A DNA stretch of 64,000 bases from an uncultured Alphaproteobacteria bacterium (GTDB lineage Bacteria > Pseudomonadota > Alphaproteobacteria > Rhodobacterales > Rhodobacteraceae), in contig CACBAO010000004.1 in the NCBI GenBank assembly GCA_902537235.1, positions 43,200 through 107,199 of the forward strand, written 5' to 3'. Positions within the stretch are counted from its first letter, which is position 1; each line of letters starts with the position of its first letter. Of this stretch, positions 1 to 64,000 are shown piece after piece. The position numbers and the translations under genes are program-made. Below the pieces are notes generated by a model. The model had not been told where the DNA came from, searched no databases, and saw nothing but the letters and a program-made list of their open reading frames with translations.

Positions 1-186
1 TCAAAAGGTCATCCAGTAGGAGCAACCGGATTATCTATGATACACGAGCTTGCCGTTCAGCTTAAGGGAGAAGCAGGAGAACGACAAAGTCAAAGAAACA
101 AAATTGGCCTTGCTGAAAATGGTGGAGGTGTAATTGGTTTTGAAGAAGCTGCGTGTTCTGTAATAATTTTGGAAGGTTCTTATTAG
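1..186 (+). CDS. C-terminal fragment of a thiolase / acetyl-CoA acetyltransferase family protein (runs off left edge)
   Basis: Frame 1 translates to [61 protein letters not shown]; GHPxGATG is the thiolase C-terminal motif. Not in the ORF track because it is open at the 5' end. Confidence 0.85.
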
Positions 187-1718
187 GACCAGTAAGGCTC
201 TCTTAGAACTCTTTTCAAAACTTTACCTAATGCATTTCTGGGGAAATCCTCTCTAATTTCAACATTATGTAATCTTTGATGTTTTGCTAACCTTTCGTTG
301 CACCACTTTTTCACTTTATTACAATCTAATTTAACTCCGTTCTTTGGTATTATCAGAGCCAAGCATGTTTCTCCCCACTTATCATGAGGAATGCCTATTA
401 CAGTAACGTCAACTATATCTGGGTGCTTCCCGACTACCTCTTCTATGTCTACTGGAAACACATTCAAGCCTCCCGATATTATCATATCTTTTTTGCGATC
501 TAGAATAGTTAAAAACCCGTCCTGATCCAAGCTACCTATATCTCCAGATTTAATAAAACTTCTACCTCTATTATCAGTCCATATAAGCTTCTTGGTAAGC
601 TCTGGTTCACGATAATACTCTTTCATCATTCCAGCTCCATAACCCGCTATCTCACCTGGCACGTTTGGAGGGCACTCCGAACCTTTTTCATCAATAATTT
701 TTATCTCAAACCCTAAAACCGGGGTTCCAACGGAGCTAATTTTTTTCCTTTGATTATGTGGTTTTAACATTGTTGCGAAACCTTCTGAAAAGCCATAAAG
801 CTCGAATAAATTCTCACTTATGCTTGTTAAAATCTTTTCCTTAACATCAAGCCTCAGTGGAGACCCAGCTGACAAAATGGTTTTCAGGGAGTTAAAGCTA
901 TCTTTTTTAAGGTTTTCTAAAGACAGGATAGCGCTAAATTGAGGTGGAACAAGAAATGTATGTGTAATACTCTCTTTCTTCACCAACTCCACAAAGGCTT
1001 GTGGGTCAAACCCATTCATAACATGAAGTGTGCCACCAACAAATAATGTGGGTAACATCATGAGCCAAGTGCCATTTGAATAAAGTGCTGTTGTCGTTAG
1101 AGACTTACATTCTGAATTAAATGACATTTCTATCGCATTAGACGTAGCCCAATGACTTCTTGCCCTGTGGGTTTGGACTATGCCTTTTGGGACACCTGTC
1201 GTACCTGATGAATAAATGATATTGAAATTATCCTCTGGGCTACAATTATAGTCAAAACCATAATCTTTCTCTTGAAAAGAAATTTTTTTCCAACAGTCCA
1301 ACTCTCCGCCTACATACAAGAGTTTATCTTCTTCAATATTTGTAAAATGTGACGTATCTGAGGTAACTAAATTTTTAAATTCGTTGTCTACTACAAATAG
1401 TTTTGCATCACTATTATTTACCAAAACAGTTACTTGCTCTTTAGTTAAAAGACCTGATAGAGGCACAACACACGCTCCCGTTTTGACTATCCCAAAAATT
1501 AGCTCTATTATCTCAGGCCTATTTCCTACTAACAGCGCGACGTTATCTCCTTTATTAACACCCATTTCCTTAAAAAAATTTGCCACTTTGTTTACATTTT
1601 GTTTAAGATTTCCCCACAGCCTAGTAATTTCACCACAACATACAGCTGGTTTTTCAGGTTGATAAGTACCATGGGCCTCTATTACATTTAAAATATCGAA
1701 ATGGGTGTTATCAATCAT
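183..1718 (-). CDS. AMP-dependent acyl-CoA synthetase/ligase
   Basis: ORF 511 aa; [12 protein letters not shown]-loop, [14 protein letters not shown] and [11 protein letters not shown] motifs of the ANL superfamily. Confidence 0.93.
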
Positions 1719-1811
1719 GCTAAGGACTCCGATTTTAATATTAAAAGCATTATCTATAATTTATTATAGGCGTTATGATAATAGCGAATTAAGAATTAAA
1801 GAAATCAATAA

Positions 1812-2978
1812 ATGATAAAATCATGTATCTTCAGCACTTTTTTGCTTTTTGCCTGTAGTAACGTTGTTCAAGGATTTTCGACTACCGCAAGGACAGCTCT
1901 AGTTATTGATAACACAACTGGTGAAGTTTTACTTTCTAAAAGCATTGATCGTCCAATTCCTCCGGCGTCAATGTCGAAATTGATGACACTATTTATGGTG
2001 TTTGAAAGTTTGGAGGAAGGAAAGATAGAAATGAATGATACCTTTAGAGTCTCAAAAAAAGCTTGGAAAAAGGGTGGGTCTAAGATGTTCCTTCGAGAAG
2101 GAGAGAACGTAACAATTGAAAATCTAATTAAAGGCGTCATCATCCAATCAGGAAATGATGCGTGTATCGTTTTGGCAGAAGGAATAGCTGGAACAGAAGA
2201 AAATTTTGCAGAACTAATGACCATAAGAGCGAAAGAGATAGGACTGACAAACTCCAATTTTACAAATTCCACTGGTTGGCCTGATCCTCAACACTATATG
2301 ACCTCAAGGGATCTTATTACCCTTGCAAATAAAATAAGGGAAGAATATCCATCCTATTACAAAATATTCGATGATTTGGAGTTTACCTGGGATGGGATTT
2401 CTCAAAAAAATAGAAATCCTTTGCTTTCTATGAATCTAGGTGCTGATGGGTTGAAAACTGGATATACTGAGGAAGCTGGTTATGGTTTAATCGCTTCAGC
2501 GAAACAAAACGGGAGACGAATAACTTTTGTTATTACTGGCCTTAAATCTATTGGGCAAAGAACCCGTGAAGCAAAAGGAATAACGACGTGGGCCTTTAAG
2601 AAATTTAAACTGGAAACTTTTTTTGAAAAGGGCTCCACTATTCTAGAAGCTCCAGTTTGGAGAGGTGAGAAAGAAACTGTAAAGATATCTGCTAGCAATG
2701 ATGTTCAAATCCTTCTTGCTAATGATTCAAAAGAAAAAGTTAAAATGCATGTTATCTTAAAAGAACCATTAGTAGCTCCCTTAAAGAGAGGACAAAGAAT
2801 AAAAGGTCAGCTAGTAATTAAAACAAATCCCCTAATCAAGACTGATAATGAGAAAAAACAGCTATTTTTTCCTATAGAGGTTAGTGAAGATATAGATAAA
2901 GGAGGTTTGGCAAACAAACTAACAACTAATTTGAATACTTTGAAATCAAGTCTTTTTTCTCTATTTGGAACTAACTAA
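1812..2978 (+). CDS. dacA: D-alanyl-D-alanine carboxypeptidase (penicillin-binding protein 5/6 family)
   Basis: SMSK, SGND and KTGYTEEAGY (SxxK, SxN, KTG) motifs; signal peptide; C-terminal PBP5-like domain. Confidence 0.94.
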   Translation: MIKSCIFSTFLLFACSNVVQGFSTTARTALVIDNTTGEVLLSKSIDRPIPPASMSKLMTLFMVFESLEEGKIEMNDTFRVSKKAWKKGGSKMFLREGENVTIENLIKGVIIQSGNDACIVLAEGIAGTEENFAELMTIRAKEIGLTNSNFTNSTGWPDPQHYMTSRDLITLANKIREEYPSYYKIFDDLEFTWDGISQKNRNPLLSMNLGADGLKTGYTEEAGYGLIASAKQNGRRITFVITGLKSIGQRTREAKGITTWAFKKFKLETFFEKGSTILEAPVWRGEKETVKISASNDVQILLANDSKEKVKMHVILKEPLVAPLKRGQRIKGQLVIKTNPLIKTDNEKKQLFFPIEVSEDIDKGGLANKLTTNLNTLKSSLFSLFGTN

Positions 2979-3595
2979 TGAAAGGCTTATTTATTAGTTT
3001 TGAAGGTATTGATGGTTGTGGAAAATCTACACAGATAGATATCCTTTCAAAACACTTTACTAAAAAGAAAAAACCTTTTGTTAAAACAGAGGAACCTGGA
3101 GGAACCAAGGGATCAAATGAAATAAGGAAAATACTTCTTAAAGAGAATAATTTTAAATGGTCAGTTGAAACTGAGACTTTGCTTTTCATGGCTGCCAGAA
3201 ATGATCATGTAGAGAAAGTTATCAAGCCAGCCATCAAAGAAAATAAAATTGTTATTTGTGATCGATTTATGGATAGCACCTTAGTTTATCAAGGAATGCG
3301 AAGCAGTAAGGCTAAAACATTGAGCCTAAGCCTATTTAAACTGATAGCAATTAATCCAGATATTACATTTCTCATTGATATGGACCCTGAAATTGCTTTA
3401 AACCGGGCATTGAGCAGACAAACTGATGAAGACAGATTCGAAAACTATGGAATTAATTTTCAATACAAATTACGAAAAAACTTTCTGGATATTGCGAATA
3501 AACATACTGAAAGAATAAAGATTATAAATGGAGATCAAAACCCAGAAACTATTGCTTCTCAAATAATTGAAAACATAAATGAACTAATTCAATAA
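2978..3595 (+). CDS. tmk: Thymidylate kinase
   Basis: FEGIDGCGKSTQ P-loop, DRF motif, about 205 aa; overlaps dacA stop by 1 nt. Confidence 0.95.
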   Translation: MKGLFISFEGIDGCGKSTQIDILSKHFTKKKKPFVKTEEPGGTKGSNEIRKILLKENNFKWSVETETLLFMAARNDHVEKVIKPAIKENKIVICDRFMDSTLVYQGMRSSKAKTLSLSLFKLIAINPDITFLIDMDPEIALNRALSRQTDEDRFENYGINFQYKLRKNFLDIANKHTERIKIINGDQNPETIASQIIENINELIQ

Positions 3596-3596
3596 T

Positions 3597-4658
3597 ATGA
3601 TAGATGAAAAAAATCTTACCGTTGAGGTGTCTTCAGATATTTTAGCTCCTTTTCTTATTGGGCATACGGAACAGATATCTTTAATATTACGTTCAATAAA
3701 AACCAACAAAATTCCTAACGCGTGGCTTTTTCATGGACCTCTAGGAGTTGGAAAAGCCTCTTTAGCATTAAATGTAGCGAAGATATTATCAAATATTGAT
3801 TCTTCAAAAACGGAGTGCATGAGTGACCTTTCTGAAAGTGATTTAAGAAACCCTAAAACATCTTTTAATTTTAATAATGTTTTTCACTGCAAAAGAAAAT
3901 GGGATGATAGAAAGAAAGATTTTCAAAAGTATATTCCTATTGATGATATCAGAGATATTAATAAAAGATTTTCTTTATCTTCCACCGATCATTCTTATAA
4001 AATTTGTATAATTGATACAACGGAAGACCTCAATCTGTCTGCATCAAATTCGCTCTTAAAGATGCTTGAGGAGCCCCCTAAAAACACACTTTTCATTTTA
4101 ATATCAAATAATCAGCAAGCTATTTTGCCAACGATCCTTTCCAGATGCCAAAAGGTAAGCTTCAAAAAGTTAAAGGTACAAGACCTTCGAGAAATATGCG
4201 CAGAGTTTTTAAAAAAAAACCAATTTAGTAATTCAGAAGAGACAGATTTACTATCTTCGTGCCAAGGCTCAGCAGGAAAGCTTCTAACCTTTATAGACAA
4301 GGAGTATATTAGTTATTTTAATAACATGAAAGCGTTATTATCAAATCTTCCAAATCTAAATAGAAGACAAATGATAACATTATTATCAAGAAACAAAGAA
4401 TACCTTTATAGCAATGATCCAGATAAGTCTGCATTTGGCATCATTTTGCGTTTGATAGGTTCTATTGCAAAGCAAGAAATCAAGTTAAGAATAAACGCGA
4501 GCATAAAACCACCAAATACAGCCCTAATAGCAGCTCACTTGTATTCACAAATTTCACTTTTGAGACACCACTCAATCGAGTATAATCTCGATATGAAAAA
4601 AGTTGTCTTTCTTGCCATAAACATAATAGAACTAGCCTTTGAAAAATACAAAAGATAA
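3597..4658 (+). CDS. holB: DNA polymerase III subunit delta'
   Basis: FHGPLGVGKASLA, NSLLKMLEEPPKNTLFILIS and SRCQ motifs of clamp-loader delta'; position after tmk. Confidence 0.9.
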   Translation: MIDEKNLTVEVSSDILAPFLIGHTEQISLILRSIKTNKIPNAWLFHGPLGVGKASLALNVAKILSNIDSSKTECMSDLSESDLRNPKTSFNFNNVFHCKRKWDDRKKDFQKYIPIDDIRDINKRFSLSSTDHSYKICIIDTTEDLNLSASNSLLKMLEEPPKNTLFILISNNQQAILPTILSRCQKVSFKKLKVQDLREICAEFLKKNQFSNSEETDLLSSCQGSAGKLLTFIDKEYISYFNNMKALLSNLPNLNRRQMITLLSRNKEYLYSNDPDKSAFGIILRLIGSIAKQEIKLRINASIKPPNTALIAAHLYSQISLLRHHSIEYNLDMKKVVFLAINIIELAFEKYKR

Positions 4659-5439
4659 TAAATCAGCTTTAATCGACAGCCATTGCCATTTGGACTTCAA
4701 AACATTAAATGACGATCTTTTAGGTATATTGAGTAGAGCAAAATCTGAAGGTGTAACAAAAATGTTGACCATCGGGACAAATTTTAGAGAGATAAGCCAA
4801 ACTATTTCGACAAGTGAAAGATTTGAAGAGATCTTTTTCGCTGCTGGGGTTCATCCCAATCAACCATCTGAAAACTTAATATTTAAAAGTGGAGACTTAT
4901 TGAAGATTTGTGAGCATAAAAAAATGATAGGAATTGGTGAAACGGGTTTAGATTTTCATTATTCATTGCATAGTAAAAAAGAACAAATTAATTCACTAAT
5001 TCAACATATAGAAATCGCTAAGGAAGCAGATTTACCAGTTATAATTCACGCGAGAAACGCGGATACGGAAATTAGCAAAATTCTTTATCAGCAATACCGT
5101 CAAAGCTCTTTTTCGTGTGTTATGCATTGCTTTTCTTCAAGTGCTTATCTTGCAGAAAAGGCTATTGAAATGGGGTTTTTTCTGTCAATGTCAGGGATCA
5201 TTACATTTAAAAATTCTCAAAACCTTAGAGACATATTCTCTAAAGTTCCATTAGACAGACTTTTAGTGGAAACAGACAGTCCCTATCTTGCTCCGGTACC
5301 ACATCGAGGAAAATCCAACGAACCTGCTTTTGTATCCTTTATTGCTCAAAAGGGTGCCGAAATTTTAAATGTTGATGAAGATGTTTTTAGGAATCAGACC
5401 ACGAAAAATTTTTTTTCTCTTTTCAAGAAAGCAGTTTAA
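4639..5439 (+). CDS. tatD: TatD family metal-dependent hydrolase (deoxyribonuclease)
   Basis: IDSHCHLDF, GETGLDFHY, HCFSS and ETDSPYLAPVPHRGK motifs; TTG start in the ORF track. Confidence 0.93.
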   Translation: MKNTKDNKSALIDSHCHLDFKTLNDDLLGILSRAKSEGVTKMLTIGTNFREISQTISTSERFEEIFFAAGVHPNQPSENLIFKSGDLLKICEHKKMIGIGETGLDFHYSLHSKKEQINSLIQHIEIAKEADLPVIIHARNADTEISKILYQQYRQSSFSCVMHCFSSSAYLAEKAIEMGFFLSMSGIITFKNSQNLRDIFSKVPLDRLLVETDSPYLAPVPHRGKSNEPAFVSFIAQKGAEILNVDEDVFRNQTTKNFFSLFKKAV

Positions 5440-5441
5440 AC

Positions 5442-6236
5442 GTGCTTTTTAAGTTTAAAATTTTGGGCTGTGGCTCATCAGGAGGAGTTCCTAGAGTTGG
5501 CTTCGGGTGGGGTAAGTGTGATCCTAAAAATAAAAAAAACAGGCGATTGAGATGTTCTTTACTGGTAGAAAAAATCTCCAAGTCAGAGAAAACAACCGTG
5601 TTGATAGATACAGGACCAGATGTGAGAGAACAACTTTTAACAGCAAACGTTATTGATTTAGACGCTGTTATATATACCCACGCACATGCTGATCATGTTC
5701 ATGGTATAGACGACTTAAGGACACTAGCTTACAAAAAGAAATCAAAAATTCCTTTATGGGCAGATAAAGCGACCCAAGAGAGGCTATTACAAGGTTTCTC
5801 ATATATTTTTAAAACACCAAATAAAAGCAAATATCCATCGATCTGTGAATTAAATTTAATTGAATCAGCAGATGTAAAAATCCAAGGTGCCGGGGGGGAA
5901 ATTAATTTTCAACCAATATCTGTTAACCATGGAGATATAGACTCACTCGGATTTAAAATAAATAATCTCGCATACATCCCTGACGTTCTTGATATTCCAC
6001 CATCTAGTTGGAAAAAGCTACAGGATCTGGATATACTAATAATAGACGCTCTTCGTAGGGATCCTCATCCTAGTCACACACATCTAGATAAAACACTTTT
6101 CTGGCTTAAAAAGCTCAAGCCAAAGCGAGCTATCTTAACAAACTTGCATAATGATCTTGACTATTCTGAGCTAAAGAAAGAGCTTCCAGAAAATGTTGAA
6201 CCTGCATTTGATGGTCTTGCGATAACCATAAAATAA
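5442..6236 (+). CDS. MBL-fold metallo-hydrolase (PhnP-like phosphodiesterase)
   Basis: LGCGSSGGVPR, YTHAHADHVHGIDDLR; GTG start; classical neighbour of tatD in alphaproteobacteria. Confidence 0.9.
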   Translation: MLFKFKILGCGSSGGVPRVGFGWGKCDPKNKKNRRLRCSLLVEKISKSEKTTVLIDTGPDVREQLLTANVIDLDAVIYTHAHADHVHGIDDLRTLAYKKKSKIPLWADKATQERLLQGFSYIFKTPNKSKYPSICELNLIESADVKIQGAGGEINFQPISVNHGDIDSLGFKINNLAYIPDVLDIPPSSWKKLQDLDILIIDALRRDPHPSHTHLDKTLFWLKKLKPKRAILTNLHNDLDYSELKKELPENVEPAFDGLAITIK

Positions 6237-7171
6237 TGCTTTTCAAAATCACTATTGTAGTTCTCCCCGTTTTTGTACTAATAGCCCTAGGCTTTTTTTC
6301 TTCTTACCTACATTTATTAAATCGGCAGTTAGTTGATGGTCTTACAAAATTTTGTCAAGATTTTGGAATTCCATTTCTTCTGTTTTTCAATCTGGCAATT
6401 TTAGATCTTACTAGTGCTTTTAATATTGAACTCTTATTTTTTTTTTATATCTCAATGATAGTATCATTTATTATCATAAGTTGCGTTTCATTTTTAATAT
6501 TTAACCAGCCATATAAAAATTCCATTATACTTGGATTTTGTGCAATGTTTTCTAATGGCGTGCTTTTGGGGCTTCCCATTAGCGAGCTAGCATTTGGAAC
6601 AAACAGTCTCTTTGTTAATTATACTATAATTATTGGTCACGCACCATTGTGCTATTTAGTAGGAATTACATTTATAGAACTAGCAAAAATTGAAAACAAC
6701 TCTTTTCTAATGGGAGTAAAAAGATCTTTAAAGGCAATTTTATCGAACAACCTAACTATAGGAATAATACTAGGCATAGGCTTCAGTTTATTAAAATTTG
6801 AATTTTCAAAAACTACAGAGGAACTCCTTGAATTAGGCACGAGTTGGATTATACCAATTTCACTTTTTACAATGGGAGGCGTTTTATATCATTATAGGGT
6901 ATCGAAAGACTATAAAATACCTGCTACGATAATCTCTACATCACTATTAATCCAACCTGCCGTGGTTTATTTATTAGGCTCGCAATTTTCGAATATTGAA
7001 ATAGACTATTTAAGGAACGCAGTGATCATGGCTGCAATGGCTCCTGGCTTGAATGCATATTTTTTTGCAAACATGTATGGCGAATGCAAGGATATTGTTG
7101 CTACAACTATACTGACATCTACTGTGCTTACTGTATTTTCTTCTACTTTATGGATCTATTTTTTGAATTAA
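6236..7171 (+). CDS. AEC family auxin-efflux-carrier-like transporter
   Basis: About 10 hydrophobic segments; PGLNAYFFANMYG near the C-terminus is typical of AEC permeases. Confidence 0.8.
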   Translation: MLFKITIVVLPVFVLIALGFFSSYLHLLNRQLVDGLTKFCQDFGIPFLLFFNLAILDLTSAFNIELLFFFYISMIVSFIIISCVSFLIFNQPYKNSIILGFCAMFSNGVLLGLPISELAFGTNSLFVNYTIIIGHAPLCYLVGITFIELAKIENNSFLMGVKRSLKAILSNNLTIGIILGIGFSLLKFEFSKTTEELLELGTSWIIPISLFTMGGVLYHYRVSKDYKIPATIISTSLLIQPAVVYLLGSQFSNIEIDYLRNAVIMAAMAPGLNAYFFANMYGECKDIVATTILTSTVLTVFSSTLWIYFLN

Positions 7172-7172
7172 G

Positions 7173-7379
7173 CTATCTACCGAAATGAGTATTGAAGCTC
7201 TCTTGGCATAGTTTATAAGCAATACCCTCTTTGTTCATACCGCCAGTTCTGTGGCAGTGCGTTGCAACTGCGGCATCTTTATTTCCACTAACGAAATCTT
7301 GTGGTTTTTTGTAGAGCTTTGGGCCTCCACACGACATGCATAGACCAAATACAAAAAACAATATTGGAATTTTATTCAT
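7173..7379 (-). CDS. Small hypothetical lipoprotein
   Basis: 68 aa with signal peptide and Cys lipobox-like GLCMSCGG. Confidence 0.6.
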   Translation of the reverse strand: MNKIPILFFVFGLCMSCGGPKLYKKPQDFVSGNKDAAVATHCHRTGGMNKEGIAYKLCQESFNTHFGR

Positions 7380-7383
7380 CTCA

Positions 7384-8148
7384 TTACCTATTCTCTACTG
7401 CATAAGTCATACACTCTTTAAACTTTTTTTCAATACATTTTCTAGATAGATGCTCAGCTCGCTTAATTTGTTCTGCGGACATTTTTGTTTCTAACTCCGT
7501 TCTCAATTGGATGCTTCTACTTATACTAGCAATGTCTCTCGAGAGAAACGTTGACAAGTTACAACTAACATGCGCAAGAGTTAAATCTTTCTCTACACCC
7601 CGTCCTAGAATAAAATTTGTGGCTAATGCTAAGTGGGCCTCGGGGTTTCCTAACTGGGCAGATTTTGAAAACCAAAAATGACTTTCTTTAAATTTCCCAA
7701 ACTCTTCTTGCAATAAAGAGGCAAGTCTAAATTGTGCAATATCACTTTGATTAAATGATGCCTGTGAATACCAGTAAAGTGCTTTCTCCTTATCGATATC
7801 AGTTCCCTCGCCCTTTTCATATTTAAGTCCAACGTTTATTTGGGCTTGAATATGGCCGGATGACGCAGCCTTTTTAAAAAAAAACAATGCCTCTTTATCA
7901 TTTTGCAAGATCCCATCATATAGAAACCCCAATAAAAAATCAGCCTCTCTACTGCCAACTTCAGAGGCTGATTTCCAACTCTGCAAAGCATCAGCATAGT
8001 TTCCTTCATCATAAAAATTTAGTCCCTCTCTTATAAGACCTCTCGGCGAGTCCCCTACTATCAAACTACTATTAAAAGATAACAAAATAGACAAAGCGAG
8101 GATTGTTAATTTTGAAAAGTCGCTTTTAGGTTTTTTCTTTAGCAGCAA
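7384..8148 (-). CDS. Sel1-like (TPR) repeat protein
   Basis: Repeats such as ADFLLGFLYDG...AQINVGLKYEKGEGTDIDKEKALYWYSQAS typical of SLR proteins; N-terminal signal. Confidence 0.85.
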   Translation of the reverse strand: MLLKKKPKSDFSKLTILALSILLSFNSSLIVGDSPRGLIREGLNFYDEGNYADALQSWKSASEVGSREADFLLGFLYDGILQNDKEALFFFKKAASSGHIQAQINVGLKYEKGEGTDIDKEKALYWYSQASFNQSDIAQFRLASLLQEEFGKFKESHFWFSKSAQLGNPEAHLALATNFILGRGVEKDLTLAHVSCNLSTFLSRDIASISRSIQLRTELETKMSAEQIKRAEHLSRKCIEKKFKECMTYAVENR

Positions 8149-8370
8149 TTCAACATCTCCTTTTTTGGATCTTTATAGTTATACAACGATTGTCGTTTAA
8201 AGCACGTTTTATTCATTCATGATTTTTTAATGTTTTCCATATATTCTGTGGAAAACCCTGTGAATTAGTAAGAAAACCTTTTACTAAACCTCTATTCAAT
8301 AATAGGTTCGACCGATATGCCTAAAACTTAGGCAGCGTAAAGAAATAACTCTTGTAAAAGATAAATATTT

Positions 8371-8829
8371 TTGTACATATGCAGAATTATGATTTGGAGT
8401 AACAGAATGATAAAAGATTCAGAACACGAAGAGCTTAGCGAAACAGTAGATAGCAACAAAATGCATAATATCACTTCTAAGGCTGGGAGACTGGCAATGG
8501 AGTTAGCAGCAGAAAAAAAACGTTTGGCACAAGAGCTTGAAGAACTTCAAGGCGAATATGATGATATTAAACCTCTGACACCAACAGGAACCAGAGATTG
8601 GTATGTAAAGTGGGGCTCAATGATATTAGGTGTCTTAGGTGTTTTTCTTATATCTGCAGAAATATACCTATTTGGCCAGTTAGCTTACTTAATCAGTGCA
8701 GTTGGCTGGATTTATGTAGGTATGCAGTGGGGAGATAGAGCTATAATGATAGGTTCTGCTATAAGTGGTACTGCCGTAGCCATGTTTTTAATTGAAAACC
8801 CAAAGCTCTTTGACCAATTATTCAATTAA
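8371..8829 (+). CDS. Hypothetical membrane protein with N-terminal coiled-coil
   Basis: 152 aa, AELAAEKKRLAQELEELQ-like heptads then hydrophobic segments; true start may be the internal Met at about 8407. Confidence 0.65.
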   Translation: MYICRIMIWSNRMIKDSEHEELSETVDSNKMHNITSKAGRLAMELAAEKKRLAQELEELQGEYDDIKPLTPTGTRDWYVKWGSMILGVLGVFLISAEIYLFGQLAYLISAVGWIYVGMQWGDRAIMIGSAISGTAVAMFLIENPKLFDQLFN

Positions 8830-8850
8830 AAAGTGACATGCCTACTCAAG

Positions 8851-9699
8851 CTAAAAAGACTTTAAAAAATTATTTATCTTTTTAAAGGAGTCGCTCGCTA
8901 AATGCAAAGGGCGACCTGCTAATAAACCGCCATCTACGACGAAGTCTTGACCAGTTACGAACGTACTCTCATCACTTGCAAGGTATATAGCCAAGTTAGC
9001 GATATCTTCTGGCAACCCTGCTCTAGATATTGGTTGAAAGTCATTAAATGCGTCGCTTGATTTAAGATGATCATCACTAAGTGAGAGTTTTTCACCCTTT
9101 AATTTCTGCCCCACACCAAATATTTCTGTTACTATTGCTCCTGGAGAAATTGAATTTACCCTTACATTATATTTTGCTAATTCAAGAGAAATGACTTTGC
9201 TAAAGTGTATTACTCCCGCTTTGGCAGCCGAATAGACAGAGCCTCCACAACCACCCCAATGGCCCGCAATACTTGCTGTGTTCACTATGCTACCGTTGTT
9301 CTGCTTACTCATAATTCTTGTCACTTCTCTGGTCCCAATAATGACACTAGTCAGAAGAAGATCTAAACTATGTTTTATTTTATCGTAAGAAATATCTTCA
9401 ATATTTCTAACAAAATCAGGTGCGCCTGCATTATTGAACATAGCATCAATTTTTCCGTAGTGACTAGATACTTCTTCAACGAGTGTGCAGATCTGATCTT
9501 CGTATAATACATCACACTTAATAAACCGGCACCTCTTTCCTAGCTCCGTTGCTATTTTTTTTCCTTCATCTTCTCTCCTACCAGAAATAACCACTTCAGC
9601 TCCATGAGAGATTGAATATTTTGCTATTTCAAGCCCGATGCCGCTTGTTGCTCCTGTAATAACAACCACTTTATCCAGTAATCTTTTTGCCATGACCAA
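8851..9699 (-). CDS. Short-chain dehydrogenase/reductase
   Basis: VVITGATSGIGLEIAK, NNAGAPD, YSAAKAGV and NSISPGAIVT motifs. Confidence 0.92.
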   Translation of the reverse strand: MVMAKRLLDKVVVITGATSGIGLEIAKYSISHGAEVVISGRREDEGKKIATELGKRCRFIKCDVLYEDQICTLVEEVSSHYGKIDAMFNNAGAPDFVRNIEDISYDKIKHSLDLLLTSVIIGTREVTRIMSKQNNGSIVNTASIAGHWGGCGGSVYSAAKAGVIHFSKVISLELAKYNVRVNSISPGAIVTEIFGVGQKLKGEKLSLSDDHLKSSDAFNDFQPISRAGLPEDIANLAIYLASDESTFVTGQDFVVDGGLLAGRPLHLASDSFKKINNFLKSF

Positions 9700-9721
9700 T
9701 CCTATCCTTTACATTACTTAT

Positions 9722-10876
9722 TTATAGAAGATACTTCTTTTCTTTCATGAATATTTTAATTCTCTCTATACCATTTAATATCTCGGGTGTGCTTCTAGCA
9801 TAAGATAATCTAATCCATGACTTACCATTTATTGGATCAAAATCTATCCCCGGTGTTATAGCTACCCCTCCAATGTCTAACATTTTTTTTACAAAATCAT
9901 AGCTATCAGACGAAAATTCACTGATATCTATGTATAAATAAAATGCGCCATCTGGAGGTGCTATATTATTAAAACCAAGTTCAGGTAACGCTTTTAATAA
10001 ATTCTCTCTATTCTCTTTGTAAGTCACGAGGTTTTTTTCTAATTCCACTTTACCCTCAAACGCTCCAATTGCTAATATTTGACTGGCGTGCGAAGCACAT
10101 ATAAACATATTTTGCTGTATTCTTTCAACTATCCTCACATGTTCTTTAGGCACAACAATCCAACCTATTCTCCAGCCTGTCATAGAAAAATATTTTGAAA
10201 AAGAGTTTATTACATAGCAGTTATCACTAAACTCTAAGACAGTCGAAGGTTGCGTACAATATTGTATTCCGTGGTATATTTCATCGCTTATTAGTGAAAT
10301 CTTTCTATCTGCACAATAATCCACTAAAGCCCCTAAAGGCTCTCTATCAATCATAGAGCCAGTAGGATTTCCTGGTGAGGCAATTAGTAAGCCATTAATA
10401 TTATAACGGCTTAGATCACTCGGAGTTGGTTGAAATTTATTTTTTTCAGTAGTGTTTATAAGTACCGGATCTAAATTGAGAGTTTTCATAATTTGCCGAT
10501 AACTGGGATAGCCTGGATTAGCTAACCCCACTTTGTCAAGGTTGTCAAAGAGTGCGGTGAAAGCAAGTATAAAACCTGCTGATGAACCACCAGTTATTAT
10601 AATCCTGTTCCAATCGACATCCAAGCCATACCAATCGCCATATAATTCGGCAATTTTTTTTCTCAAATCAGGTAGCCCCAGTGCTACCGTATAACCCATT
10701 GTATTATTTTCCATAGCTTTCTTTAAGAAATCCTTGGCGGCTTCTGGCGCTGAGGTTCCTGGCTGCCCAACTTCCATATGAACCACTGTTTGTCCTTTTT
10801 GTTCAATTGAATTAGCTCTTTCCATGATATCCATCACAATAAAGGGACTAATTATACTTCTTTTGGAACTTTTCAT
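9722..10876 (-). CDS. Pyridoxal-phosphate-dependent aminotransferase (class I/II, aspartate aminotransferase family)
   Basis: VGQPGTSAPEA, SPGNPTGSMID, SDEIYHG and SFSKYFSMTGWRIGW. Confidence 0.93.
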   Translation of the reverse strand: MKSSKRSIISPFIVMDIMERANSIEQKGQTVVHMEVGQPGTSAPEAAKDFLKKAMENNTMGYTVALGLPDLRKKIAELYGDWYGLDVDWNRIIITGGSSAGFILAFTALFDNLDKVGLANPGYPSYRQIMKTLNLDPVLINTTEKNKFQPTPSDLSRYNINGLLIASPGNPTGSMIDREPLGALVDYCADRKISLISDEIYHGIQYCTQPSTVLEFSDNCYVINSFSKYFSMTGWRIGWIVVPKEHVRIVERIQQNMFICASHASQILAIGAFEGKVELEKNLVTYKENRENLLKALPELGFNNIAPPDGAFYLYIDISEFSSDSYDFVKKMLDIGGVAITPGIDFDPINGKSWIRLSYARSTPEILNGIERIKIFMKEKKYLL

Positions 10877-10915
10877 GTTCTTTGATTATTAAAAATTTTC
10901 TCTTGCCATAGTGTA

Positions 10916-11374
10916 CTATTTAATGCGTTCACCTTTGAGTAATTCACAGTTTTCTAGACCAACTGCCATACAGGCTTCAGCCAGTTCCTTAGATTTATCA
11001 ATATTAGTCTCAGAAATACCAAACTCATCTTCAATAATTAAATGATAACCTATATCAACTTTATTATCGATTAAAGCTGCTAGATAAAAAAAAGAATGTG
11101 CAGCAACTAAGTCATTTTTCACCTTTTCGCTGTAAGCATAGAGATTTCCTAAAAATTCAAGCGCTGGGGAATACCCAGATTTCGCAGACAACTTTAAGTA
11201 GCTGATCCCTCCAAGAATGTCTGTCTCAACAGTCTGATCTATAGGTGAAATAAGCATATTACCTATAAAATATGTAGCAAATTTATTACCTCTTTGTGCT
11301 AGGGGAAGTAATACCTCATAAGTTTCCAAATGACTCTTTGCGTAAAAAAGGGATATGATGTCCTCTTCATTCAT
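10916..11374 (-). CDS. Small Sel1-repeat-like protein
   Basis: 152 aa; GGISYLKLSAKSGYSPALEFLGNLYAYSEKVKNDLVAAHSFFYLAA resembles an SLR unit. Confidence 0.65.
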   Translation of the reverse strand: MNEEDIISLFYAKSHLETYEVLLPLAQRGNKFATYFIGNMLISPIDQTVETDILGGISYLKLSAKSGYSPALEFLGNLYAYSEKVKNDLVAAHSFFYLAALIDNKVDIGYHLIIEDEFGISETNIDKSKELAEACMAVGLENCELLKGERIK

Positions 11375-11390
11375 AATGCACTCGTTTTTA

Positions 11391-12101
11391 CTAACTCTCC
11401 GAGGAGTTGTGGTTTTTGGCTATGGTTTTCTCTCGACTTCCTCTTGGATCAATCCAACCAATGTTACCATCCTTCCTATAGTAAACTAAGTTTAATCCTG
11501 AATGCGAGGCATTTCGGAAAAATATGCAACTTTGATTTTCTAATTCTAGGCGAATAACAGCTTGTTCTACTGTCATTTCCTCTATCTTATAAGATAATTC
11601 TGCAATTACAGGCATACTATCACCTTCGTTACCATCTATCTCATCTTCATCTAAATTCAAAACACTTTGATAAATCTTTAATGGTTCATCGGTTGATGAA
11701 ATATTTTTACTTTCGAAATTTCTGTGACTTTTCATCCTTCTATGATAACGCCTCAGTTTTTTTTCTATATGATCTAAGGCATCTTCATAACTGGTATTTG
11801 CATCCTTCCCTCTGCCAGTTGCATCTAATTCAATCTTGTTCTTGAGATGTACTTTTAACTTAGCTTTAAAGTTCCCAATTCTTTTTTCTAAAGTTATTTG
11901 TGTACTTACGGCATCATATGAATATTTGTTCAGAACTTCGCCTATCCTAGCACTACTGTAGGTTTGAAACGATTCTCCAAGTTCAATATTTTTACCAACT
12001 ATTTTTATATTCAAATTTAACGCACGCTCCTGTCCTTTAGTATATATCAATTGATAAAAAAACATAGCGTTTGTTAAAAATCTGACGGTGACGTATACCA
12101 T
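11391..12101 (-). CDS. hpf: Ribosome hibernation-promoting factor, long form (HPF/RaiA)
   Basis: LNIKIVGKNIELGESFQTYSSARIGEVLNKY N-domain and C-terminal SCIFFRNASHSGLNLVYYRKDGNIGWIDPR domain; ORF start probably over-extended upstream. Confidence 0.88.
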   Translation of the reverse strand: MVYVTVRFLTNAMFFYQLIYTKGQERALNLNIKIVGKNIELGESFQTYSSARIGEVLNKYSYDAVSTQITLEKRIGNFKAKLKVHLKNKIELDATGRGKDANTSYEDALDHIEKKLRRYHRRMKSHRNFESKNISSTDEPLKIYQSVLNLDEDEIDGNEGDSMPVIAELSYKIEEMTVEQAVIRLELENQSCIFFRNASHSGLNLVYYRKDGNIGWIDPRGSREKTIAKNHNSSES

Positions 12102-12159
12102 GTATACAATATTACTACTTTGATGTTCATTAATAATTTCTCTTTATTTTGATATTGAA

Positions 12160-13413
12160 ATGGTAAATAAAGAGCTTAAAATCAGCTTCACAAAAAAAAT
12201 GACAATTAACATAGACACAATAACTCACGCTAGTAAGGAATTGATAGGTAATATAATTAGAACACCTACTATTCGATCCCAACATTTAAGTAGTGAAATC
12301 AATGGGGAGGTTTTCCTTAAACTAGAAAACCTTCAATATACATCTTCTTTCAAAGTTAGAGGGGCTTACACTTCCATAACACGTTTAAAAGAAGAACAAA
12401 AAAAAATGGGTGTTATTGCTATGTCGGCGGGTAACCATGCCCAAGCTGTAGCTTGGTGGGCAAAAAAAGAACGCGTCAAGGCGACAATCGTTATGCCAGA
12501 GCATGCTCCTTTATTCAAAGTAATGAAAACAAAAAGTTTAGGTGCAGACGTTATCCTAAGGGGACGCACTTTAAATGAGTCTCAAAATTATGTTTCTGAA
12601 CTGGTAAATGATAAAAAATTGTCTCTTATACATCCATATGACGATCCCAACGTTGTAATTGGTCAGGGCACCCTCGGATTAGAGTTTATGGAAGATATTA
12701 AAGATTTAGACCTAATCGTTATTCCTATTGGAGGGGGTGGATTGATATCAGGTATATCAATAGTGGCCAAGGCTCTTAACCCCAACATAAAAATATATGG
12801 AGTGCAAACTGAAAAATTCCCCTCCATGTATAATGTGCTCCACAAGAAGGATCTTGAAATTTTGGGGGATACCTTGGCTGATGGTATAGCTGTGAAAAGG
12901 CCTGGGAAAATTACTTCAGAAATAATAAAGGATCACGTTGATGATATCCTGCTAATTAATGAGTTTGAGCTCGAAAAAGCAATCAGTACTCTCTTTGAAA
13001 ACGAGAGAGTTGTCGCTGAAGGAGCAGGCGCTGCTGGGGTCGCCGCAATAATAAAGAATAAAAATACATTTTCCGGCAAAAAAGTAGGAACAGTAATTTG
13101 CGGAGGCAACATTGATGCCAGGTTATTTGCTAGCATACTTAATCGAAAACTTTTAATGGATGGAAGAATGACCAAAGTACGGATCGATATAATTGATGAG
13201 CCTGGAATGCTGGCTAGAATTTCAAATTTAATCGCTAGGTATGGTGGCAACATTATAGAAATTTATCATCAAAGAATGTTTAATGACGTTCCAGTTAAGA
13301 ATGCAAAAATTGATGCTATTATCGAAGCGTTGAGCGTGGAACATATTGCCTCTATCATAAAGGCTCTGAGAGAAGACGGGTTTCAGGTGTCAGAAATAAT
13401 GGAAAGATCCTAA
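12160..13413 (+). CDS. ilvA: Threonine ammonia-lyase (with C-terminal ACT domain)
   Basis: LENLQYTSSFKVRGA PLP motif, IGGGGLISG, C-terminal RIDIIDEPGMLARISNLI ACT; likely start at the internal ATG near 12199. Confidence 0.9.
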   Translation: MVNKELKISFTKKMTINIDTITHASKELIGNIIRTPTIRSQHLSSEINGEVFLKLENLQYTSSFKVRGAYTSITRLKEEQKKMGVIAMSAGNHAQAVAWWAKKERVKATIVMPEHAPLFKVMKTKSLGADVILRGRTLNESQNYVSELVNDKKLSLIHPYDDPNVVIGQGTLGLEFMEDIKDLDLIVIPIGGGGLISGISIVAKALNPNIKIYGVQTEKFPSMYNVLHKKDLEILGDTLADGIAVKRPGKITSEIIKDHVDDILLINEFELEKAISTLFENERVVAEGAGAAGVAAIIKNKNTFSGKKVGTVICGGNIDARLFASILNRKLLMDGRMTKVRIDIIDEPGMLARISNLIARYGGNIIEIYHQRMFNDVPVKNAKIDAIIEALSVEHIASIIKALREDGFQVSEIMERS

Positions 13414-13459
13414 CTTTCTAATTATTTGACATATATCCACTTTTATTTATTTTTAAGGC

Positions 13460-14197
13460 ATGAAGTTAGAAGATATTGTTTTTAAATCAAAAAAAATAAA
13501 TAAAGCGTTTGCGTGGGCGGCTCACATTTTCACTGCATCAGGACTTATTTTTGGGTTTCTAGGCCTTATAGCTATATTAAATGGTGAACAAACTTTGGCA
13601 TTTTTATTTATGGGTTTTGCTTTAGTTATCGACGGCGTCGATGGAACTCTAGCTAGATACGTCAACGTGGAAGAAGCACTCCCTGAAGTAGATGGGAGTA
13701 CTTTAGACAACGTTATAGATATGTTTAACTACTCAATACTACCTGTATTAATGATTTATTGGTTTTCAATGGTTCCATATAATCTCGTTCATTTAACCTG
13801 CATCTCTATTTTGCTCGCTAGTTGTTACACGTTTTCTGATAAGAACATGAAAACGACAGATTATTACTTCAAGGGTTTTTCTGCGCTTTGGAATTTACTA
13901 GTTTTTTTTCTTTTTATTTTAGACCTCGGACTTTGGTTTAATTTCGGTGCTATATGCTTATGTTTAATATTGACTTTCATTCCGATAAAAATAATACATC
14001 CATTCAGAGTTAAAGAGCTGCGCAATTCTTCAATACTGATGGTAGGGGTGTGGTCTACAAGTGCGGTTTTTCTAATCCTGCATAAACACAGTTTCTTATT
14101 TCACCAGTTTCATGCTACGGTTTTTGGACTATGGTTGATCAGCACTGCTTATTTTGTATGGATCTCCCTTAGGAGATCCTTTAAACAAAATACTTAA
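13460..14197 (+). CDS. pcs: Phosphatidylcholine synthase (CDP-alcohol phosphatidyltransferase)
   Basis: DGVDGTLARYVNVEEALPEVDGSTLDNVIDM matches the modified CDP-alcohol phosphotransferase motif of Pcs. Confidence 0.9.
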   Translation: MKLEDIVFKSKKINKAFAWAAHIFTASGLIFGFLGLIAILNGEQTLAFLFMGFALVIDGVDGTLARYVNVEEALPEVDGSTLDNVIDMFNYSILPVLMIYWFSMVPYNLVHLTCISILLASCYTFSDKNMKTTDYYFKGFSALWNLLVFFLFILDLGLWFNFGAICLCLILTFIPIKIIHPFRVKELRNSSILMVGVWSTSAVFLILHKHSFLFHQFHATVFGLWLISTAYFVWISLRRSFKQNT

Positions 14198-14638
14198 TTA
14201 AGAACCTACCTGACTCAAATATTTTTCGAGTCGCTCTTTAGATTTTTTTGGAACTTTTTGACCTTTAAGAAAGTCAGTAGGATCTGCAGAGTCTCCAACT
14301 TGGATTAAAGCCACCATTCCATTCGCATAGTGCGGGGTGCATCGAATCCCGTAAAGTCCTTCAACTTCTACCGTATAACTAAATTTCTTGTTAATTTTAC
14401 TCTTGAACTTTTTTGCTCCCTCGGGGATTAATCCTTTTATGGACGCAGCCATATGCCCCTTATCCGTCGGTAGAAAAATGATGTTGTCACCTACTTGGGC
14501 CTTTATAAAGGAAGGCTCGAATATCATTTTTCCTTCATCGCCCTTATTTAGCATTTTCACTTCAATGTCAGCTGCGAAAGCAGCTGCAGATACTAAAAAA
14601 CTAGCCAACAATGTTACCGTTAGTGAAAAAAGTCTCAT
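14198..14638 (-). CDS. Pseudoazurin (type 1 blue copper protein)
   Basis: Signal peptide; IEVKMLNKGDEGKMIFEPSFIKAQVGDNIIFLPTDKGHMAAS...GLYGIRCTPHYANGMVALIQVG. Confidence 0.93.
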   Translation of the reverse strand: MRLFSLTVTLLASFLVSAAAFAADIEVKMLNKGDEGKMIFEPSFIKAQVGDNIIFLPTDKGHMAASIKGLIPEGAKKFKSKINKKFSYTVEVEGLYGIRCTPHYANGMVALIQVGDSADPTDFLKGQKVPKKSKERLEKYLSQVGS

Positions 14639-14734
14639 ATTATCCTCCTTTACAATATGTAACCCACAAGCTGTAACATGGAGTAAATTTAAGTGGTGTC
14701 AACCAAAAATATAAAAACCCTAAGAGATTATCTT

Positions 14735-15145
14735 TTAATTAGACTGCAGTTTTTTTTGTCGTCGCACAAATATGAAACTTTGGACGCAAAAATATACATA
14801 AACAAATCCTGTGATCAAAAGCATAAGCTTTGATAATCCAGCATAATAGTTATTAAACATGCCTCTAAAAAAATCGAGCCCACCCAAAAAGGCGATTATG
14901 CCAATAACTACTGCTATATGCATCAAAGCCTTCCTAAATGTCGGTTTTATCACTGATATAAAGCCAATAAAGACAAGTGGTACCCCGATGAAGGCAGGTA
15001 TCATAGACGTTATAGAAGAACTTCCTGAAATTAATGATATAGTGATACCCCAAATGACCATAAATAAGCCATAAAGTGTTGTTAAAAACTCTATAGATAA
15101 CGAGAAGACCCTAAAATCTTGGGTATTATGAGTATTTTCAGACAT
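14735..15145 (-). CDS. Hypothetical four-TM membrane protein
   Basis: 136 aa, about 4 hydrophobic segments. Confidence 0.6.
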   Translation of the reverse strand: MSENTHNTQDFRVFSLSIEFLTTLYGLFMVIWGITISLISGSSSITSMIPAFIGVPLVFIGFISVIKPTFRKALMHIAVVIGIIAFLGGLDFFRGMFNNYYAGLSKLMLLITGFVYVYFCVQSFIFVRRQKKLQSN

Positions 15146-15544
15146 CTAATTTCCTCCAGTATATTTTTTTAAGTGTTCCAAATCGCAAATATCTAGGCAT
15201 TTGATATTTGTTGCTTCAAGAACGACTTTAGGTGCTTTACCTGCCATTCTAGCTTCTTCCCACCTTGTTGCACAAAGACACCAACGATCCCCATCCTTCA
15301 AACCTTCAAATTGATATTCTGGTCTGGGCGTAGATAGGTCATTTCCTCTTTCTTTTGAAAACTCAAGGAACTCTGTTGTCATTATTGCACAAACAGTATG
15401 ACTTCCTATGTCTCTAGGATCCCAGCTACAACAACCGTCCCTCAAAAACCCGGTTAATGGGTCACTAGAACAGGATTCGAGTGTTGTACCAATTACATTT
15501 AATTGTGATTTTCTTGGGTCAAGGTACTCTTTTTCATCAAACAT
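15146..15544 (-). CDS. DUF2237 family protein
   Basis: LNVIGTTLESCSSDPLTGFLRDGCC...DRWCLCATRWEEARMAGKAPKVVLEATN. Confidence 0.88.
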   Translation of the reverse strand: MFDEKEYLDPRKSQLNVIGTTLESCSSDPLTGFLRDGCCSWDPRDIGSHTVCAIMTTEFLEFSKERGNDLSTPRPEYQFEGLKDGDRWCLCATRWEEARMAGKAPKVVLEATNIKCLDICDLEHLKKYTGGN

Positions 15545-15620
15545 ATTTCATACTCCTTAAAAACTTTTTAAGTTCTATTTTTTGTAACATTTAAATAAAT
15601 AAGCCAACCTAAATTAATAT

Positions 15621-16202
15621 CTAGCTGAGCGGAATACTATTGTCATTTTTCTTATTTTGATACTCTTCAGATAAACTATCGTATATTGACGATATACGTT
15701 CGGATATTTTCAATAAATAATCTCTACTTGCTGGCTCTAGCTTACTGATCAGCTCTTTTATTGCATAACATTTCCAAAAATAATTTTCTTTACTATATGC
15801 TCCATCCGACCTTCCAAATACTTCCGACAGAATGTCTAAATCATGAGCTATATTAAAAGCCTTTTTTGTGTCTCGGTAATTAAAAAAATAGTAAATAGTA
15901 TTAAACCCGGCCCAAGTAATAGCTGATAAACACATTGGGCAAGGCTCATGTGTTGATAAAAATATTAGATCATCTGTGGACCTATTTTTGTTTTCGGCAA
16001 AAAATTTGTTTAACGTAGATATTTCACCATGAAAGAGCGGGTTTTCAGTTTCTTGATTAATTCCAATAGTCATGGTTGCATAGTCATTTTTAGTTAGAAT
16101 AGCGCCTCCAAAAACTTTATTACCTTTCGCAACACCTTTTTTTGTTTCTGGAATTATTTCTTCTTCGATGACCCTCAAAGCTGTCTCTATGAAATTTTTC
16201 AT
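15621..16202 (-). CDS. Nucleoside/cytidine deaminase family protein
   Basis: HGE and PCPMCLSAITWAG zinc motifs; start overlaps pobA stop (ATGA-type coupling at 16199-16202). Confidence 0.85.
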   Translation of the reverse strand: MKNFIETALRVIEEEIIPETKKGVAKGNKVFGGAILTKNDYATMTIGINQETENPLFHGEISTLNKFFAENKNRSTDDLIFLSTHEPCPMCLSAITWAGFNTIYYFFNYRDTKKAFNIAHDLDILSEVFGRSDGAYSKENYFWKCYAIKELISKLEPASRDYLLKISERISSIYDSLSEEYQNKKNDNSIPLS

Positions 16203-17380
16203 AATGGTATGCCCACATAGTTTTCAGCAAAATGCGCTTGTGCAAAATTTGAGTGAGACAGATATTCTAATTCACTTAATTTTATTTTCCTGTCGAATTC
16301 TTTAGTCTCAGGAAACTCATGCATCAAAGTTGTCATCCACCAACTAAACCTCACCGCTTTCCATATTCTATTCAAAGCTGTTTTAGAGTAGTTAAATAAT
16401 TTCTTATCACCCTCTCCTCTATAAAAGGCTATAAGGCCCTCTGATAAATAATGCACATCTGACACTGCTAGGTTCAAACCCTTGGCTCCAGTTGGAGGCA
16501 CAATGTGAGCAGCATCTCCAACAAGAAAAAGATTGCCGTATTGAAGCGGCTCGACCACAAAACTCCTCAGCGGAGCAATAGATTTCTCAATTGAAGGGCC
16601 AATCCTTAAATTATCCTTTGAATTCTCGGGTAGTCGTTTAATTAATTCCTTCCAAAAATAATCATCCGAATAGTCCTCTGCTTTAGTATTCAAATCACAC
16701 TGAAGATAGTATCTTGAAAGATTATTATTCCTCATTGAGCATAAGGCAAATCCATCACTAGTGTTGGCATAAATCAACTCATCACTGACAGGAGGGGTTT
16801 CAGACAAAATACCTAACCAGCCGAATGGATATATTCTTTCATACTCTTTTCTTTGGTTTAGAGGGATTCGCTGCCTGCTAACGCCATGAAAGCCATCACA
16901 GCCTACAACAAAGTCTGATACAATTTTAATTTCTTTCCCAATTTCATCTTCAAATATTACCTCCGTCTTTGAACATTTTGGGTCGATTATATTTACGTTT
17001 TTTACCTGGAAAAAGACATTAGCTTCTCTCTCCTCTTGCTTTTGGTATAAATCTTTTGTTACTTCAGTTTGTCCAAAGATTGTCACACTCTTACCCACGG
17101 TCTCTGAAAAAGAAACTCTGAAACCTTTATTTTCTGATGAAAGGTAAGTACCTTCATGAACAAACCCATCAATATCTATTCTTTCACCTACACCAGCTCG
17201 CTTCAATATTTCTACGGTCCCACTCTCCAAAACACCAGCTCTTATTCTTGATAATACATGGCTTTTAGTGTGTTTTTCCAAAATGATGGTGTCAATACCC
17301 TCATTCATAAGCAACTGAGATAGTAATAGGCCCGATGGACCACCACCTATAATCGTTACTTGTGTTTTAAAATTTTCCAT
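16199..17380 (-). CDS. pobA: 4-hydroxybenzoate 3-monooxygenase
   Basis: GGGPSGLLLSQLL, RAGVLESGTVEILKRAGVGERI, FGQTEVTKDL, GDAAHIVPPTGAKGLNLAVSDV - PobA signature segments. Confidence 0.9.
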   Translation of the reverse strand: MENFKTQVTIIGGGPSGLLLSQLLMNEGIDTIILEKHTKSHVLSRIRAGVLESGTVEILKRAGVGERIDIDGFVHEGTYLSSENKGFRVSFSETVGKSVTIFGQTEVTKDLYQKQEEREANVFFQVKNVNIIDPKCSKTEVIFEDEIGKEIKIVSDFVVGCDGFHGVSRQRIPLNQRKEYERIYPFGWLGILSETPPVSDELIYANTSDGFALCSMRNNNLSRYYLQCDLNTKAEDYSDDYFWKELIKRLPENSKDNLRIGPSIEKSIAPLRSFVVEPLQYGNLFLVGDAAHIVPPTGAKGLNLAVSDVHYLSEGLIAFYRGEGDKKLFNYSKTALNRIWKAVRFSWWMTTLMHEFPETKEFDRKIKLSELEYLSHSNFAQAHFAENYVGIPL

Positions 17381-17394
17381 AAATTATAAAAAAG

Positions 17395-17420
17395 CGAAGG
17401 AGGCTGTTAAGCCTCCTTCG
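17395..17420 (-). terminator. Intrinsic terminator/attenuator hairpin immediately upstream of pobA
   Basis: Perfect 10-bp stem CGAAGGAGGC-ttaaca-GCCTCCTTCG on the minus strand, followed by CTTTTTT; only about 14 nt before the pobA ATG. Confidence 0.75.
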
Positions 17421-17438
17421 GTGACTGACGATTTAGTG

Positions 17439-17519
17439 TCAGACCCCTTTTTGCCCCTCGAAAATTTTTGTCGAGAGGGTATCTATGTCTGCCACCATTA
17501 TCGAATAATCACTAGACAT
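17439..17519 (-). CDS. Putative 26-aa small ORF / leader peptide upstream of the pobA terminator
   Basis: Minus strand AAAGGAGGTGGTCCA-ATG... encodes MSSDYSIMVADIDTLSTKIFEGQKGV*; extended consensus SD with 7-nt spacing and a downstream intrinsic terminator. Confidence 0.5.
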   Translation of the reverse strand: MSSDYSIMVADIDTLSTKIFEGQKGV

Positions 17520-17661
17520 TGGACCACCTCCTTTCAGTTGTTAAACTCTGATTAATAATGTAAGATACTTTGTAATCTTCTCAAACTATAAAATTTATAA
17601 TTGACTTAAAGATCAAAGATGACAGTTCAAGGAAACAGCATAGCGCATTGGATAAGTCGAC

Positions 17662-18093
17662 ATGTCTATTGAGAAAGCTCTGATTGACGCAGTTATGAAA
17701 GTCTACCAAAGCAAAGGTGTTGGGAAATTTTTTTCAATCAATTTTTTGGAGGAAACGGATGGCGAATTTGTTTTTGAGGTGTGCTTTCCTCTTGATTGTT
17801 TAAACCCTCAAGGAAATGTACAGGGTGGAATGATTACCAGCGTACTAGATGATTGCACTGCACTATGTGTTTTGTTTTCTACTAAAGGCAAAAGATTTCC
17901 TAACACAACGGACTTCCACACAACATTCCATCGGCCATTGTCTCTAGAGACTGCAACAATAAAGGCATCCATCTTGAAAATAGGCAAAAATATCGTTTCG
18001 GTAGAAGGTAAGATTTTTAAGGAAAAGCATAAATTAGTGGCTTCCTGTCTTCATACTGGGTTCCTTTTCGATACGCATGGAATGAAGAAATAG
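17662..18093 (+). CDS. PaaI-family hotdog thioesterase
   Basis: GNVQGGMITSVLDDCTA and TTDFHTTFHRPL motifs. Confidence 0.85.
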   Translation: MSIEKALIDAVMKVYQSKGVGKFFSINFLEETDGEFVFEVCFPLDCLNPQGNVQGGMITSVLDDCTALCVLFSTKGKRFPNTTDFHTTFHRPLSLETATIKASILKIGKNIVSVEGKIFKEKHKLVASCLHTGFLFDTHGMKK

Positions 18094-18104
18094 TTTTTAG
18101 TAAT

Positions 18105-18443
18105 CTATTTGGGTAATGTTATATTTATATTTACGAGAACAACACCAATAACTATTAGAGCTAATCCAATCACAGACCAAAAATTGAGAGATTGATTGAA
18201 AGCAAAATAAGATACTAAGGCCAAAGTAAAAATTCCTAATCCACTCCAAGTAGCATACATTATAGCAATGGGGATAAAGTTCACAACGATTGACAAAAAG
18301 TAGAAGGAAACACCGTAGAGTAACACTAGAGCTATAGTAGCTTTTGCGTTCGTAAAATTTTGAGATGCGGGTAACAAAAGTGTACCACTCACCTCAAAGA
18401 CTATTGCAGCTAGAAGGCAGAGATATGCCGTAATTGGTTGCAT
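18105..18443 (-). CDS. SMR-family multidrug/quaternary ammonium efflux protein (EmrE-like)
   Basis: 112 aa; AIVFEVSGTLLLPASQNF and IPIAIMYATWSGLGIF motifs. Confidence 0.9.
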   Translation of the reverse strand: MQPITAYLCLLAAIVFEVSGTLLLPASQNFTNAKATIALVLLYGVSFYFLSIVVNFIPIAIMYATWSGLGIFTLALVSYFAFNQSLNFWSVIGLALIVIGVVLVNINITLPK

Positions 18444-18446
18444 TCT

Positions 18447-19013
18447 TCATAAACTTTTTCCATATAATTTGTTTTCTAGCATAGGCAAAAACCTTTTACC
18501 ATCCTCATTATGGGGATCGATTTCGTTCAGCCTCTTGTAGGATTTATATGCTTCACGAAAATTGCTATTGTGAATATGAATAAGCCCAGAACCAGATATG
18601 GCTCCGAAATGACGAGGCTGTCTTTTGAGCACCTCCTCAATATCTTTAAGTGATCCATAGAAATCACCCAATAAAAATTTTACTGTAGCCCTTTTATTCC
18701 ATCCCTCAACATAATCTGGATCTAATTCAATTATTTCACTGAACGCGATCTTTGCTTTTTTTAGTTTTCCAGAATTGAATAAGTCTAATGCTTCATCAAT
18801 CTTGTTCTTGTTTGTTCTATCGATATACCCTTCTAACCACAGACTCCAAACTTCTCTTCTTATAAGCCCTGAGTCAGAGGGGCTTGGTGAAGACGCTAAG
18901 TTATCAAGGAGTAGTTCAATTCTGTGTTTCTCTTTTGATGAAAGAGAAAGTGATGTAATCGGAAGTATAAAGCAGATAGCGAGGCAGCATGTATAAATGA
19001 ATTTCTTTGCCAT
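18447..19013 (-). CDS. TPR-repeat periplasmic protein
   Basis: Signal peptide; EALDLFNSGKLKKAKIAFSEIIELDPDYVEGWNKRATVKFLLGDFYGSLKDIEEVL repeats. Confidence 0.85.
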   Translation of the reverse strand: MAKKFIYTCCLAICFILPITSLSLSSKEKHRIELLLDNLASSPSPSDSGLIRREVWSLWLEGYIDRTNKNKIDEALDLFNSGKLKKAKIAFSEIIELDPDYVEGWNKRATVKFLLGDFYGSLKDIEEVLKRQPRHFGAISGSGLIHIHNSNFREAYKSYKRLNEIDPHNEDGKRFLPMLENKLYGKSL

Positions 19014-19091
19014 TGATATGTAAATGTAAATTGATCTCTTCCTTAAATTAGCGTAATATTCTTTTTTTCAAGCTAGAATTTAAAAACTATA

Positions 19092-19109
19092 TCAAATGTT
19101 TACATTTGA
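19092..19109. promoter_or_regulatory. Perfect 8+2+8 palindrome upstream of cofD (candidate operator)
   Basis: TCAAATGT-TT-ACATTTGA in the divergent TPR/cofD intergenic region. Confidence 0.5.
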
Positions 19110-19155
19110 CTTTAGCTGAGTTAATGGTACCCACTTTCAGAAGCAAAAATAAAGG

Positions 19156-20115
19156 TTGCTAACTTTAACGAAAATGAAAAGATCTATCAAAAATATTGTT
19201 CTTATAGCAGGTGGTGTAGGTGGTGCAAAATTAGCAGAAGGACTTAATTCTATAAAAGATATAGATCTTGCTATCATTGGCAACATTGCAGATGATGATG
19301 AGTTCCATGGGCTAAGGGTTTCTCCAGATATAGATACCTTAACGTATACACTTTCAGGAATGGTGAACCGAAAGCAAGGATGGGGAGTAAAAAATGACGA
19401 TTATAAGACGCTCTCAATGTTAAATCAATTAGGCGAAGAAACCTGGATGTCTTTAGGTGATCTCGACTTTGGTCTTCATATATATAGACAGCACAGACTT
19501 TTAAAAGATCATCGTCCGACAATTATTGCTAATGAGATCGCTAAAAAATTGGGTGTAACAGCAGATATAATCTTACCTACTGACGACAAGATTAGAACAG
19601 AGGTGCAAACCAAGTCGGGTTGGATATCATTTCAGGAATATTTTGTCAAAAAACGGTGTTCGCCGAAAATTATAAAACTAAAATACACCGGAATTAAATC
19701 AGCCAAAATCACCAAAGAGGCAGAAAAAGCACTCTTTAACGCTGAACTAATAATTATTGCTCCGTCAAATCCTTTAGTAAGTATAAAACCAATACTTGAA
19801 ATACCTGGGTTTAAATCGATAATTCAAAAAAATAATAAGAAGGTGATAGCAATAAGTCCGTTGATCCAAGGAAAGGCTTTAAAAGGTCCTGCATCAAAAA
19901 TGCTTAAACAATTAGGTTTCAAGCCAAATTCTTTTTCTTGTATGCAGTTCTATAAAGATATTTGCAAATCATTTATTCTCGATAGGTCCGATATAGGCTT
20001 AGAGAAACAATTTATTTCACTAAATCAAACACCTATATTTACCAACACTCTGATGACCTCTATAGGAGACAAGAGACGGCTGGCTAACTTCATAATCAAT
20101 CAACCTATTGATTGA
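19156..20115 (+). CDS. cofD: 2-phospho-L-lactate (or phosphoenolpyruvate) transferase, coenzyme F420 biosynthesis
   Basis: IVLIAGGVGGAKLAEGL...NIADDDEFHGLRVSPDIDTLTYTLSG...LGDLDFGLHIYR...IAPSNPLVSIKPIL...SPLIQGKALKGP; likely ATG at 19174. Confidence 0.93.
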   Translation: MLTLTKMKRSIKNIVLIAGGVGGAKLAEGLNSIKDIDLAIIGNIADDDEFHGLRVSPDIDTLTYTLSGMVNRKQGWGVKNDDYKTLSMLNQLGEETWMSLGDLDFGLHIYRQHRLLKDHRPTIIANEIAKKLGVTADIILPTDDKIRTEVQTKSGWISFQEYFVKKRCSPKIIKLKYTGIKSAKITKEAEKALFNAELIIIAPSNPLVSIKPILEIPGFKSIIQKNNKKVIAISPLIQGKALKGPASKMLKQLGFKPNSFSCMQFYKDICKSFILDRSDIGLEKQFISLNQTPIFTNTLMTSIGDKRRLANFIINQPID

Positions 20116-20152
20116 TCTTTTAAAAGACTTTAGAACTTTTTAAAAAAATTAA

Positions 20153-20172
20153 TTATAGATCGTGATCTATAA
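20153..20172. promoter_or_regulatory. Perfect 9+2+9 palindrome upstream of cofE (candidate operator)
   Basis: TTATAGATC-GT-GATCTATAA, 28 bp upstream of the cofE ATG; no T-tract, so unlikely to be a terminator. Confidence 0.5.
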
Positions 20173-20200
20173 CTAGTATTATCGCAGATTAAGGTAGCTA

Positions 20201-20989
20201 TTGAAGAAAATGTCAAATTCAACGTTAAATTTAAATGTAATTCCGCATATCCCTGACATTGATAACGGTGATGACATTAGTGACATTCTAATTTCTGCTC
20301 TCAACAAATCATCTATATGTCTTAAAGAATTTGACGTTATTTGTATAGCACATAAAATATTTTCAAAAGCTGAAGGATGTATAATAAATTTAAAAGAAGT
20401 TTCTCCCTCCAAAAAAGCAATCGAACTCGGAAAAAGCCTTAGCAAGGACCCAAGAAAAGTCGAAGTCGTATTACAAGAAAGTAATAATATTATTCGCTCT
20501 TTTAAAAGAGCGGAACAAAATGAAGGAACTCTCATTTGTCAGCATAAACTTGGATTTATCTGCGCTAATGCAGGGGTTGACGAGTCCAATGTTGCAGAGC
20601 AGGAAACTGTAGTAACCGTTCCAAAAAATCCTGACCTTAGTGTGCAAGTTTTAAGAGATAAACTAAAAAATTACTTTGACTTGGAGAATTTGGGGATAGT
20701 TATGAGTGATACCTTTGGAAGGCCATGGAGGATTGGACAGGTCAATGTCGCTATTGGTGTCGCAGGAATACCAGCAACAAAAAAAGAGCAGGGAACTACA
20801 GATGCTTGGGGAAATCAATTATACGTGACAGAACCAGCTTTTTGTGATGAAATAGCAGCATCTTCTGGGTTGCTTATGAGCAAAGCAGGGAAATGTCCTG
20901 CAATTTTATTGAGAGGGCTTAGCTGGAGTGGAAAGTACGGCTCTGCAAACGACATTCTAAGAAAACAAAATGAGGATATGTTTAGATGA
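20201..20989 (+). CDS. cofE: Coenzyme F420-0:L-glutamate ligase
   Basis: [45 protein letters not shown] and [14 protein letters not shown] motifs. Confidence 0.93.
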
Positions 20990-21654
20990 AATTATCAATT
21001 ATTGGAGGAACTGGGCCTCAGGGTAAAGGCCTTGCCCTTAGATTTGCTAAGGCAGGTTTTGAAGTTGCTTTGGGATCACGTGATGAATCCAGAGCTATCA
21101 AAGTTGCAGATAGTTTAACATCAAAAAACCAAAACCTCGTGGGGTCGATAACTGGGCTGTCGAATAGCGAAGCAATAGCATTCACGGACAAGTTTGTAAT
21201 ATTTTCAGTACCTTGGAGCGGTCACAACAATACACTTTCTGAAATCAAAGGGATGCTTGCGGATAAGGTACTTGTTGACATAGTAGTTCCATTGGAAGAC
21301 GGAAACCCGAGAAAAGTAGCTATGCCCCCTGAAGGCTCAGCTACAGAAGCAGCGCAAGCCATGTTAGGGCCTGACATACCAGTAGTTGGAGCCCTCCATA
21401 ATGTTTCCGCGAATACACTTAATCACCTAGAGAAAAAAATTAATTGTGATATCTTGGTATGTGGAAACAATTTGGATGCTAGGTTAGATACTATAGAGTT
21501 GTTAAAAAACTTAGAAGTCGAGGCTTACAATGCTGGTGATGCAACATCAGCGAGATGTTTAGAGGCTATAACACCTATATTGATTAGAATAAATATGTCT
21601 AAAGCGGTGCCTTTTTCACATGCTGGAATAAAAATTTGGCCACCAGAGGAATAA
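20986..21654 (+). CDS. npdG: NADPH:F420 oxidoreductase
   Basis: [33 protein letters not shown] Rossmann motif, [20 protein letters not shown] overlap with cofE. Confidence 0.9.
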
Positions 21655-22670
21655 AAAAGGAGGAAGATATGGAATTTGCAATTTGTTTTAAAGGGTTTGT
21701 TCAACCAGATCGAGCAAAAGCGCTGGTTAGATTGGCTGAAAGCGCTGGATTCACGTATTGCTGGTTCTACGACAGCCACATACTTTGGAGAGAAAGCTTT
21801 GCTCAAATGGCTATGTGTATGGAACATACAAAAAAAATGAGGTTTGGACCGTGTGTAACCAATCCCAACACAAGAGACTGGTCTTTAGCGGCATCAATGT
21901 TTGGCTCACTTGCTTTACAATCCAATGGACGATTTGATATTGGTGTTGGAAGAGGCGATAGCGCTGTCCGCGTAATGGGGAAAAAGCCTTCTAACCTAGC
22001 ACGAATGGAAGAATTTATTTTAAAAGTTAAGGCAATGGTTAAGGGAGATGAAGTCCAGTATGGTGATGTTCCCAACCCAATCCAATTCCCATGGGCAGAA
22101 GGATATGATTTACCCGTCTGGGTAGCTGCCTATGGACCAAAGGCTCTTACATCTGCTGGAAAAGTTGGAGATGGTCTGGTGCTTCAAATTGCTTCCCCAA
22201 CCGTTTGCAAATGGCTCAGAGATCAAGCGGTAAATGCAGGAGAAGAACACGGACGTGATATGTCAGACTACAAGGTAATGGTGGCCGCACCTGCTTACTT
22301 TGGAGACAGAGCAGAAAGTATTGAGAAAGTAAAGTGGTTTCCCGCTATGGTTGGAAATCACGTAGCTGACATAGTTGAGAAGTATGGTGAAGATAACAAA
22401 GACATTCCCAACAGCCTCACGGACTATATTAAAGATCGCCGCGGCTATGATTACTCTAAACATGGCCAGAGCGACAATCCCTATTTAGAATTTATCACAG
22501 ATGAAATAGTTGAAGAGTTTTGTGTTTTGGGAACCGCTGATCAACATGTAAAAAAACTTAAAACATTAAAAGACCTCGGAGTAACCCAATTCAATATTTA
22601 TCTGGATAGCGGAGACGAAGAGAGAATTATCGCAGAGTATGGAGAAAATGTTATACCAGCTTTTTCATAA
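21636..22670 (+). CDS. LLM-class F420-dependent oxidoreductase (5,10-methylene-H4MPT reductase-like)
   Basis: Luciferase-like fold signatures ([72 protein letters not shown]); true start likely ATG 21669 with an upstream AGGAGGAAG SD. Confidence 0.9.
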
Positions 22671-22768
22671 AATGTTTCAGTTATTGAAAAACAGACTTTT
22701 CTCCATTTCTTAGCTGTAAAAAACTGAATTACAAATATAGCTCAGGTAAATCTTAGGTTAATTAGCTC

Positions 22769-23680
22769 TTGATAAAAAAAATATCAGTAGAGACATCAGA
22801 GGTTTGGGGACACGGAGCAATGCTCCTTTTCTCCCTTTGTGTATCAGTTTCATATATTTTAGGCGCCATGGTAGCAAATGACATAGAGCCAGGAGCCATA
22901 ACAGCAGCAAGGTTTTTGATAGGAGCAATTGTAATGGGAACATTATTGTTTATTTCAAAAAACCTTAAGAGAGAGGACTTCAAAAAACCATGGCGATTTT
23001 TGATCCTCGGGTTGAGTATAGTTATTTATTTTGTATTAATGTTCGAAGCACTAAAAACAGCTTCTTCTTTTTCACTAGCTGTAGTTTTTACGCTCACCCC
23101 TTTTATTGCACTTTTTTTTGAATATTTTTTAAATAAAAAAGTGACTCTTAGGGCGTTATTTGCAATTTCTCTTGGAGCAATGGGAGCGATTTGGGTGATT
23201 TTTGAAGGCAATCTAGAAAACCTTTTAGCATTTAAAATAGGCTATGGTGAACTACTCTTTTTTTGGGGGTGTGTTGGACACGCTTTATATGCTATTTTGA
23301 TCCCTGTTCTAAACAAAGGGGAAAATGCGGCATCGCAAACCTTAGGAACTTTAAGTGCTGGATTTCTACTACTTTTTTTAATTTTTACTAATGATATTGT
23401 TGAAACAAATTGGCTTAGCCTATCTCCATTGGTCTGGATAACTACAATTTACTTGGCAACTATTGCGACAGCTTTTACTTTTTTTTTAATCCAGTTTGCA
23501 GCGAAAAGAATAAGCGCTTCAAAAGTAATGGCATACACCTATGCTGTTCCTTTTTGGGTGGCCTTAGGCGAAATAATTATTAACTCTCGCTTTCCAAATG
23601 CAAACATAATTTTTGGAGGCTTGATAATTGCCTTTGCATTATTAGTGCTAATTAGTGATAATACAAGGGCGAAGATATAA
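22769..23680 (+). CDS. EamA/DMT-family transporter
   Basis: 10 TM helices with two EamA repeats. Confidence 0.85.
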   Translation: MIKKISVETSEVWGHGAMLLFSLCVSVSYILGAMVANDIEPGAITAARFLIGAIVMGTLLFISKNLKREDFKKPWRFLILGLSIVIYFVLMFEALKTASSFSLAVVFTLTPFIALFFEYFLNKKVTLRALFAISLGAMGAIWVIFEGNLENLLAFKIGYGELLFFWGCVGHALYAILIPVLNKGENAASQTLGTLSAGFLLLFLIFTNDIVETNWLSLSPLVWITTIYLATIATAFTFFLIQFAAKRISASKVMAYTYAVPFWVALGEIIINSRFPNANIIFGGLIIAFALLVLISDNTRAKI

Positions 23681-23709
23681 GAAGATATATAATTTGTTAA
23701 GAGGATCGA

Positions 23710-24957
23710 ATGTCAACACCAGCAGCTAATTTAAAAATAAATTCATCTCGTCTTTGGGAATCCTTAATGGAGATGGCAAAAATAGGTCCCGGTGTCGCAG
23801 GTGGAAACAACAGACAAACACTCACGGACGAAGACGCAGAAGGACGAGAGTTGTTCAAAAAGTGGTGTGATAAAGAAAGTTTGGAAATGGGTGTTGACAA
23901 AATGGGAACAATGTTCGCTAGACGTGAAGGAACAGACCCTAATGCTTTACCTGTATACGTTGGAAGCCATCTAGATACCCAGCCAACCGGGGGTAAGTAT
24001 GATGGAGTTTTAGGAGTTCTAGGTGGGTTGGAGATAATAAGAACACTCAATGAACTTGATATAAAAACAAAGCATCCAATTGTAGTCGTAAATTTTACAA
24101 ATGAAGAAGGAACTCGCTTTGCACCTCCAATGATGGCGTCAGGAGTTTTTGCAGGAGTACATGAACTCCAATGGGCTTATGATCGAAAGGATGCAGCAGG
24201 AAAAACGTTTGGAGAAGAAATCAATCGAATTGGATGGATCGGTGACGAAGAAGTAGGATCACGAAAAATGCATGCTTTTTTTGAACTCCACATAGAGCAA
24301 GGGCCGATATTAGAGGCTGAAAATAAAGATATTGGCGTTGTGACCCATGGTCAAGGGCTAAATTGGATACAAGTCACTCTTACTGGTCGGGAAAGTCATA
24401 CGGGATCAACCCCAATGCCGATGCGTAAAAATGCCGGTCTAGGGATGGCTAGGATAACAGAACTAGTTCAGGAGATCGCTATGAGTCACCAACCATCCGC
24501 AGTTGGTGGAATAGGTCAATGCGATGTGTTTCCTAATAGTAGAAACATAATCCCTGGGAAAGTGGTGTTTACTATAGATTTTAGATCTCCATCATTTGAC
24601 GTTCAGGATGATATGGAAACCCGTTTGTATGAAGGAGCAAAAAAAATTGCTTCTGATTTAGACTTGAATGTGGAATTTGAAAAGGTAGGGCATTTTGACC
24701 CCGTGACCTTTGATGAAGGATGTGTAGACAAAGTTAGAAGAGCCGCTGAAAGATTAGGGTATTCACATAAAAATATTATATCGGGAGCAGGGCATGACGC
24801 TTGTTGGATAAATAAAGTAGCACCAACAGCGATGATAATGTGCCCGTGCGTCGACGGTTTGAGCCACAATGAAGCAGAAGAGATATCCGAAAGTTGGGCT
24901 TCAGCTGGTGCCGATGTTTTATTGCATGCAGTATTAGAAGCTGCGGAAATAGTTTAA
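23710..24957 (+). CDS. Zn-dependent hydrolase (N-carbamoyl-amino acid hydrolase / beta-ureidopropionase, HyuC/AllC family)
   Basis: VGSHLDTQPTGGKYDGVLGVLGGLE, NFTNEEGTRFAPPMMASGVFAG, FELHIEQGPILE, GAGHDACW. Confidence 0.92.
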   Translation: MSTPAANLKINSSRLWESLMEMAKIGPGVAGGNNRQTLTDEDAEGRELFKKWCDKESLEMGVDKMGTMFARREGTDPNALPVYVGSHLDTQPTGGKYDGVLGVLGGLEIIRTLNELDIKTKHPIVVVNFTNEEGTRFAPPMMASGVFAGVHELQWAYDRKDAAGKTFGEEINRIGWIGDEEVGSRKMHAFFELHIEQGPILEAENKDIGVVTHGQGLNWIQVTLTGRESHTGSTPMPMRKNAGLGMARITELVQEIAMSHQPSAVGGIGQCDVFPNSRNIIPGKVVFTIDFRSPSFDVQDDMETRLYEGAKKIASDLDLNVEFEKVGHFDPVTFDEGCVDKVRRAAERLGYSHKNIISGAGHDACWINKVAPTAMIMCPCVDGLSHNEAEEISESWASAGADVLLHAVLEAAEIV

Positions 24958-24970
24958 TTGGGAGGGTAAA

Positions 24971-26431
24971 ATGACTAAAGTAATAAAAGGTGGAACCATT
25001 GTAACATCTGACCGAGAGTGGAAAGCTGATGTATTAATCGAAAATGAAAAAATAAAGCAGATAGGGGAAAATCTAAAGGGAGACGAGACCATTGACGCAG
25101 AGGGCGCTTATGTGATCCCCGGCGGAATAGACCCCCATACGCACCTCGAAATGCCTTTTATGGGTACTACTGCCGCAGAGACTTTTGAAACAGGCACCTG
25201 GGCAGCCGCAGTTGGCGGCACAACGATGTTAGTAGACTTCTGTCTTCCTGGTGAGGATGGCAGTTTGGTTAATGCAGTAAAAGAATGGCATAGAAAATCA
25301 GAGCCTCAAATTTGTTCTGACATCGGTTATCACATGGCGGTTACAGGTTGGTCTGAACAGATTTTTGATGAAATGCCAAAGGTAGTTGAGATGGGAGTAA
25401 ATTCCTTCAAGCATTTTATGGCTTATAAAGGAGCCCTAATGATTGAGGATGATGAAATGTTTGCATCTTTTAAAAGATGTGCAGCTATCGGTGCTCTGCC
25501 TATGGTTCACGCCGAAAATGGTGATATTGTTGCCGAGCTTCAGCAAAAATACCTCCAAGAAGGAGTAACTGGTCCTGAGGGGCACGCATACTCAAGACCT
25601 CCAGAAGTTGAAGGAGAAGCAGCTAATAGAGCGATAATGATAGCCGATGCTGCAGGAGTACCACTATATGTTGTTCATGTATCTTGTGAGCAGGCTCATG
25701 AGGCTATTAGAAGAGCTAGGCAAAAAGGTATGAGAGTTTTTGGTGAACCCCTTATTCAATTTCTAACGCTAGATGAGAGCGAATACTTTAATAAAGATTG
25801 GGAACATGCTGCTAGACGAGTCATGTCACCTCCCTTTAGAGACAAATCTCATCAAGATGGATTATGGGCTGGTCTTCAGTCTGGATCTCTTCAGGTTGTT
25901 GCTACAGACCATGCCGCGTTTTCAACGGAACAAAAAAGAATGGGAGTAAATGATTTCACTAAGATTCCAAATGGAAGTAACGGGCTAGAGGAACGGTTAT
26001 CAGTTCTTTGGACTCAGGGCGTAGAAACGGGACGACTAACCCGACAGGAGTTTGTTGCAATTACTTCAAGTAATATTGCTAAAATTCTAAACATTTATCC
26101 AAAAAAAGGAGCAATTTTAGAAGGAGCAGATGCAGATATTGTTGTTTGGGACCCAAAGATTTCTAAAACAATTTCGACTAGTACTCATAAATCAATTTTA
26201 GACTACAATGTTTTCGAGGGATTCGAAGTCACAGCACAACCAAGATACACATTATCTAGAGGCGATGTAATATGGGCATGGGGCAAGAATTCTAGTCCAC
26301 AACCAGGAAGGGGTAGATTCGTCCCAAGACCTGCTTTCCCAGCATTGCATAGTGCAGTATCAAAGTGGAAGGCGCTAAATACACCAAGAAAAATTGAACG
26401 TGATCCTTTAAATATACCTGCTGGAGTATAA
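24971..26431 (+). CDS. Dihydropyrimidinase / D-hydantoinase family amidohydrolase
   Basis: VIPGGIDPHTHLEMPFMGTTAAETFETGTWAAAVGGTT, FKHFMAYKGALMIEDDE (carboxylated-Lys motif), VATDHAAF, GSNGLEERL. Confidence 0.93.
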   Translation: MTKVIKGGTIVTSDREWKADVLIENEKIKQIGENLKGDETIDAEGAYVIPGGIDPHTHLEMPFMGTTAAETFETGTWAAAVGGTTMLVDFCLPGEDGSLVNAVKEWHRKSEPQICSDIGYHMAVTGWSEQIFDEMPKVVEMGVNSFKHFMAYKGALMIEDDEMFASFKRCAAIGALPMVHAENGDIVAELQQKYLQEGVTGPEGHAYSRPPEVEGEAANRAIMIADAAGVPLYVVHVSCEQAHEAIRRARQKGMRVFGEPLIQFLTLDESEYFNKDWEHAARRVMSPPFRDKSHQDGLWAGLQSGSLQVVATDHAAFSTEQKRMGVNDFTKIPNGSNGLEERLSVLWTQGVETGRLTRQEFVAITSSNIAKILNIYPKKGAILEGADADIVVWDPKISKTISTSTHKSILDYNVFEGFEVTAQPRYTLSRGDVIWAWGKNSSPQPGRGRFVPRPAFPALHSAVSKWKALNTPRKIERDPLNIPAGV

Positions 26432-26452
26432 AAGCCACACGAAGGAAAACTT

Positions 26453-27226
26453 ATGATAAGCGTATCCGATGTTAATCTAACATTTGAAACAAATGACGGT
26501 CCTGTAAATGCGTTAAGGAGTGTATCTTTGGAAGTCAATGAAGGAGATTTTGTATCCTTTATTGGACCGTCTGGATGTGGGAAAACAACTCTTCTCAGAG
26601 TTATTGCAGCTCTTGAGACACCTACAGACGGTAAGGTAATTGTAAATAACATGACACCTGATGAAGCAAGAAAAGCCAGAGAATATGGGTATGTGTTCCA
26701 GGCTGCGGGGTTATACCCCTGGAGGACAGTAAGTGGAAACATTAAGCTGCCTCTAGAGATTATGGGGTATTCTGCTAGTGAGAAAGAAGACCGAACTCGA
26801 AAAGTAATAGACTTAGTAGAATTAAAGGGGTTTGAAAAAAAGTTTCCTTGGCAGTTGTCTGGTGGAATGCAACAACGAGCATCTATAGCAAGAGCTTTGG
26901 CGTTTGACGCAAATATTCTGCTAATGGACGAGCCTTTTGGAGCTCTCGACGAAATTGTAAGAGATAGATTGAACGGAGAACTTTTAAATTTGTGGGGTCG
27001 AACCGATAAAACTATTTGTTTTGTTACACATTCAATTCCAGAGGCCGTTTTCTTATCAACAAAAATTGTGGTCATGTCTCCTAGACCAGGAAGAATAACG
27101 GACGTAATAGAGAGCCCACTACCAAAAAATCGCGATTTAAATATAAGAGATAGTCAGGAGTTTATAAAAATTGCACAAAGAGTGAGAGAAGGCTTAAAGG
27201 CTGGTCAAACCGAAGATGTTTTTTAG
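26453..27226 (+). CDS. ABC transporter ATP-binding protein (SsuB/TauB/ThiZ type)
   Basis: [42 protein letters not shown]. Confidence 0.93.
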
Positions 27227-27240
27227 AAGGATTTATAAAA

Positions 27241-28110
27241 ATGAAAACATCTTACCTTGCAAATAAATTTATTCCTGTTTCCACAATAGTAATTTTAATA
27301 GGAATATTTTGGTACCTGGTCGCGGTTCCAATGAACTCTGATAAAGTTTCAAGACAGTTTAAAAACCTTCCAACCGGTGAGCATATACTTAAGTGCTGGA
27401 GTTTGAAAAAACCAAAGCTTCCTACCCCGCATCAAATTATTACTGAGATGGTAAATACTATTTTTTTTAAAAAAATCAGTTCAAAGCGTTCTCTTGTTTA
27501 TCATGGATGGATTACTTTGCAGGCAACCTTAGCAGGATTTTTCTTGGGTACGCTCCTAGGAATTTTACTAGCTTTAGGAATAGTACATAATAAAGCGATG
27601 GACCTTAGTGTAATGCCTTGGGTAATTGCCAGTCAAACTATCCCCATTCTTGCTATAGCACCAATGATAATAGTTGTGATGAATTCAGTTGGGGTAACAG
27701 GTTTGTTACCAAAAGCAATTATTTCTATGTATCTCTCTTTTTTTCCAGTCGTTGTAGGTATGGTAAAAGGCTTGAGATCACCAGACCAGATTCAGCTAGA
27801 TCAAATGAAGACCTGGTCTGCGTCTTCAAACCAAATTTTGTGGTATTTGAGGTTTCCTTCCTCTTTACCTTTTCTTTTTGCTTCATTAAAGGTCGGAGTA
27901 GCTGCCTCTCTGGTCGGTGCTATAGTCGGGGAGCTTCCTTCGGGTGCTATTGCCGGTTTGGGCGCTAGAATGCTAGCAGGCACGTATTATGGTCAGACAA
28001 TTATGATTTGGAGCGCTTTGTTTGCTGCCGCTTTTATTGCCGCATTTTTAGTATTCACAATAGATTTTTTACAAAAAATCACGCTTAAAAAAATGGCTAT
28101 TATCAGATGA
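27241..28110 (+). CDS. ABC transporter permease (SsuC/ThiX type)
   Basis: Binding-protein-dependent transport inner-membrane motif; position in operon. Confidence 0.9.
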   Translation: MKTSYLANKFIPVSTIVILIGIFWYLVAVPMNSDKVSRQFKNLPTGEHILKCWSLKKPKLPTPHQIITEMVNTIFFKKISSKRSLVYHGWITLQATLAGFFLGTLLGILLALGIVHNKAMDLSVMPWVIASQTIPILAIAPMIIVVMNSVGVTGLLPKAIISMYLSFFPVVVGMVKGLRSPDQIQLDQMKTWSASSNQILWYLRFPSSLPFLFASLKVGVAASLVGAIVGELPSGAIAGLGARMLAGTYYGQTIMIWSALFAAAFIAAFLVFTIDFLQKITLKKMAIIR

Positions 28111-28949
28111 ATATTTTTTTATTTCTTTTTTTCATTATTTGGCTAGGGGGGTGGTGGATTAATATAAAAATATCTAAATTCAACGACCCTAATTTGCCTA
28201 GATTTATAGTTCCATCTCTATTCGGAATGGTAATTCTCTTAATGTGGGAGTTAGCTGTCATCGGATTACAAATAAATCCCATATTGTTACCTGCTCCATC
28301 GGCAATAGCGTTAAAGTTTTCTCGTTCTTTAGACATTCTGTGGATTGATTTTGTACAGACCTTGATAAAAGGCGCTCTCTCTGGTTACATATTAGGTTGT
28401 GGTGCTGCTTTTCTTACGGCTATTGCTATTGATAAGTTTAATTTTCTTAAACGAGGTCTGTTACCTTTGGGCAATTTTATTTCAGCACTTCCAATTGTGG
28501 GCATGGCTCCAATTTTTGTAATGTGGTTCGGATTCGACTGGCAATCAAAATGCGCGATTGTTGTAGTTATGGTTTATTTTCCGATGCTTGTAAATTGCGT
28601 GCAAGGATTAGAACTTATAGACCCCAACCGGCAAGACCTTATGAGAACATACAGCGCGTCCTACACTCAAACACTTATTAAACTTCGTTTGCCATCTGCT
28701 TTGCCCTTTATCTTTAATGGATTAAAAATATGTTCAACCCTTGCATTAATTGGTGCGATTGTTGCTGAGTTTTTTGGATCTCCCATTAAAGGGATGGGAT
28801 TTCGTATATCCTCCGAAGTTGGTCGATTTGCATTGGACATGGTATGGGCAGAAATCTTTGTCGCAGCAATTGCTGGCTGCCTTTTTTATGGCTTAATTGC
28901 TATAATTGAAAAGCGCACAACGTTTTGGCATCCTAGCCAACAAAAATAA
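28107..28949 (+). CDS. ABC transporter permease (SsuC/ThiX type)
   Basis: TM permease; starts within an ATGA overlap of the previous gene. Confidence 0.9.
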   Translation: MNIFLFLFFIIWLGGWWINIKISKFNDPNLPRFIVPSLFGMVILLMWELAVIGLQINPILLPAPSAIALKFSRSLDILWIDFVQTLIKGALSGYILGCGAAFLTAIAIDKFNFLKRGLLPLGNFISALPIVGMAPIFVMWFGFDWQSKCAIVVVMVYFPMLVNCVQGLELIDPNRQDLMRTYSASYTQTLIKLRLPSALPFIFNGLKICSTLALIGAIVAEFFGSPIKGMGFRISSEVGRFALDMVWAEIFVAAIAGCLFYGLIAIIEKRTTFWHPSQQK

Positions 28950-29009
28950 CATTGCGTATCAATGGAATTTGATTAACAATTAAAAAAAAGATCACTAAGA
29001 GGGAAAATA

Positions 29010-29996
29010 ATGAAGAAGATTCTATCTATATTGACCTGTGCTTTTATATTAAGTACATCAGCCGTTTTTTCTGCTGACAAGGTCACAATCCAGTTAAAAT
29101 GGGTTACTCAAGCTCAATTCGCTGGATATTATGTTGCGAAAGATAAAGGCTTTTATGATGCTGAAGGCCTTGATGTTACTATTAAACCAGGTGGGCCAGA
29201 TATTGCCCCTGCTCAAGTGTTAGCTGGTGGTGGGGCCGATGTTATGGTCGACTGGATGCCTTCTGCTTTAGCAGCTCGAGAAAAAGGTCTTCCACTGGTA
29301 AACATAGCTCAGCCGTTTAAGAGTTCAGGCATGATGCTTACTTGCCGAAAAGATATGGGTGTAAACACTACTGCTGATCTAAAAGGAAAAACTTTAGGAG
29401 TATGGTTCTACGGAAATGAGTACCCATTCCTAAGTTGGATGAGCCGATTAGGACTAAAAACAGATGGTAGTACAAATGGAGTAACTGTTTTAAGGCAGGG
29501 ATGGGGCGTTGAACCTTTAACTGAAGGTCAGGCAGCATGCGTATCCACTATGTCCTACAATGAGTATTGGGTTGTTAGAGACGCAGGCTACTCTCCCGAA
29601 CAGCTGACAGTTTTTAAATACCAGTCTGAAGGTGCTGCAACTCTTGAAGATGGGTTATATGTACACGAGAAAAACCTTAGCGATGCCGCATTTAAAGACA
29701 AAATGGTCAGATTTGTAAGAGCATCTATGAAAGGTTGGAAGTATGCAGAAGCAAACCCAAAAGAAGCCGCGATGATTATTCTAGATAACGATGATGCAGG
29801 TGTACAAACGGAGAAGCATCAGGTCAGAATGATGGGCGAAATTGCAAAGCTTACAGCTGGATCGAATGGTTCACTGGACCCCGCAGATTATGAGAGAACC
29901 GTTAAGGTTTTAATGTCTGGTGATTCAGACCCTGTGATAACAAAGAAACCATCAGGTGCTTGGACTAACGAAATAACAAATGCAGCACTGAACTAG
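29010..29996 (+). CDS. ABC transporter substrate-binding protein (NMT1/THI5-like)
   Basis: Signal peptide; VTIQLKWVTQAQFAGYYVAKDKGFYDAEGLDVTIKPGGPDIAPAQVLAGGGADV. Confidence 0.92.
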   Translation: MKKILSILTCAFILSTSAVFSADKVTIQLKWVTQAQFAGYYVAKDKGFYDAEGLDVTIKPGGPDIAPAQVLAGGGADVMVDWMPSALAAREKGLPLVNIAQPFKSSGMMLTCRKDMGVNTTADLKGKTLGVWFYGNEYPFLSWMSRLGLKTDGSTNGVTVLRQGWGVEPLTEGQAACVSTMSYNEYWVVRDAGYSPEQLTVFKYQSEGAATLEDGLYVHEKNLSDAAFKDKMVRFVRASMKGWKYAEANPKEAAMIILDNDDAGVQTEKHQVRMMGEIAKLTAGSNGSLDPADYERTVKVLMSGDSDPVITKKPSGAWTNEITNAALN

Positions 29997-30021
29997 TTTT
30001 AGTTGGACAATGTATAATTTG

Positions 30022-30050
30022 AAAAGGCGGAAAATCATCCGCCTTTTCTT
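30022..30050 (+). terminator. Intrinsic terminator after the substrate-binding protein gene
   Basis: AAAAGGCGGA-aaatca-TCCGCCTTTTCTT. Confidence 0.8.
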
Positions 30051-30064
30051 ACTTAGAAAATATA

Positions 30065-31357
30065 ATGAATAAGAATATTTCTCTAAAAGAATGGCAAAGC
30101 AGAGCACAGAGGGTACTCCCGGGTGCAGGTTTTGGCAATTTTGACCCTAGCGTAAGTCTTAAAAGAGGCTTAGGCTCACGTGTGTGGGACGAAGATAACA
30201 AAGAATATATCGATTTTTTAATCGGTTCAGGGCCAATGATACTGGGTCATGGAAATGAAGAAGTATTAGACGCGATACGAGCACAACTCAGTGAGGGTCT
30301 TACTTTTTTTACTAATAATTCAAAAGGAATTGAGTTAGCTGAAGAAATTTGTAATGCAGTCAAATGTGCCGAGCAGATTAGATTTGTAAGCTCTGGTGGT
30401 GAAGCTGATATGTATGCAATGCGATTAGCGAGAGCACATACAGGTAGAAATAAAATTCTTAAGTTTGAAGGAGGATATCATGGAATGAGTGGGGACTCAT
30501 TGATGAGCCTTTCACCTAACAAAATGGTAAATTTTCCATTAGCGGTGCCAGACTCAGCGGGAATACCTGAATCCGTTAGAGATGATATTTTGGTTGCACC
30601 ATTTAACGATCCTCAAGTCGCCACAGAGATAATGAATGAGTATTCAGATCAAATTGCTGGGGTAATTGTAGAACCACTTCAAAGAATAATTCCTCCAATA
30701 AAAGGATTTTTAAAGCATCTAAGGGCTGAAACAAAAAGAATTGGTGCACTTTTAATTTTTGACGAAATAGTAACTGGTTTCAGACTAGCCTATGGTGGGG
30801 CACAAGAGCTATACGGAGTAGTGCCTGATTTATGCACGCTTGGGAAGATTATTGGAGGTGGTTTGCCCTTAGCGGCTATTGCAGGTGAAAAAGAAATTAT
30901 GAACCATTTTGACAAAAATATTGTTGGCGAGGAGAAGTTTACTTTCCAAATCGGTACCCTTAGTGGAAACCCGTTGGCAGCGGCAGCTGGTTTGAAAACA
31001 ATGGAGATACTTAGAAGAGATGGTGCTTACAATAAGATAAGAGAAAACGGACAGTTTTTAATTGATAGCATAACAAAACATCTAAAGAGTAAAAATATAG
31101 AGTTTCAAATTGTCGGTGATCCAACACTTTTCGATATTATTTTTTCTAGAACACCCGTTATTAATTACCGTGACACAAAGAAAAATAAGGCTGAATATTC
31201 AAAGAAATTCAATCAAATAGTTAGAGAACACGGAATACTCAAAGCCGATGCTAAACTTTATACACATCTAGCACTTACTGAAGAAGACCTTCAGATAACT
31301 GATAGTGTGTTTAAAAAAGCGGCTGATGGTATTGCAGAAATATCCTATTTTAAATAA
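30065..31357 (+). CDS. Class III aminotransferase (glutamate-1-semialdehyde aminomutase-like)
   Basis: RFVSSGGEADMYAMRLARAHTGRNKILKFEGGYHG, FDEIVTGFRLAYGGAQE, GKIIGGGLPLAAIAG. Confidence 0.9.
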   Translation: MNKNISLKEWQSRAQRVLPGAGFGNFDPSVSLKRGLGSRVWDEDNKEYIDFLIGSGPMILGHGNEEVLDAIRAQLSEGLTFFTNNSKGIELAEEICNAVKCAEQIRFVSSGGEADMYAMRLARAHTGRNKILKFEGGYHGMSGDSLMSLSPNKMVNFPLAVPDSAGIPESVRDDILVAPFNDPQVATEIMNEYSDQIAGVIVEPLQRIIPPIKGFLKHLRAETKRIGALLIFDEIVTGFRLAYGGAQELYGVVPDLCTLGKIIGGGLPLAAIAGEKEIMNHFDKNIVGEEKFTFQIGTLSGNPLAAAAGLKTMEILRRDGAYNKIRENGQFLIDSITKHLKSKNIEFQIVGDPTLFDIIFSRTPVINYRDTKKNKAEYSKKFNQIVREHGILKADAKLYTHLALTEEDLQITDSVFKKAADGIAEISYFK

Positions 31358-31363
31358 GAACAC

Positions 31364-32497
31364 ATGATTCCTTGCCAGAGACATCTTTTTGATATCCCCG
31401 AAGATGTCGCATATTTAAACACTGCATACATGTCTCCCCTTTTGACAAGTGTCGTTAATGCCATAGATAGTGGAAGTCGTTTAAAAGCCAACCCATGGAA
31501 ACTCAAGATAAGCAATTTTTTTGATGACATAGAAGAGGCTCGAGATTTATTTTCAAACCTTATGCATACAGTTGGAACCAATATAGCTATTATTCCCTCC
31601 GCTTCTTATGGTGTTCAAACCGCAGCAAAAAATATACAGATTTCGGCAGACTCAAAAATACTTGTTCTATCTGATCAGTTTCCATCTAATGTCTATCCGT
31701 GGCGACGTATTGCTGAACAAAAAGGTGCTAAGATCAAAACTGTAAATATTCCTGACGGTGAAGCAGCTACAGACCATATAATTGACGCTTTAGATGAACG
31801 GGTTAGCGTTTGTGCAACTGCAAATGTATTATGGACAAATGGATCATTGATAGATTTAGAAAAAGTGAAAGCAAAATGCTTGGAATATAAAACCGAACTT
31901 GTTATTGATCTTACCCAATCAGCGGGCGCTTTTGATATAGACCTAAGTAAAATAGATCCTGCTTATGCAATTGTAGCAAATTATAAGTGGATGCTTGGCC
32001 CCTACTCAACTGGATTTCTTTATGTTTCCCCTAGATTCCATAATGGGGAGCCGCTTGAAGAAGGTTGGATAACACGAAAAAATAGTAAGGATTTTGCAAA
32101 CCTTGTCGATTACCAGGATTATTATGAACCGGGAGCAGTTAGGTATGATATGGGGCAAAGATCAAATTTTTCTCTAATTCCCGGTGTACTAGAGGCACTC
32201 CGTCAAATAAAGAAATGGGGTATACCCAACATTCAGAACACGCTCTATTACTCTAATATGAACCTCTGTGAAAAGCTCAGCGATTTGGGGTTGCAAATTC
32301 CAAGACCTGAAAATAGAGGGCCTCACTTTATAGGTGCAAAACTGCCTTCAAATGCTCCAAAAAACATTCTTGAAACTTTGGCAGAAAACAAAATATTTAT
32401 CTCTGAGAGAGGTGGCAATTTAAGAATTACACCTCACTTATGGAATAATTCAACTGATTTTGAACGTTTTACTGAAACGTTAAAGAAAATACTTTGA
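31364..32497 (+). CDS. Class V aminotransferase (NifS/kynureninase-like fold)
   Basis: YLNTAYMSPL, VIDLTQSAGAFDIDL, ANYKWMLGPYSTGFLY. Confidence 0.88.
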   Translation: MIPCQRHLFDIPEDVAYLNTAYMSPLLTSVVNAIDSGSRLKANPWKLKISNFFDDIEEARDLFSNLMHTVGTNIAIIPSASYGVQTAAKNIQISADSKILVLSDQFPSNVYPWRRIAEQKGAKIKTVNIPDGEAATDHIIDALDERVSVCATANVLWTNGSLIDLEKVKAKCLEYKTELVIDLTQSAGAFDIDLSKIDPAYAIVANYKWMLGPYSTGFLYVSPRFHNGEPLEEGWITRKNSKDFANLVDYQDYYEPGAVRYDMGQRSNFSLIPGVLEALRQIKKWGIPNIQNTLYYSNMNLCEKLSDLGLQIPRPENRGPHFIGAKLPSNAPKNILETLAENKIFISERGGNLRITPHLWNNSTDFERFTETLKKIL

Positions 32498-32506
32498 AAT
32501 TAAGCT

Positions 32507-33091
32507 TCATTGTTCCATTTGGGTTTCCAAAATGCATCTATGATCATTGTTTATTGGTGAATTAACATATTTACTGACGGAGTAAGCTTTTATTCTTTCC
32601 AATAAACATGATGAGGAAACTTTTTGTTTATCTTTTAGCCAAAAAGATGTTTCAAGCCGATCTAAAAACATCGGTTGTCTGTGGTGAATATTAGTCAAAC
32701 TTGGGTGAGCGTTAATCGTGACTATAGCTGCTCCAGAAGCATTTTTAATGCCAGCAAAATAAAAAATTTCATTATCAGCATGGATGAATATTGGATGCTT
32801 TTCACCTTTAGAGTTTTTTTGCCATTCAAACCAGCCATCCGCGACAAATACGCAAGTTTCATAATCCTTAAAACTCGGTTTAATATCCAAACTCTCATAT
32901 TTAGCATTTATTAAATTCATAGGCTTTTTTGTCCAAATAGGAGAAAAACCCCACTCTAGAAAATCCGCCCTCATCTCCTGATCAAGAATTAATGTACAGT
33001 GTGACGGGGCAATATTGTAGGAGGGTTCAATTAAAACATTATGAAAGTCTTTAACATCTGTAAAATTTGAAAGTACAAACCTGCCACACAT
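32507..33091 (-). CDS. SOS response-associated peptidase (SRAP/YedK/HMCES family)
   Basis: N-terminal MCGRF catalytic Cys2; NINAKYES, FVADGWFEWQK; HPSLTNIHHRQPMFL. Confidence 0.93.
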   Translation of the reverse strand: MCGRFVLSNFTDVKDFHNVLIEPSYNIAPSHCTLILDQEMRADFLEWGFSPIWTKKPMNLINAKYESLDIKPSFKDYETCVFVADGWFEWQKNSKGEKHPIFIHADNEIFYFAGIKNASGAAIVTINAHPSLTNIHHRQPMFLDRLETSFWLKDKQKVSSSCLLERIKAYSVSKYVNSPINNDHRCILETQMEQ

Positions 33092-33160
33092 GCTTACCCC
33101 TAATATTAATCTTTGACCATTTGTGTAAAAGAGAATAACAACAAAGCAGAAAGAAGATAA

Positions 33161-34042
33161 ATGAAAAATTTACAGGCAATTTTTTGGATGGTAGTTACTA
33201 CACTGCTTTTTGCAATTGTTACGGGCATAGTAAGATATATTGGTAGTGATATTCCTGCGCCTGTAGCTGCATTTATTCGATACATAATTAGCACGCTATT
33301 CTTTATTCCATTAATAGTAAAAATGTTTATTTTAGAACGAAATAGAAGCAATAGACGGGTTTACTGGTCTAGAGGTTTAGCTCACGGTTTTGGAGTTATT
33401 CTTTGGTTTTTTGCAATGGCAAGAATCCCAGTCTCTGAAGTTACTGCAATAGGCTATATAACTCCAATTTTTGTTTCAATAGCTGCATTTATATTTTTAA
33501 AGGAACCCTTTTCTATGAGTATTATTGGTGCATTAGCTATTTGCATGATAGGCATGATTATAATTATAAGACCTACAAATAGTGGTATAGCGATTGGTCA
33601 GTTGTCGATGATAATAGCTACACTGTTTTTTGCTGGATCGTATATATTAGCAAAAAAATTATCAGCGACAGAGAGCACTTTGGAAATTCTTGTTGCTCTG
33701 AATTTCATTGTAACCCTTACCTTAGCTCCATTTGCAATAGCTTTTTGGGTAACTCCAAGCCTTCAAGAGATATTATTTTTGGGTATTGTGGCATTGTTTG
33801 CAACTGCCGGACATTTCACAATGACAATAGCCTTAAAGCTTGCTCCTATTACGATTACTCAACCTATCTCCTACGTCCAAATAGTTTGGGCATCCTGTAT
33901 AGGATTTATTTTCTTTGGTGAAACAATTAGCTTATGGTTCACTGTGGGCGCTGCATTGATTATACTATCATCATTGTATGTAACTTACACCTCCTCTGCC
34001 AATCAGAATAAGGATTTAAATAGTCTGATTACTAAAAACTAA
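33161..34042 (+). CDS. EamA/DMT-family transporter
   Basis: 10 TM, two EamA repeats. Confidence 0.88.
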   Translation: MKNLQAIFWMVVTTLLFAIVTGIVRYIGSDIPAPVAAFIRYIISTLFFIPLIVKMFILERNRSNRRVYWSRGLAHGFGVILWFFAMARIPVSEVTAIGYITPIFVSIAAFIFLKEPFSMSIIGALAICMIGMIIIIRPTNSGIAIGQLSMIIATLFFAGSYILAKKLSATESTLEILVALNFIVTLTLAPFAIAFWVTPSLQEILFLGIVALFATAGHFTMTIALKLAPITITQPISYVQIVWASCIGFIFFGETISLWFTVGAALIILSSLYVTYTSSANQNKDLNSLITKN

Positions 34043-34095
34043 TCTTTGCATCAGTTAACATCGCTTTTAACATCAAGAAGAGTTATGATTACCTG

Positions 34096-34914
34096 ATGAA
34101 AAATTTTAATAAAATACTTTATTCTGTTAGTGGTAACACAGCCATACTCACTATAAATAGACCAGAAAGACGGAATGCTCTTGATTCAGAAACTTTAGAA
34201 CAGATAAATATCTTAATGGACAAAGCAGAAAGCGATGAAAAGGTTCGGGTTATATTAATTACCGGTCAAGGGGATACCTTTTCTTCCGGATTTGATTTAA
34301 AAGATCAAATGGAAAAAGCGCCTAAAGGTAAACAGTGGAAGCCAATCCTTGAACTAGATCATCGAACTATCATGCGTTTTTGGAATAGCCCAAAGCCAAC
34401 AATAGCAGCAGTAAGAGGAGCGTGCTTGGCAGGCGCATTTGAACTCTCTCTTTCCTGTGATTTTACAATTTGTTCGAAAGACTCATTTTTCGGCGAACCT
34501 GAACTAAAGTTCGGAGCGGGAATAGTTACAATGCTATTGCCCTGGGTAATCGGTATGAAAGCAGCAAAAGCAATAATTCTATTAGGGAAAGACGATATAT
34601 CAGCATCGACAGCTTTAGAATTAGGAATTGTTACCGAGATAACCGAAAATGATCGGGTATTGGAAAGGTCGTTACAAATTGCGAAACACATCTCAGTTAT
34701 TGACCCCACCTTAGTTAAAAGAACGAAAAAAGCTATTAACCAAAGTTTTGAGATAGGAGGAATTATTGAGTCTTTAGAAAATAGTCTTGAGATAGATTAC
34801 CAGATAGAATCGCTAGGATCACCGGACAAAAAAAAATTTATGGAAATAGCAAGAAAAGAAGGAATGCGAAAAGCTATAAAATTTAGAGACAAACGTTTCT
34901 CGATAAATGAGTAA
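34096..34914 (+). CDS. Enoyl-CoA hydratase/isomerase family protein
   Basis: NRPERRNALDSETLEQI, ITGQGDTFSSGFDLKD, VRGACLAGAFELSLSCDFTI. Confidence 0.9.
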   Translation: MKNFNKILYSVSGNTAILTINRPERRNALDSETLEQINILMDKAESDEKVRVILITGQGDTFSSGFDLKDQMEKAPKGKQWKPILELDHRTIMRFWNSPKPTIAAVRGACLAGAFELSLSCDFTICSKDSFFGEPELKFGAGIVTMLLPWVIGMKAAKAIILLGKDDISASTALELGIVTEITENDRVLERSLQIAKHISVIDPTLVKRTKKAINQSFEIGGIIESLENSLEIDYQIESLGSPDKKKFMEIARKEGMRKAIKFRDKRFSINE

Positions 34915-36109
34915 TCCCATTTTTCTTATAGTTGTAGCCCAAATGTTTGGCACTTCGCTATGGTTCAGCACCAATGGTGTGTTGAAACAGATTGAAAAAA
35001 TATGGTCGCTTTCAACTAGTGATCTGGGTTTGTTAACCAATTCTGTTCAATTTGGTTTTATTGCCGGAACACTACTGATTTCAGTTACTGGATTTGCAGA
35101 TAAGTTTAAACCATCACGCATTGTAATGCTTTGCTGTTTCTTAGGGGCAACATCCAATGCTTTAATTGTATTTGAAGAAATTTCTTTTACCTTTGTTATT
35201 TTTTCTAGAGTAATTGTTGGAGTGGCACTAGCAGGAATATACCCAATTGGTATGAAACTGATTATTAGTTGGAACCCTCAGAAGGCTCCCAACACATTAG
35301 GGCTCCTTGTAGGCATGTTAGTCCTAGGTTCATCTTTGCCTTATTTTATTAGAGCTTTAGGGATTTCATTTGATTGGCAATATACCGTTATACTTACTTC
35401 CGGGCTATGCTACATTGCAGGAATTATGATATTTCTCATGGGTGACGGGCCTCATTTAGTAATAAACAAAAAACCTTCTTTTCGACTATTAGACCAATTC
35501 AGCGAACTGTCAAAAAACAAAAAATATGTAGCTTCTGCAGTTGGCTACTTTGGACACATGTGGGAGTTATATGCTTTTTGGACTTGTGTTCCAATTCTAA
35601 TAGCAATATCAGTCTCCAAGCATCAAATTCAAGATCAAGAGTTTATTGTTTCATTATTAAGCTTCCTAATTATTGGCTTAGGTTTTATAAGTTGTGTCTT
35701 AGGTGGAATTTTAGCAAAATCGTTAAAAAGCAGCAGAGTTGCCTCATTATCGCTAGCATTTAGTCTATCCATCTGTTTAATTTATCCACTGCTGGGCAAT
35801 GTTAGCTTTTTTCTTGATCTCGTTTTACTGATGCTATGGGGATTTTTTGTTATTTCTGACTCACCTCAATTTTCGGCAATTTCCGCAAGTGTTTGCCCAC
35901 AACATTTAGTTGGAACCGCTTTAACTACCCAGAATTGTGTTGGCTTCTCGATCAGTATGATAACTATTTTTCTTACCACTAACTTTCATGAATCTCTTGG
36001 CTTGTATTTTGTATGGATCTTATTGCCAGGACCGATCTTAGGTTTAATATTCTTCTCTCGTCAATTTGGATTTTTTAGACTAAAAACGTGCTCAATACCT
36101 CAACATTAG
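34907..36109 (+). CDS. MFS transporter
   Basis: About 12 TM; overlaps the previous gene (ATG within its 3' end). Confidence 0.85.
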   Translation: MSNPIFLIVVAQMFGTSLWFSTNGVLKQIEKIWSLSTSDLGLLTNSVQFGFIAGTLLISVTGFADKFKPSRIVMLCCFLGATSNALIVFEEISFTFVIFSRVIVGVALAGIYPIGMKLIISWNPQKAPNTLGLLVGMLVLGSSLPYFIRALGISFDWQYTVILTSGLCYIAGIMIFLMGDGPHLVINKKPSFRLLDQFSELSKNKKYVASAVGYFGHMWELYAFWTCVPILIAISVSKHQIQDQEFIVSLLSFLIIGLGFISCVLGGILAKSLKSSRVASLSLAFSLSICLIYPLLGNVSFFLDLVLLMLWGFFVISDSPQFSAISASVCPQHLVGTALTTQNCVGFSISMITIFLTTNFHESLGLYFVWILLPGPILGLIFFSRQFGFFRLKTCSIPQH

Positions 36110-36517
36110 TCACAGTGAGCCGAAATTTTCGTTATCAGAAAGTGCTTGCCTAAAAAGTAATCTGAGAAAAGGGTCAAGGGTTGACAATTTCTTATCCAGA
36201 GTAGCTTTAGGTATAATTAACGCGGATGACTTTTCCAAAGCCTTAGCGGTAAATAGTCTTACTTTATTTCCTAATATAGAATTCCAAACCCCAAAAACCT
36301 GCATTGAGTTAATAGTTTGTTTTTCGGCAAGTTTCCCATCGCTAGCATTCTTAAAGAGCTTTACTTTGCCCAGCGACAAAATATACCCATCACCTAGAGG
36401 CTCGCCCTCTTCATAAATAATCTGGTCTTTTTCGATAGTTATGGAAGAAAGCACGTTTTTTAATTGTTCAACAGCATTTAAATCCATTTTGGGAATCCAT
36501 AAAAATGCAAACGTCAA
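36110..36517 (-). CDS. Cyclic-nucleotide-binding-domain protein (Crp-like sensor domain only)
   Basis: IEKDQIIYEEGEPLGDGYILSLGKVKLFKN... cNMP-binding fold; no HTH follows. Confidence 0.75.
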   Translation of the reverse strand: MTFAFLWIPKMDLNAVEQLKNVLSSITIEKDQIIYEEGEPLGDGYILSLGKVKLFKNASDGKLAEKQTINSMQVFGVWNSILGNKVRLFTAKALEKSSALIIPKATLDKKLSTLDPFLRLLFRQALSDNENFGSL

Positions 36518-36552
36518 TATTCTTGTATTTTACTTTATATTAGTCAAAAAGT

Positions 36553-37500
36553 TTACGTATGGAAAGCTTGGCTATCTATTTTATTTCGTTTATGTTCCCG
36601 AAAAAATAAAGCCCATCCCCCAAGGATTATCAAAATAATTCCTGCTAAAGATAAGTAATCTGGAATATTACCAAAAAAGAAATAACCATTTATTATAGCT
36701 AAAATTAACAAAACATACTCCGTTGGCCCATTGGTAATTGGAGACCCAACTTGGTAAGCATGTATCAATGAGGTCATACCGAGAGCACCAAAAATGGATA
36801 AAATAGCTATTGAAATTAAAATGTTATAGTTGTCAAATTTGATCGAACCAAATATAAATCTCCACTCCTCTTTATCTATCATGTCTAACGGAAACACCAA
36901 AATAATAATATAAGTAATTACTGAAAGAAAAAGGCTGACAGAATACTGCTGAAATGTTTGAAGGAATGCATTTTCATTCTCTTTGGTATACTTAGAAATC
37001 ACCATTGCAACAGCATAAGAAAACGCAGTGAATAAAGGAGCCAACATAAAAAAGCTGAATTCAGATTCCTTAAAAGGCTTAACTATAAAAAATACCCCAA
37101 TGAAACCAAGAATTATGATGAGAACTCTAACAAGGCCTATTCTCTCTGATAAAACCAATGCAGATAAAATAGTAATGAAAAACGGAGCAGCAAAGAATAG
37201 AGCCGTCACTGTGGAAAGCGATAATTTTTCTAAACTTATAAAGAATATAAAGAACCCAAAATGCATTAACACGCACCTGATTAATGTCAACTTGGGATAA
37301 ACTGGGATTACTCCAATTTTATAATTTAGACACTTTAGGCAAGTCAACGTCACTACTACACCAACAAATGCTCGCGTAATAAAGAGCTGAAATATAGTTG
37401 TTTCATTAGTTATCATTTTGACAGCTAAATCATGAAAGCTGTAAATTAGCATACCAATAACAATAAAAATCATTCCTTTTTGATTATTATTTGCTCTCAT
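36553..37500 (-). CDS. EamA/DMT-family transporter
   Basis: 10 TM, EamA repeats. Confidence 0.85.
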   Translation of the reverse strand: MRANNNQKGMIFIVIGMLIYSFHDLAVKMITNETTIFQLFITRAFVGVVVTLTCLKCLNYKIGVIPVYPKLTLIRCVLMHFGFFIFFISLEKLSLSTVTALFFAAPFFITILSALVLSERIGLVRVLIIILGFIGVFFIVKPFKESEFSFFMLAPLFTAFSYAVAMVISKYTKENENAFLQTFQQYSVSLFLSVITYIIILVFPLDMIDKEEWRFIFGSIKFDNYNILISIAILSIFGALGMTSLIHAYQVGSPITNGPTEYVLLILAIINGYFFFGNIPDYLSLAGIILIILGGWALFFREHKRNKIDSQAFHT

Positions 37501-37566
37501 CCATGGCCACTAGTAATAAAATGTCTGATCAAACAATTAACGCTACGACAATCTATTCAAAAACTC

Positions 37567-37890
37567 TTATTTTAGTCTCACTGTATAAGAAAACGAGAAG
37601 TTACTTCCGGAAGTAGTCGGTAGCGCTGTAGAAGCATTTAATGACGAATTTAATCTGTTTCGTTGGTCTATTTTATTTAAGTCTCTCTTGTTTTCCATAC
37701 ATAATTTATGCGCGTTCGTATTTAATTGAAACCCAGCTCTCTTACATTCGGCCGAAAAGGTATTTTCTAGCTGTGCATTATATTCTGCGTTGCTCATACA
37801 CCCTGCCAATCCAATAAAAAATATTACCGCAAATTGTAAAAATATGGCTACTTTAGCTATCTTATCTTTTCGCAAAAAAACCCCATCCAA
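37567..37890 (-). CDS. Small hypothetical lipoprotein
   Basis: Signal peptide with GLAGCMSN lipobox; ORF start overlaps the upstream methyltransferase gene, so the true start is probably internal. Confidence 0.6.
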   Translation of the reverse strand: MDGVFLRKDKIAKVAIFLQFAVIFFIGLAGCMSNAEYNAQLENTFSAECKRAGFQLNTNAHKLCMENKRDLNKIDQRNRLNSSLNASTALPTTSGSNFSFSYTVRLK

Positions 37891-38465
37891 TTTTCTCTCT
37901 CACCAGCCAAACCAATACCAGAGCCTTCGGAGAAAGTTATAATTCGAAAGCTTGCTTTTTCAAGAAGTTTTTCAACTTCGTGCTTTTCATAGAAGCTATA
38001 AAATCTACCTAACTTGTCACGACTTTCGCCGACGCCTCGTTTAAGGCTGAAAAATAGAATTCCTCCGTCTTTGAGAGCAAAAAATAATTGCTTCAAGATA
38101 TCCCTAAATTTGTTCTTTTTTATATGAAGCAAACTAAAGTTTGCCCAAATTGCATCATAAAAATCATGTTCATCTATTTCATCAAAAGATATTTGTCTTG
38201 GCTTAATTTCCAATAAGGTTTCTGCCACCTTTAACATCTCGAGAGAAGCATCAACGGGAAAGGGTATAAAGCCGTTTTTTAAAAGCTCGAGTGATGCAGT
38301 TCCGGTGCCACAACCAAGATCAAGTACCTTTCCATTTCTTTGTATCATTTTCATAAAAATATCCAAGTTTGCATCTTTTTGCTCTTTTGATATTAGTTTT
38401 TCATATTCCAAAATGTACTTGTCATATACATCTAAAGTTTTTTGATCAACGCTCATTAAATTCAA
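37857..38465 (-). CDS. Class I SAM-dependent methyltransferase
   Basis: VLDLGCGTGTASLELLKNGF motif I. Confidence 0.9.
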   Translation of the reverse strand: MNLMSVDQKTLDVYDKYILEYEKLISKEQKDANLDIFMKMIQRNGKVLDLGCGTGTASLELLKNGFIPFPVDASLEMLKVAETLLEIKPRQISFDEIDEHDFYDAIWANFSLLHIKKNKFRDILKQLFFALKDGGILFFSLKRGVGESRDKLGRFYSFYEKHEVEKLLEKASFRIITFSEGSGIGLAGERENWMGFFCEKIR

Positions 38466-39103
38466 AATTCCATAGGTATGAAAGAATCAGACCCTTGAGC
38501 CTTTTCCCATAGCATAAGTGATTTGAAATCTAGCCACCAAGCGTGGATTTCTAAAGAATTATTACTTACTGCATCACTAATCCAAGGGTAAGTAAGCAAA
38601 TTATTATAGGAATATAGTACCACCGCCCTCTCTGAATTGACCTCAATATTTGCGTCATTTTGATAATAATCTATTTTTGATAAAGCCGGTCTTGCAATAT
38701 CAACCCAACTTTCAATAAAATCAGTCTGATTATCTGTAGTCTCGCCTTCTTTATTATTATTAATGCTTTCACACAGGGCTGCAACACCTCCGCAGTGAGC
38801 ATGCCCTATCACTATAATATCCTTTACCCTTAAAATCCTCACAGCATATTCTAAAGCTGAGCCGATGCTTAAATTATTTCTTGATGTGAATGAAGGCACC
38901 AGATTTGCTACATTCCTGACAACAAATAAGTCACCTGGCCCGGTACCAAACAAAATAGATGGTTCTACGCGGGAGTCAGAACAGCAAATGACCATCGTTT
39001 TGGGTGACTGGCCTTTTTCAGCGAGCTGTTGAAGTACTTGACTCTTTTTTTCAAAATAGGACTCTCGAAATTTTTTAAATCCATTCACCAATTCTTTAAC
39101 CAT
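38462..39103 (-). CDS. Beta-carbonic anhydrase
   Basis: VICCSDSRVEPS, GDLFVVRNVANLVP, VIGHAHCGGVAAL. Confidence 0.94.
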   Translation of the reverse strand: MVKELVNGFKKFRESYFEKKSQVLQQLAEKGQSPKTMVICCSDSRVEPSILFGTGPGDLFVVRNVANLVPSFTSRNNLSIGSALEYAVRILRVKDIIVIGHAHCGGVAALCESINNNKEGETTDNQTDFIESWVDIARPALSKIDYYQNDANIEVNSERAVVLYSYNNLLTYPWISDAVSNNSLEIHAWWLDFKSLMLWEKAQGSDSFIPMEF

Positions 39104-39354
39104 TATATAAAAATCTCCTTGATCCCACTTAAAATTATTGAACTCTGATTTTGTTTTATCTTTTATTGGTTTTCTTTATTTGGTGCAATTCTATTTGACA
39201 TTTATACCTTTCGGAGACATATAAACTTTATTATCAAACATATAGAGTACAACATCCAAAAAAAGTTTTAATAATTTCTACAATCCTGATGGGTCGCAAG
39301 TGACGTAAATTACTTCAGTCGAAATTAATAATAATTTACCAAGGGCATCAGAAA

Positions 39355-39969
39355 ATGTTCTCCCAAACTCGTAAATTTTTCTATTTATTACTGCTTTCTA
39401 GCATCTTAATAATATTTTCTTTTTCCTATAACATCTACACGCATTTATCAGAATCCGGAACCTGTAATAAATCAACCAATTTTGTTAATAGATTAGGGGG
39501 ACCAATAGATTTAATTGATCAGAATGAAACGGCTTTTTCTTTAGAAAAACAAAATACTTCCCTTTCATTATTATATTTTGGATATACCTATTGTCCTGAT
39601 ATCTGTCCCTATGATTTAGAAAGAAATGCTTATGTAAAAGATATTATGGATGAACAGCAGTTAGATATTAATTTAGTATTTATCACCCTTGATCCATCTA
39701 GAGATACAACACAGCGGTTGAAAGATTTTTCAGAGTACATTCATAAATCAATGATTGCGTTAACTGGTTCAAATGATCAAATAGAAGCCCTCAAAAAGGC
39801 ATATGGTGTTTTTGGAAAATCAAATAAGGTTGATTACGATGATCAATCCTATTTAGTTGATCACTCAACTTTTTCTTATCTCGTGAACAAGGAAGGAGAA
39901 GTCTTATCTTATTTTAACAGAAGAGAATCTCCTGAAAAAATCTCTGAAAAAATTAAATGTTTTTATTAA
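39355..39969 (+). CDS. SCO1/SenC copper-binding protein
   Basis: YFGYTYCPDICPYDL (CxxxC), VFITLDPSRDT, VDHSTFSYLVN. Confidence 0.92.
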   Translation: MFSQTRKFFYLLLLSSILIIFSFSYNIYTHLSESGTCNKSTNFVNRLGGPIDLIDQNETAFSLEKQNTSLSLLYFGYTYCPDICPYDLERNAYVKDIMDEQQLDINLVFITLDPSRDTTQRLKDFSEYIHKSMIALTGSNDQIEALKKAYGVFGKSNKVDYDDQSYLVDHSTFSYLVNKEGEVLSYFNRRESPEKISEKIKCFY

Positions 39970-40077
39970 ATTTTTTTTCTTATAAATTGCTTATGCTAGA
40001 TCGGTTTTTATTTTTCATGTGTAGAAAAATATGCTAACAATACCTTAAACAATTATTGAGGTAAGGATAATATATAA

Positions 40078-40566
40078 ATGGCTTTACATTGCCCAGGCTG
40101 GATACTATGTATTTTTTGTGCAAATGCCGCTAGGGAAACACTTCTTTACTCAGCCCCTATAAATACAATAGTCAAAAAGTATTCGGTTGCAATAGATGAA
40201 CATTATTCTGAAATATCACCTGATTTTATACAAGTATGCGCAGAAAAAATGCTTGCATCACTTGTAGAAGTTGATGCAGGAAGCGCCGCAGAGGAGATAA
40301 TTCGCGGATATATCCATAAGAAAATAAAGTCCAAAGATGATGGTTCGGCCAGAAAATTATCGGGAATATTTTCGTCAGAATTTAAAGGTGAAAGAACACC
40401 AACGGGGACTGAAAAATATATTGTCACTAACTTTAGAGCTTTTTTATTTTCAATGAGATCAGGATCAAAAGGCCTTGCGCCTCCTGGCTGGCAAGTCGAT
40501 CAGGTTCAAGATTTAGATTGGGTTGGTGAAGTTATGATGCAAAAAGTATCTATAATGGATGTATAA
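40078..40566 (+). CDS. Hypothetical protein, paralog of 40733-41215
   Basis: 162 aa; shares CPxWIL N-terminus and FKGE(R/K)T...F(R/K)AF(L/V)F...LAPxxW...DW pattern with the downstream ORF. Confidence 0.75.
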   Translation: MALHCPGWILCIFCANAARETLLYSAPINTIVKKYSVAIDEHYSEISPDFIQVCAEKMLASLVEVDAGSAAEEIIRGYIHKKIKSKDDGSARKLSGIFSSEFKGERTPTGTEKYIVTNFRAFLFSMRSGSKGLAPPGWQVDQVQDLDWVGEVMMQKVSIMDV

Positions 40567-40732
40567 TAATCAGATTTATAATTCCCTTCCGATATTTTTG
40601 GCTTTTAGAAACTAGCACTCTGAGAAAATCTTTTTAAGAAAAATATCCTTACTCTCTTAATATTGATTGGATTTTCATGACTATAGTGATAAATCTTTGT
40701 TTTGCGAAACTCAAATTTTAGGTTGTTAAGTT

Positions 40733-41215
40733 ATGTCAAATTATTGCCCAGAATGGATATTGAGCGTATCTGTGGGAGTAATTGTGGGAGAAGCTCTAAC
40801 AGGCAACACTTCAATTCTGGCAAACTCCCAAAAATTTAGTGATGGCTTATCCAAACATTATGAACAAGTTAATAAAGATTTTTTAAATGATACAGCAAAC
40901 GATATAATTGCAGAGTTAAATGATATAGGAATCGATGAATTTACTGCTCGATTTGTTAAATCATTTGTATTTAACAAAATTAAATTTAAAGAAAACGGGA
41001 GTACGAGGCGGTTTAATGTATTTTTCAATCAATTCAAAGGGGAAAAAACGGCAGTAACCTCTAAAAAGCTAGTCAGCTCCTTTAAAGCATTTGTATTTAG
41101 ATGTAGGGCTCAAAAAGTATCCTTAGCGCCTAAGAGTTGGAATATACACCAAGAAGAACAAATTGATTGGCTTTTGACTTTGGTACAGCAGAATCCACCT
41201 AAGTTATCAGGATAA
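40733..41215 (+). CDS. Hypothetical protein, paralog of 40078-40566
   Basis: 160 aa; see the paralog. Confidence 0.75.
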   Translation: MSNYCPEWILSVSVGVIVGEALTGNTSILANSQKFSDGLSKHYEQVNKDFLNDTANDIIAELNDIGIDEFTARFVKSFVFNKIKFKENGSTRRFNVFFNQFKGEKTAVTSKKLVSSFKAFVFRCRAQKVSLAPKSWNIHQEEQIDWLLTLVQQNPPKLSG

Positions 41216-41354
41216 CTTTTAAACATTAATGATTTTCACGCGGTTAATATATTTCCATAGATTGATCCAATATTAGGTTTAGACATTTAATTAGCAGAAT
41301 CTGGTCTAAGTGTAGTAACATTTTGACAAATTTAAACAAGTTCAGGAGAGAATC

Positions 41355-42362
41355 ATGCCTAAATTGATTTTAAACAGGCGAGAATTCGCCATTGGAAGTG
41401 CTGCTTTGGTTACTGCAATTAGCTCTCTGCCAGTAATGGCAAGCGGCAAACTTAAGGTAGCCGGTATATATACGGTACCAACACAACAGAAATGGGTGGC
41501 TCGATTGCACCTTGCGCTTGATGCTGCAGCAAAGCGCGGTGAGATTGACTATGTGTATTCAGAAAGCACGGCTAACACTGACTATGTGAGGGTTATGCGA
41601 GAATATTGTGACAGTGGTGTAAATATGATTGTTGGAGAAGCCTTCGGCATCAGTAAAGAAGCCAGAAAAGTCGCTGATGATTACCCAGAAATTGCTTTTC
41701 TAATGGGTGATCCGTTTAAGCCACATGGAAATAATTTTTCAGTTTTTGATAATTACATACATGAACCTTGCTATTTGATGGGAATTGTTGCTGGCCATAT
41801 GACAAAAGCTAAAAAGATAGGTATGGTTGGCGGGTACGCCATCGGTGAAGTTAACAGATTATTTCATGCTTTTATGAATGGAGCAAAATCTGTCAAGCCA
41901 GATATAAAATTTAAAGTGACCTTTATTGGATCGTGGTATGACCCACCAAAAGCGAAAGAGGCCGCGTTTGCACAGATTGAGGCTGGTTGCGATATTCTTT
42001 ATGCAGAAAGAGCAGGTGTAGTTGATGCCTGTAGAGAAAAAGGCATTTTAGCATTTGGTAATGTAAATGATATGAATAAAGAAGAAAATGGTACAGACGT
42101 AGTTGTCACTTCAGCCCTTTGGCATATGGAAGGTGCGATAGACCATGCTATTGCAAAGGTAAAATCAGGAAACTTTTCTTCGGAAGAATATCACGATTGG
42201 ACTATGATGGCCAAAGGGGGTGCATCTCTAGCTCCATATTACGAGTTTGAAAGTAAGATACCTTCTTCAGTTAAAGAGAAAGTAGCTACCCTTGCGGATA
42301 ACATAAAGAGGGGTAAGTTTACGGTAGAAATAAATGATGCCGAACCAAAGTCTACCTTCTAA
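41355..42362 (+). CDS. BMP-family ABC transporter substrate-binding protein (PnrA-like, nucleoside type)
   Basis: Signal peptide; LKVAGIYTVPTQQKWVARLHLALDAA...YDPPKAKEAAFAQIEAGCDILYAERAG. Confidence 0.9.
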   Translation: MPKLILNRREFAIGSAALVTAISSLPVMASGKLKVAGIYTVPTQQKWVARLHLALDAAAKRGEIDYVYSESTANTDYVRVMREYCDSGVNMIVGEAFGISKEARKVADDYPEIAFLMGDPFKPHGNNFSVFDNYIHEPCYLMGIVAGHMTKAKKIGMVGGYAIGEVNRLFHAFMNGAKSVKPDIKFKVTFIGSWYDPPKAKEAAFAQIEAGCDILYAERAGVVDACREKGILAFGNVNDMNKEENGTDVVVTSALWHMEGAIDHAIAKVKSGNFSSEEYHDWTMMAKGGASLAPYYEFESKIPSSVKEKVATLADNIKRGKFTVEINDAEPKSTF

Positions 42363-42369
42363 ATAAAAC

Positions 42370-42399
42370 ACCACTTCCATTCAATAGAGTGGGAGTGGT
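42370..42399 (+). promoter_or_regulatory. Intercistronic stem-loop between BMP binding protein and ATPase genes
   Basis: ACCACTTCCA-ttcaatagag-TGGGAGTGGT: 10-bp stem with one G-U pair; no strong T-run follows. Confidence 0.6.
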
Positions 42400-42408
42400 A
42401 TTCTAATA

Positions 42409-43917
42409 ATGACTACACTTCTAAAAGTAGAAAAAATCACAAAAAAATTCGGCAATCTTTATGCCAATGACCAAATTAGCTTTGAAGTAAAAAAGAGCGA
42501 AGTGTTGGCAATTCTCGGTGAAAATGGAGCTGGTAAAACTACCCTTATGAATATCCTTTTCGGTCACTATACACCCGATTCTGGAAACGTAAATTTTGAA
42601 GGAAATGCAATAGAATTTGGTAATACTAATAATGCCATAAAGCTTGGAATTGGAATGGTTCATCAGCACTTTACTTTAGCTGAAAATTTGACCGCTTTAG
42701 AAAATATTATTATAGGCAGACAATCAATCTTCTCCCTGACTCTACCCAAAAGGAACGCTAGAGTAAAGATCTTAGAGTTATCGAAGAAATTTGGGTTGCC
42801 TATTGATCCTGATGAACTTGTCGCAAACTTGTCGGTAAGTGAGAAACAGAGAATAGAGATTTTAAAAACTCTATTTTTGGACTGCAAACTACTAATTTTA
42901 GATGAACCTACTGCTGCTCTAACCCCTCAAGAGACAGATGCTTTATTCTCAACTATTCGTAATATGATTAAAACCGGATTATCTGTAATTTTAATTTCAC
43001 ATAAACTCAATGAAATACTCGCGGTCAGCGATAGGATAATTGTATTGAGAAACGGTTCCTCTGTCGGCGAAATCGATACTAATTCCACTGACAGAGAAAA
43101 AATTGCTGAAATGATAGTTGGAAAAAAAATAGATTATCCTAAGAAAACAAAAATACCCAAGAAATCAAAGGTCTTAAGCTTAATAGATGTCTCTTACAAA
43201 AAACCAGACGCGCCAAACTTAAGCAAAGTAAATCTAGATTTATATGGTGGTCAAATACTAGGAATTGCGGGTGTTGCAGGAAATGGTCAAACCACATTAG
43301 CAAAAATCCTTTCAGGGCATTTTAAACCAACTCAGGGAAAGATAATCTTTGAAGAGGCTAAAAGTGTGCATACATCGCCAAAATCATTTATGGATTTGGG
43401 AGTTGCCTACATACCTGAAGATCGCAATAGTGATGGAATAGTTGGAGATATGGAAATATGGGAAAATGCTATAATGACCGAAATGGATGATCCATTCTTG
43501 AGAAATAGCCTTGGAATTATTAACAAAAAGACATCGTTTGATAGAAGTGAAAATCTCTGTGAAACTTATGACGTAAGGATGCAGTCGATAAGACAACGAA
43601 GCAGATTGCTTTCTGGTGGAAACGTACAAAAGCTTCTATTAGGGCGTTGGCTCATGAGAAAACCTAAAATAATAATCGCTTGTCAACCAACCCGTGGACT
43701 TGATGAGGGCGCGATAGCTTCTATCCAGAAACTACTTCTTGAAGCCCAACAGAATGGTTCAGCAATCATTTTAATATCAGAGGACCTAGATGAACTGCTG
43801 ACCATTTCTGATGACATTTCGGTTATGTATAAAGGTATGTTATCTAATCCAACAGAATCTAGTTCTACAAATAAACTTTCTATTGGACTTCAAATGGCAG
43901 GTGACGGTTTCTTATGA
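42409..43917 (+). CDS. ABC transporter ATP-binding protein with two nucleotide-binding domains (nucleoside/BMP type)
   Basis: GENGAGKTTLMNILFG, LSVSEKQRIEILKTL, second NBD AGVAGNGQTTLAKILSG, LLSGGNVQKLLLGRWL. Confidence 0.93.
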   Translation: MTTLLKVEKITKKFGNLYANDQISFEVKKSEVLAILGENGAGKTTLMNILFGHYTPDSGNVNFEGNAIEFGNTNNAIKLGIGMVHQHFTLAENLTALENIIIGRQSIFSLTLPKRNARVKILELSKKFGLPIDPDELVANLSVSEKQRIEILKTLFLDCKLLILDEPTAALTPQETDALFSTIRNMIKTGLSVILISHKLNEILAVSDRIIVLRNGSSVGEIDTNSTDREKIAEMIVGKKIDYPKKTKIPKKSKVLSLIDVSYKKPDAPNLSKVNLDLYGGQILGIAGVAGNGQTTLAKILSGHFKPTQGKIIFEEAKSVHTSPKSFMDLGVAYIPEDRNSDGIVGDMEIWENAIMTEMDDPFLRNSLGIINKKTSFDRSENLCETYDVRMQSIRQRSRLLSGGNVQKLLLGRWLMRKPKIIIACQPTRGLDEGAIASIQKLLLEAQQNGSAIILISEDLDELLTISDDISVMYKGMLSNPTESSSTNKLSIGLQMAGDGFL

Positions 43918-44990
43918 TAAAATTTAGACTTGAAGAAAGAGCTAACAGCCCCTATTGGCTAATCATATTATCTCCCTTCATAGCAATATTGGTAGCAATA
44001 ATATTAGCCGGCATTTTGATTGTTCTTGCAGGTGCAAATCCATTTCAATCTTATTATCAGTTAATTATTGGGGCCTTTGGATCAAAAAACTCGGTCGCGG
44101 AGACGCTCGCTCGAGCAACTCCAATAATTTTGACAGGCCTTGCTGCTTCAATCGCGTTTAGAGCAAAATTTTGGAATATAGGTGCGGAGGGCCAATTATA
44201 TTTTGGAGCGTTGGCAACAACATTTTTTGGTACTGGATTAGTTGTTCTACCAAGCATCTTGATGATCCCCTTCTTGTTTATTATGGGAGCTCTTGCTGGT
44301 GGGTTACTCCTTTTACCTCTAGTACTTTTGAAACTTTATTATAAAGTCGATGAGGTCGTGACAACTTTACTATTAAACTTTGTTGTGGTTTTGCTTGTAA
44401 GCTATTTATTAGAAGGCCCCTGGAAGGACCCCATGTCATTGGGTTGGCCCCAAGGAAAGTCAGTAATTGAAGAAGGTGTATTACCCCAAATTCTTTCCAA
44501 AACCAGGCTTCACCTTGGATTTATTATTTCAATCTTTTTTGCTTTTTCTATTTGGTTTATTTTGAGCAAAACTGTTATCGGGTATCGAATCAAGTCAGTT
44601 GGTTTAAATGCTGCAGCTGCTTCGCACGCAGGGGTGCCAATTTTTAAAACAGTATTGGTTGTAGCACTTCTTAGTGGCGGGATGGCTGGAATGGCAGGAG
44701 TGACTGAGACCGCAGGCTTAAAAGGGTATCTTACTTTAGACCTATCCCCTGGCTTTGGATACGCAGGAATAGCTGTTGCAATGCTCGCAAATCTCAATCC
44801 TATCGGGGTGATATTTTCAGGTGTCTTTTTAGCATCAATTTATGTTGGTGCGGATGCAATGAGTAGAGCGATGAACGTACCTACTTATTTGGCAGATGTC
44901 ATAGTTGCATTGACTGTGCTGTGCATACTATTAAGCCTTGTATTCGTGCACTACAAAATATTGTTTTTCGGGGCAAAAAAGTATGATTGA
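43914..44990 (+). CDS. ABC transporter permease (nucleoside type)
   Basis: FWNIGAEGQLYFGALATTFFG signature of BMP-linked permeases. Confidence 0.92.
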   Translation: MIKFRLEERANSPYWLIILSPFIAILVAIILAGILIVLAGANPFQSYYQLIIGAFGSKNSVAETLARATPIILTGLAASIAFRAKFWNIGAEGQLYFGALATTFFGTGLVVLPSILMIPFLFIMGALAGGLLLLPLVLLKLYYKVDEVVTTLLLNFVVVLLVSYLLEGPWKDPMSLGWPQGKSVIEEGVLPQILSKTRLHLGFIISIFFAFSIWFILSKTVIGYRIKSVGLNAAAASHAGVPIFKTVLVVALLSGGMAGMAGVTETAGLKGYLTLDLSPGFGYAGIAVAMLANLNPIGVIFSGVFLASIYVGADAMSRAMNVPTYLADVIVALTVLCILLSLVFVHYKILFFGAKKYD

Positions 44991-45930
44991 ATTTATTGAG
45001 ATTATTTTTACCGCCGGGTTTTGGGCGGCAACCATAAGAATAGCGTGCCCTTTGATACTCGCCACAATTGGAGAAGTATTATGTGAACGTGCGGGAGTTT
45101 TGAATCTGGGTATAGAGGGAATTATGTCGATAGGAGCAATGGTTGGATGGATGACTGTGTTTCTTGGAGCAGACCTATATACCGGAATATTGGCTGCTCT
45201 TATTATCGGGGGTATTTTCGGCCTTATCCATGCTATCTTTACTGTCTATTTAGGTGCCTCCCAGCATGTTACAGGTATTGGTATAACAATGTTGGCATCT
45301 TCACTAGGATTTTTTTGCTTCAAGCTCATTTTACCCGCGTCTACCACGCCCCCTAAAATCAAACCATTCCAACCCATTGATATTCCTTTTTTGTCAGAGC
45401 TGCCATTTTTAGGTCCAGCATTTTTTCAGCACACGCCATTTACATATTTGGCAATTTTAGTAGTAATATTTGCGTTTTGGTTAATGAACTCCACACCGCT
45501 AGGCCTTTCAATAAAAATGGCTGGCGAAAATCCCATGGCACTTGAAGCTCAGGGAATTGATGTGTTTTTAGTGAGGACGATTGCCGTAGTACTGGGCAGT
45601 GCTTTGATGGCAGTTGGTGGGGCTTACTTAACTTTGTCTGCATTTGATGCTTTTTATTTTGGAATGATAAATGGAAGAGGATGGATTGCTATTGCTTTAG
45701 TAATATTTGCATCTTGGAAACCTGAAAGAGCTCTTATGGGAGCACTTCTTTTTGCTGGTCTGGATGCCTACCAAGTTAGAGCTCAACAATTGGCAGGAGC
45801 TATTATTCCTTATCAATTTTTTCTAATGCTTCCTTTTTTGTTGAGTATTGTTGCAATGGTAATTGCAGCCAAAAGAACAAGGTATCCGAAGGCACTCTTG
45901 ATCCCATTCCGACGTGGTGAAAGACATTAA
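44938..45930 (+). CDS. ABC transporter permease (nucleoside type)
   Basis: ERAGVLNLGIEGIMSIGAMVG; likely start ATG 44983 overlapping the previous stop. Confidence 0.92.
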   Translation: MYSCTTKYCFSGQKSMIEFIEIIFTAGFWAATIRIACPLILATIGEVLCERAGVLNLGIEGIMSIGAMVGWMTVFLGADLYTGILAALIIGGIFGLIHAIFTVYLGASQHVTGIGITMLASSLGFFCFKLILPASTTPPKIKPFQPIDIPFLSELPFLGPAFFQHTPFTYLAILVVIFAFWLMNSTPLGLSIKMAGENPMALEAQGIDVFLVRTIAVVLGSALMAVGGAYLTLSAFDAFYFGMINGRGWIAIALVIFASWKPERALMGALLFAGLDAYQVRAQQLAGAIIPYQFFLMLPFLLSIVAMVIAAKRTRYPKALLIPFRRGERH

Positions 45931-47221
45931 AAAAGGGAGAAATTACATGGCTGATTTATTAGTAAGAAATTGCTTATTATCAAAAAACAAAGACCCTCAA
46001 GACATTTTAATTAGGGGAGGAGTTATTAAAGACATAGCATCAAAAATTACAGCAGATAATATCCCCGTCATAGACGCTGATTTTCACTTTGTTACTGCCC
46101 CATTTGTTGACAGTCACTTTCATATGGATGCAACACTAAGCTACGGCCTTCCCCGTTTAAATAAAAGTGGGACGTTGCTAGAAGGCATCAAATTGTGGGG
46201 AGAATTGAAACCAAATCTTACTGCTGATGCCGTAAAGGAACGAGCCTTGAAATTCTGCAAGTGGGCAATAGCTAGGGGAACCTTAGCAATTCGAAGTCAT
46301 GTAGATGTCTCTGGCCAAAACCTAGTTGGAGTTGAAGCACTCCTAGATGTTAGAGAAACGATGAAGGGTTTAATTGATATACAGTTGGTTGCTTTTCCAC
46401 AAGATGGATTACTCAGAGCCAATTGTTTGGACAATTTGACAGCAGCGCTTGACATGGGAGTTGACGTAGTTGGTGGAATTCCTCACTTTGAGAGAACCAT
46501 GGAGGAGGGTCATGAGTCTATTCGTATACTATGTGAGATTGCCGAAAAGCGCGGGCTTCTTACAGACCTGCATTGCGATGAAACAGATGACCCTATGTCA
46601 AGATACGCTGAAAAACTTGCATTGGAAACTATAAGGCTTGGGCTAAAGGGCCGAGTGGCCGGTTCTCACCTTACCTCAATGCATTCAATAGATAATTACT
46701 ATTTCACAAAGCTTATCTCATTACTTGTTGAAGCTGATCTAAATATTATCGCTAACCCCTTAATAAATATTACGATTCAAGGAAGACAAGATAATTACCC
46801 TAAGAGAAGGGGATTAACTAGAATACCAGAACAAATCAATGCGGGTCTAAAGGTGGCATTTGGACATGATTGCGTTATGGATCCTTGGTATCCACTAGGC
46901 TCCCATGATATGCTAGAGGTAGCACACATGGCCTTACACTGCTGTCATATGACAGGAATTGATGACATGATATCATGCTTTGATGCGGTAACGACCAATG
47001 CGGCCTCTATACTTCATTTAGATAATTATGGTATAAATAAGGGATCAAATGGAGATTTGGTAATTTTGCAATGTAAAGATCCCATAGAAGCCATAAGACT
47101 TAAGCCAGCAAGGCTATTTGTTGTTAGACGTGGAAAAGTTATAAGCTCTACCAGTCCAGTAAACTATGAACTAAACTTAGGCTCAAAAATAGAAAGAGAA
47201 GATTTGCTTTTCAAAGGCTAG
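45914..47221 (+). CDS. Cytosine deaminase-like amidohydrolase (CodA family)
   Basis: PFVDSHFHMDATLSYG, DLHCDETDDP, FGHDCVMDPWYPLGSHDMLEVAHMALH; probable start at MADLLVRN, near 45947. Confidence 0.88.
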   Translation: MVKDIKKGRNYMADLLVRNCLLSKNKDPQDILIRGGVIKDIASKITADNIPVIDADFHFVTAPFVDSHFHMDATLSYGLPRLNKSGTLLEGIKLWGELKPNLTADAVKERALKFCKWAIARGTLAIRSHVDVSGQNLVGVEALLDVRETMKGLIDIQLVAFPQDGLLRANCLDNLTAALDMGVDVVGGIPHFERTMEEGHESIRILCEIAEKRGLLTDLHCDETDDPMSRYAEKLALETIRLGLKGRVAGSHLTSMHSIDNYYFTKLISLLVEADLNIIANPLINITIQGRQDNYPKRRGLTRIPEQINAGLKVAFGHDCVMDPWYPLGSHDMLEVAHMALHCCHMTGIDDMISCFDAVTTNAASILHLDNYGINKGSNGDLVILQCKDPIEAIRLKPARLFVVRRGKVISSTSPVNYELNLGSKIEREDLLFKG

Positions 47222-47232
47222 TCTTTTTTTTT

Positions 47233-48453
47233 ATGAATATCCGTGTTTTATTTGAGATTTGGCAAACTAATGCCTTTACAATTTTGTTTCTTGCAGGCTT
47301 CCTTACAAGCGTTGCCCGATGGTTCGAAGTGTTCTTGTTTTCAGTAATTGCATGGAAACTCACCGGAAACGCTTCAATAGCAGCACTTTTAATAATGCTG
47401 AGGTTGCTAGGTGTTGCAGCAACAGGAGTAACTTTTAGCTTTGCTGGCGCATTTGTCGTGAGAAAAAAAGTTGTTTTGGGTGCAAGTTTAATCTGTTCTT
47501 TATGCTCATTATTTGTTTTTGTATACTCACAAATAGGACTAAACATTAATGTTTTTTTATTGGGTCTACTATCAATTTTGAGTGGCTCACTATGGAGCAT
47601 CGATTTTTCATTTCGAAGGCCTATGCTTGCTGATTCCCTTCCCGACAATTTAATTTCAGCCGGGGTTTCTTTAGATGTTTTATCTAGTCACGCGACAAGA
47701 ATATTGGGACCTTTAATTGGTGGTATTTTTTTGACCTATTTTGATCTGAATGCGGGTGTTTTTTTTGTATTTCTTCTCTATGCACTGTCAGTTTTTTTAG
47801 TTTCTACCCAAAAAGAAGATGCATTAACAACTAATTCAAATAGCTATACTCAATCACTTCTAAAAGTTATTGGACAGACAAGAGATAATGTCAATTTGTT
47901 ATCTGTAATATCTCTAACTTTCGTTTTCAATATTTTTGCCCTCCCATTCATCGCATTGATAAGTCTATTGCTTATTGAAAAATTTAATCCAAACGAATTA
48001 TATATCGGGGTGTTTACGTCCTTGGAAGGAATTGGAGCTCTATTAGGAGGAACGGCTATAACAGTTATTGCAATCAAAAGAAAATTGATTAGCTTTATAT
48101 CTTTCCTGACAATTATTTTGCTATCTATATCTCTATCTGCGTCAAGCAACTCGATTTCTATGTATCTTTTCTCTATATTAATTTTTGGAACGGCTACTGC
48201 TTGTTATTCAGCATTACAAAGTACCATAATCTATATTAATTCCACTCCAGAGCTTCGTTCCTCTACTTTCAGTTTGCTTACAATAGCTATTGGCTGTGGC
48301 GCACTCGGTTCGCTAAACATTTATTTAATGTCAGATTTCTTCACCACTGAAGAGATTTCTAAATTTATGGCAATCGAAGGATTACTGGTGGGTTTGTTTT
48401 TTATAATTATAGCCTCAGTACGGTTCCCAATATCCAAATTTTTTGAAAAGTAA
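47233..48453 (+). CDS. MFS transporter
   Basis: About 12 TM; MFS_3/EntS-like organisation. Confidence 0.85.
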   Translation: MNIRVLFEIWQTNAFTILFLAGFLTSVARWFEVFLFSVIAWKLTGNASIAALLIMLRLLGVAATGVTFSFAGAFVVRKKVVLGASLICSLCSLFVFVYSQIGLNINVFLLGLLSILSGSLWSIDFSFRRPMLADSLPDNLISAGVSLDVLSSHATRILGPLIGGIFLTYFDLNAGVFFVFLLYALSVFLVSTQKEDALTTNSNSYTQSLLKVIGQTRDNVNLLSVISLTFVFNIFALPFIALISLLLIEKFNPNELYIGVFTSLEGIGALLGGTAITVIAIKRKLISFISFLTIILLSISLSASSNSISMYLFSILIFGTATACYSALQSTIIYINSTPELRSSTFSLLTIAIGCGALGSLNIYLMSDFFTTEEISKFMAIEGLLVGLFFIIIASVRFPISKFFEK

Positions 48454-48533
48454 AATTTGAAGAACTTTAATTTTTATTAGGTAATTAGTTGAAAAATGCT
48501 GTATTGCATTCTATTTTGCTGTAACTTTAAGAA

Positions 48534-50204
48534 ATGATTGTGAAGGATAAGCACACAAAATATAAGCCATCAGACCCAGTATCTTTGGATAAAAGAACTT
48601 GGCCCAATAAAGCTATAAAAAAACCTCCAATTTGGTGTAGCGTTGACCTAAGAGATGGCAACCAAGCCTTGGTAGAACCAATGGATACATCCCGTAAGCT
48701 TAGGATGTTCAAAACGTTAGTCTCTATGGGCTTTAAAGAGATTGAGATCGGGTTCCCATCTGCCTCTGACACAGACTTTCAATTTTGTCGACACCTAGTA
48801 GATAATGACCTAATACCAAATAATGTGACAGTACAGGTACTCACACAAGCTAGAGAACACCTAATTGATAAGACATTTGAAGCTTTAAAGGGTTGCAAGT
48901 CGGCAATTTTACATCTTTATAACTCAGTATCAACTTTGCAGCGTAAGGTTGTTTTTAAACAAGATAAAGAGGGAGTTAAGAAAATTGCAGAAGATGGTGC
49001 AGAAATGGTCTTTGAGAGATTAAAGCATTTGCCGGATACTGCACTGACCCTTCAATATTCTCCAGAAAGTTTCACGGGAACTGAACTAGATTATGCACTC
49101 GATGTTTGTGAAACTGTATTGGATTGCTGGAAGGCATCAAAACAAAACAAAGTAATAATTAATTTGCCAGCAACGGTAGAGATGTCGACCCCGAACATTT
49201 ATGCAGATCAAATTGAATGGATGAGCAATAATTTCACAGATAGAGATAGGGTTATATTATCGTTACATCCCCATAACGATAGAGGAACAGGAGTTGCTGC
49301 AACTGAGCTTGGCTTACTGGCGGGAGCCGATAGAGTTGAAGGAACACTGTTTGGCAATGGGGAGCGAACAGGAAACGTCGATATAGTAACTTTAGGACTA
49401 AACATGTTTACCCAAGGTGTTGATCCAGAACTAGATTTTTCTGATATCAATAAACTTATTGAGACTGCGGAGTTTTGCAACCAACTACCTGTACACCAGC
49501 GTCATCCCTATGCGGGGCTCTTGGTCCATACCGCATTCTCAGGTAGTCATCAGGATGCTATTAGAAAAGGGATGGAAGCAATTTCAAAGTCTAATGACCC
49601 TCATTGGGAGGTTCCATATTTGCCAATTGATCCCAGTGATATTGGTAGAACTTATGAAGCAATAATTAGAGTGAATTCGCAGTCAGGAAAGGCTGGTTCT
49701 GCTTGGTTGTTAGAACAAGAACACAACATTAATATACCAAGGGGAGCTCAAATTCAGTTTAGCCAAGCAGTTCAGAGCATAGCTGACGAGTCAGGCAAAG
49801 AAATAACTTCAGATATGATTTGGAGTATATTTGAGCAAGAATTTTTGAAAAAAGGAAAGTTTTCTCTTCTCAAATTTAAAAGTAAGAAAATGTCAAACGC
49901 TGATAACACTGAATTTATTGAGGCGACTATAGAACATAACGGGGAAAAAATAAAAATTTCTTCAACAGGCAACGGTCCAATAAGTGCTTTTGTAAATGCG
50001 ATGAGAGATACTTTCAAGCTAACTTTTATGCTTAATGATTTCGGTCAAAACACAAGAAGCTCTGGGTCCTCTGCTGAAGCAGCAGCCTACATAGAAATTA
50101 AGGTTCCAGATGAAAATGGGCAAAGTGTGTTCGGTGTAGGGATAGATACGTCCATAACTCTGGCCCCAATCAAGGCCGTAATAAGCGCTATAAACAGAAT
50201 ATAA
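48534..50204 (+). CDS. leuA: 2-isopropylmalate synthase
   Basis: WCSVDLRDGNQALVEPMD, LHPHNDRGTGVAATELGLLAGADRVEGTLFGNGERTGNVDI; C-terminal LeuA allosteric domain, 556 aa. Confidence 0.95.
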   Translation: MIVKDKHTKYKPSDPVSLDKRTWPNKAIKKPPIWCSVDLRDGNQALVEPMDTSRKLRMFKTLVSMGFKEIEIGFPSASDTDFQFCRHLVDNDLIPNNVTVQVLTQAREHLIDKTFEALKGCKSAILHLYNSVSTLQRKVVFKQDKEGVKKIAEDGAEMVFERLKHLPDTALTLQYSPESFTGTELDYALDVCETVLDCWKASKQNKVIINLPATVEMSTPNIYADQIEWMSNNFTDRDRVILSLHPHNDRGTGVAATELGLLAGADRVEGTLFGNGERTGNVDIVTLGLNMFTQGVDPELDFSDINKLIETAEFCNQLPVHQRHPYAGLLVHTAFSGSHQDAIRKGMEAISKSNDPHWEVPYLPIDPSDIGRTYEAIIRVNSQSGKAGSAWLLEQEHNINIPRGAQIQFSQAVQSIADESGKEITSDMIWSIFEQEFLKKGKFSLLKFKSKKMSNADNTEFIEATIEHNGEKIKISSTGNGPISAFVNAMRDTFKLTFMLNDFGQNTRSSGSSAEAAAYIEIKVPDENGQSVFGVGIDTSITLAPIKAVISAINRI

Positions 50205-50236
50205 TCTTCTGGTTAAAGCATTAAACAAATACAGTA

Positions 50237-50878
50237 TTGATTGCTTTTTTACAGTGCTTCTCTCATTATCTTCAAATGAAAAAATATAGCTTATTATGTT
50301 TTATAATGCTCCTTTGTGTTTTTAACCCCAAAATTAGTATAGCTGAACCTGGGTTTTTCCTACAAACACTTACGAGCCGTCTTGTTGATTGGGTTTTCGG
50401 GCGCATAGACATTTACATTGAAGATAAACCAGATCGAAGTGAAAAAACTTTGGATGGAAAAGGTATTTCCGAGGCAAAAAAACAACCTGAGAAAAAAGTA
50501 TCCATTAAGACTGATGAAGTTGTCAAAAGAGATGATACTTATTACGAAAAGTTTTCAAACGTCCCATTTTCCGGGTACATTGAGTCCTATTATCCAAATG
50601 GTCAACTGAAAATCATTGGGGAATTCTCTGATGGTAAAAAAGTTGGGGAGTGGAACGAATACTATATGAATGGAATTAAGAAATCTGGAGGTCAGTTTGC
50701 TCGTGGTAAAAAGGACGGTGCTTGGATGTATTATTATTTAAATGCAAATATTAAAGAAAAACAATTTTATAATGACGGGAATAAAGACGGTCTATGGGAA
50801 AAATTTGATATTGATGGAACCATAGTCCAAACTGAATCTTATCAAAATGGACGTTGGATTATTACTACAATTAATTGA
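50237..50878 (+). CDS. MORN_2 repeat / YwqK-like protein
   Basis: GYIESYYPNGQLKIIGEFSDGKKVGEWNEYYMNGIKKSGGQFARGKKDGAWMYYYLNANIKEK repeats; N-terminal signal. Confidence 0.85.
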   Translation: MIAFLQCFSHYLQMKKYSLLCFIMLLCVFNPKISIAEPGFFLQTLTSRLVDWVFGRIDIYIEDKPDRSEKTLDGKGISEAKKQPEKKVSIKTDEVVKRDDTYYEKFSNVPFSGYIESYYPNGQLKIIGEFSDGKKVGEWNEYYMNGIKKSGGQFARGKKDGAWMYYYLNANIKEKQFYNDGNKDGLWEKFDIDGTIVQTESYQNGRWIITTIN

Positions 50879-50901
50879 AATCATCTTATAAACTTTAGTC
50901 T

Positions 50902-52107
50902 ATGAATATAGAATCTTTTGACTTATATAATCCTCCTACAGACTTTATAGATAACGTTTACAAATACTATAAATTACTCAGAGAAAAATCACCGATCCAT
51001 AAAAACCCCGATGGCTCTTATGTTTTAACAACATATAAAGAAATTGTTAGTGTCTATCGAAATTTTAAGATTTGGAGCTCTGATAAAAAAACAGAATTTG
51101 GCGCTAAATTTGGTGCATCACCCCTTTTTGAACACCATACAACTTCCGTCGTTTTTATAGATCCGCCGGATCATACTAGGATAAGGAAAATTTTCCAACA
51201 GGCTTTTACTCCTAAATCTATTCGTGGGTTAGAAACAGATATTATCGAATTAGTAGATAGTTATATGGTTACGATGCATGAGAAAAAAAAGTTTGATTTT
51301 GTTTCAGATTTTTCTTTTCGACTTCCGGTAGATGTAGTTTGTGGCGTTTTGGGGATACCGAGCGAGGATCGACAATTAATTAGAGACTGGGCACATAAAA
51401 TTCTTTGTGCATTAGAGCCTAAACTTACACCTAAACAGTTAGATGAGGGCTCGACCGCTGTTGTAAACTTCAAGCAATATCTTAAGGATCAGATTAGATT
51501 TCGAAAAACTCATAAAGATATTAATAAAGCCAATGAAATTCTTTCACTTTTGATTGAATCAGAAGGCATAGAATTATCTGAAACAGAGTTGCTTCATCAA
51601 TGCATTTTTATGCTGAATGCTGGTCATGAAACCTCAACAAATATGTTATCCCATGGGCTTAACGAACTGATTAATCATGGGGATCAATTTAAGTTGTTGC
51701 AACAAGAGCCTGAAAGAATTGGTACTGCTATTGATGAAATTCTTAGATTTCAACCACCAATCCAGATTAATAACAGACGATGTTTGAAAACAACTAGGTT
51801 GGAAGATGTAATAATTCCAGAGGGGACTCCAGTTCACATGATTATTGCTGGAGCCAACAGAGACCCCTCTCAATTTTTTGAGCCTGAAATCTTCAATATT
51901 TCAAGATCACCAAACAGACATTTATCTTTTGGACTAGGCATTCATATATGTGCTGGTATTAATCTGGCACGTCTAGAAGCAAAGGTTGCTTTTTTAAGGC
52001 TAATGTCTTCATTTAAAGAAATAAACCTATTAAAAAAACCAGATGTAGCGAAGCGAATTAGATTCCGAGAGATAAAAGAGATGCAGGTTGAGGTATCTTC
52101 GTTTTGA
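50902..52107 (+). CDS. Cytochrome P450
   Basis: NAGHETST I-helix, EILRFQPPIQ ExxR, LSFGLGIHICAGINLARLEAK heme-binding loop. Confidence 0.93.
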   Translation: MNIESFDLYNPPTDFIDNVYKYYKLLREKSPIHKNPDGSYVLTTYKEIVSVYRNFKIWSSDKKTEFGAKFGASPLFEHHTTSVVFIDPPDHTRIRKIFQQAFTPKSIRGLETDIIELVDSYMVTMHEKKKFDFVSDFSFRLPVDVVCGVLGIPSEDRQLIRDWAHKILCALEPKLTPKQLDEGSTAVVNFKQYLKDQIRFRKTHKDINKANEILSLLIESEGIELSETELLHQCIFMLNAGHETSTNMLSHGLNELINHGDQFKLLQQEPERIGTAIDEILRFQPPIQINNRRCLKTTRLEDVIIPEGTPVHMIIAGANRDPSQFFEPEIFNISRSPNRHLSFGLGIHICAGINLARLEAKVAFLRLMSSFKEINLLKKPDVAKRIRFREIKEMQVEVSSF

Positions 52108-52133
52108 TGAATTTGCAGGTAATATCGTCGGCT

Positions 52134-52160
52134 AAAAAAGGCCACGTCCCCCGTGTAGCC
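52134..52160 (-). terminator. Probable intrinsic terminator for the minus-strand FkbM/hypothetical transcript
   Basis: Minus strand GGCTACACG-GGGGA-CGTGGCC-TTTTTT (2-nt bulge in stem). Confidence 0.55.
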
Positions 52161-52308
52161 TAGTTAGGGAGGAAAGACAAAGGTCGCTGCTCGTTATTTA
52201 TGAAACATAAAATTTTGTTCGATAACCCTTGAGATACAACAATAGCAAAAAAATTCTAATTTGTATACTTTTTATAATCCAACACTTTAAAAGTATTCGG
52301 TTTTTTGA

Positions 52309-52569
52309 TTAGAAGAATGATAGAAAGGAAAGTAACATTAGACCAATAACGATGGTATAACCAACAAATTGGATAGCTCCCTTGCTTCTTGCAGTAAGCT
52401 TGTGATTAAGTACATGTAAGAAGAAATAAGCAAACAGATGAAAAATTAGATACATCACTATGCTAAGAGGAATAAGTATCCACCAGTCAAGAAAACCTAT
52501 CTGTTTAAATTTCCCTTTTATTTTATCATTCCATCCCGATTTAATGTTCAAAAATAAGTCTAAAAACAA
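52309..52569 (-). CDS. Hypothetical membrane protein
   Basis: 86 aa with 2 hydrophobic segments; 10-nt overlap with the upstream gene. Confidence 0.55.
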   Translation of the reverse strand: MFLDLFLNIKSGWNDKIKGKFKQIGFLDWWILIPLSIVMYLIFHLFAYFFLHVLNHKLTARSKGAIQFVGYTIVIGLMLLSFLSFF

Positions 52570-53705
52570 TGCAAAGCGAATGCGTTAGGTCTTTGATCAT
52601 TCAATATTATCTCGTTAGCAATTTTAAAAATAGTATCAGGAGTAGCCTTTCCCCATTCATTTTTGAAAGTTTCTTTACCCTTAATTTGGCCCCAGTGATT
52701 TCTTACATATTCCATATTGTAAATTTTAAAAAGTTCATCTACAAGATGCTCAAATGCCTTTGGATTTCTTTTGTGAATAAACTTAGGGTGTATTTCCAAG
52801 AATATTTGTGGCCTAAGATTTCTTATTACCTCCCATCCTCCTTCAAATGCTTCTACTTCAAAACCTTCAATATCCATCTTTATTACTGAAGGCTCCAGAT
52901 TAAGCATAGATGATAAATCATTTAGGGTGGTCGTATTGTAGCCTAACTTACTTCCGATGAATTTGTTAACTACAACACCTCTTTCATTTGTATTCTTTTT
53001 GATAAGATTGCTCGCATAAAAATCAGGTTCAAGTGATACAACTTCTTTACTCTTAATCACTTTGCTAAAAATGCTACTGTAATAACCTATATGTGCTCCG
53101 ATGTCATATACAATATCAGTTTCTCCAACGTTTTTTAAGATTTTTTTTACCATCAAAGGCTCATAGCAACCGTAATTATTGATGGATTTCTGCATCGTAG
53201 ATCGAGGATCTATTCCTATCAAAGAGAAAGTAATATTTGAATCAATCGATACATTCACCGTGTCCGCAAGCTTCAAATAAAAATTTTCATTTTCTTTAAG
53301 TTGCACACCATTTTTATTCAAAAAGACATTTATTTCTTCTGCGTTTAACCCCTGTTCAATTAAAAATTGTATGCACCCATTTATACTCGTTGGAGACCTT
53401 GGATTCGATTTCAATGAACTTAAATAATGATCTTGAGCAGTTGATAATTGTCCCCTCTTAAAATTAATATATGCAATCCAATGAAGGCTATCAGAGTGAT
53501 TGGGGAGATATCTTAATGCTTTCAAAAAATAATCTTCAGCAGGAACCAAATCTTCCAAAAAAATTAAGCTTAACCCCATATTGTATAAAGTAAGATGCTT
53601 GTCAGTTGGTATATTTTCTTTATAGGACTTTTCAAAAAGGGTGAAGGCTTGCTCATATTTACCCTCAGAAAAAGCTAGCAATCCCTTGCCAAAATTTGTT
53701 TTCAT
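52560..53705 (-). CDS. TPR-domain FkbM-family methyltransferase
   Basis: N-terminal TPRs; YDIGAHIGYYSSIFSKVI, VIKMDIEGFEVEAFEGG, FLEIHPKF. Confidence 0.88.
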   Translation of the reverse strand: MKTNFGKGLLAFSEGKYEQAFTLFEKSYKENIPTDKHLTLYNMGLSLIFLEDLVPAEDYFLKALRYLPNHSDSLHWIAYINFKRGQLSTAQDHYLSSLKSNPRSPTSINGCIQFLIEQGLNAEEINVFLNKNGVQLKENENFYLKLADTVNVSIDSNITFSLIGIDPRSTMQKSINNYGCYEPLMVKKILKNVGETDIVYDIGAHIGYYSSIFSKVIKSKEVVSLEPDFYASNLIKKNTNERGVVVNKFIGSKLGYNTTTLNDLSSMLNLEPSVIKMDIEGFEVEAFEGGWEVIRNLRPQIFLEIHPKFIHKRNPKAFEHLVDELFKIYNMEYVRNHWGQIKGKETFKNEWGKATPDTIFKIANEIILNDQRPNAFALHCF

Positions 53706-53844
53706 TTGTTAAGTCTCGCTGGTTACGGTAATACTATCCATAAACACAAAGTAGTAAAGCCTAATCAACTTTTTTTTAAGTCACTTTATAGCTGAACATT
53801 TTTTTGGTATGTTATTTTTATAGAAAATTATTAGGGGTTTTAAC

Positions 53845-54594
53845 ATGCGTTTAAGGCAATTGGTTATTGCTACAAGTGAGATGGACCTTCTAGCATATAG
53901 TATTTGCGATCTTTTCGAGCTGAAAAGAACATTCAGTGATCCAGAGTTAATTGTCTTTGGCTTAAAAAATGTTCTAATTCCTTTGGGCGACACCTTTTTA
54001 GAGCTGATAACGCCCATTAAAGAAAATACTTCGGCGGAACGTTTCCTTAAAAAAAGAGGTGGTGACGGAGGCTATATGGTCATTGTTGACTCAGTCGATC
54101 TGGAAAAAGAACGAAAAAGGCTGGAAACCACAGAACTTGATATTGTGTGGTACGAAAATCGTAAGTTTGAAGATATTCATGGTCAATCTCTTCATCTTCA
54201 CCCAAAACAAGTTGGTGGTGCTATTTTGTCGATAGATAATATGAAACCTGCGTCTTCTTGGCTCTGGGCTGGAACAGAATGGGAGAAAGATATAAATAAA
54301 TCAATGGTAAGTCACCTTTCTGGCGTTAACATCTGCACTCCAAATCCAAATAATTTATTATCTAATTGGGAAAGAGCGTTAGGTAGGAAAAGATCAGTAG
54401 CTCGTACTTCAATCGATTTATCAGGATCAAGTATAAACTTTGTTATGAATACTCAGTCACAATCTGAGCACGTATCAGCCTTTCAAATTCATACAGCAAA
54501 CAGGATAGATTTAGAAAATAGAGCAGCGAGCAGAGGTTTTTTGATAAACAATAATATTCATTTGGGCGGCGTAGACTTTCTACTAGTTGAATGA
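53845..54594 (+). CDS. VOC-superfamily glyoxalase-like protein
   Basis: LRQLVIATSEMD...LGDTFLELITPIKENTSAERFLKKRGGDGGYMVIV. Confidence 0.8.
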   Translation: MRLRQLVIATSEMDLLAYSICDLFELKRTFSDPELIVFGLKNVLIPLGDTFLELITPIKENTSAERFLKKRGGDGGYMVIVDSVDLEKERKRLETTELDIVWYENRKFEDIHGQSLHLHPKQVGGAILSIDNMKPASSWLWAGTEWEKDINKSMVSHLSGVNICTPNPNNLLSNWERALGRKRSVARTSIDLSGSSINFVMNTQSQSEHVSAFQIHTANRIDLENRAASRGFLINNNIHLGGVDFLLVE

Positions 54595-54685
54595 AATAAT
54601 AGCCGTAAGGATATCTCTAGGTTTACTTTGCATAAATAAATAATAAAAGACCTATTGACGTTGATAATTCTTATCCTATTTCATC

Positions 54686-55060
54686 GTGAGGAGAAACATG
54701 ATGATGACAGTATTTTACGATGGAAAATGTGGCCTTTGTAGCAGGGAGATAGGTCATTACATGAAGATCAGCCCTCCCGCAACTTTTATTTGGCTCGATA
54801 TCGCAAATGAGCCACAACACCTAAATAAGATCAATGTTTCTCAAAGTGATGCACTAAGAAGGTTGCACGTTTCTGACCAGACAGGAACTATATATATTGG
54901 AATTGATGCTTTCATAGCTATTTGGAAAAAACTTCCAAGGTGGCGTCTGTTAGCGCTTTTTTGTGCTATTCCAGGGGCGCGATCTATACTTAGTTTGCTT
55001 TACAACAAATTTGCTGATTGGAAGTTTTCGCGATCCGCCCATTGCCAAATGTCAATCTAA
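54686..55060 (+). CDS. DUF393 (DCC) thiol-disulfide oxidoreductase-like protein
   Basis: VFYDGKCGLCSREIGHY motif. Confidence 0.85.
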   Translation: MRRNMMMTVFYDGKCGLCSREIGHYMKISPPATFIWLDIANEPQHLNKINVSQSDALRRLHVSDQTGTIYIGIDAFIAIWKKLPRWRLLALFCAIPGARSILSLLYNKFADWKFSRSAHCQMSI

Positions 55061-55069
55061 AACAAACCA

Positions 55070-55468
55070 ATGAGAAACGATTTTAAAAAAGCGGTGTTAG
55101 TAAAATCGTTCCTATTCCTACTAATAGTTTTTTGGGGTGGCTACAATTCAACCGTAATGAATACAAGCGGAAACGGCAGGTTTCTTACCGATATTGGCAA
55201 TATACTATTTTTGATTTTTTCTATTATCTATACGTGTAATGCATTTCTTCTTATAAAACTTAAAAATTTGGGCAGATTGACCTACTTACCATTGGTCTTA
55301 CTCTTTGTTTTTTTAGGATTTGTAAGCGAGCTCTTTAATCCGATGCAAATAAAACAAGATTATTTTTACTTATTTATTTTTTATGTTATTTCCCCGCTAT
55401 TTTTTATTATGCAAGGTATAGTACTTATGATGCTCATGTTAAAAAGTGTTCAGGAAAACTTTCACTAG
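55070..55468 (+). CDS. Hypothetical membrane protein
   Basis: 132 aa, about 4 TM. Confidence 0.6.
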   Translation: MRNDFKKAVLVKSFLFLLIVFWGGYNSTVMNTSGNGRFLTDIGNILFLIFSIIYTCNAFLLIKLKNLGRLTYLPLVLLFVFLGFVSELFNPMQIKQDYFYLFIFYVISPLFFIMQGIVLMMLMLKSVQENFH

Positions 55469-55557
55469 GCTCCATCTATTAATCAATAATTTTTTCAAAA
55501 CTCTACAAAGCGGAGTAAGTAAGTCGTTAATATTATTCAGTTAGATGGAGCTTATAA

Positions 55558-55782
55558 ATGAGAAAATGGGAATACTTAGTGTTGGTCGAGAACGTAAGAA
55601 GCTTAAAAAGCTTGCAGGATCTTGCAAAAGATGATCAGTTGTATGCCGATCAATTGCGACAAGGAAATTATGCGCCCTCTTTGAATGAATACGGCGACCA
55701 AGGTTGGGAATTAGTAAGTGCTAGTCGCGTTGGCGGAGGAAGAGCTTTGACCGAATATGTCTTTAAGCGTCCGAAAGAATAA
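55558..55782 (+). CDS. DUF4177-like small protein
   Basis: MRKWEYLVLVENV...LNEYGDQGWELVSASRVGG...EYVFKRPKE. Confidence 0.75.
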   Translation: MRKWEYLVLVENVRSLKSLQDLAKDDQLYADQLRQGNYAPSLNEYGDQGWELVSASRVGGGRALTEYVFKRPKE

Positions 55783-55832
55783 TGAGATAAAAAGAAGTTG
55801 ATTTAGTTTTCGTATAGGCTGATAATTTTTGC

Positions 55833-57053
55833 ATGAACCTCTTTCAAGGGCATAAAGCAATCGCGGTTCCTCAAAACGTTAAAGCATGGGATATTGATCC
55901 GTATTCAAAGGAAGTCTTACTAAATCCAGAAACATTTTTTAGCGATCTGCGTGAAAAAGGGCCGTTTGTCTACCTTAATAAATATAAAATGCTAGCATGT
56001 GGGCGGTATAAGGAAACAAAGGAAGTCTTCTCGGACCACAAAAGGTTTGTTTCTTCAAGGGGAGTGGGAATTCAAGATTTCAAACTAGAGAAGCCATGGC
56101 GACCACCCTCTGTGGTATTAGAAGTTGACCCTCCTGAGCATACAAAAAATAGGCGATTTCTTACTCGAGCGCTATCGCCAAATAAAATATCTCAACTTAA
56201 AGTTTTTTTTAAAGATTGTGCTGACAAATTGATACGTGAACTATTAGAAAAAAAAGAGATAGATGGCATCTCTGATTTAGCAGAAATATTTCCAACTAGA
56301 GTATTTCCAGAAGCTGTAGGCTTAAAAAAAATCGATAAGGAAACGTTATTGGGGTATGGATCTATGGTTTTTAATGCGCTTGGCCCTGACAACGAATTTC
56401 GTAAAGGTGCAATGGCTAAAGGACTATCTGTCCTTGAAAAAATAAATAAACAATGCCTTGAGGAAAATATTGATACAAAAGGTCTTGCAAAAGAGATTTA
56501 CAGGAGTACAGCAAAAAACTCAGAAGAGGATCAATTAGCAGGAATGTTAGTAAGATCATTATTATCGGCAGGCATCGACACCACGGTGAGTGCAATTGGA
56601 AATTTATTATGGTGCTTAGCAGAAAACCCAGAACAGTTTCAATTAGTAAAAAACGATAAATCATTGGTAGGTAATGCAGTAGAGGAATCCTTACGATTAA
56701 CAAGCCCTGTAAAGGCTTTTTGCCGTACATCTGCTACAGAAACCAAAGTATCTGGTGTAACTATAGAAGAGGGGACAAAAATACTTTGCGTATTAGGATC
56801 AGCGAACACTGATCCTGAAGTGTGGGAAAACTCATATAAATATGATGTTACCCGAAGAACTATAGGCCACTTGGCTCTTGGTGTAGGTGTACACAATTGT
56901 GTGGGTCAAACCTTGGCAAGAGCCGAGATAGCAGCTCTTGCCAGCTCCCTAACTGAACTTGTAAAAGTGATAAAACCTGCGGGTAAAACTACTTGGAAAC
57001 CAAATAATGCTATGAGATCGCTTGAAAGCTTTCCAATTATTCTGGAGACGTAA
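55833..57053 (+). CDS. Cytochrome P450
   Basis: LSAGIDTTVSAIG I-helix, EESLRLTSPVKAFCR ExxR, GHLALGVGVHNCVGQTLARAE heme loop. Confidence 0.93.
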   Translation: MNLFQGHKAIAVPQNVKAWDIDPYSKEVLLNPETFFSDLREKGPFVYLNKYKMLACGRYKETKEVFSDHKRFVSSRGVGIQDFKLEKPWRPPSVVLEVDPPEHTKNRRFLTRALSPNKISQLKVFFKDCADKLIRELLEKKEIDGISDLAEIFPTRVFPEAVGLKKIDKETLLGYGSMVFNALGPDNEFRKGAMAKGLSVLEKINKQCLEENIDTKGLAKEIYRSTAKNSEEDQLAGMLVRSLLSAGIDTTVSAIGNLLWCLAENPEQFQLVKNDKSLVGNAVEESLRLTSPVKAFCRTSATETKVSGVTIEEGTKILCVLGSANTDPEVWENSYKYDVTRRTIGHLALGVGVHNCVGQTLARAEIAALASSLTELVKVIKPAGKTTWKPNNAMRSLESFPIILET

Positions 57054-57369
57054 CGTTTAAATCACTCCAAACTTCGTACCCCCTATACCCAGAAGCTTTT
57101 GCAATAAACTGACCCCCTACTTTTCCCCATTGACCATGAAATTTTTGGCATTTTTCATATGCATCATAATTGCTGTACGTCCATATGATTGTTATTCTAA
57201 TTACATCATCACCCTGGACCCTAGAAGCACGTTGTGAAATTTGTCCATTATCACGAAGAAACTCAATAGCTTTCTTGTTCTAGAAAGTTCTGAACTTTCC
57301 TAACTAATTATCATAATGAACCTCTGAGGGAAAGGTACCCAAAACTACTCTAGTGAAAACATCTGACAT
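57037..57369 (-). pseudogene. Small about 110-codon protein gene (dimeric alpha-beta-barrel/NIPSNAP/ABM-like) with two in-frame TAG stops
   Basis: One continuous frame: MSDVFTRVVLGTFPSEVHYDN*LGKFRTF*NKKAIEFLRDNGQISQRASRVQGDDVIRITIIWTYSNYDAYEKCQKFHGQWGKVGGQFIAKASGYRGYEVWSDLNVTSPE*. TAGs at 57306-57304 and 57282-57280. Confidence 0.65.
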
Positions 57370-57522
57370 GATAAGACTATCTTAGGAATAATGGGAAAAG
57401 ATAATAGCAAGACCAAGAACCCAATTTTATTAGGTAGATCTTAGAATTAATTTCAATTGATAAGCTATGCGAGCACACTATCTTTTGTAACAATAGTGAT
57501 TTAATGAAAAAATGTAAGAGCT

Positions 57523-58104
57523 TTGAATAGACGAAGTATGCCTCAAACAAACAGAAAATCAGATATTAACCTAATTGCTCCCATTGCAGTTTTTTTGGGC
57601 ATGCTAATGATTTTACCCACAAATATATGCCTTTCTGAGCCGAGAACATGGGAGAATTTAGTCGAGAGAAAAACCCAATTTTTCGAGAAATTCACCAATA
57701 CCCCATTCAATGGGGAAATTGAGGTTTATTGGCCGAATGGTCATCTCAAAGAAACTGGAAAGATTAAAAATGGAAAGAAGGATAATCTCTGGGAATATTA
57801 CCATGAGAATGGAAAAACAAAAGAGATTGAGTTTTTTACTCTTGGAAAATTAAATGGCACAAGAGAGCAGTATGGTAGTGGTGGTCAACTTTTCATAAAA
57901 GCAACTTATAAGGATGGTAAGTTGGACGGGCCATGGATTTATATAGATCCATATGACGGTTGGCTTTATAAAAAAGGTCAGTATAAGCTCGGCAAGAAAA
58001 CTGGCACTTGGACATATTATACAATTCTTGGAGATATTGAAAAAACAGAAATATGGAAAAATGGGTTGAAAATCTTTGACTCGACCGATGCAGAGAGTTC
58101 TTAA
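57523..58104 (+). CDS. MORN_2 repeat / YwqK-like protein
   Basis: GEIEVYWPNGHLKETGKIKNGKKDNLWEYYHENGKTKEIEFF... repeats; signal-like N-terminus. Confidence 0.85.
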   Translation: MNRRSMPQTNRKSDINLIAPIAVFLGMLMILPTNICLSEPRTWENLVERKTQFFEKFTNTPFNGEIEVYWPNGHLKETGKIKNGKKDNLWEYYHENGKTKEIEFFTLGKLNGTREQYGSGGQLFIKATYKDGKLDGPWIYIDPYDGWLYKKGQYKLGKKTGTWTYYTILGDIEKTEIWKNGLKIFDSTDAESS

Positions 58105-58132
58105 GGTTAGATCTTTTTAAAAATGAAAATTC

Positions 58133-58568
58133 CTAGCGACTTTCTAGGCTGGAAAGAAGAGCATTCAGCCTCTTAGGTATTCCATTACCCTTAAAGGATT
58201 CTAAAATACATTCCGATTTTGATAAGAAAGTCAGCTTTTCCTCACTCCAAATTTCAACTATTGGTGCTAATTCACTTATATTATTAAAGCAGCCTAAGGG
58301 AATACCTACCATACCTTCAATTACTTCAAGAGCTGGCTTATTATAAACACGTACGTTGCATTTTGAGCAATAATAGGCTTTGTTGATAAATTCACTCCGC
58401 CTGCAATTCATAGACATTTGTCTCACCTTCGAATTCGATTTCTTTATCTGCATAAAGATATCCAATGTTTATTTAGCCTGTGAGCCGTCTACAACTCTTG
58501 CAGTTACACTAAACTACTGACATCGGGTCAACATCAGTTTTAAAGCTAAATTGTGTGCAGTGACACCC
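58133..58568 (-). pseudogene. GFA-family (glutathione-dependent formaldehyde-activating enzyme/CENP-V-like) pseudogene
   Basis: Minus-strand frames join as GCHCTQFSFKTDVDPMSVV*CNCKSCRRLTG*INIGYLYADKEIEFEGETNVYELQAE / frameshift / SEFINKAYYCSKCNVRVYNKPALEVIEGMVGIPLGCFNN. TAG at 58511-58509, TAA at 58475-58473, plus one frameshift. ORF 58133-58465 is only the 3' remnant. Confidence 0.85.
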
Positions 58569-58638
58569 TTCCTAATGTTTCATTAATAAAAACTCCCTTG
58601 ATGTTTAAACAAGGTGCAACGTAATATTCTTTTTATAC

Positions 58639-59268
58639 ATGGAACTAGTCAGTAAGTATATCTCCAAGCAAAACTTGATTTTTAGCCAAATTAAATTAAG
58701 TTCGAGTCAGGAACATTCAATGCAAGCATTATTACAATCCCAAGGAATCCACCACATCACTTTGAATGGTGCGGATAGAAAAACTTCTATCGGATTCTGG
58801 CAAGACATTTTAGGAATGAAGCTTATTTTTGAGCAACCAAACCTAGATGATGAAACTGAAAACCACCTATATTTTGATTGTGGTGACGGGCGAACGGTGA
58901 CCGTTTTTACTAACGAGTCACGAACAGGAAAAACATATCCATTAGGCTCCTCTGTAGGGTCTGTACACCACTTAGCATTCTGGATAAGTCAAAGCACTAT
59001 AAGGGTTGCCGAAAAAAAATTGAAAGAAAAAGGTATTAGTAGTTCTGGTATTAAGGATAGAGGGTTTATGGACTCAATATATTTCCGAGACCCGCTAGGT
59101 TTATTGATTGAACTAGCGAGTTATAAATTTGACCCCCCTCTCGGCTCTACTCATGGACAGGTTTTGGAAAACGCTAATAAACTGCGAGTCTCAAGGGGAG
59201 CAAAGAATATAGAGGATGAAGATATATCAAATGCCCTTATAAGTCTGAGTAAAAGAGGTAATTCATGA
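58639..59268 (+). CDS. VOC-superfamily (glyoxalase/bleomycin-resistance) protein
   Basis: IHHITLNGADRKTSIGFWQDILGMKLIFEQPN...SVHHLAFWI...SIYFRDPLGLLIELAS. Confidence 0.9.
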   Translation: MELVSKYISKQNLIFSQIKLSSSQEHSMQALLQSQGIHHITLNGADRKTSIGFWQDILGMKLIFEQPNLDDETENHLYFDCGDGRTVTVFTNESRTGKTYPLGSSVGSVHHLAFWISQSTIRVAEKKLKEKGISSSGIKDRGFMDSIYFRDPLGLLIELASYKFDPPLGSTHGQVLENANKLRVSRGAKNIEDEDISNALISLSKRGNS

Positions 59269-59314
59269 GACGCCCTCATTTTACTAAAAATTCAAAGATA
59301 TTAGGGCTCAGGAT

Positions 59315-61147
59315 ATGAAGCCAGCCAACTGGATCAATCATAAACAAAAAGCTGATGGACCTCCTCCTTCAAATATTCTGAGTTTTTTCTACTGGGCTCT
59401 AAGAGGGAGTTTCCCCATACTATTTTTATCCGGTATTGTTTCTATTTTGACTGGTTTTATCGAGGTATCTGCAGTGGTCCTTTTAGGACTTCTTATAGAT
59501 GCGGCGTTGGCCTCTTCATTTAATAACCCAATAAGTAGCCAGATCTTGCTTTTAGCATCAGGTTTGCTGTTTTTTTTAGTAATTAGACCAATAATATTTG
59601 GAGCTTTTTCATATACGCAAACAGTCATTGTATCACCAAACATATTCAATTTAATTTTATCAAGACTCCATCGATGGACACTCGGTCAGTCCGTTACTTT
59701 TTTTGAAAATGACTTCGCTGGAAGGATTGCACAAAAAGAAATGCAAACTGCTCGAGCCGCAACAGACGTAGTGATAGAAATCATTCATACTATATTGTTA
59801 GCTTTGGCTTCAGTAGTAGGGGCCGCTCTTATGCTTACAACTGTTGATATAACACTTTCAATAGCTCTATTCGCTTGGTTGGTTGGATATATTTTTCTCA
59901 TTCGATATTTCATGCCCAAGATTAGAAAAAGATCGCGTGAGAAAGCTGGTGCAAGGGCTTTGGTGACTGGACAAATTGTTGATACGGTTACCAATATAAA
60001 AACGGTAAAGTTATTTGCTCATGACAAGAAAGAAGATGATGCGGCAATTAATGCAATGGATAATTTCAGAGACTTTTCTATCAATTATGGTGTTATTGCT
60101 GCCTGGTTTAGGTTCTGTTTAAACGGGCTCTCTGGGGTCTTACCTATAATGTTAGTTGGTGGTAGCCTTTATTATTGGAGTGTAGGCAATGTTTCTGCAG
60201 GCGATATTGCTGCTGCAGGGGCAATATCATTAAGGCTATCACAGATGACTGGATGGGTAAGTTTTACTCTGATGACTTTATATGCAAACCTGGGAGAAGT
60301 TGAAGATGGAGTGAAAACTTTGTCTACATCATATAAATTAGGTGATAAAGATAATGCACCAGACCTTTTGGTATCAAAAGGATCTATAGATTTTAAAAAT
60401 GTAAGCTTTACCTATGGCCAGAATTTAGCTGCGGTAAATAATATTTCTTTGTCTATTCAAGCAGGAGAAAAAATTGGACTTGTGGGAGCTTCTGGAGCCG
60501 GTAAATCTACTTTAGTATCACTCTTACTAAGGCTCTATGAACCGCAAAAGGGAGCCGTATTGATTGATTCCATCAATATAAATGATGTAACTCAATCAAG
60601 TTTGAGAAAGCAAATAGCAATGGTGACTCAGGAAACCGCTCTTTTCAACAGGTCTGCGCGTGACAACATCATGTATGGAAATCCTAACGCAACAGAAAAG
60701 GACCTAATTCGAGCGAGCAGGCAAGCAGAGGCTCATGAGTTCATTCAAGATTTAGAGGATCACAAGGGAAGACAAGGTTATGACGCACATTTAGGAGAAC
60801 AAGGTGTAAAACTATCTGGAGGCCAAAGACAAAGAATTGCTCTTGCGCGAGCAATTTTAAAAGACTCGCCTGTTCTTGTTTTGGATGAGGCTACAAGTGC
60901 CTTGGATAGCGAAGTTGAGCACTCAATACAAAATGCCCTTGAGTTAGTCATGGAGAATAAAACTGTTTTAGCTATTGCGCACCGCTTATCTACTTTGGCG
61001 AAAATGGATAGAATAATTGTTCTTTCAGATGGAAAGATAGTTGAAGAAGGTACACATAAAAAGCTTCTAAAGATTAATGGCTTATATAGACAATACTGGG
61101 ATAAACAGTCGGGAGGTTTTATCACGACTGAACAGGCTGCTGAGTAA
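59315..61147 (+). CDS. ABC transporter, fused permease/ATPase (exporter type)
   Basis: VGASGAGKSTLVSLLLRLY, KLSGGQRQRIALARAIL, LVLDEATSALD; N-terminal 6-TM domain. Confidence 0.93.
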   Translation: MKPANWINHKQKADGPPPSNILSFFYWALRGSFPILFLSGIVSILTGFIEVSAVVLLGLLIDAALASSFNNPISSQILLLASGLLFFLVIRPIIFGAFSYTQTVIVSPNIFNLILSRLHRWTLGQSVTFFENDFAGRIAQKEMQTARAATDVVIEIIHTILLALASVVGAALMLTTVDITLSIALFAWLVGYIFLIRYFMPKIRKRSREKAGARALVTGQIVDTVTNIKTVKLFAHDKKEDDAAINAMDNFRDFSINYGVIAAWFRFCLNGLSGVLPIMLVGGSLYYWSVGNVSAGDIAAAGAISLRLSQMTGWVSFTLMTLYANLGEVEDGVKTLSTSYKLGDKDNAPDLLVSKGSIDFKNVSFTYGQNLAAVNNISLSIQAGEKIGLVGASGAGKSTLVSLLLRLYEPQKGAVLIDSININDVTQSSLRKQIAMVTQETALFNRSARDNIMYGNPNATEKDLIRASRQAEAHEFIQDLEDHKGRQGYDAHLGEQGVKLSGGQRQRIALARAILKDSPVLVLDEATSALDSEVEHSIQNALELVMENKTVLAIAHRLSTLAKMDRIIVLSDGKIVEEGTHKKLLKINGLYRQYWDKQSGGFITTEQAAE

Positions 61148-61234
61148 TGAACCAATTCATATGGTAATTTTGCATTTTTAGTTTGTTACCGATTTGCCGT
61201 TAAGTGTCAAAGTGCTGTTAATAAATTTTAAAAA

Positions 61235-61843
61235 ATGGTGAAAGAGATGGATGAGAAAAGATTAAGAGAGATTTATGGCCCTACTAAGGAAAAAGCTGCA
61301 GCTAAAATTTTAGAAAAATTAGATAGACACTGTGTAAGTTTTATTGAGAACTCATCCTTCGTTATTATTGGAACACTAAATGACCAAAGCATTGACCTAT
61401 CTCCAAAAGGAGACCCCTATGGCTTTGTTAAGGTAATAGAAGACGATCTTTTGGAAATTCCAGATAGGCCCGGCAATAACCGCATAGATGGATTATTGAA
61501 TATTGTTAGAAATAATTTTATTTCTCTGTTGTTCTTAATCCCCAGCGTAAACGAGACATTAAGGGTGCAAGGCAAAGCTGTAATAAGTGAAGATATGGAA
61601 ATTAGAAAAAGACACAGATTAAAAACCAATGTTCCCAAAACAGTTCTGCAAGTCAAAGTTACCCAAGCACATCTACACTGTGGAAAATCAATGTTGAGAG
61701 GAAGCTTATGGCATTTTGATAAATGGCCCAGAACGCGTCCTATTCCAACCCTTTTTGAAATGATAGAAGATCAAACAGGTATTGAATGCGAGATCAAGGA
61801 GGATAAAGATATTATTGCTCAATACCGCAAGGATCTTTACTGA
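61235..61843 (+). CDS. Pyridoxamine 5'-phosphate oxidase-fold flavoprotein (MSMEG_1061-like)
   Basis: SFVIIGTLNDQSIDLSPKGDPYGFVKV...LLEIPDRPGNNRIDGLLNIV...CGKSMLRGSLW. Confidence 0.85.
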   Translation: MVKEMDEKRLREIYGPTKEKAAAKILEKLDRHCVSFIENSSFVIIGTLNDQSIDLSPKGDPYGFVKVIEDDLLEIPDRPGNNRIDGLLNIVRNNFISLLFLIPSVNETLRVQGKAVISEDMEIRKRHRLKTNVPKTVLQVKVTQAHLHCGKSMLRGSLWHFDKWPRTRPIPTLFEMIEDQTGIECEIKEDKDIIAQYRKDLY

Positions 61844-61923
61844 CTAATCCTAATCATAAAATTAGTTTTCAAAGGATACAATTTGAATTAGCCTATTTAT
61901 TTAGTGATTTTTGGAGGAGTTAC

Positions 61924-64000
61924 GGTGTCTTTGCCTTCAGGGGGAGATTTTAAACCAATATTAGAATACTACAGGCGCTATTTGAAAGACCCAAATAGCG
62001 TACCAATTGACTGGGCTATATACTTTGAGGAGACCCACCATAGTAATAAGATAAACAAGACGATTACGTACTCAGATACAAATGCTCAAAGTATATTGGA
62101 CACAATAAAAACTAAGTACAGGCAGTATGGCCACTTAAGCGCAAAAACCGATCCATTAGATAGAAAAAATATTTCAGACCACTTAGAAATCAAAGAGGCA
62201 GTATCCGAGGTTTTAAATGAAATTCAATTTCAAAAAGAGAGTGATAATGCTCAAAAACGTGAAGTCGAAAAAACTATTAAGAAGTTTAAATATTTATATT
62301 CTGGCTCTATAGGACCTGAGTTTCATCATATAAATAACACAAAAATTAGGGACTGGCTTTATACCACTTATGAACGTATAAGAGATGAAGACCTTGATTT
62401 AATGGATAAAAAGTACGCATTTTTAAATTTAATTAAGGCTAATGAGTTTGAAAAATTTTTACGAGTAAAATACCCCACCAAAAAAAAGTTTGGGTGTGAG
62501 GGAGCTGAAACTATTGTGCCACTAATACAAATGCTGTTGAGGAAGGCATCAAATAAAAATTTCAAGGAAATAGTTATTGGAGGTATGCACCGGGGTCGGT
62601 TGAATATAATTTCAAATGTCGCAAGGAAGCCTAATGAACATATTTTTGCTGAGCTTAAGGAAAAAAACTTTTTTACTGAAAATAAATATTTAACTGGTGA
62701 TGTTCCATATCATTTAGGTCACTCAAATATACTAGAATTTAATAAAAATAAAATTAATGTTTCAATATCACCGCATCCCTCTCACTTATTGACCGTTGCT
62801 GCTTACACAATGGGAAAAGCGAGAGCAAAAATTGATCGCAATAACAAGATGGATAACATTTTATGTATCCAAATGCATACAGACGCAGCATTCTCTGGAC
62901 AAGGATTAGCGTCAGAATTACTCCAACTAAGTAAGCTCTCCGGCTATTCAGTAAATGGCAGTATTCATGTGGTAGTTAACAATAAAATTGGATTTACTAC
63001 TAGTGAGGAGGAAGGGCGATCATCTCATTATTGTACCGATATCGCTAAAATGATAGAGGCTCCTGTTTTGCATGTAAATGGAGATGATCTTGACGCAATT
63101 ATACAAAGTGCTTCTTTAGCGCTTATGTATCGGAAAAAATTTAAGTCTGATATTTTCATTGATCTTGTATGTTACAGAAAATATGGCCATAACGAATTGG
63201 ATGAACCCAGATTTACTGATCCTTTACTTTATAAAAAAATTGATAGTAAAGTTTCATCGATAGATCAGTGTCAGAAAAAGTTGCAAGACGACTTTAATGC
63301 AAAAAAATTTAGAAAAATCATTTCCAGACTTTATAACAGAGATTTAAATAGGTCGTTTGAAAAGTCTCACAATTACAATACAAATAAAGGAAATTGGTTG
63401 TTGAAAGATTGGAAAAAAATATCATTTGCTACCGAATTTGATATTAATAAACGGATTAAGACTGGGATTAGAAAAACAAAATTAAGGGAACTCTCAAAAC
63501 TCCTAACAAAATCCCCAGATAATTTTCATCTCAATCCAAAAGTTTCAAAATTTCTTATGGAACGAGCACAATCAATCGAGAGTGAAAATAATATAAATTG
63601 GTCTACTGCCGAAACACTAGCGCTCGCTGTATTACTGGATAAGGGTTTGCCTGTAAGATTTTCGGGACAAGATGTTACACGAGGTACTTTTACGCAGCGA
63701 CATTGGGCTATTCATGATGTTAAAAATGGAGAGAAATATACTGCTTTAAAAAATCTCTCAAAGGACCAAGGTAGGTTTTCTCTTATAAATTCTCCTCTAT
63801 CCGAGTACTCTACCCTCTCATTCGAATACGGTTATAGTCTGGTAGATCCATATTCACTCACTATTTGGGAAGCACAATTTGGAGATTTTGCAAATGGTGC
63901 TCAAACGACAATAGACCAAGTAATCTCTTGTTCCGAATACCGATGGCGAAGAATGACTTCTCTAGTATTACTTCTTCCCCATGGGCTTGAGGGTCAAGGA
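61924..64000 (+). CDS. sucA: 2-oxoglutarate dehydrogenase E1 component-like protein (GTG start; runs off right edge)
   Basis: Not in the ORF track (no stop in window). GTG at 61924: VSLPSGGDFKPILEYYRRYLKDPNSVPIDWAIYF...GGMHRGRLNIISNV...HTDAAFSGQGLASELLQLSKLSGY...CYRKYGHNELDEPRFTDP...RFSGQDVTRGTFTQRH...FEYGYSLVDPYSLTIWEAQFGDFANGAQ...LLPHGLEGQG. Confidence 0.9.

Follow-up and report, generated by a model that had tools for sequence, protein, structure and literature searches.

A divergent relative of the CC2171 small RNA in front of pobA is a candidate ribosome-gated micro-mRNA

The Rfam family RF01867 (CC2171) is filed as a small RNA of Caulobacter, with its function not given. The RNA MH_s33 of Mesorhizobium huakuii has been annotated as RF01867 (PMC5596092), and Rfam 15 provides one additional covarying pair for the family (PMC11701678). 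Schrader et al. 2014 reported that two earlier predicted noncoding RNAs of Caulobacter turn out to be translated (PMC4117421). Our literature search returned passing mentions of CC2171 or RF01867 and no functional study of CC2171. Here we analyzed a minus-strand locus directly in front of pobA, within a 64,000-nucleotide stretch of alphaproteobacterial DNA that is referred to below as the window. An initial annotation had offered two readings of this locus, conditional termination of pobA transcription or an independent, highly translated small gene. When a 301-nt segment was searched with cmscan, the full RF01867 model (positions 1-159) aligned to an element at 17398-17543 (-) with 37.6 bits and E=1.1e-6, and a search of the element's own genome with the same model returned this element as its sole match (E=1.6e-6). 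At the gathering threshold Rfam gave no match in the window, and the family surfaced only in the E-value search. Since the score falls short of the 75-bit gathering score for RF01867, at about half of it, we call the element a divergent relative rather than a formal member of the family. The 5' GAAAGGAGGUG block, the NUG and the closing helix beside the terminator are nevertheless all present, as in RF01867, and the comparison indicates that the element is a diverged version of a gene for a small RNA that is widespread in alphaproteobacteria. The alphaproteobacterial placement rests on a match of RF01867 to Caulobacter among the controls, on the 16S tail and on the Mesorhizobium record.

The layout of the element is compact, and its features are given here in the order in which the minus strand would be transcribed. 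A candidate promoter, TTGAGA-16-TACATT (17557-17584; 9/12 in a consensus scan), is kept among congeners, though the number of scan matches in the region was no better than in shuffled sequence. In 28 of 30 genera of the window's family, a -35 box of the TTG type precedes the start codon by 58-80 nt, mostly at -63 to -66, against a background of 13%. Next come a CAAC motif at 17537-17540, close to where the transcript presumably begins and found ahead of the Shine-Dalgarno (SD) block in most relatives, and the SD block GAAAGGAGGTGGTCC itself (17521-17535). The micro-ORF, MSSDYSIMVADIDTLSTKIFEGQKGV, occupies 17439-17519 and comprises 26 codons plus a stop, with its ATG at 17519 and its TGA at 17441-17439. 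Within it lie the 5' strand of the closing helix P1 (GUGAUU, 17507-17512) and a hairpin of 8 pairs with a 9-nt loop and one U-G pair (17454-17479), which is the tip of a rod-like fold. The 3' strand of P1 (AGUCAC, 17421-17426) abuts an intrinsic terminator (17388-17420), whose stem (17420-17395) has 11 pairs and a 4-nt loop and is followed by a C and then T6 (17393-17388). The pobA ATG at 17380 lies 7 nt beyond the last T. Outside the element, pobA (16199-17380, -) encodes 4-hydroxybenzoate 3-monooxygenase (TIGR02360, 579.6 bits against a cut-off of 538.7). The initial annotation had thus described the ORF and its hairpin correctly, as well as the lack of an SD between the terminator and pobA; it had also recognized the terminator and its T6 close to the gene, with a stem one pair too short (10 bp) and a distance that was too long (about a dozen nt). 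The locus has promoter-like and terminator sequences, and a discrete small transcript is its putative product. Upstream of it, the plus strand encodes a hotdog thioesterase (17662-18093) and the minus strand an SMR-type efflux protein (18105-18443). Farther away, at 19156-22670, the window holds a row of F420 genes, namely a cofD-like gene scoring slightly under its NCBIfam cut-off, cofE, npdG and an LLM-class F420-dependent oxidoreductase. F420 genes are unusual in bacteria of this kind.

A near-perfect complement of the anti-SD had been noted at this locus, and it proved to be longer than described. The SD block (17535-17521) pairs over 15 nt, with one G-U, with the 16S tail GGAUCACCUCCUUUC, as taken from two genomes of other genera of the family; none of the 22 genomes (MAGs) of the window's own genus gave a match to the 16S tail. 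The calculated duplex energy is -27.4 kcal/mol, as compared with -10.1 kcal/mol for AAGGAGG alone. The 13-nt core of the block, AAGGAGGTGRTCC, has a single exact match in the entire 1.92-Mb genome, and both the ORF and the terminator recur in 12 congeners; with the fold statistics given below (z=-4.8), these results place the arrangement beyond chance. All RF01867-type elements carry GAAAGGAGGTGRTC(C), a 15-nt complement of the mature 16S tail, after which come a micro-ORF with AUG or GUG, a helix of long range and the terminator; the 15-bp duplex amounts to -27 to -28 kcal/mol. An SD of this strength might hinder the speed of initiation instead of helping it.

We then determined how widely such elements occur. 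At E<=0.01, the RF01867 model matched in 130 of 151 genera of the window's family and in 105 of 388 genomes of the class. In the phylum sample it matched in 72 of 299 genomes, where all of the matches listed belong to the window's class; these counts were made with strict filters and differing E-value limits, and lone weak matches among them may be due to chance. Almost every genus of one large family carries the RNA, as do no fewer than a quarter of the class genomes sampled, mostly under the annotation cut-off. Since none of the 130 matching genera of the family reaches the Rfam cut-off of 75 bits, threshold annotation would overlook every one of them. Matching genomes mostly have one copy, and some members of the class have two or three matches; one exceptional genome (G454) has two strong copies, of 62.7 and 59.6 bits, on contigs C23 and C24. 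Searches with patterns that combine the SD and the start codon revealed one copy each across many other families of the class; in two of these scans a reversed control pattern was included, and it had zero matches. Most of these loci have a short ORF, with differing peptides, and the E-value search of Rfam identified them as relatives of RF01867. A scan of viral contigs with the pattern yielded 106 raw matching stretches.

The 26-amino-acid ORF is conserved in 13 of the 22 genomes of the genus, the window's own included. For a broader test of the reading frame, we used 40 independent elements, defined as clusters at 70% identity, and counted the in-frame run from the conserved NUG; the loci had been picked by SD/start patterns or by the Rfam model, never by ORF length. 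The run reaches 18 codons or more in all 40 clusters and falls within 18-36 codons in 39 of them, as opposed to 30±7% in shuffled sequences. About half of the readings in the other two frames are shorter than 15 codons. A second set consisted of the best 30 RF01867 matches of the family, one from each of 30 genera (L234-L263). Every one of these has a GTG start and exactly 18 codons, and the ORFs end in TAG (13), TGA (13) or TAA (4) and never in TGG. This absence of TGG was reproduced in 0 of 20,000 permutations, even though the two variable stop positions are both 43% G; as the genera are related, they do not represent 30 independent events. The use of three stop codon types without a single loss points to selection on the stop. 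We conclude from these patterns that the frame and length of the ORF are evidently under selection. The micro-ORF bears marks of translation, and we infer that it is in fact translated.

The RNA from the window is predicted to form the terminator and a rod that extends from P1 up to the hairpin inside the ORF, at -56 kcal/mol (z=-4.8). When P1 partners were permuted across 32 clusters, each strand paired better with its own partner (z=-6.65, p<=5e-5). The adjoining ORF segment at +21..+37 showed this preference too (z=-4.0). A rod that continues would be expected to give such a result, and the segment is thereby a partly non-null control for the P1 test; the segment beyond it showed no such preference (z=0.65). 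P1 therefore covaries. Among sequences of the genus, pairing is seen in 95.4% of cells, versus about 38-45% in slid controls, and only 3 pairs change on both sides, a thin covariation that results from sequences that are too similar. Internal complementarity to the SD block exceeds that of shuffles (z from -6.3 to -7.3), and in the 40 clusters z against dinucleotide shuffles is -6.5 and -7.3. In the alignment of 30 family genera, RNAalifold pairs the SD, as GGAGGUG, with an internal CACCUCC shortly ahead of the terminator and places the start codon in a hairpin of its own. Each SD:CACCUCC pair is kept in 28-30 of the 30 genera; the SD side is invariant, and the other side shifts almost solely between pairing letters. 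This pairing is absent in the window's genus, where the motif has been replaced. The initial annotation had proposed mutually exclusive structures in which the SD pairs with the 3' arm of the terminator. That arm is indeed the only strong anti-SD in the window and such pairing can form, yet it costs 12 kcal/mol relative to the fold with the terminator. Sequestration of the SD by an internal anti-SD thus appears clear in sister genera, at another position, and faint in the window. In Caulobacter-like members (L185-L199), recurring codons TGGATCCTCGCCTC resemble the 16S tail, which suggests an anti-SD mimic inside the ORF.

The neighborhood of the element bears on what it might control. Were it a genus-specific attenuator, leader translation or SD pairing would control read-through of the terminator into pobA. 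Consistent with this idea, pobA has neither an SD nor an obvious promoter of its own, and the only strong promoter-like match between the terminator and the gene would start transcription inside pobA. Moreover, in all 15 cases in the genus where the 5' end of pobA is intact, the element sits immediately before it, and the gene upstream differs in at least one of them. G009 and G021 (L228 and L229), which diverge most among the congeners, keep the terminator stem and carry A-rich sequence in place of the T-run, such that read-through into pobA may be constitutive there; in the predicted minimum-energy fold of G009, unlike in those of the window and G021, the SD is bound to the 3' arm of the terminator. 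However, pobA is the downstream neighbor in the window's genus only, and outside this genus the element is not tied to it. Across the class the element stands beside unrelated or opposite-strand genes (27 of 40 downstream genes are co-oriented by a rough ORF call), and no single downstream gene or pathway is conserved among pobA in its genus, arfB in the family and the varied neighbors elsewhere. Neither codons nor a ligand site relevant to 4-hydroxybenzoate are apparent, and the energy cost of the SD-paired fold also speaks against a switch. Attenuation was accordingly rejected as a general explanation, and as a genus-specific one we consider it unlikely. We regard an origin as a leader of arfB, with conditional termination in the family and later stranding before pobA, as similarly improbable. 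Flanks located by tblastn place yhhQ (queuosine precursor transporter) upstream and co-oriented in 28 of 30 family genera, arfB (ribosome rescue) downstream, co-oriented and within 500 nt in 25, and both in 24. A sensor of ribosome status ahead of a ribosome-rescue gene is plausible, and the order yhhQ-element-arfB may mean that the RNA and ribosome rescue are functionally linked. On the other hand, gene order alone may reflect shared ancestry, a terminator-like hairpin separates the element from arfB, and outside the family no arfB was found next to the elements that were inspected. Among 22 incomplete genomes of the window's genus, arfB was detected in just one, where the match is partial and sits on a different contig from the element; the RNA, whose flanks have changed in this genus, appears to have outlived this neighbor. 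In one family, the SRP RNA gene (RF00169) follows shortly after the element (L178:1692-1788), and in a relative a dnaX-like gene is found downstream.

Two other explanations concern the product of the element itself. If it were an independent gene for a functional micro-peptide, the very strong SD, the conserved start and stop, and the family consensus (M/V)SRxxLE(R/K)GVGT would be accounted for. The pN/pS ratio is nonetheless 1.13 in the window's genus and 1.07 in the Caulobacter-like clade; in the family it is 0.83 in the ORF frame versus 0.71 and 0.83 in the other frames, with the caveat that it drops to 0.55 over codons 6-14, and the peptides are wholly different between families. Selection on frame and stop combined with a pN/pS near 1 implies that frame and length matter and that the amino-acid sequence is apparently not selected. 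The micro-peptide reading is therefore very improbable, and a conserved micro-protein gene was rejected. A ratio near 1, which the initial annotation had named as evidence against its readings, weighs against a peptide function and not against translation. A conventional small RNA that base-pairs with mRNAs through the SD block or the anti-SD motif, and whose ORF is incidental, would be in keeping with the Rfam annotation as sRNA, the purine-rich 5' end and the conserved CCUCC motifs. We consider it rather improbable, since ORF length and the stop codon are under selection and the complementarity extends to all 15 nt of the mature 16S tail.

Our preferred reading, to which we assign a probability of roughly 60% on computational grounds, is that of an autonomous micro-mRNA or dual-character sRNA gated by the ribosome, with control of pobA at most a local co-option. 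Between the two readings offered initially, that of an independent small gene comes closer than the pobA attenuator and is partly supported: the autonomy of the gene and the marks of translation hold up, and the abundant, conserved micro-protein does not. In the mechanism that we propose, the 16S-tail complement at the 5' end is followed by a start codon, a frame of 18-36 codons and a stop, and the reading frame folds as a rod closed by P1 against the intrinsic terminator. Subunits (30S) with a free mature 16S tail would capture the RNA through the SD duplex of about 15 bp, and translation of the captured RNA would open the rod. Without 30S capture the rod would stay closed and, in sister genera, the SD would be held by CACCUCC, the internal mimic of the 16S tail. 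The selected property would be the translation event and its length rather than the peptide. Candidate physiological outputs include 30S titration, RNA stability and release of the anti-SD. More tentatively, CC2171-type RNAs in general could be ribosome-gated riboregulators that directly sense free 30S subunits in alphaproteobacteria. It is conceivable, with considerable doubt, that the 16S-tail complement and, in most members, the internal tail mimic allow free mature 30S subunits to open the RNA. Equally speculative is a dependence of the output on translating a micro-ORF constrained in length and free in sequence. The marks of translation, the maximal complementarity to the 16S tail and the tail mimic would thus turn an orphan sRNA into a testable hypothesis of sensing or buffering ribosome supply. 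If true, alphaproteobacteria would possess a direct sensor of free 30S subunits and a class of ribosome-gated riboregulators.

Among known systems, RF01867 CC2171 of Caulobacter and Mesorhizobium huakuii (PMC5596092) is the closest, with a full-length model match, mostly a single copy, the same 5' CAAC-GAAAGGAGGUGAUCC-NUG start and a closing helix adjoining the terminator; the window element differs in its score, in its 26-codon ORF with an unrelated peptide, and in having GGTGGTCC in place of GGTGATCC. Leader-peptide attenuators such as trpL of Sinorhizobium (PMC7298713) likewise have a short, SD-led ORF and then a terminator upstream of a gene. In contrast to them, the element has no apparent regulatory codons and no conserved cognate downstream gene, and its terminator is not an alternative to the rod helices. 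Pos19 of Rhodobacter sphaeroides is also an alphaproteobacterial small RNA reported to be coding, and is distinguished as a stress-induced, 219-nt RNA of the RpoE regulon (PMC5036791). The extended Shine-Dalgarno mRNAs of Staphylococcus aureus (PMC13009471) share initiation with SD pairing past the core motif. There the phenomenon is genome-wide, whereas here it concerns one small RNA gene, which carries a complement of the whole mature 16S tail and, in its relatives, an internal mimic of that tail.
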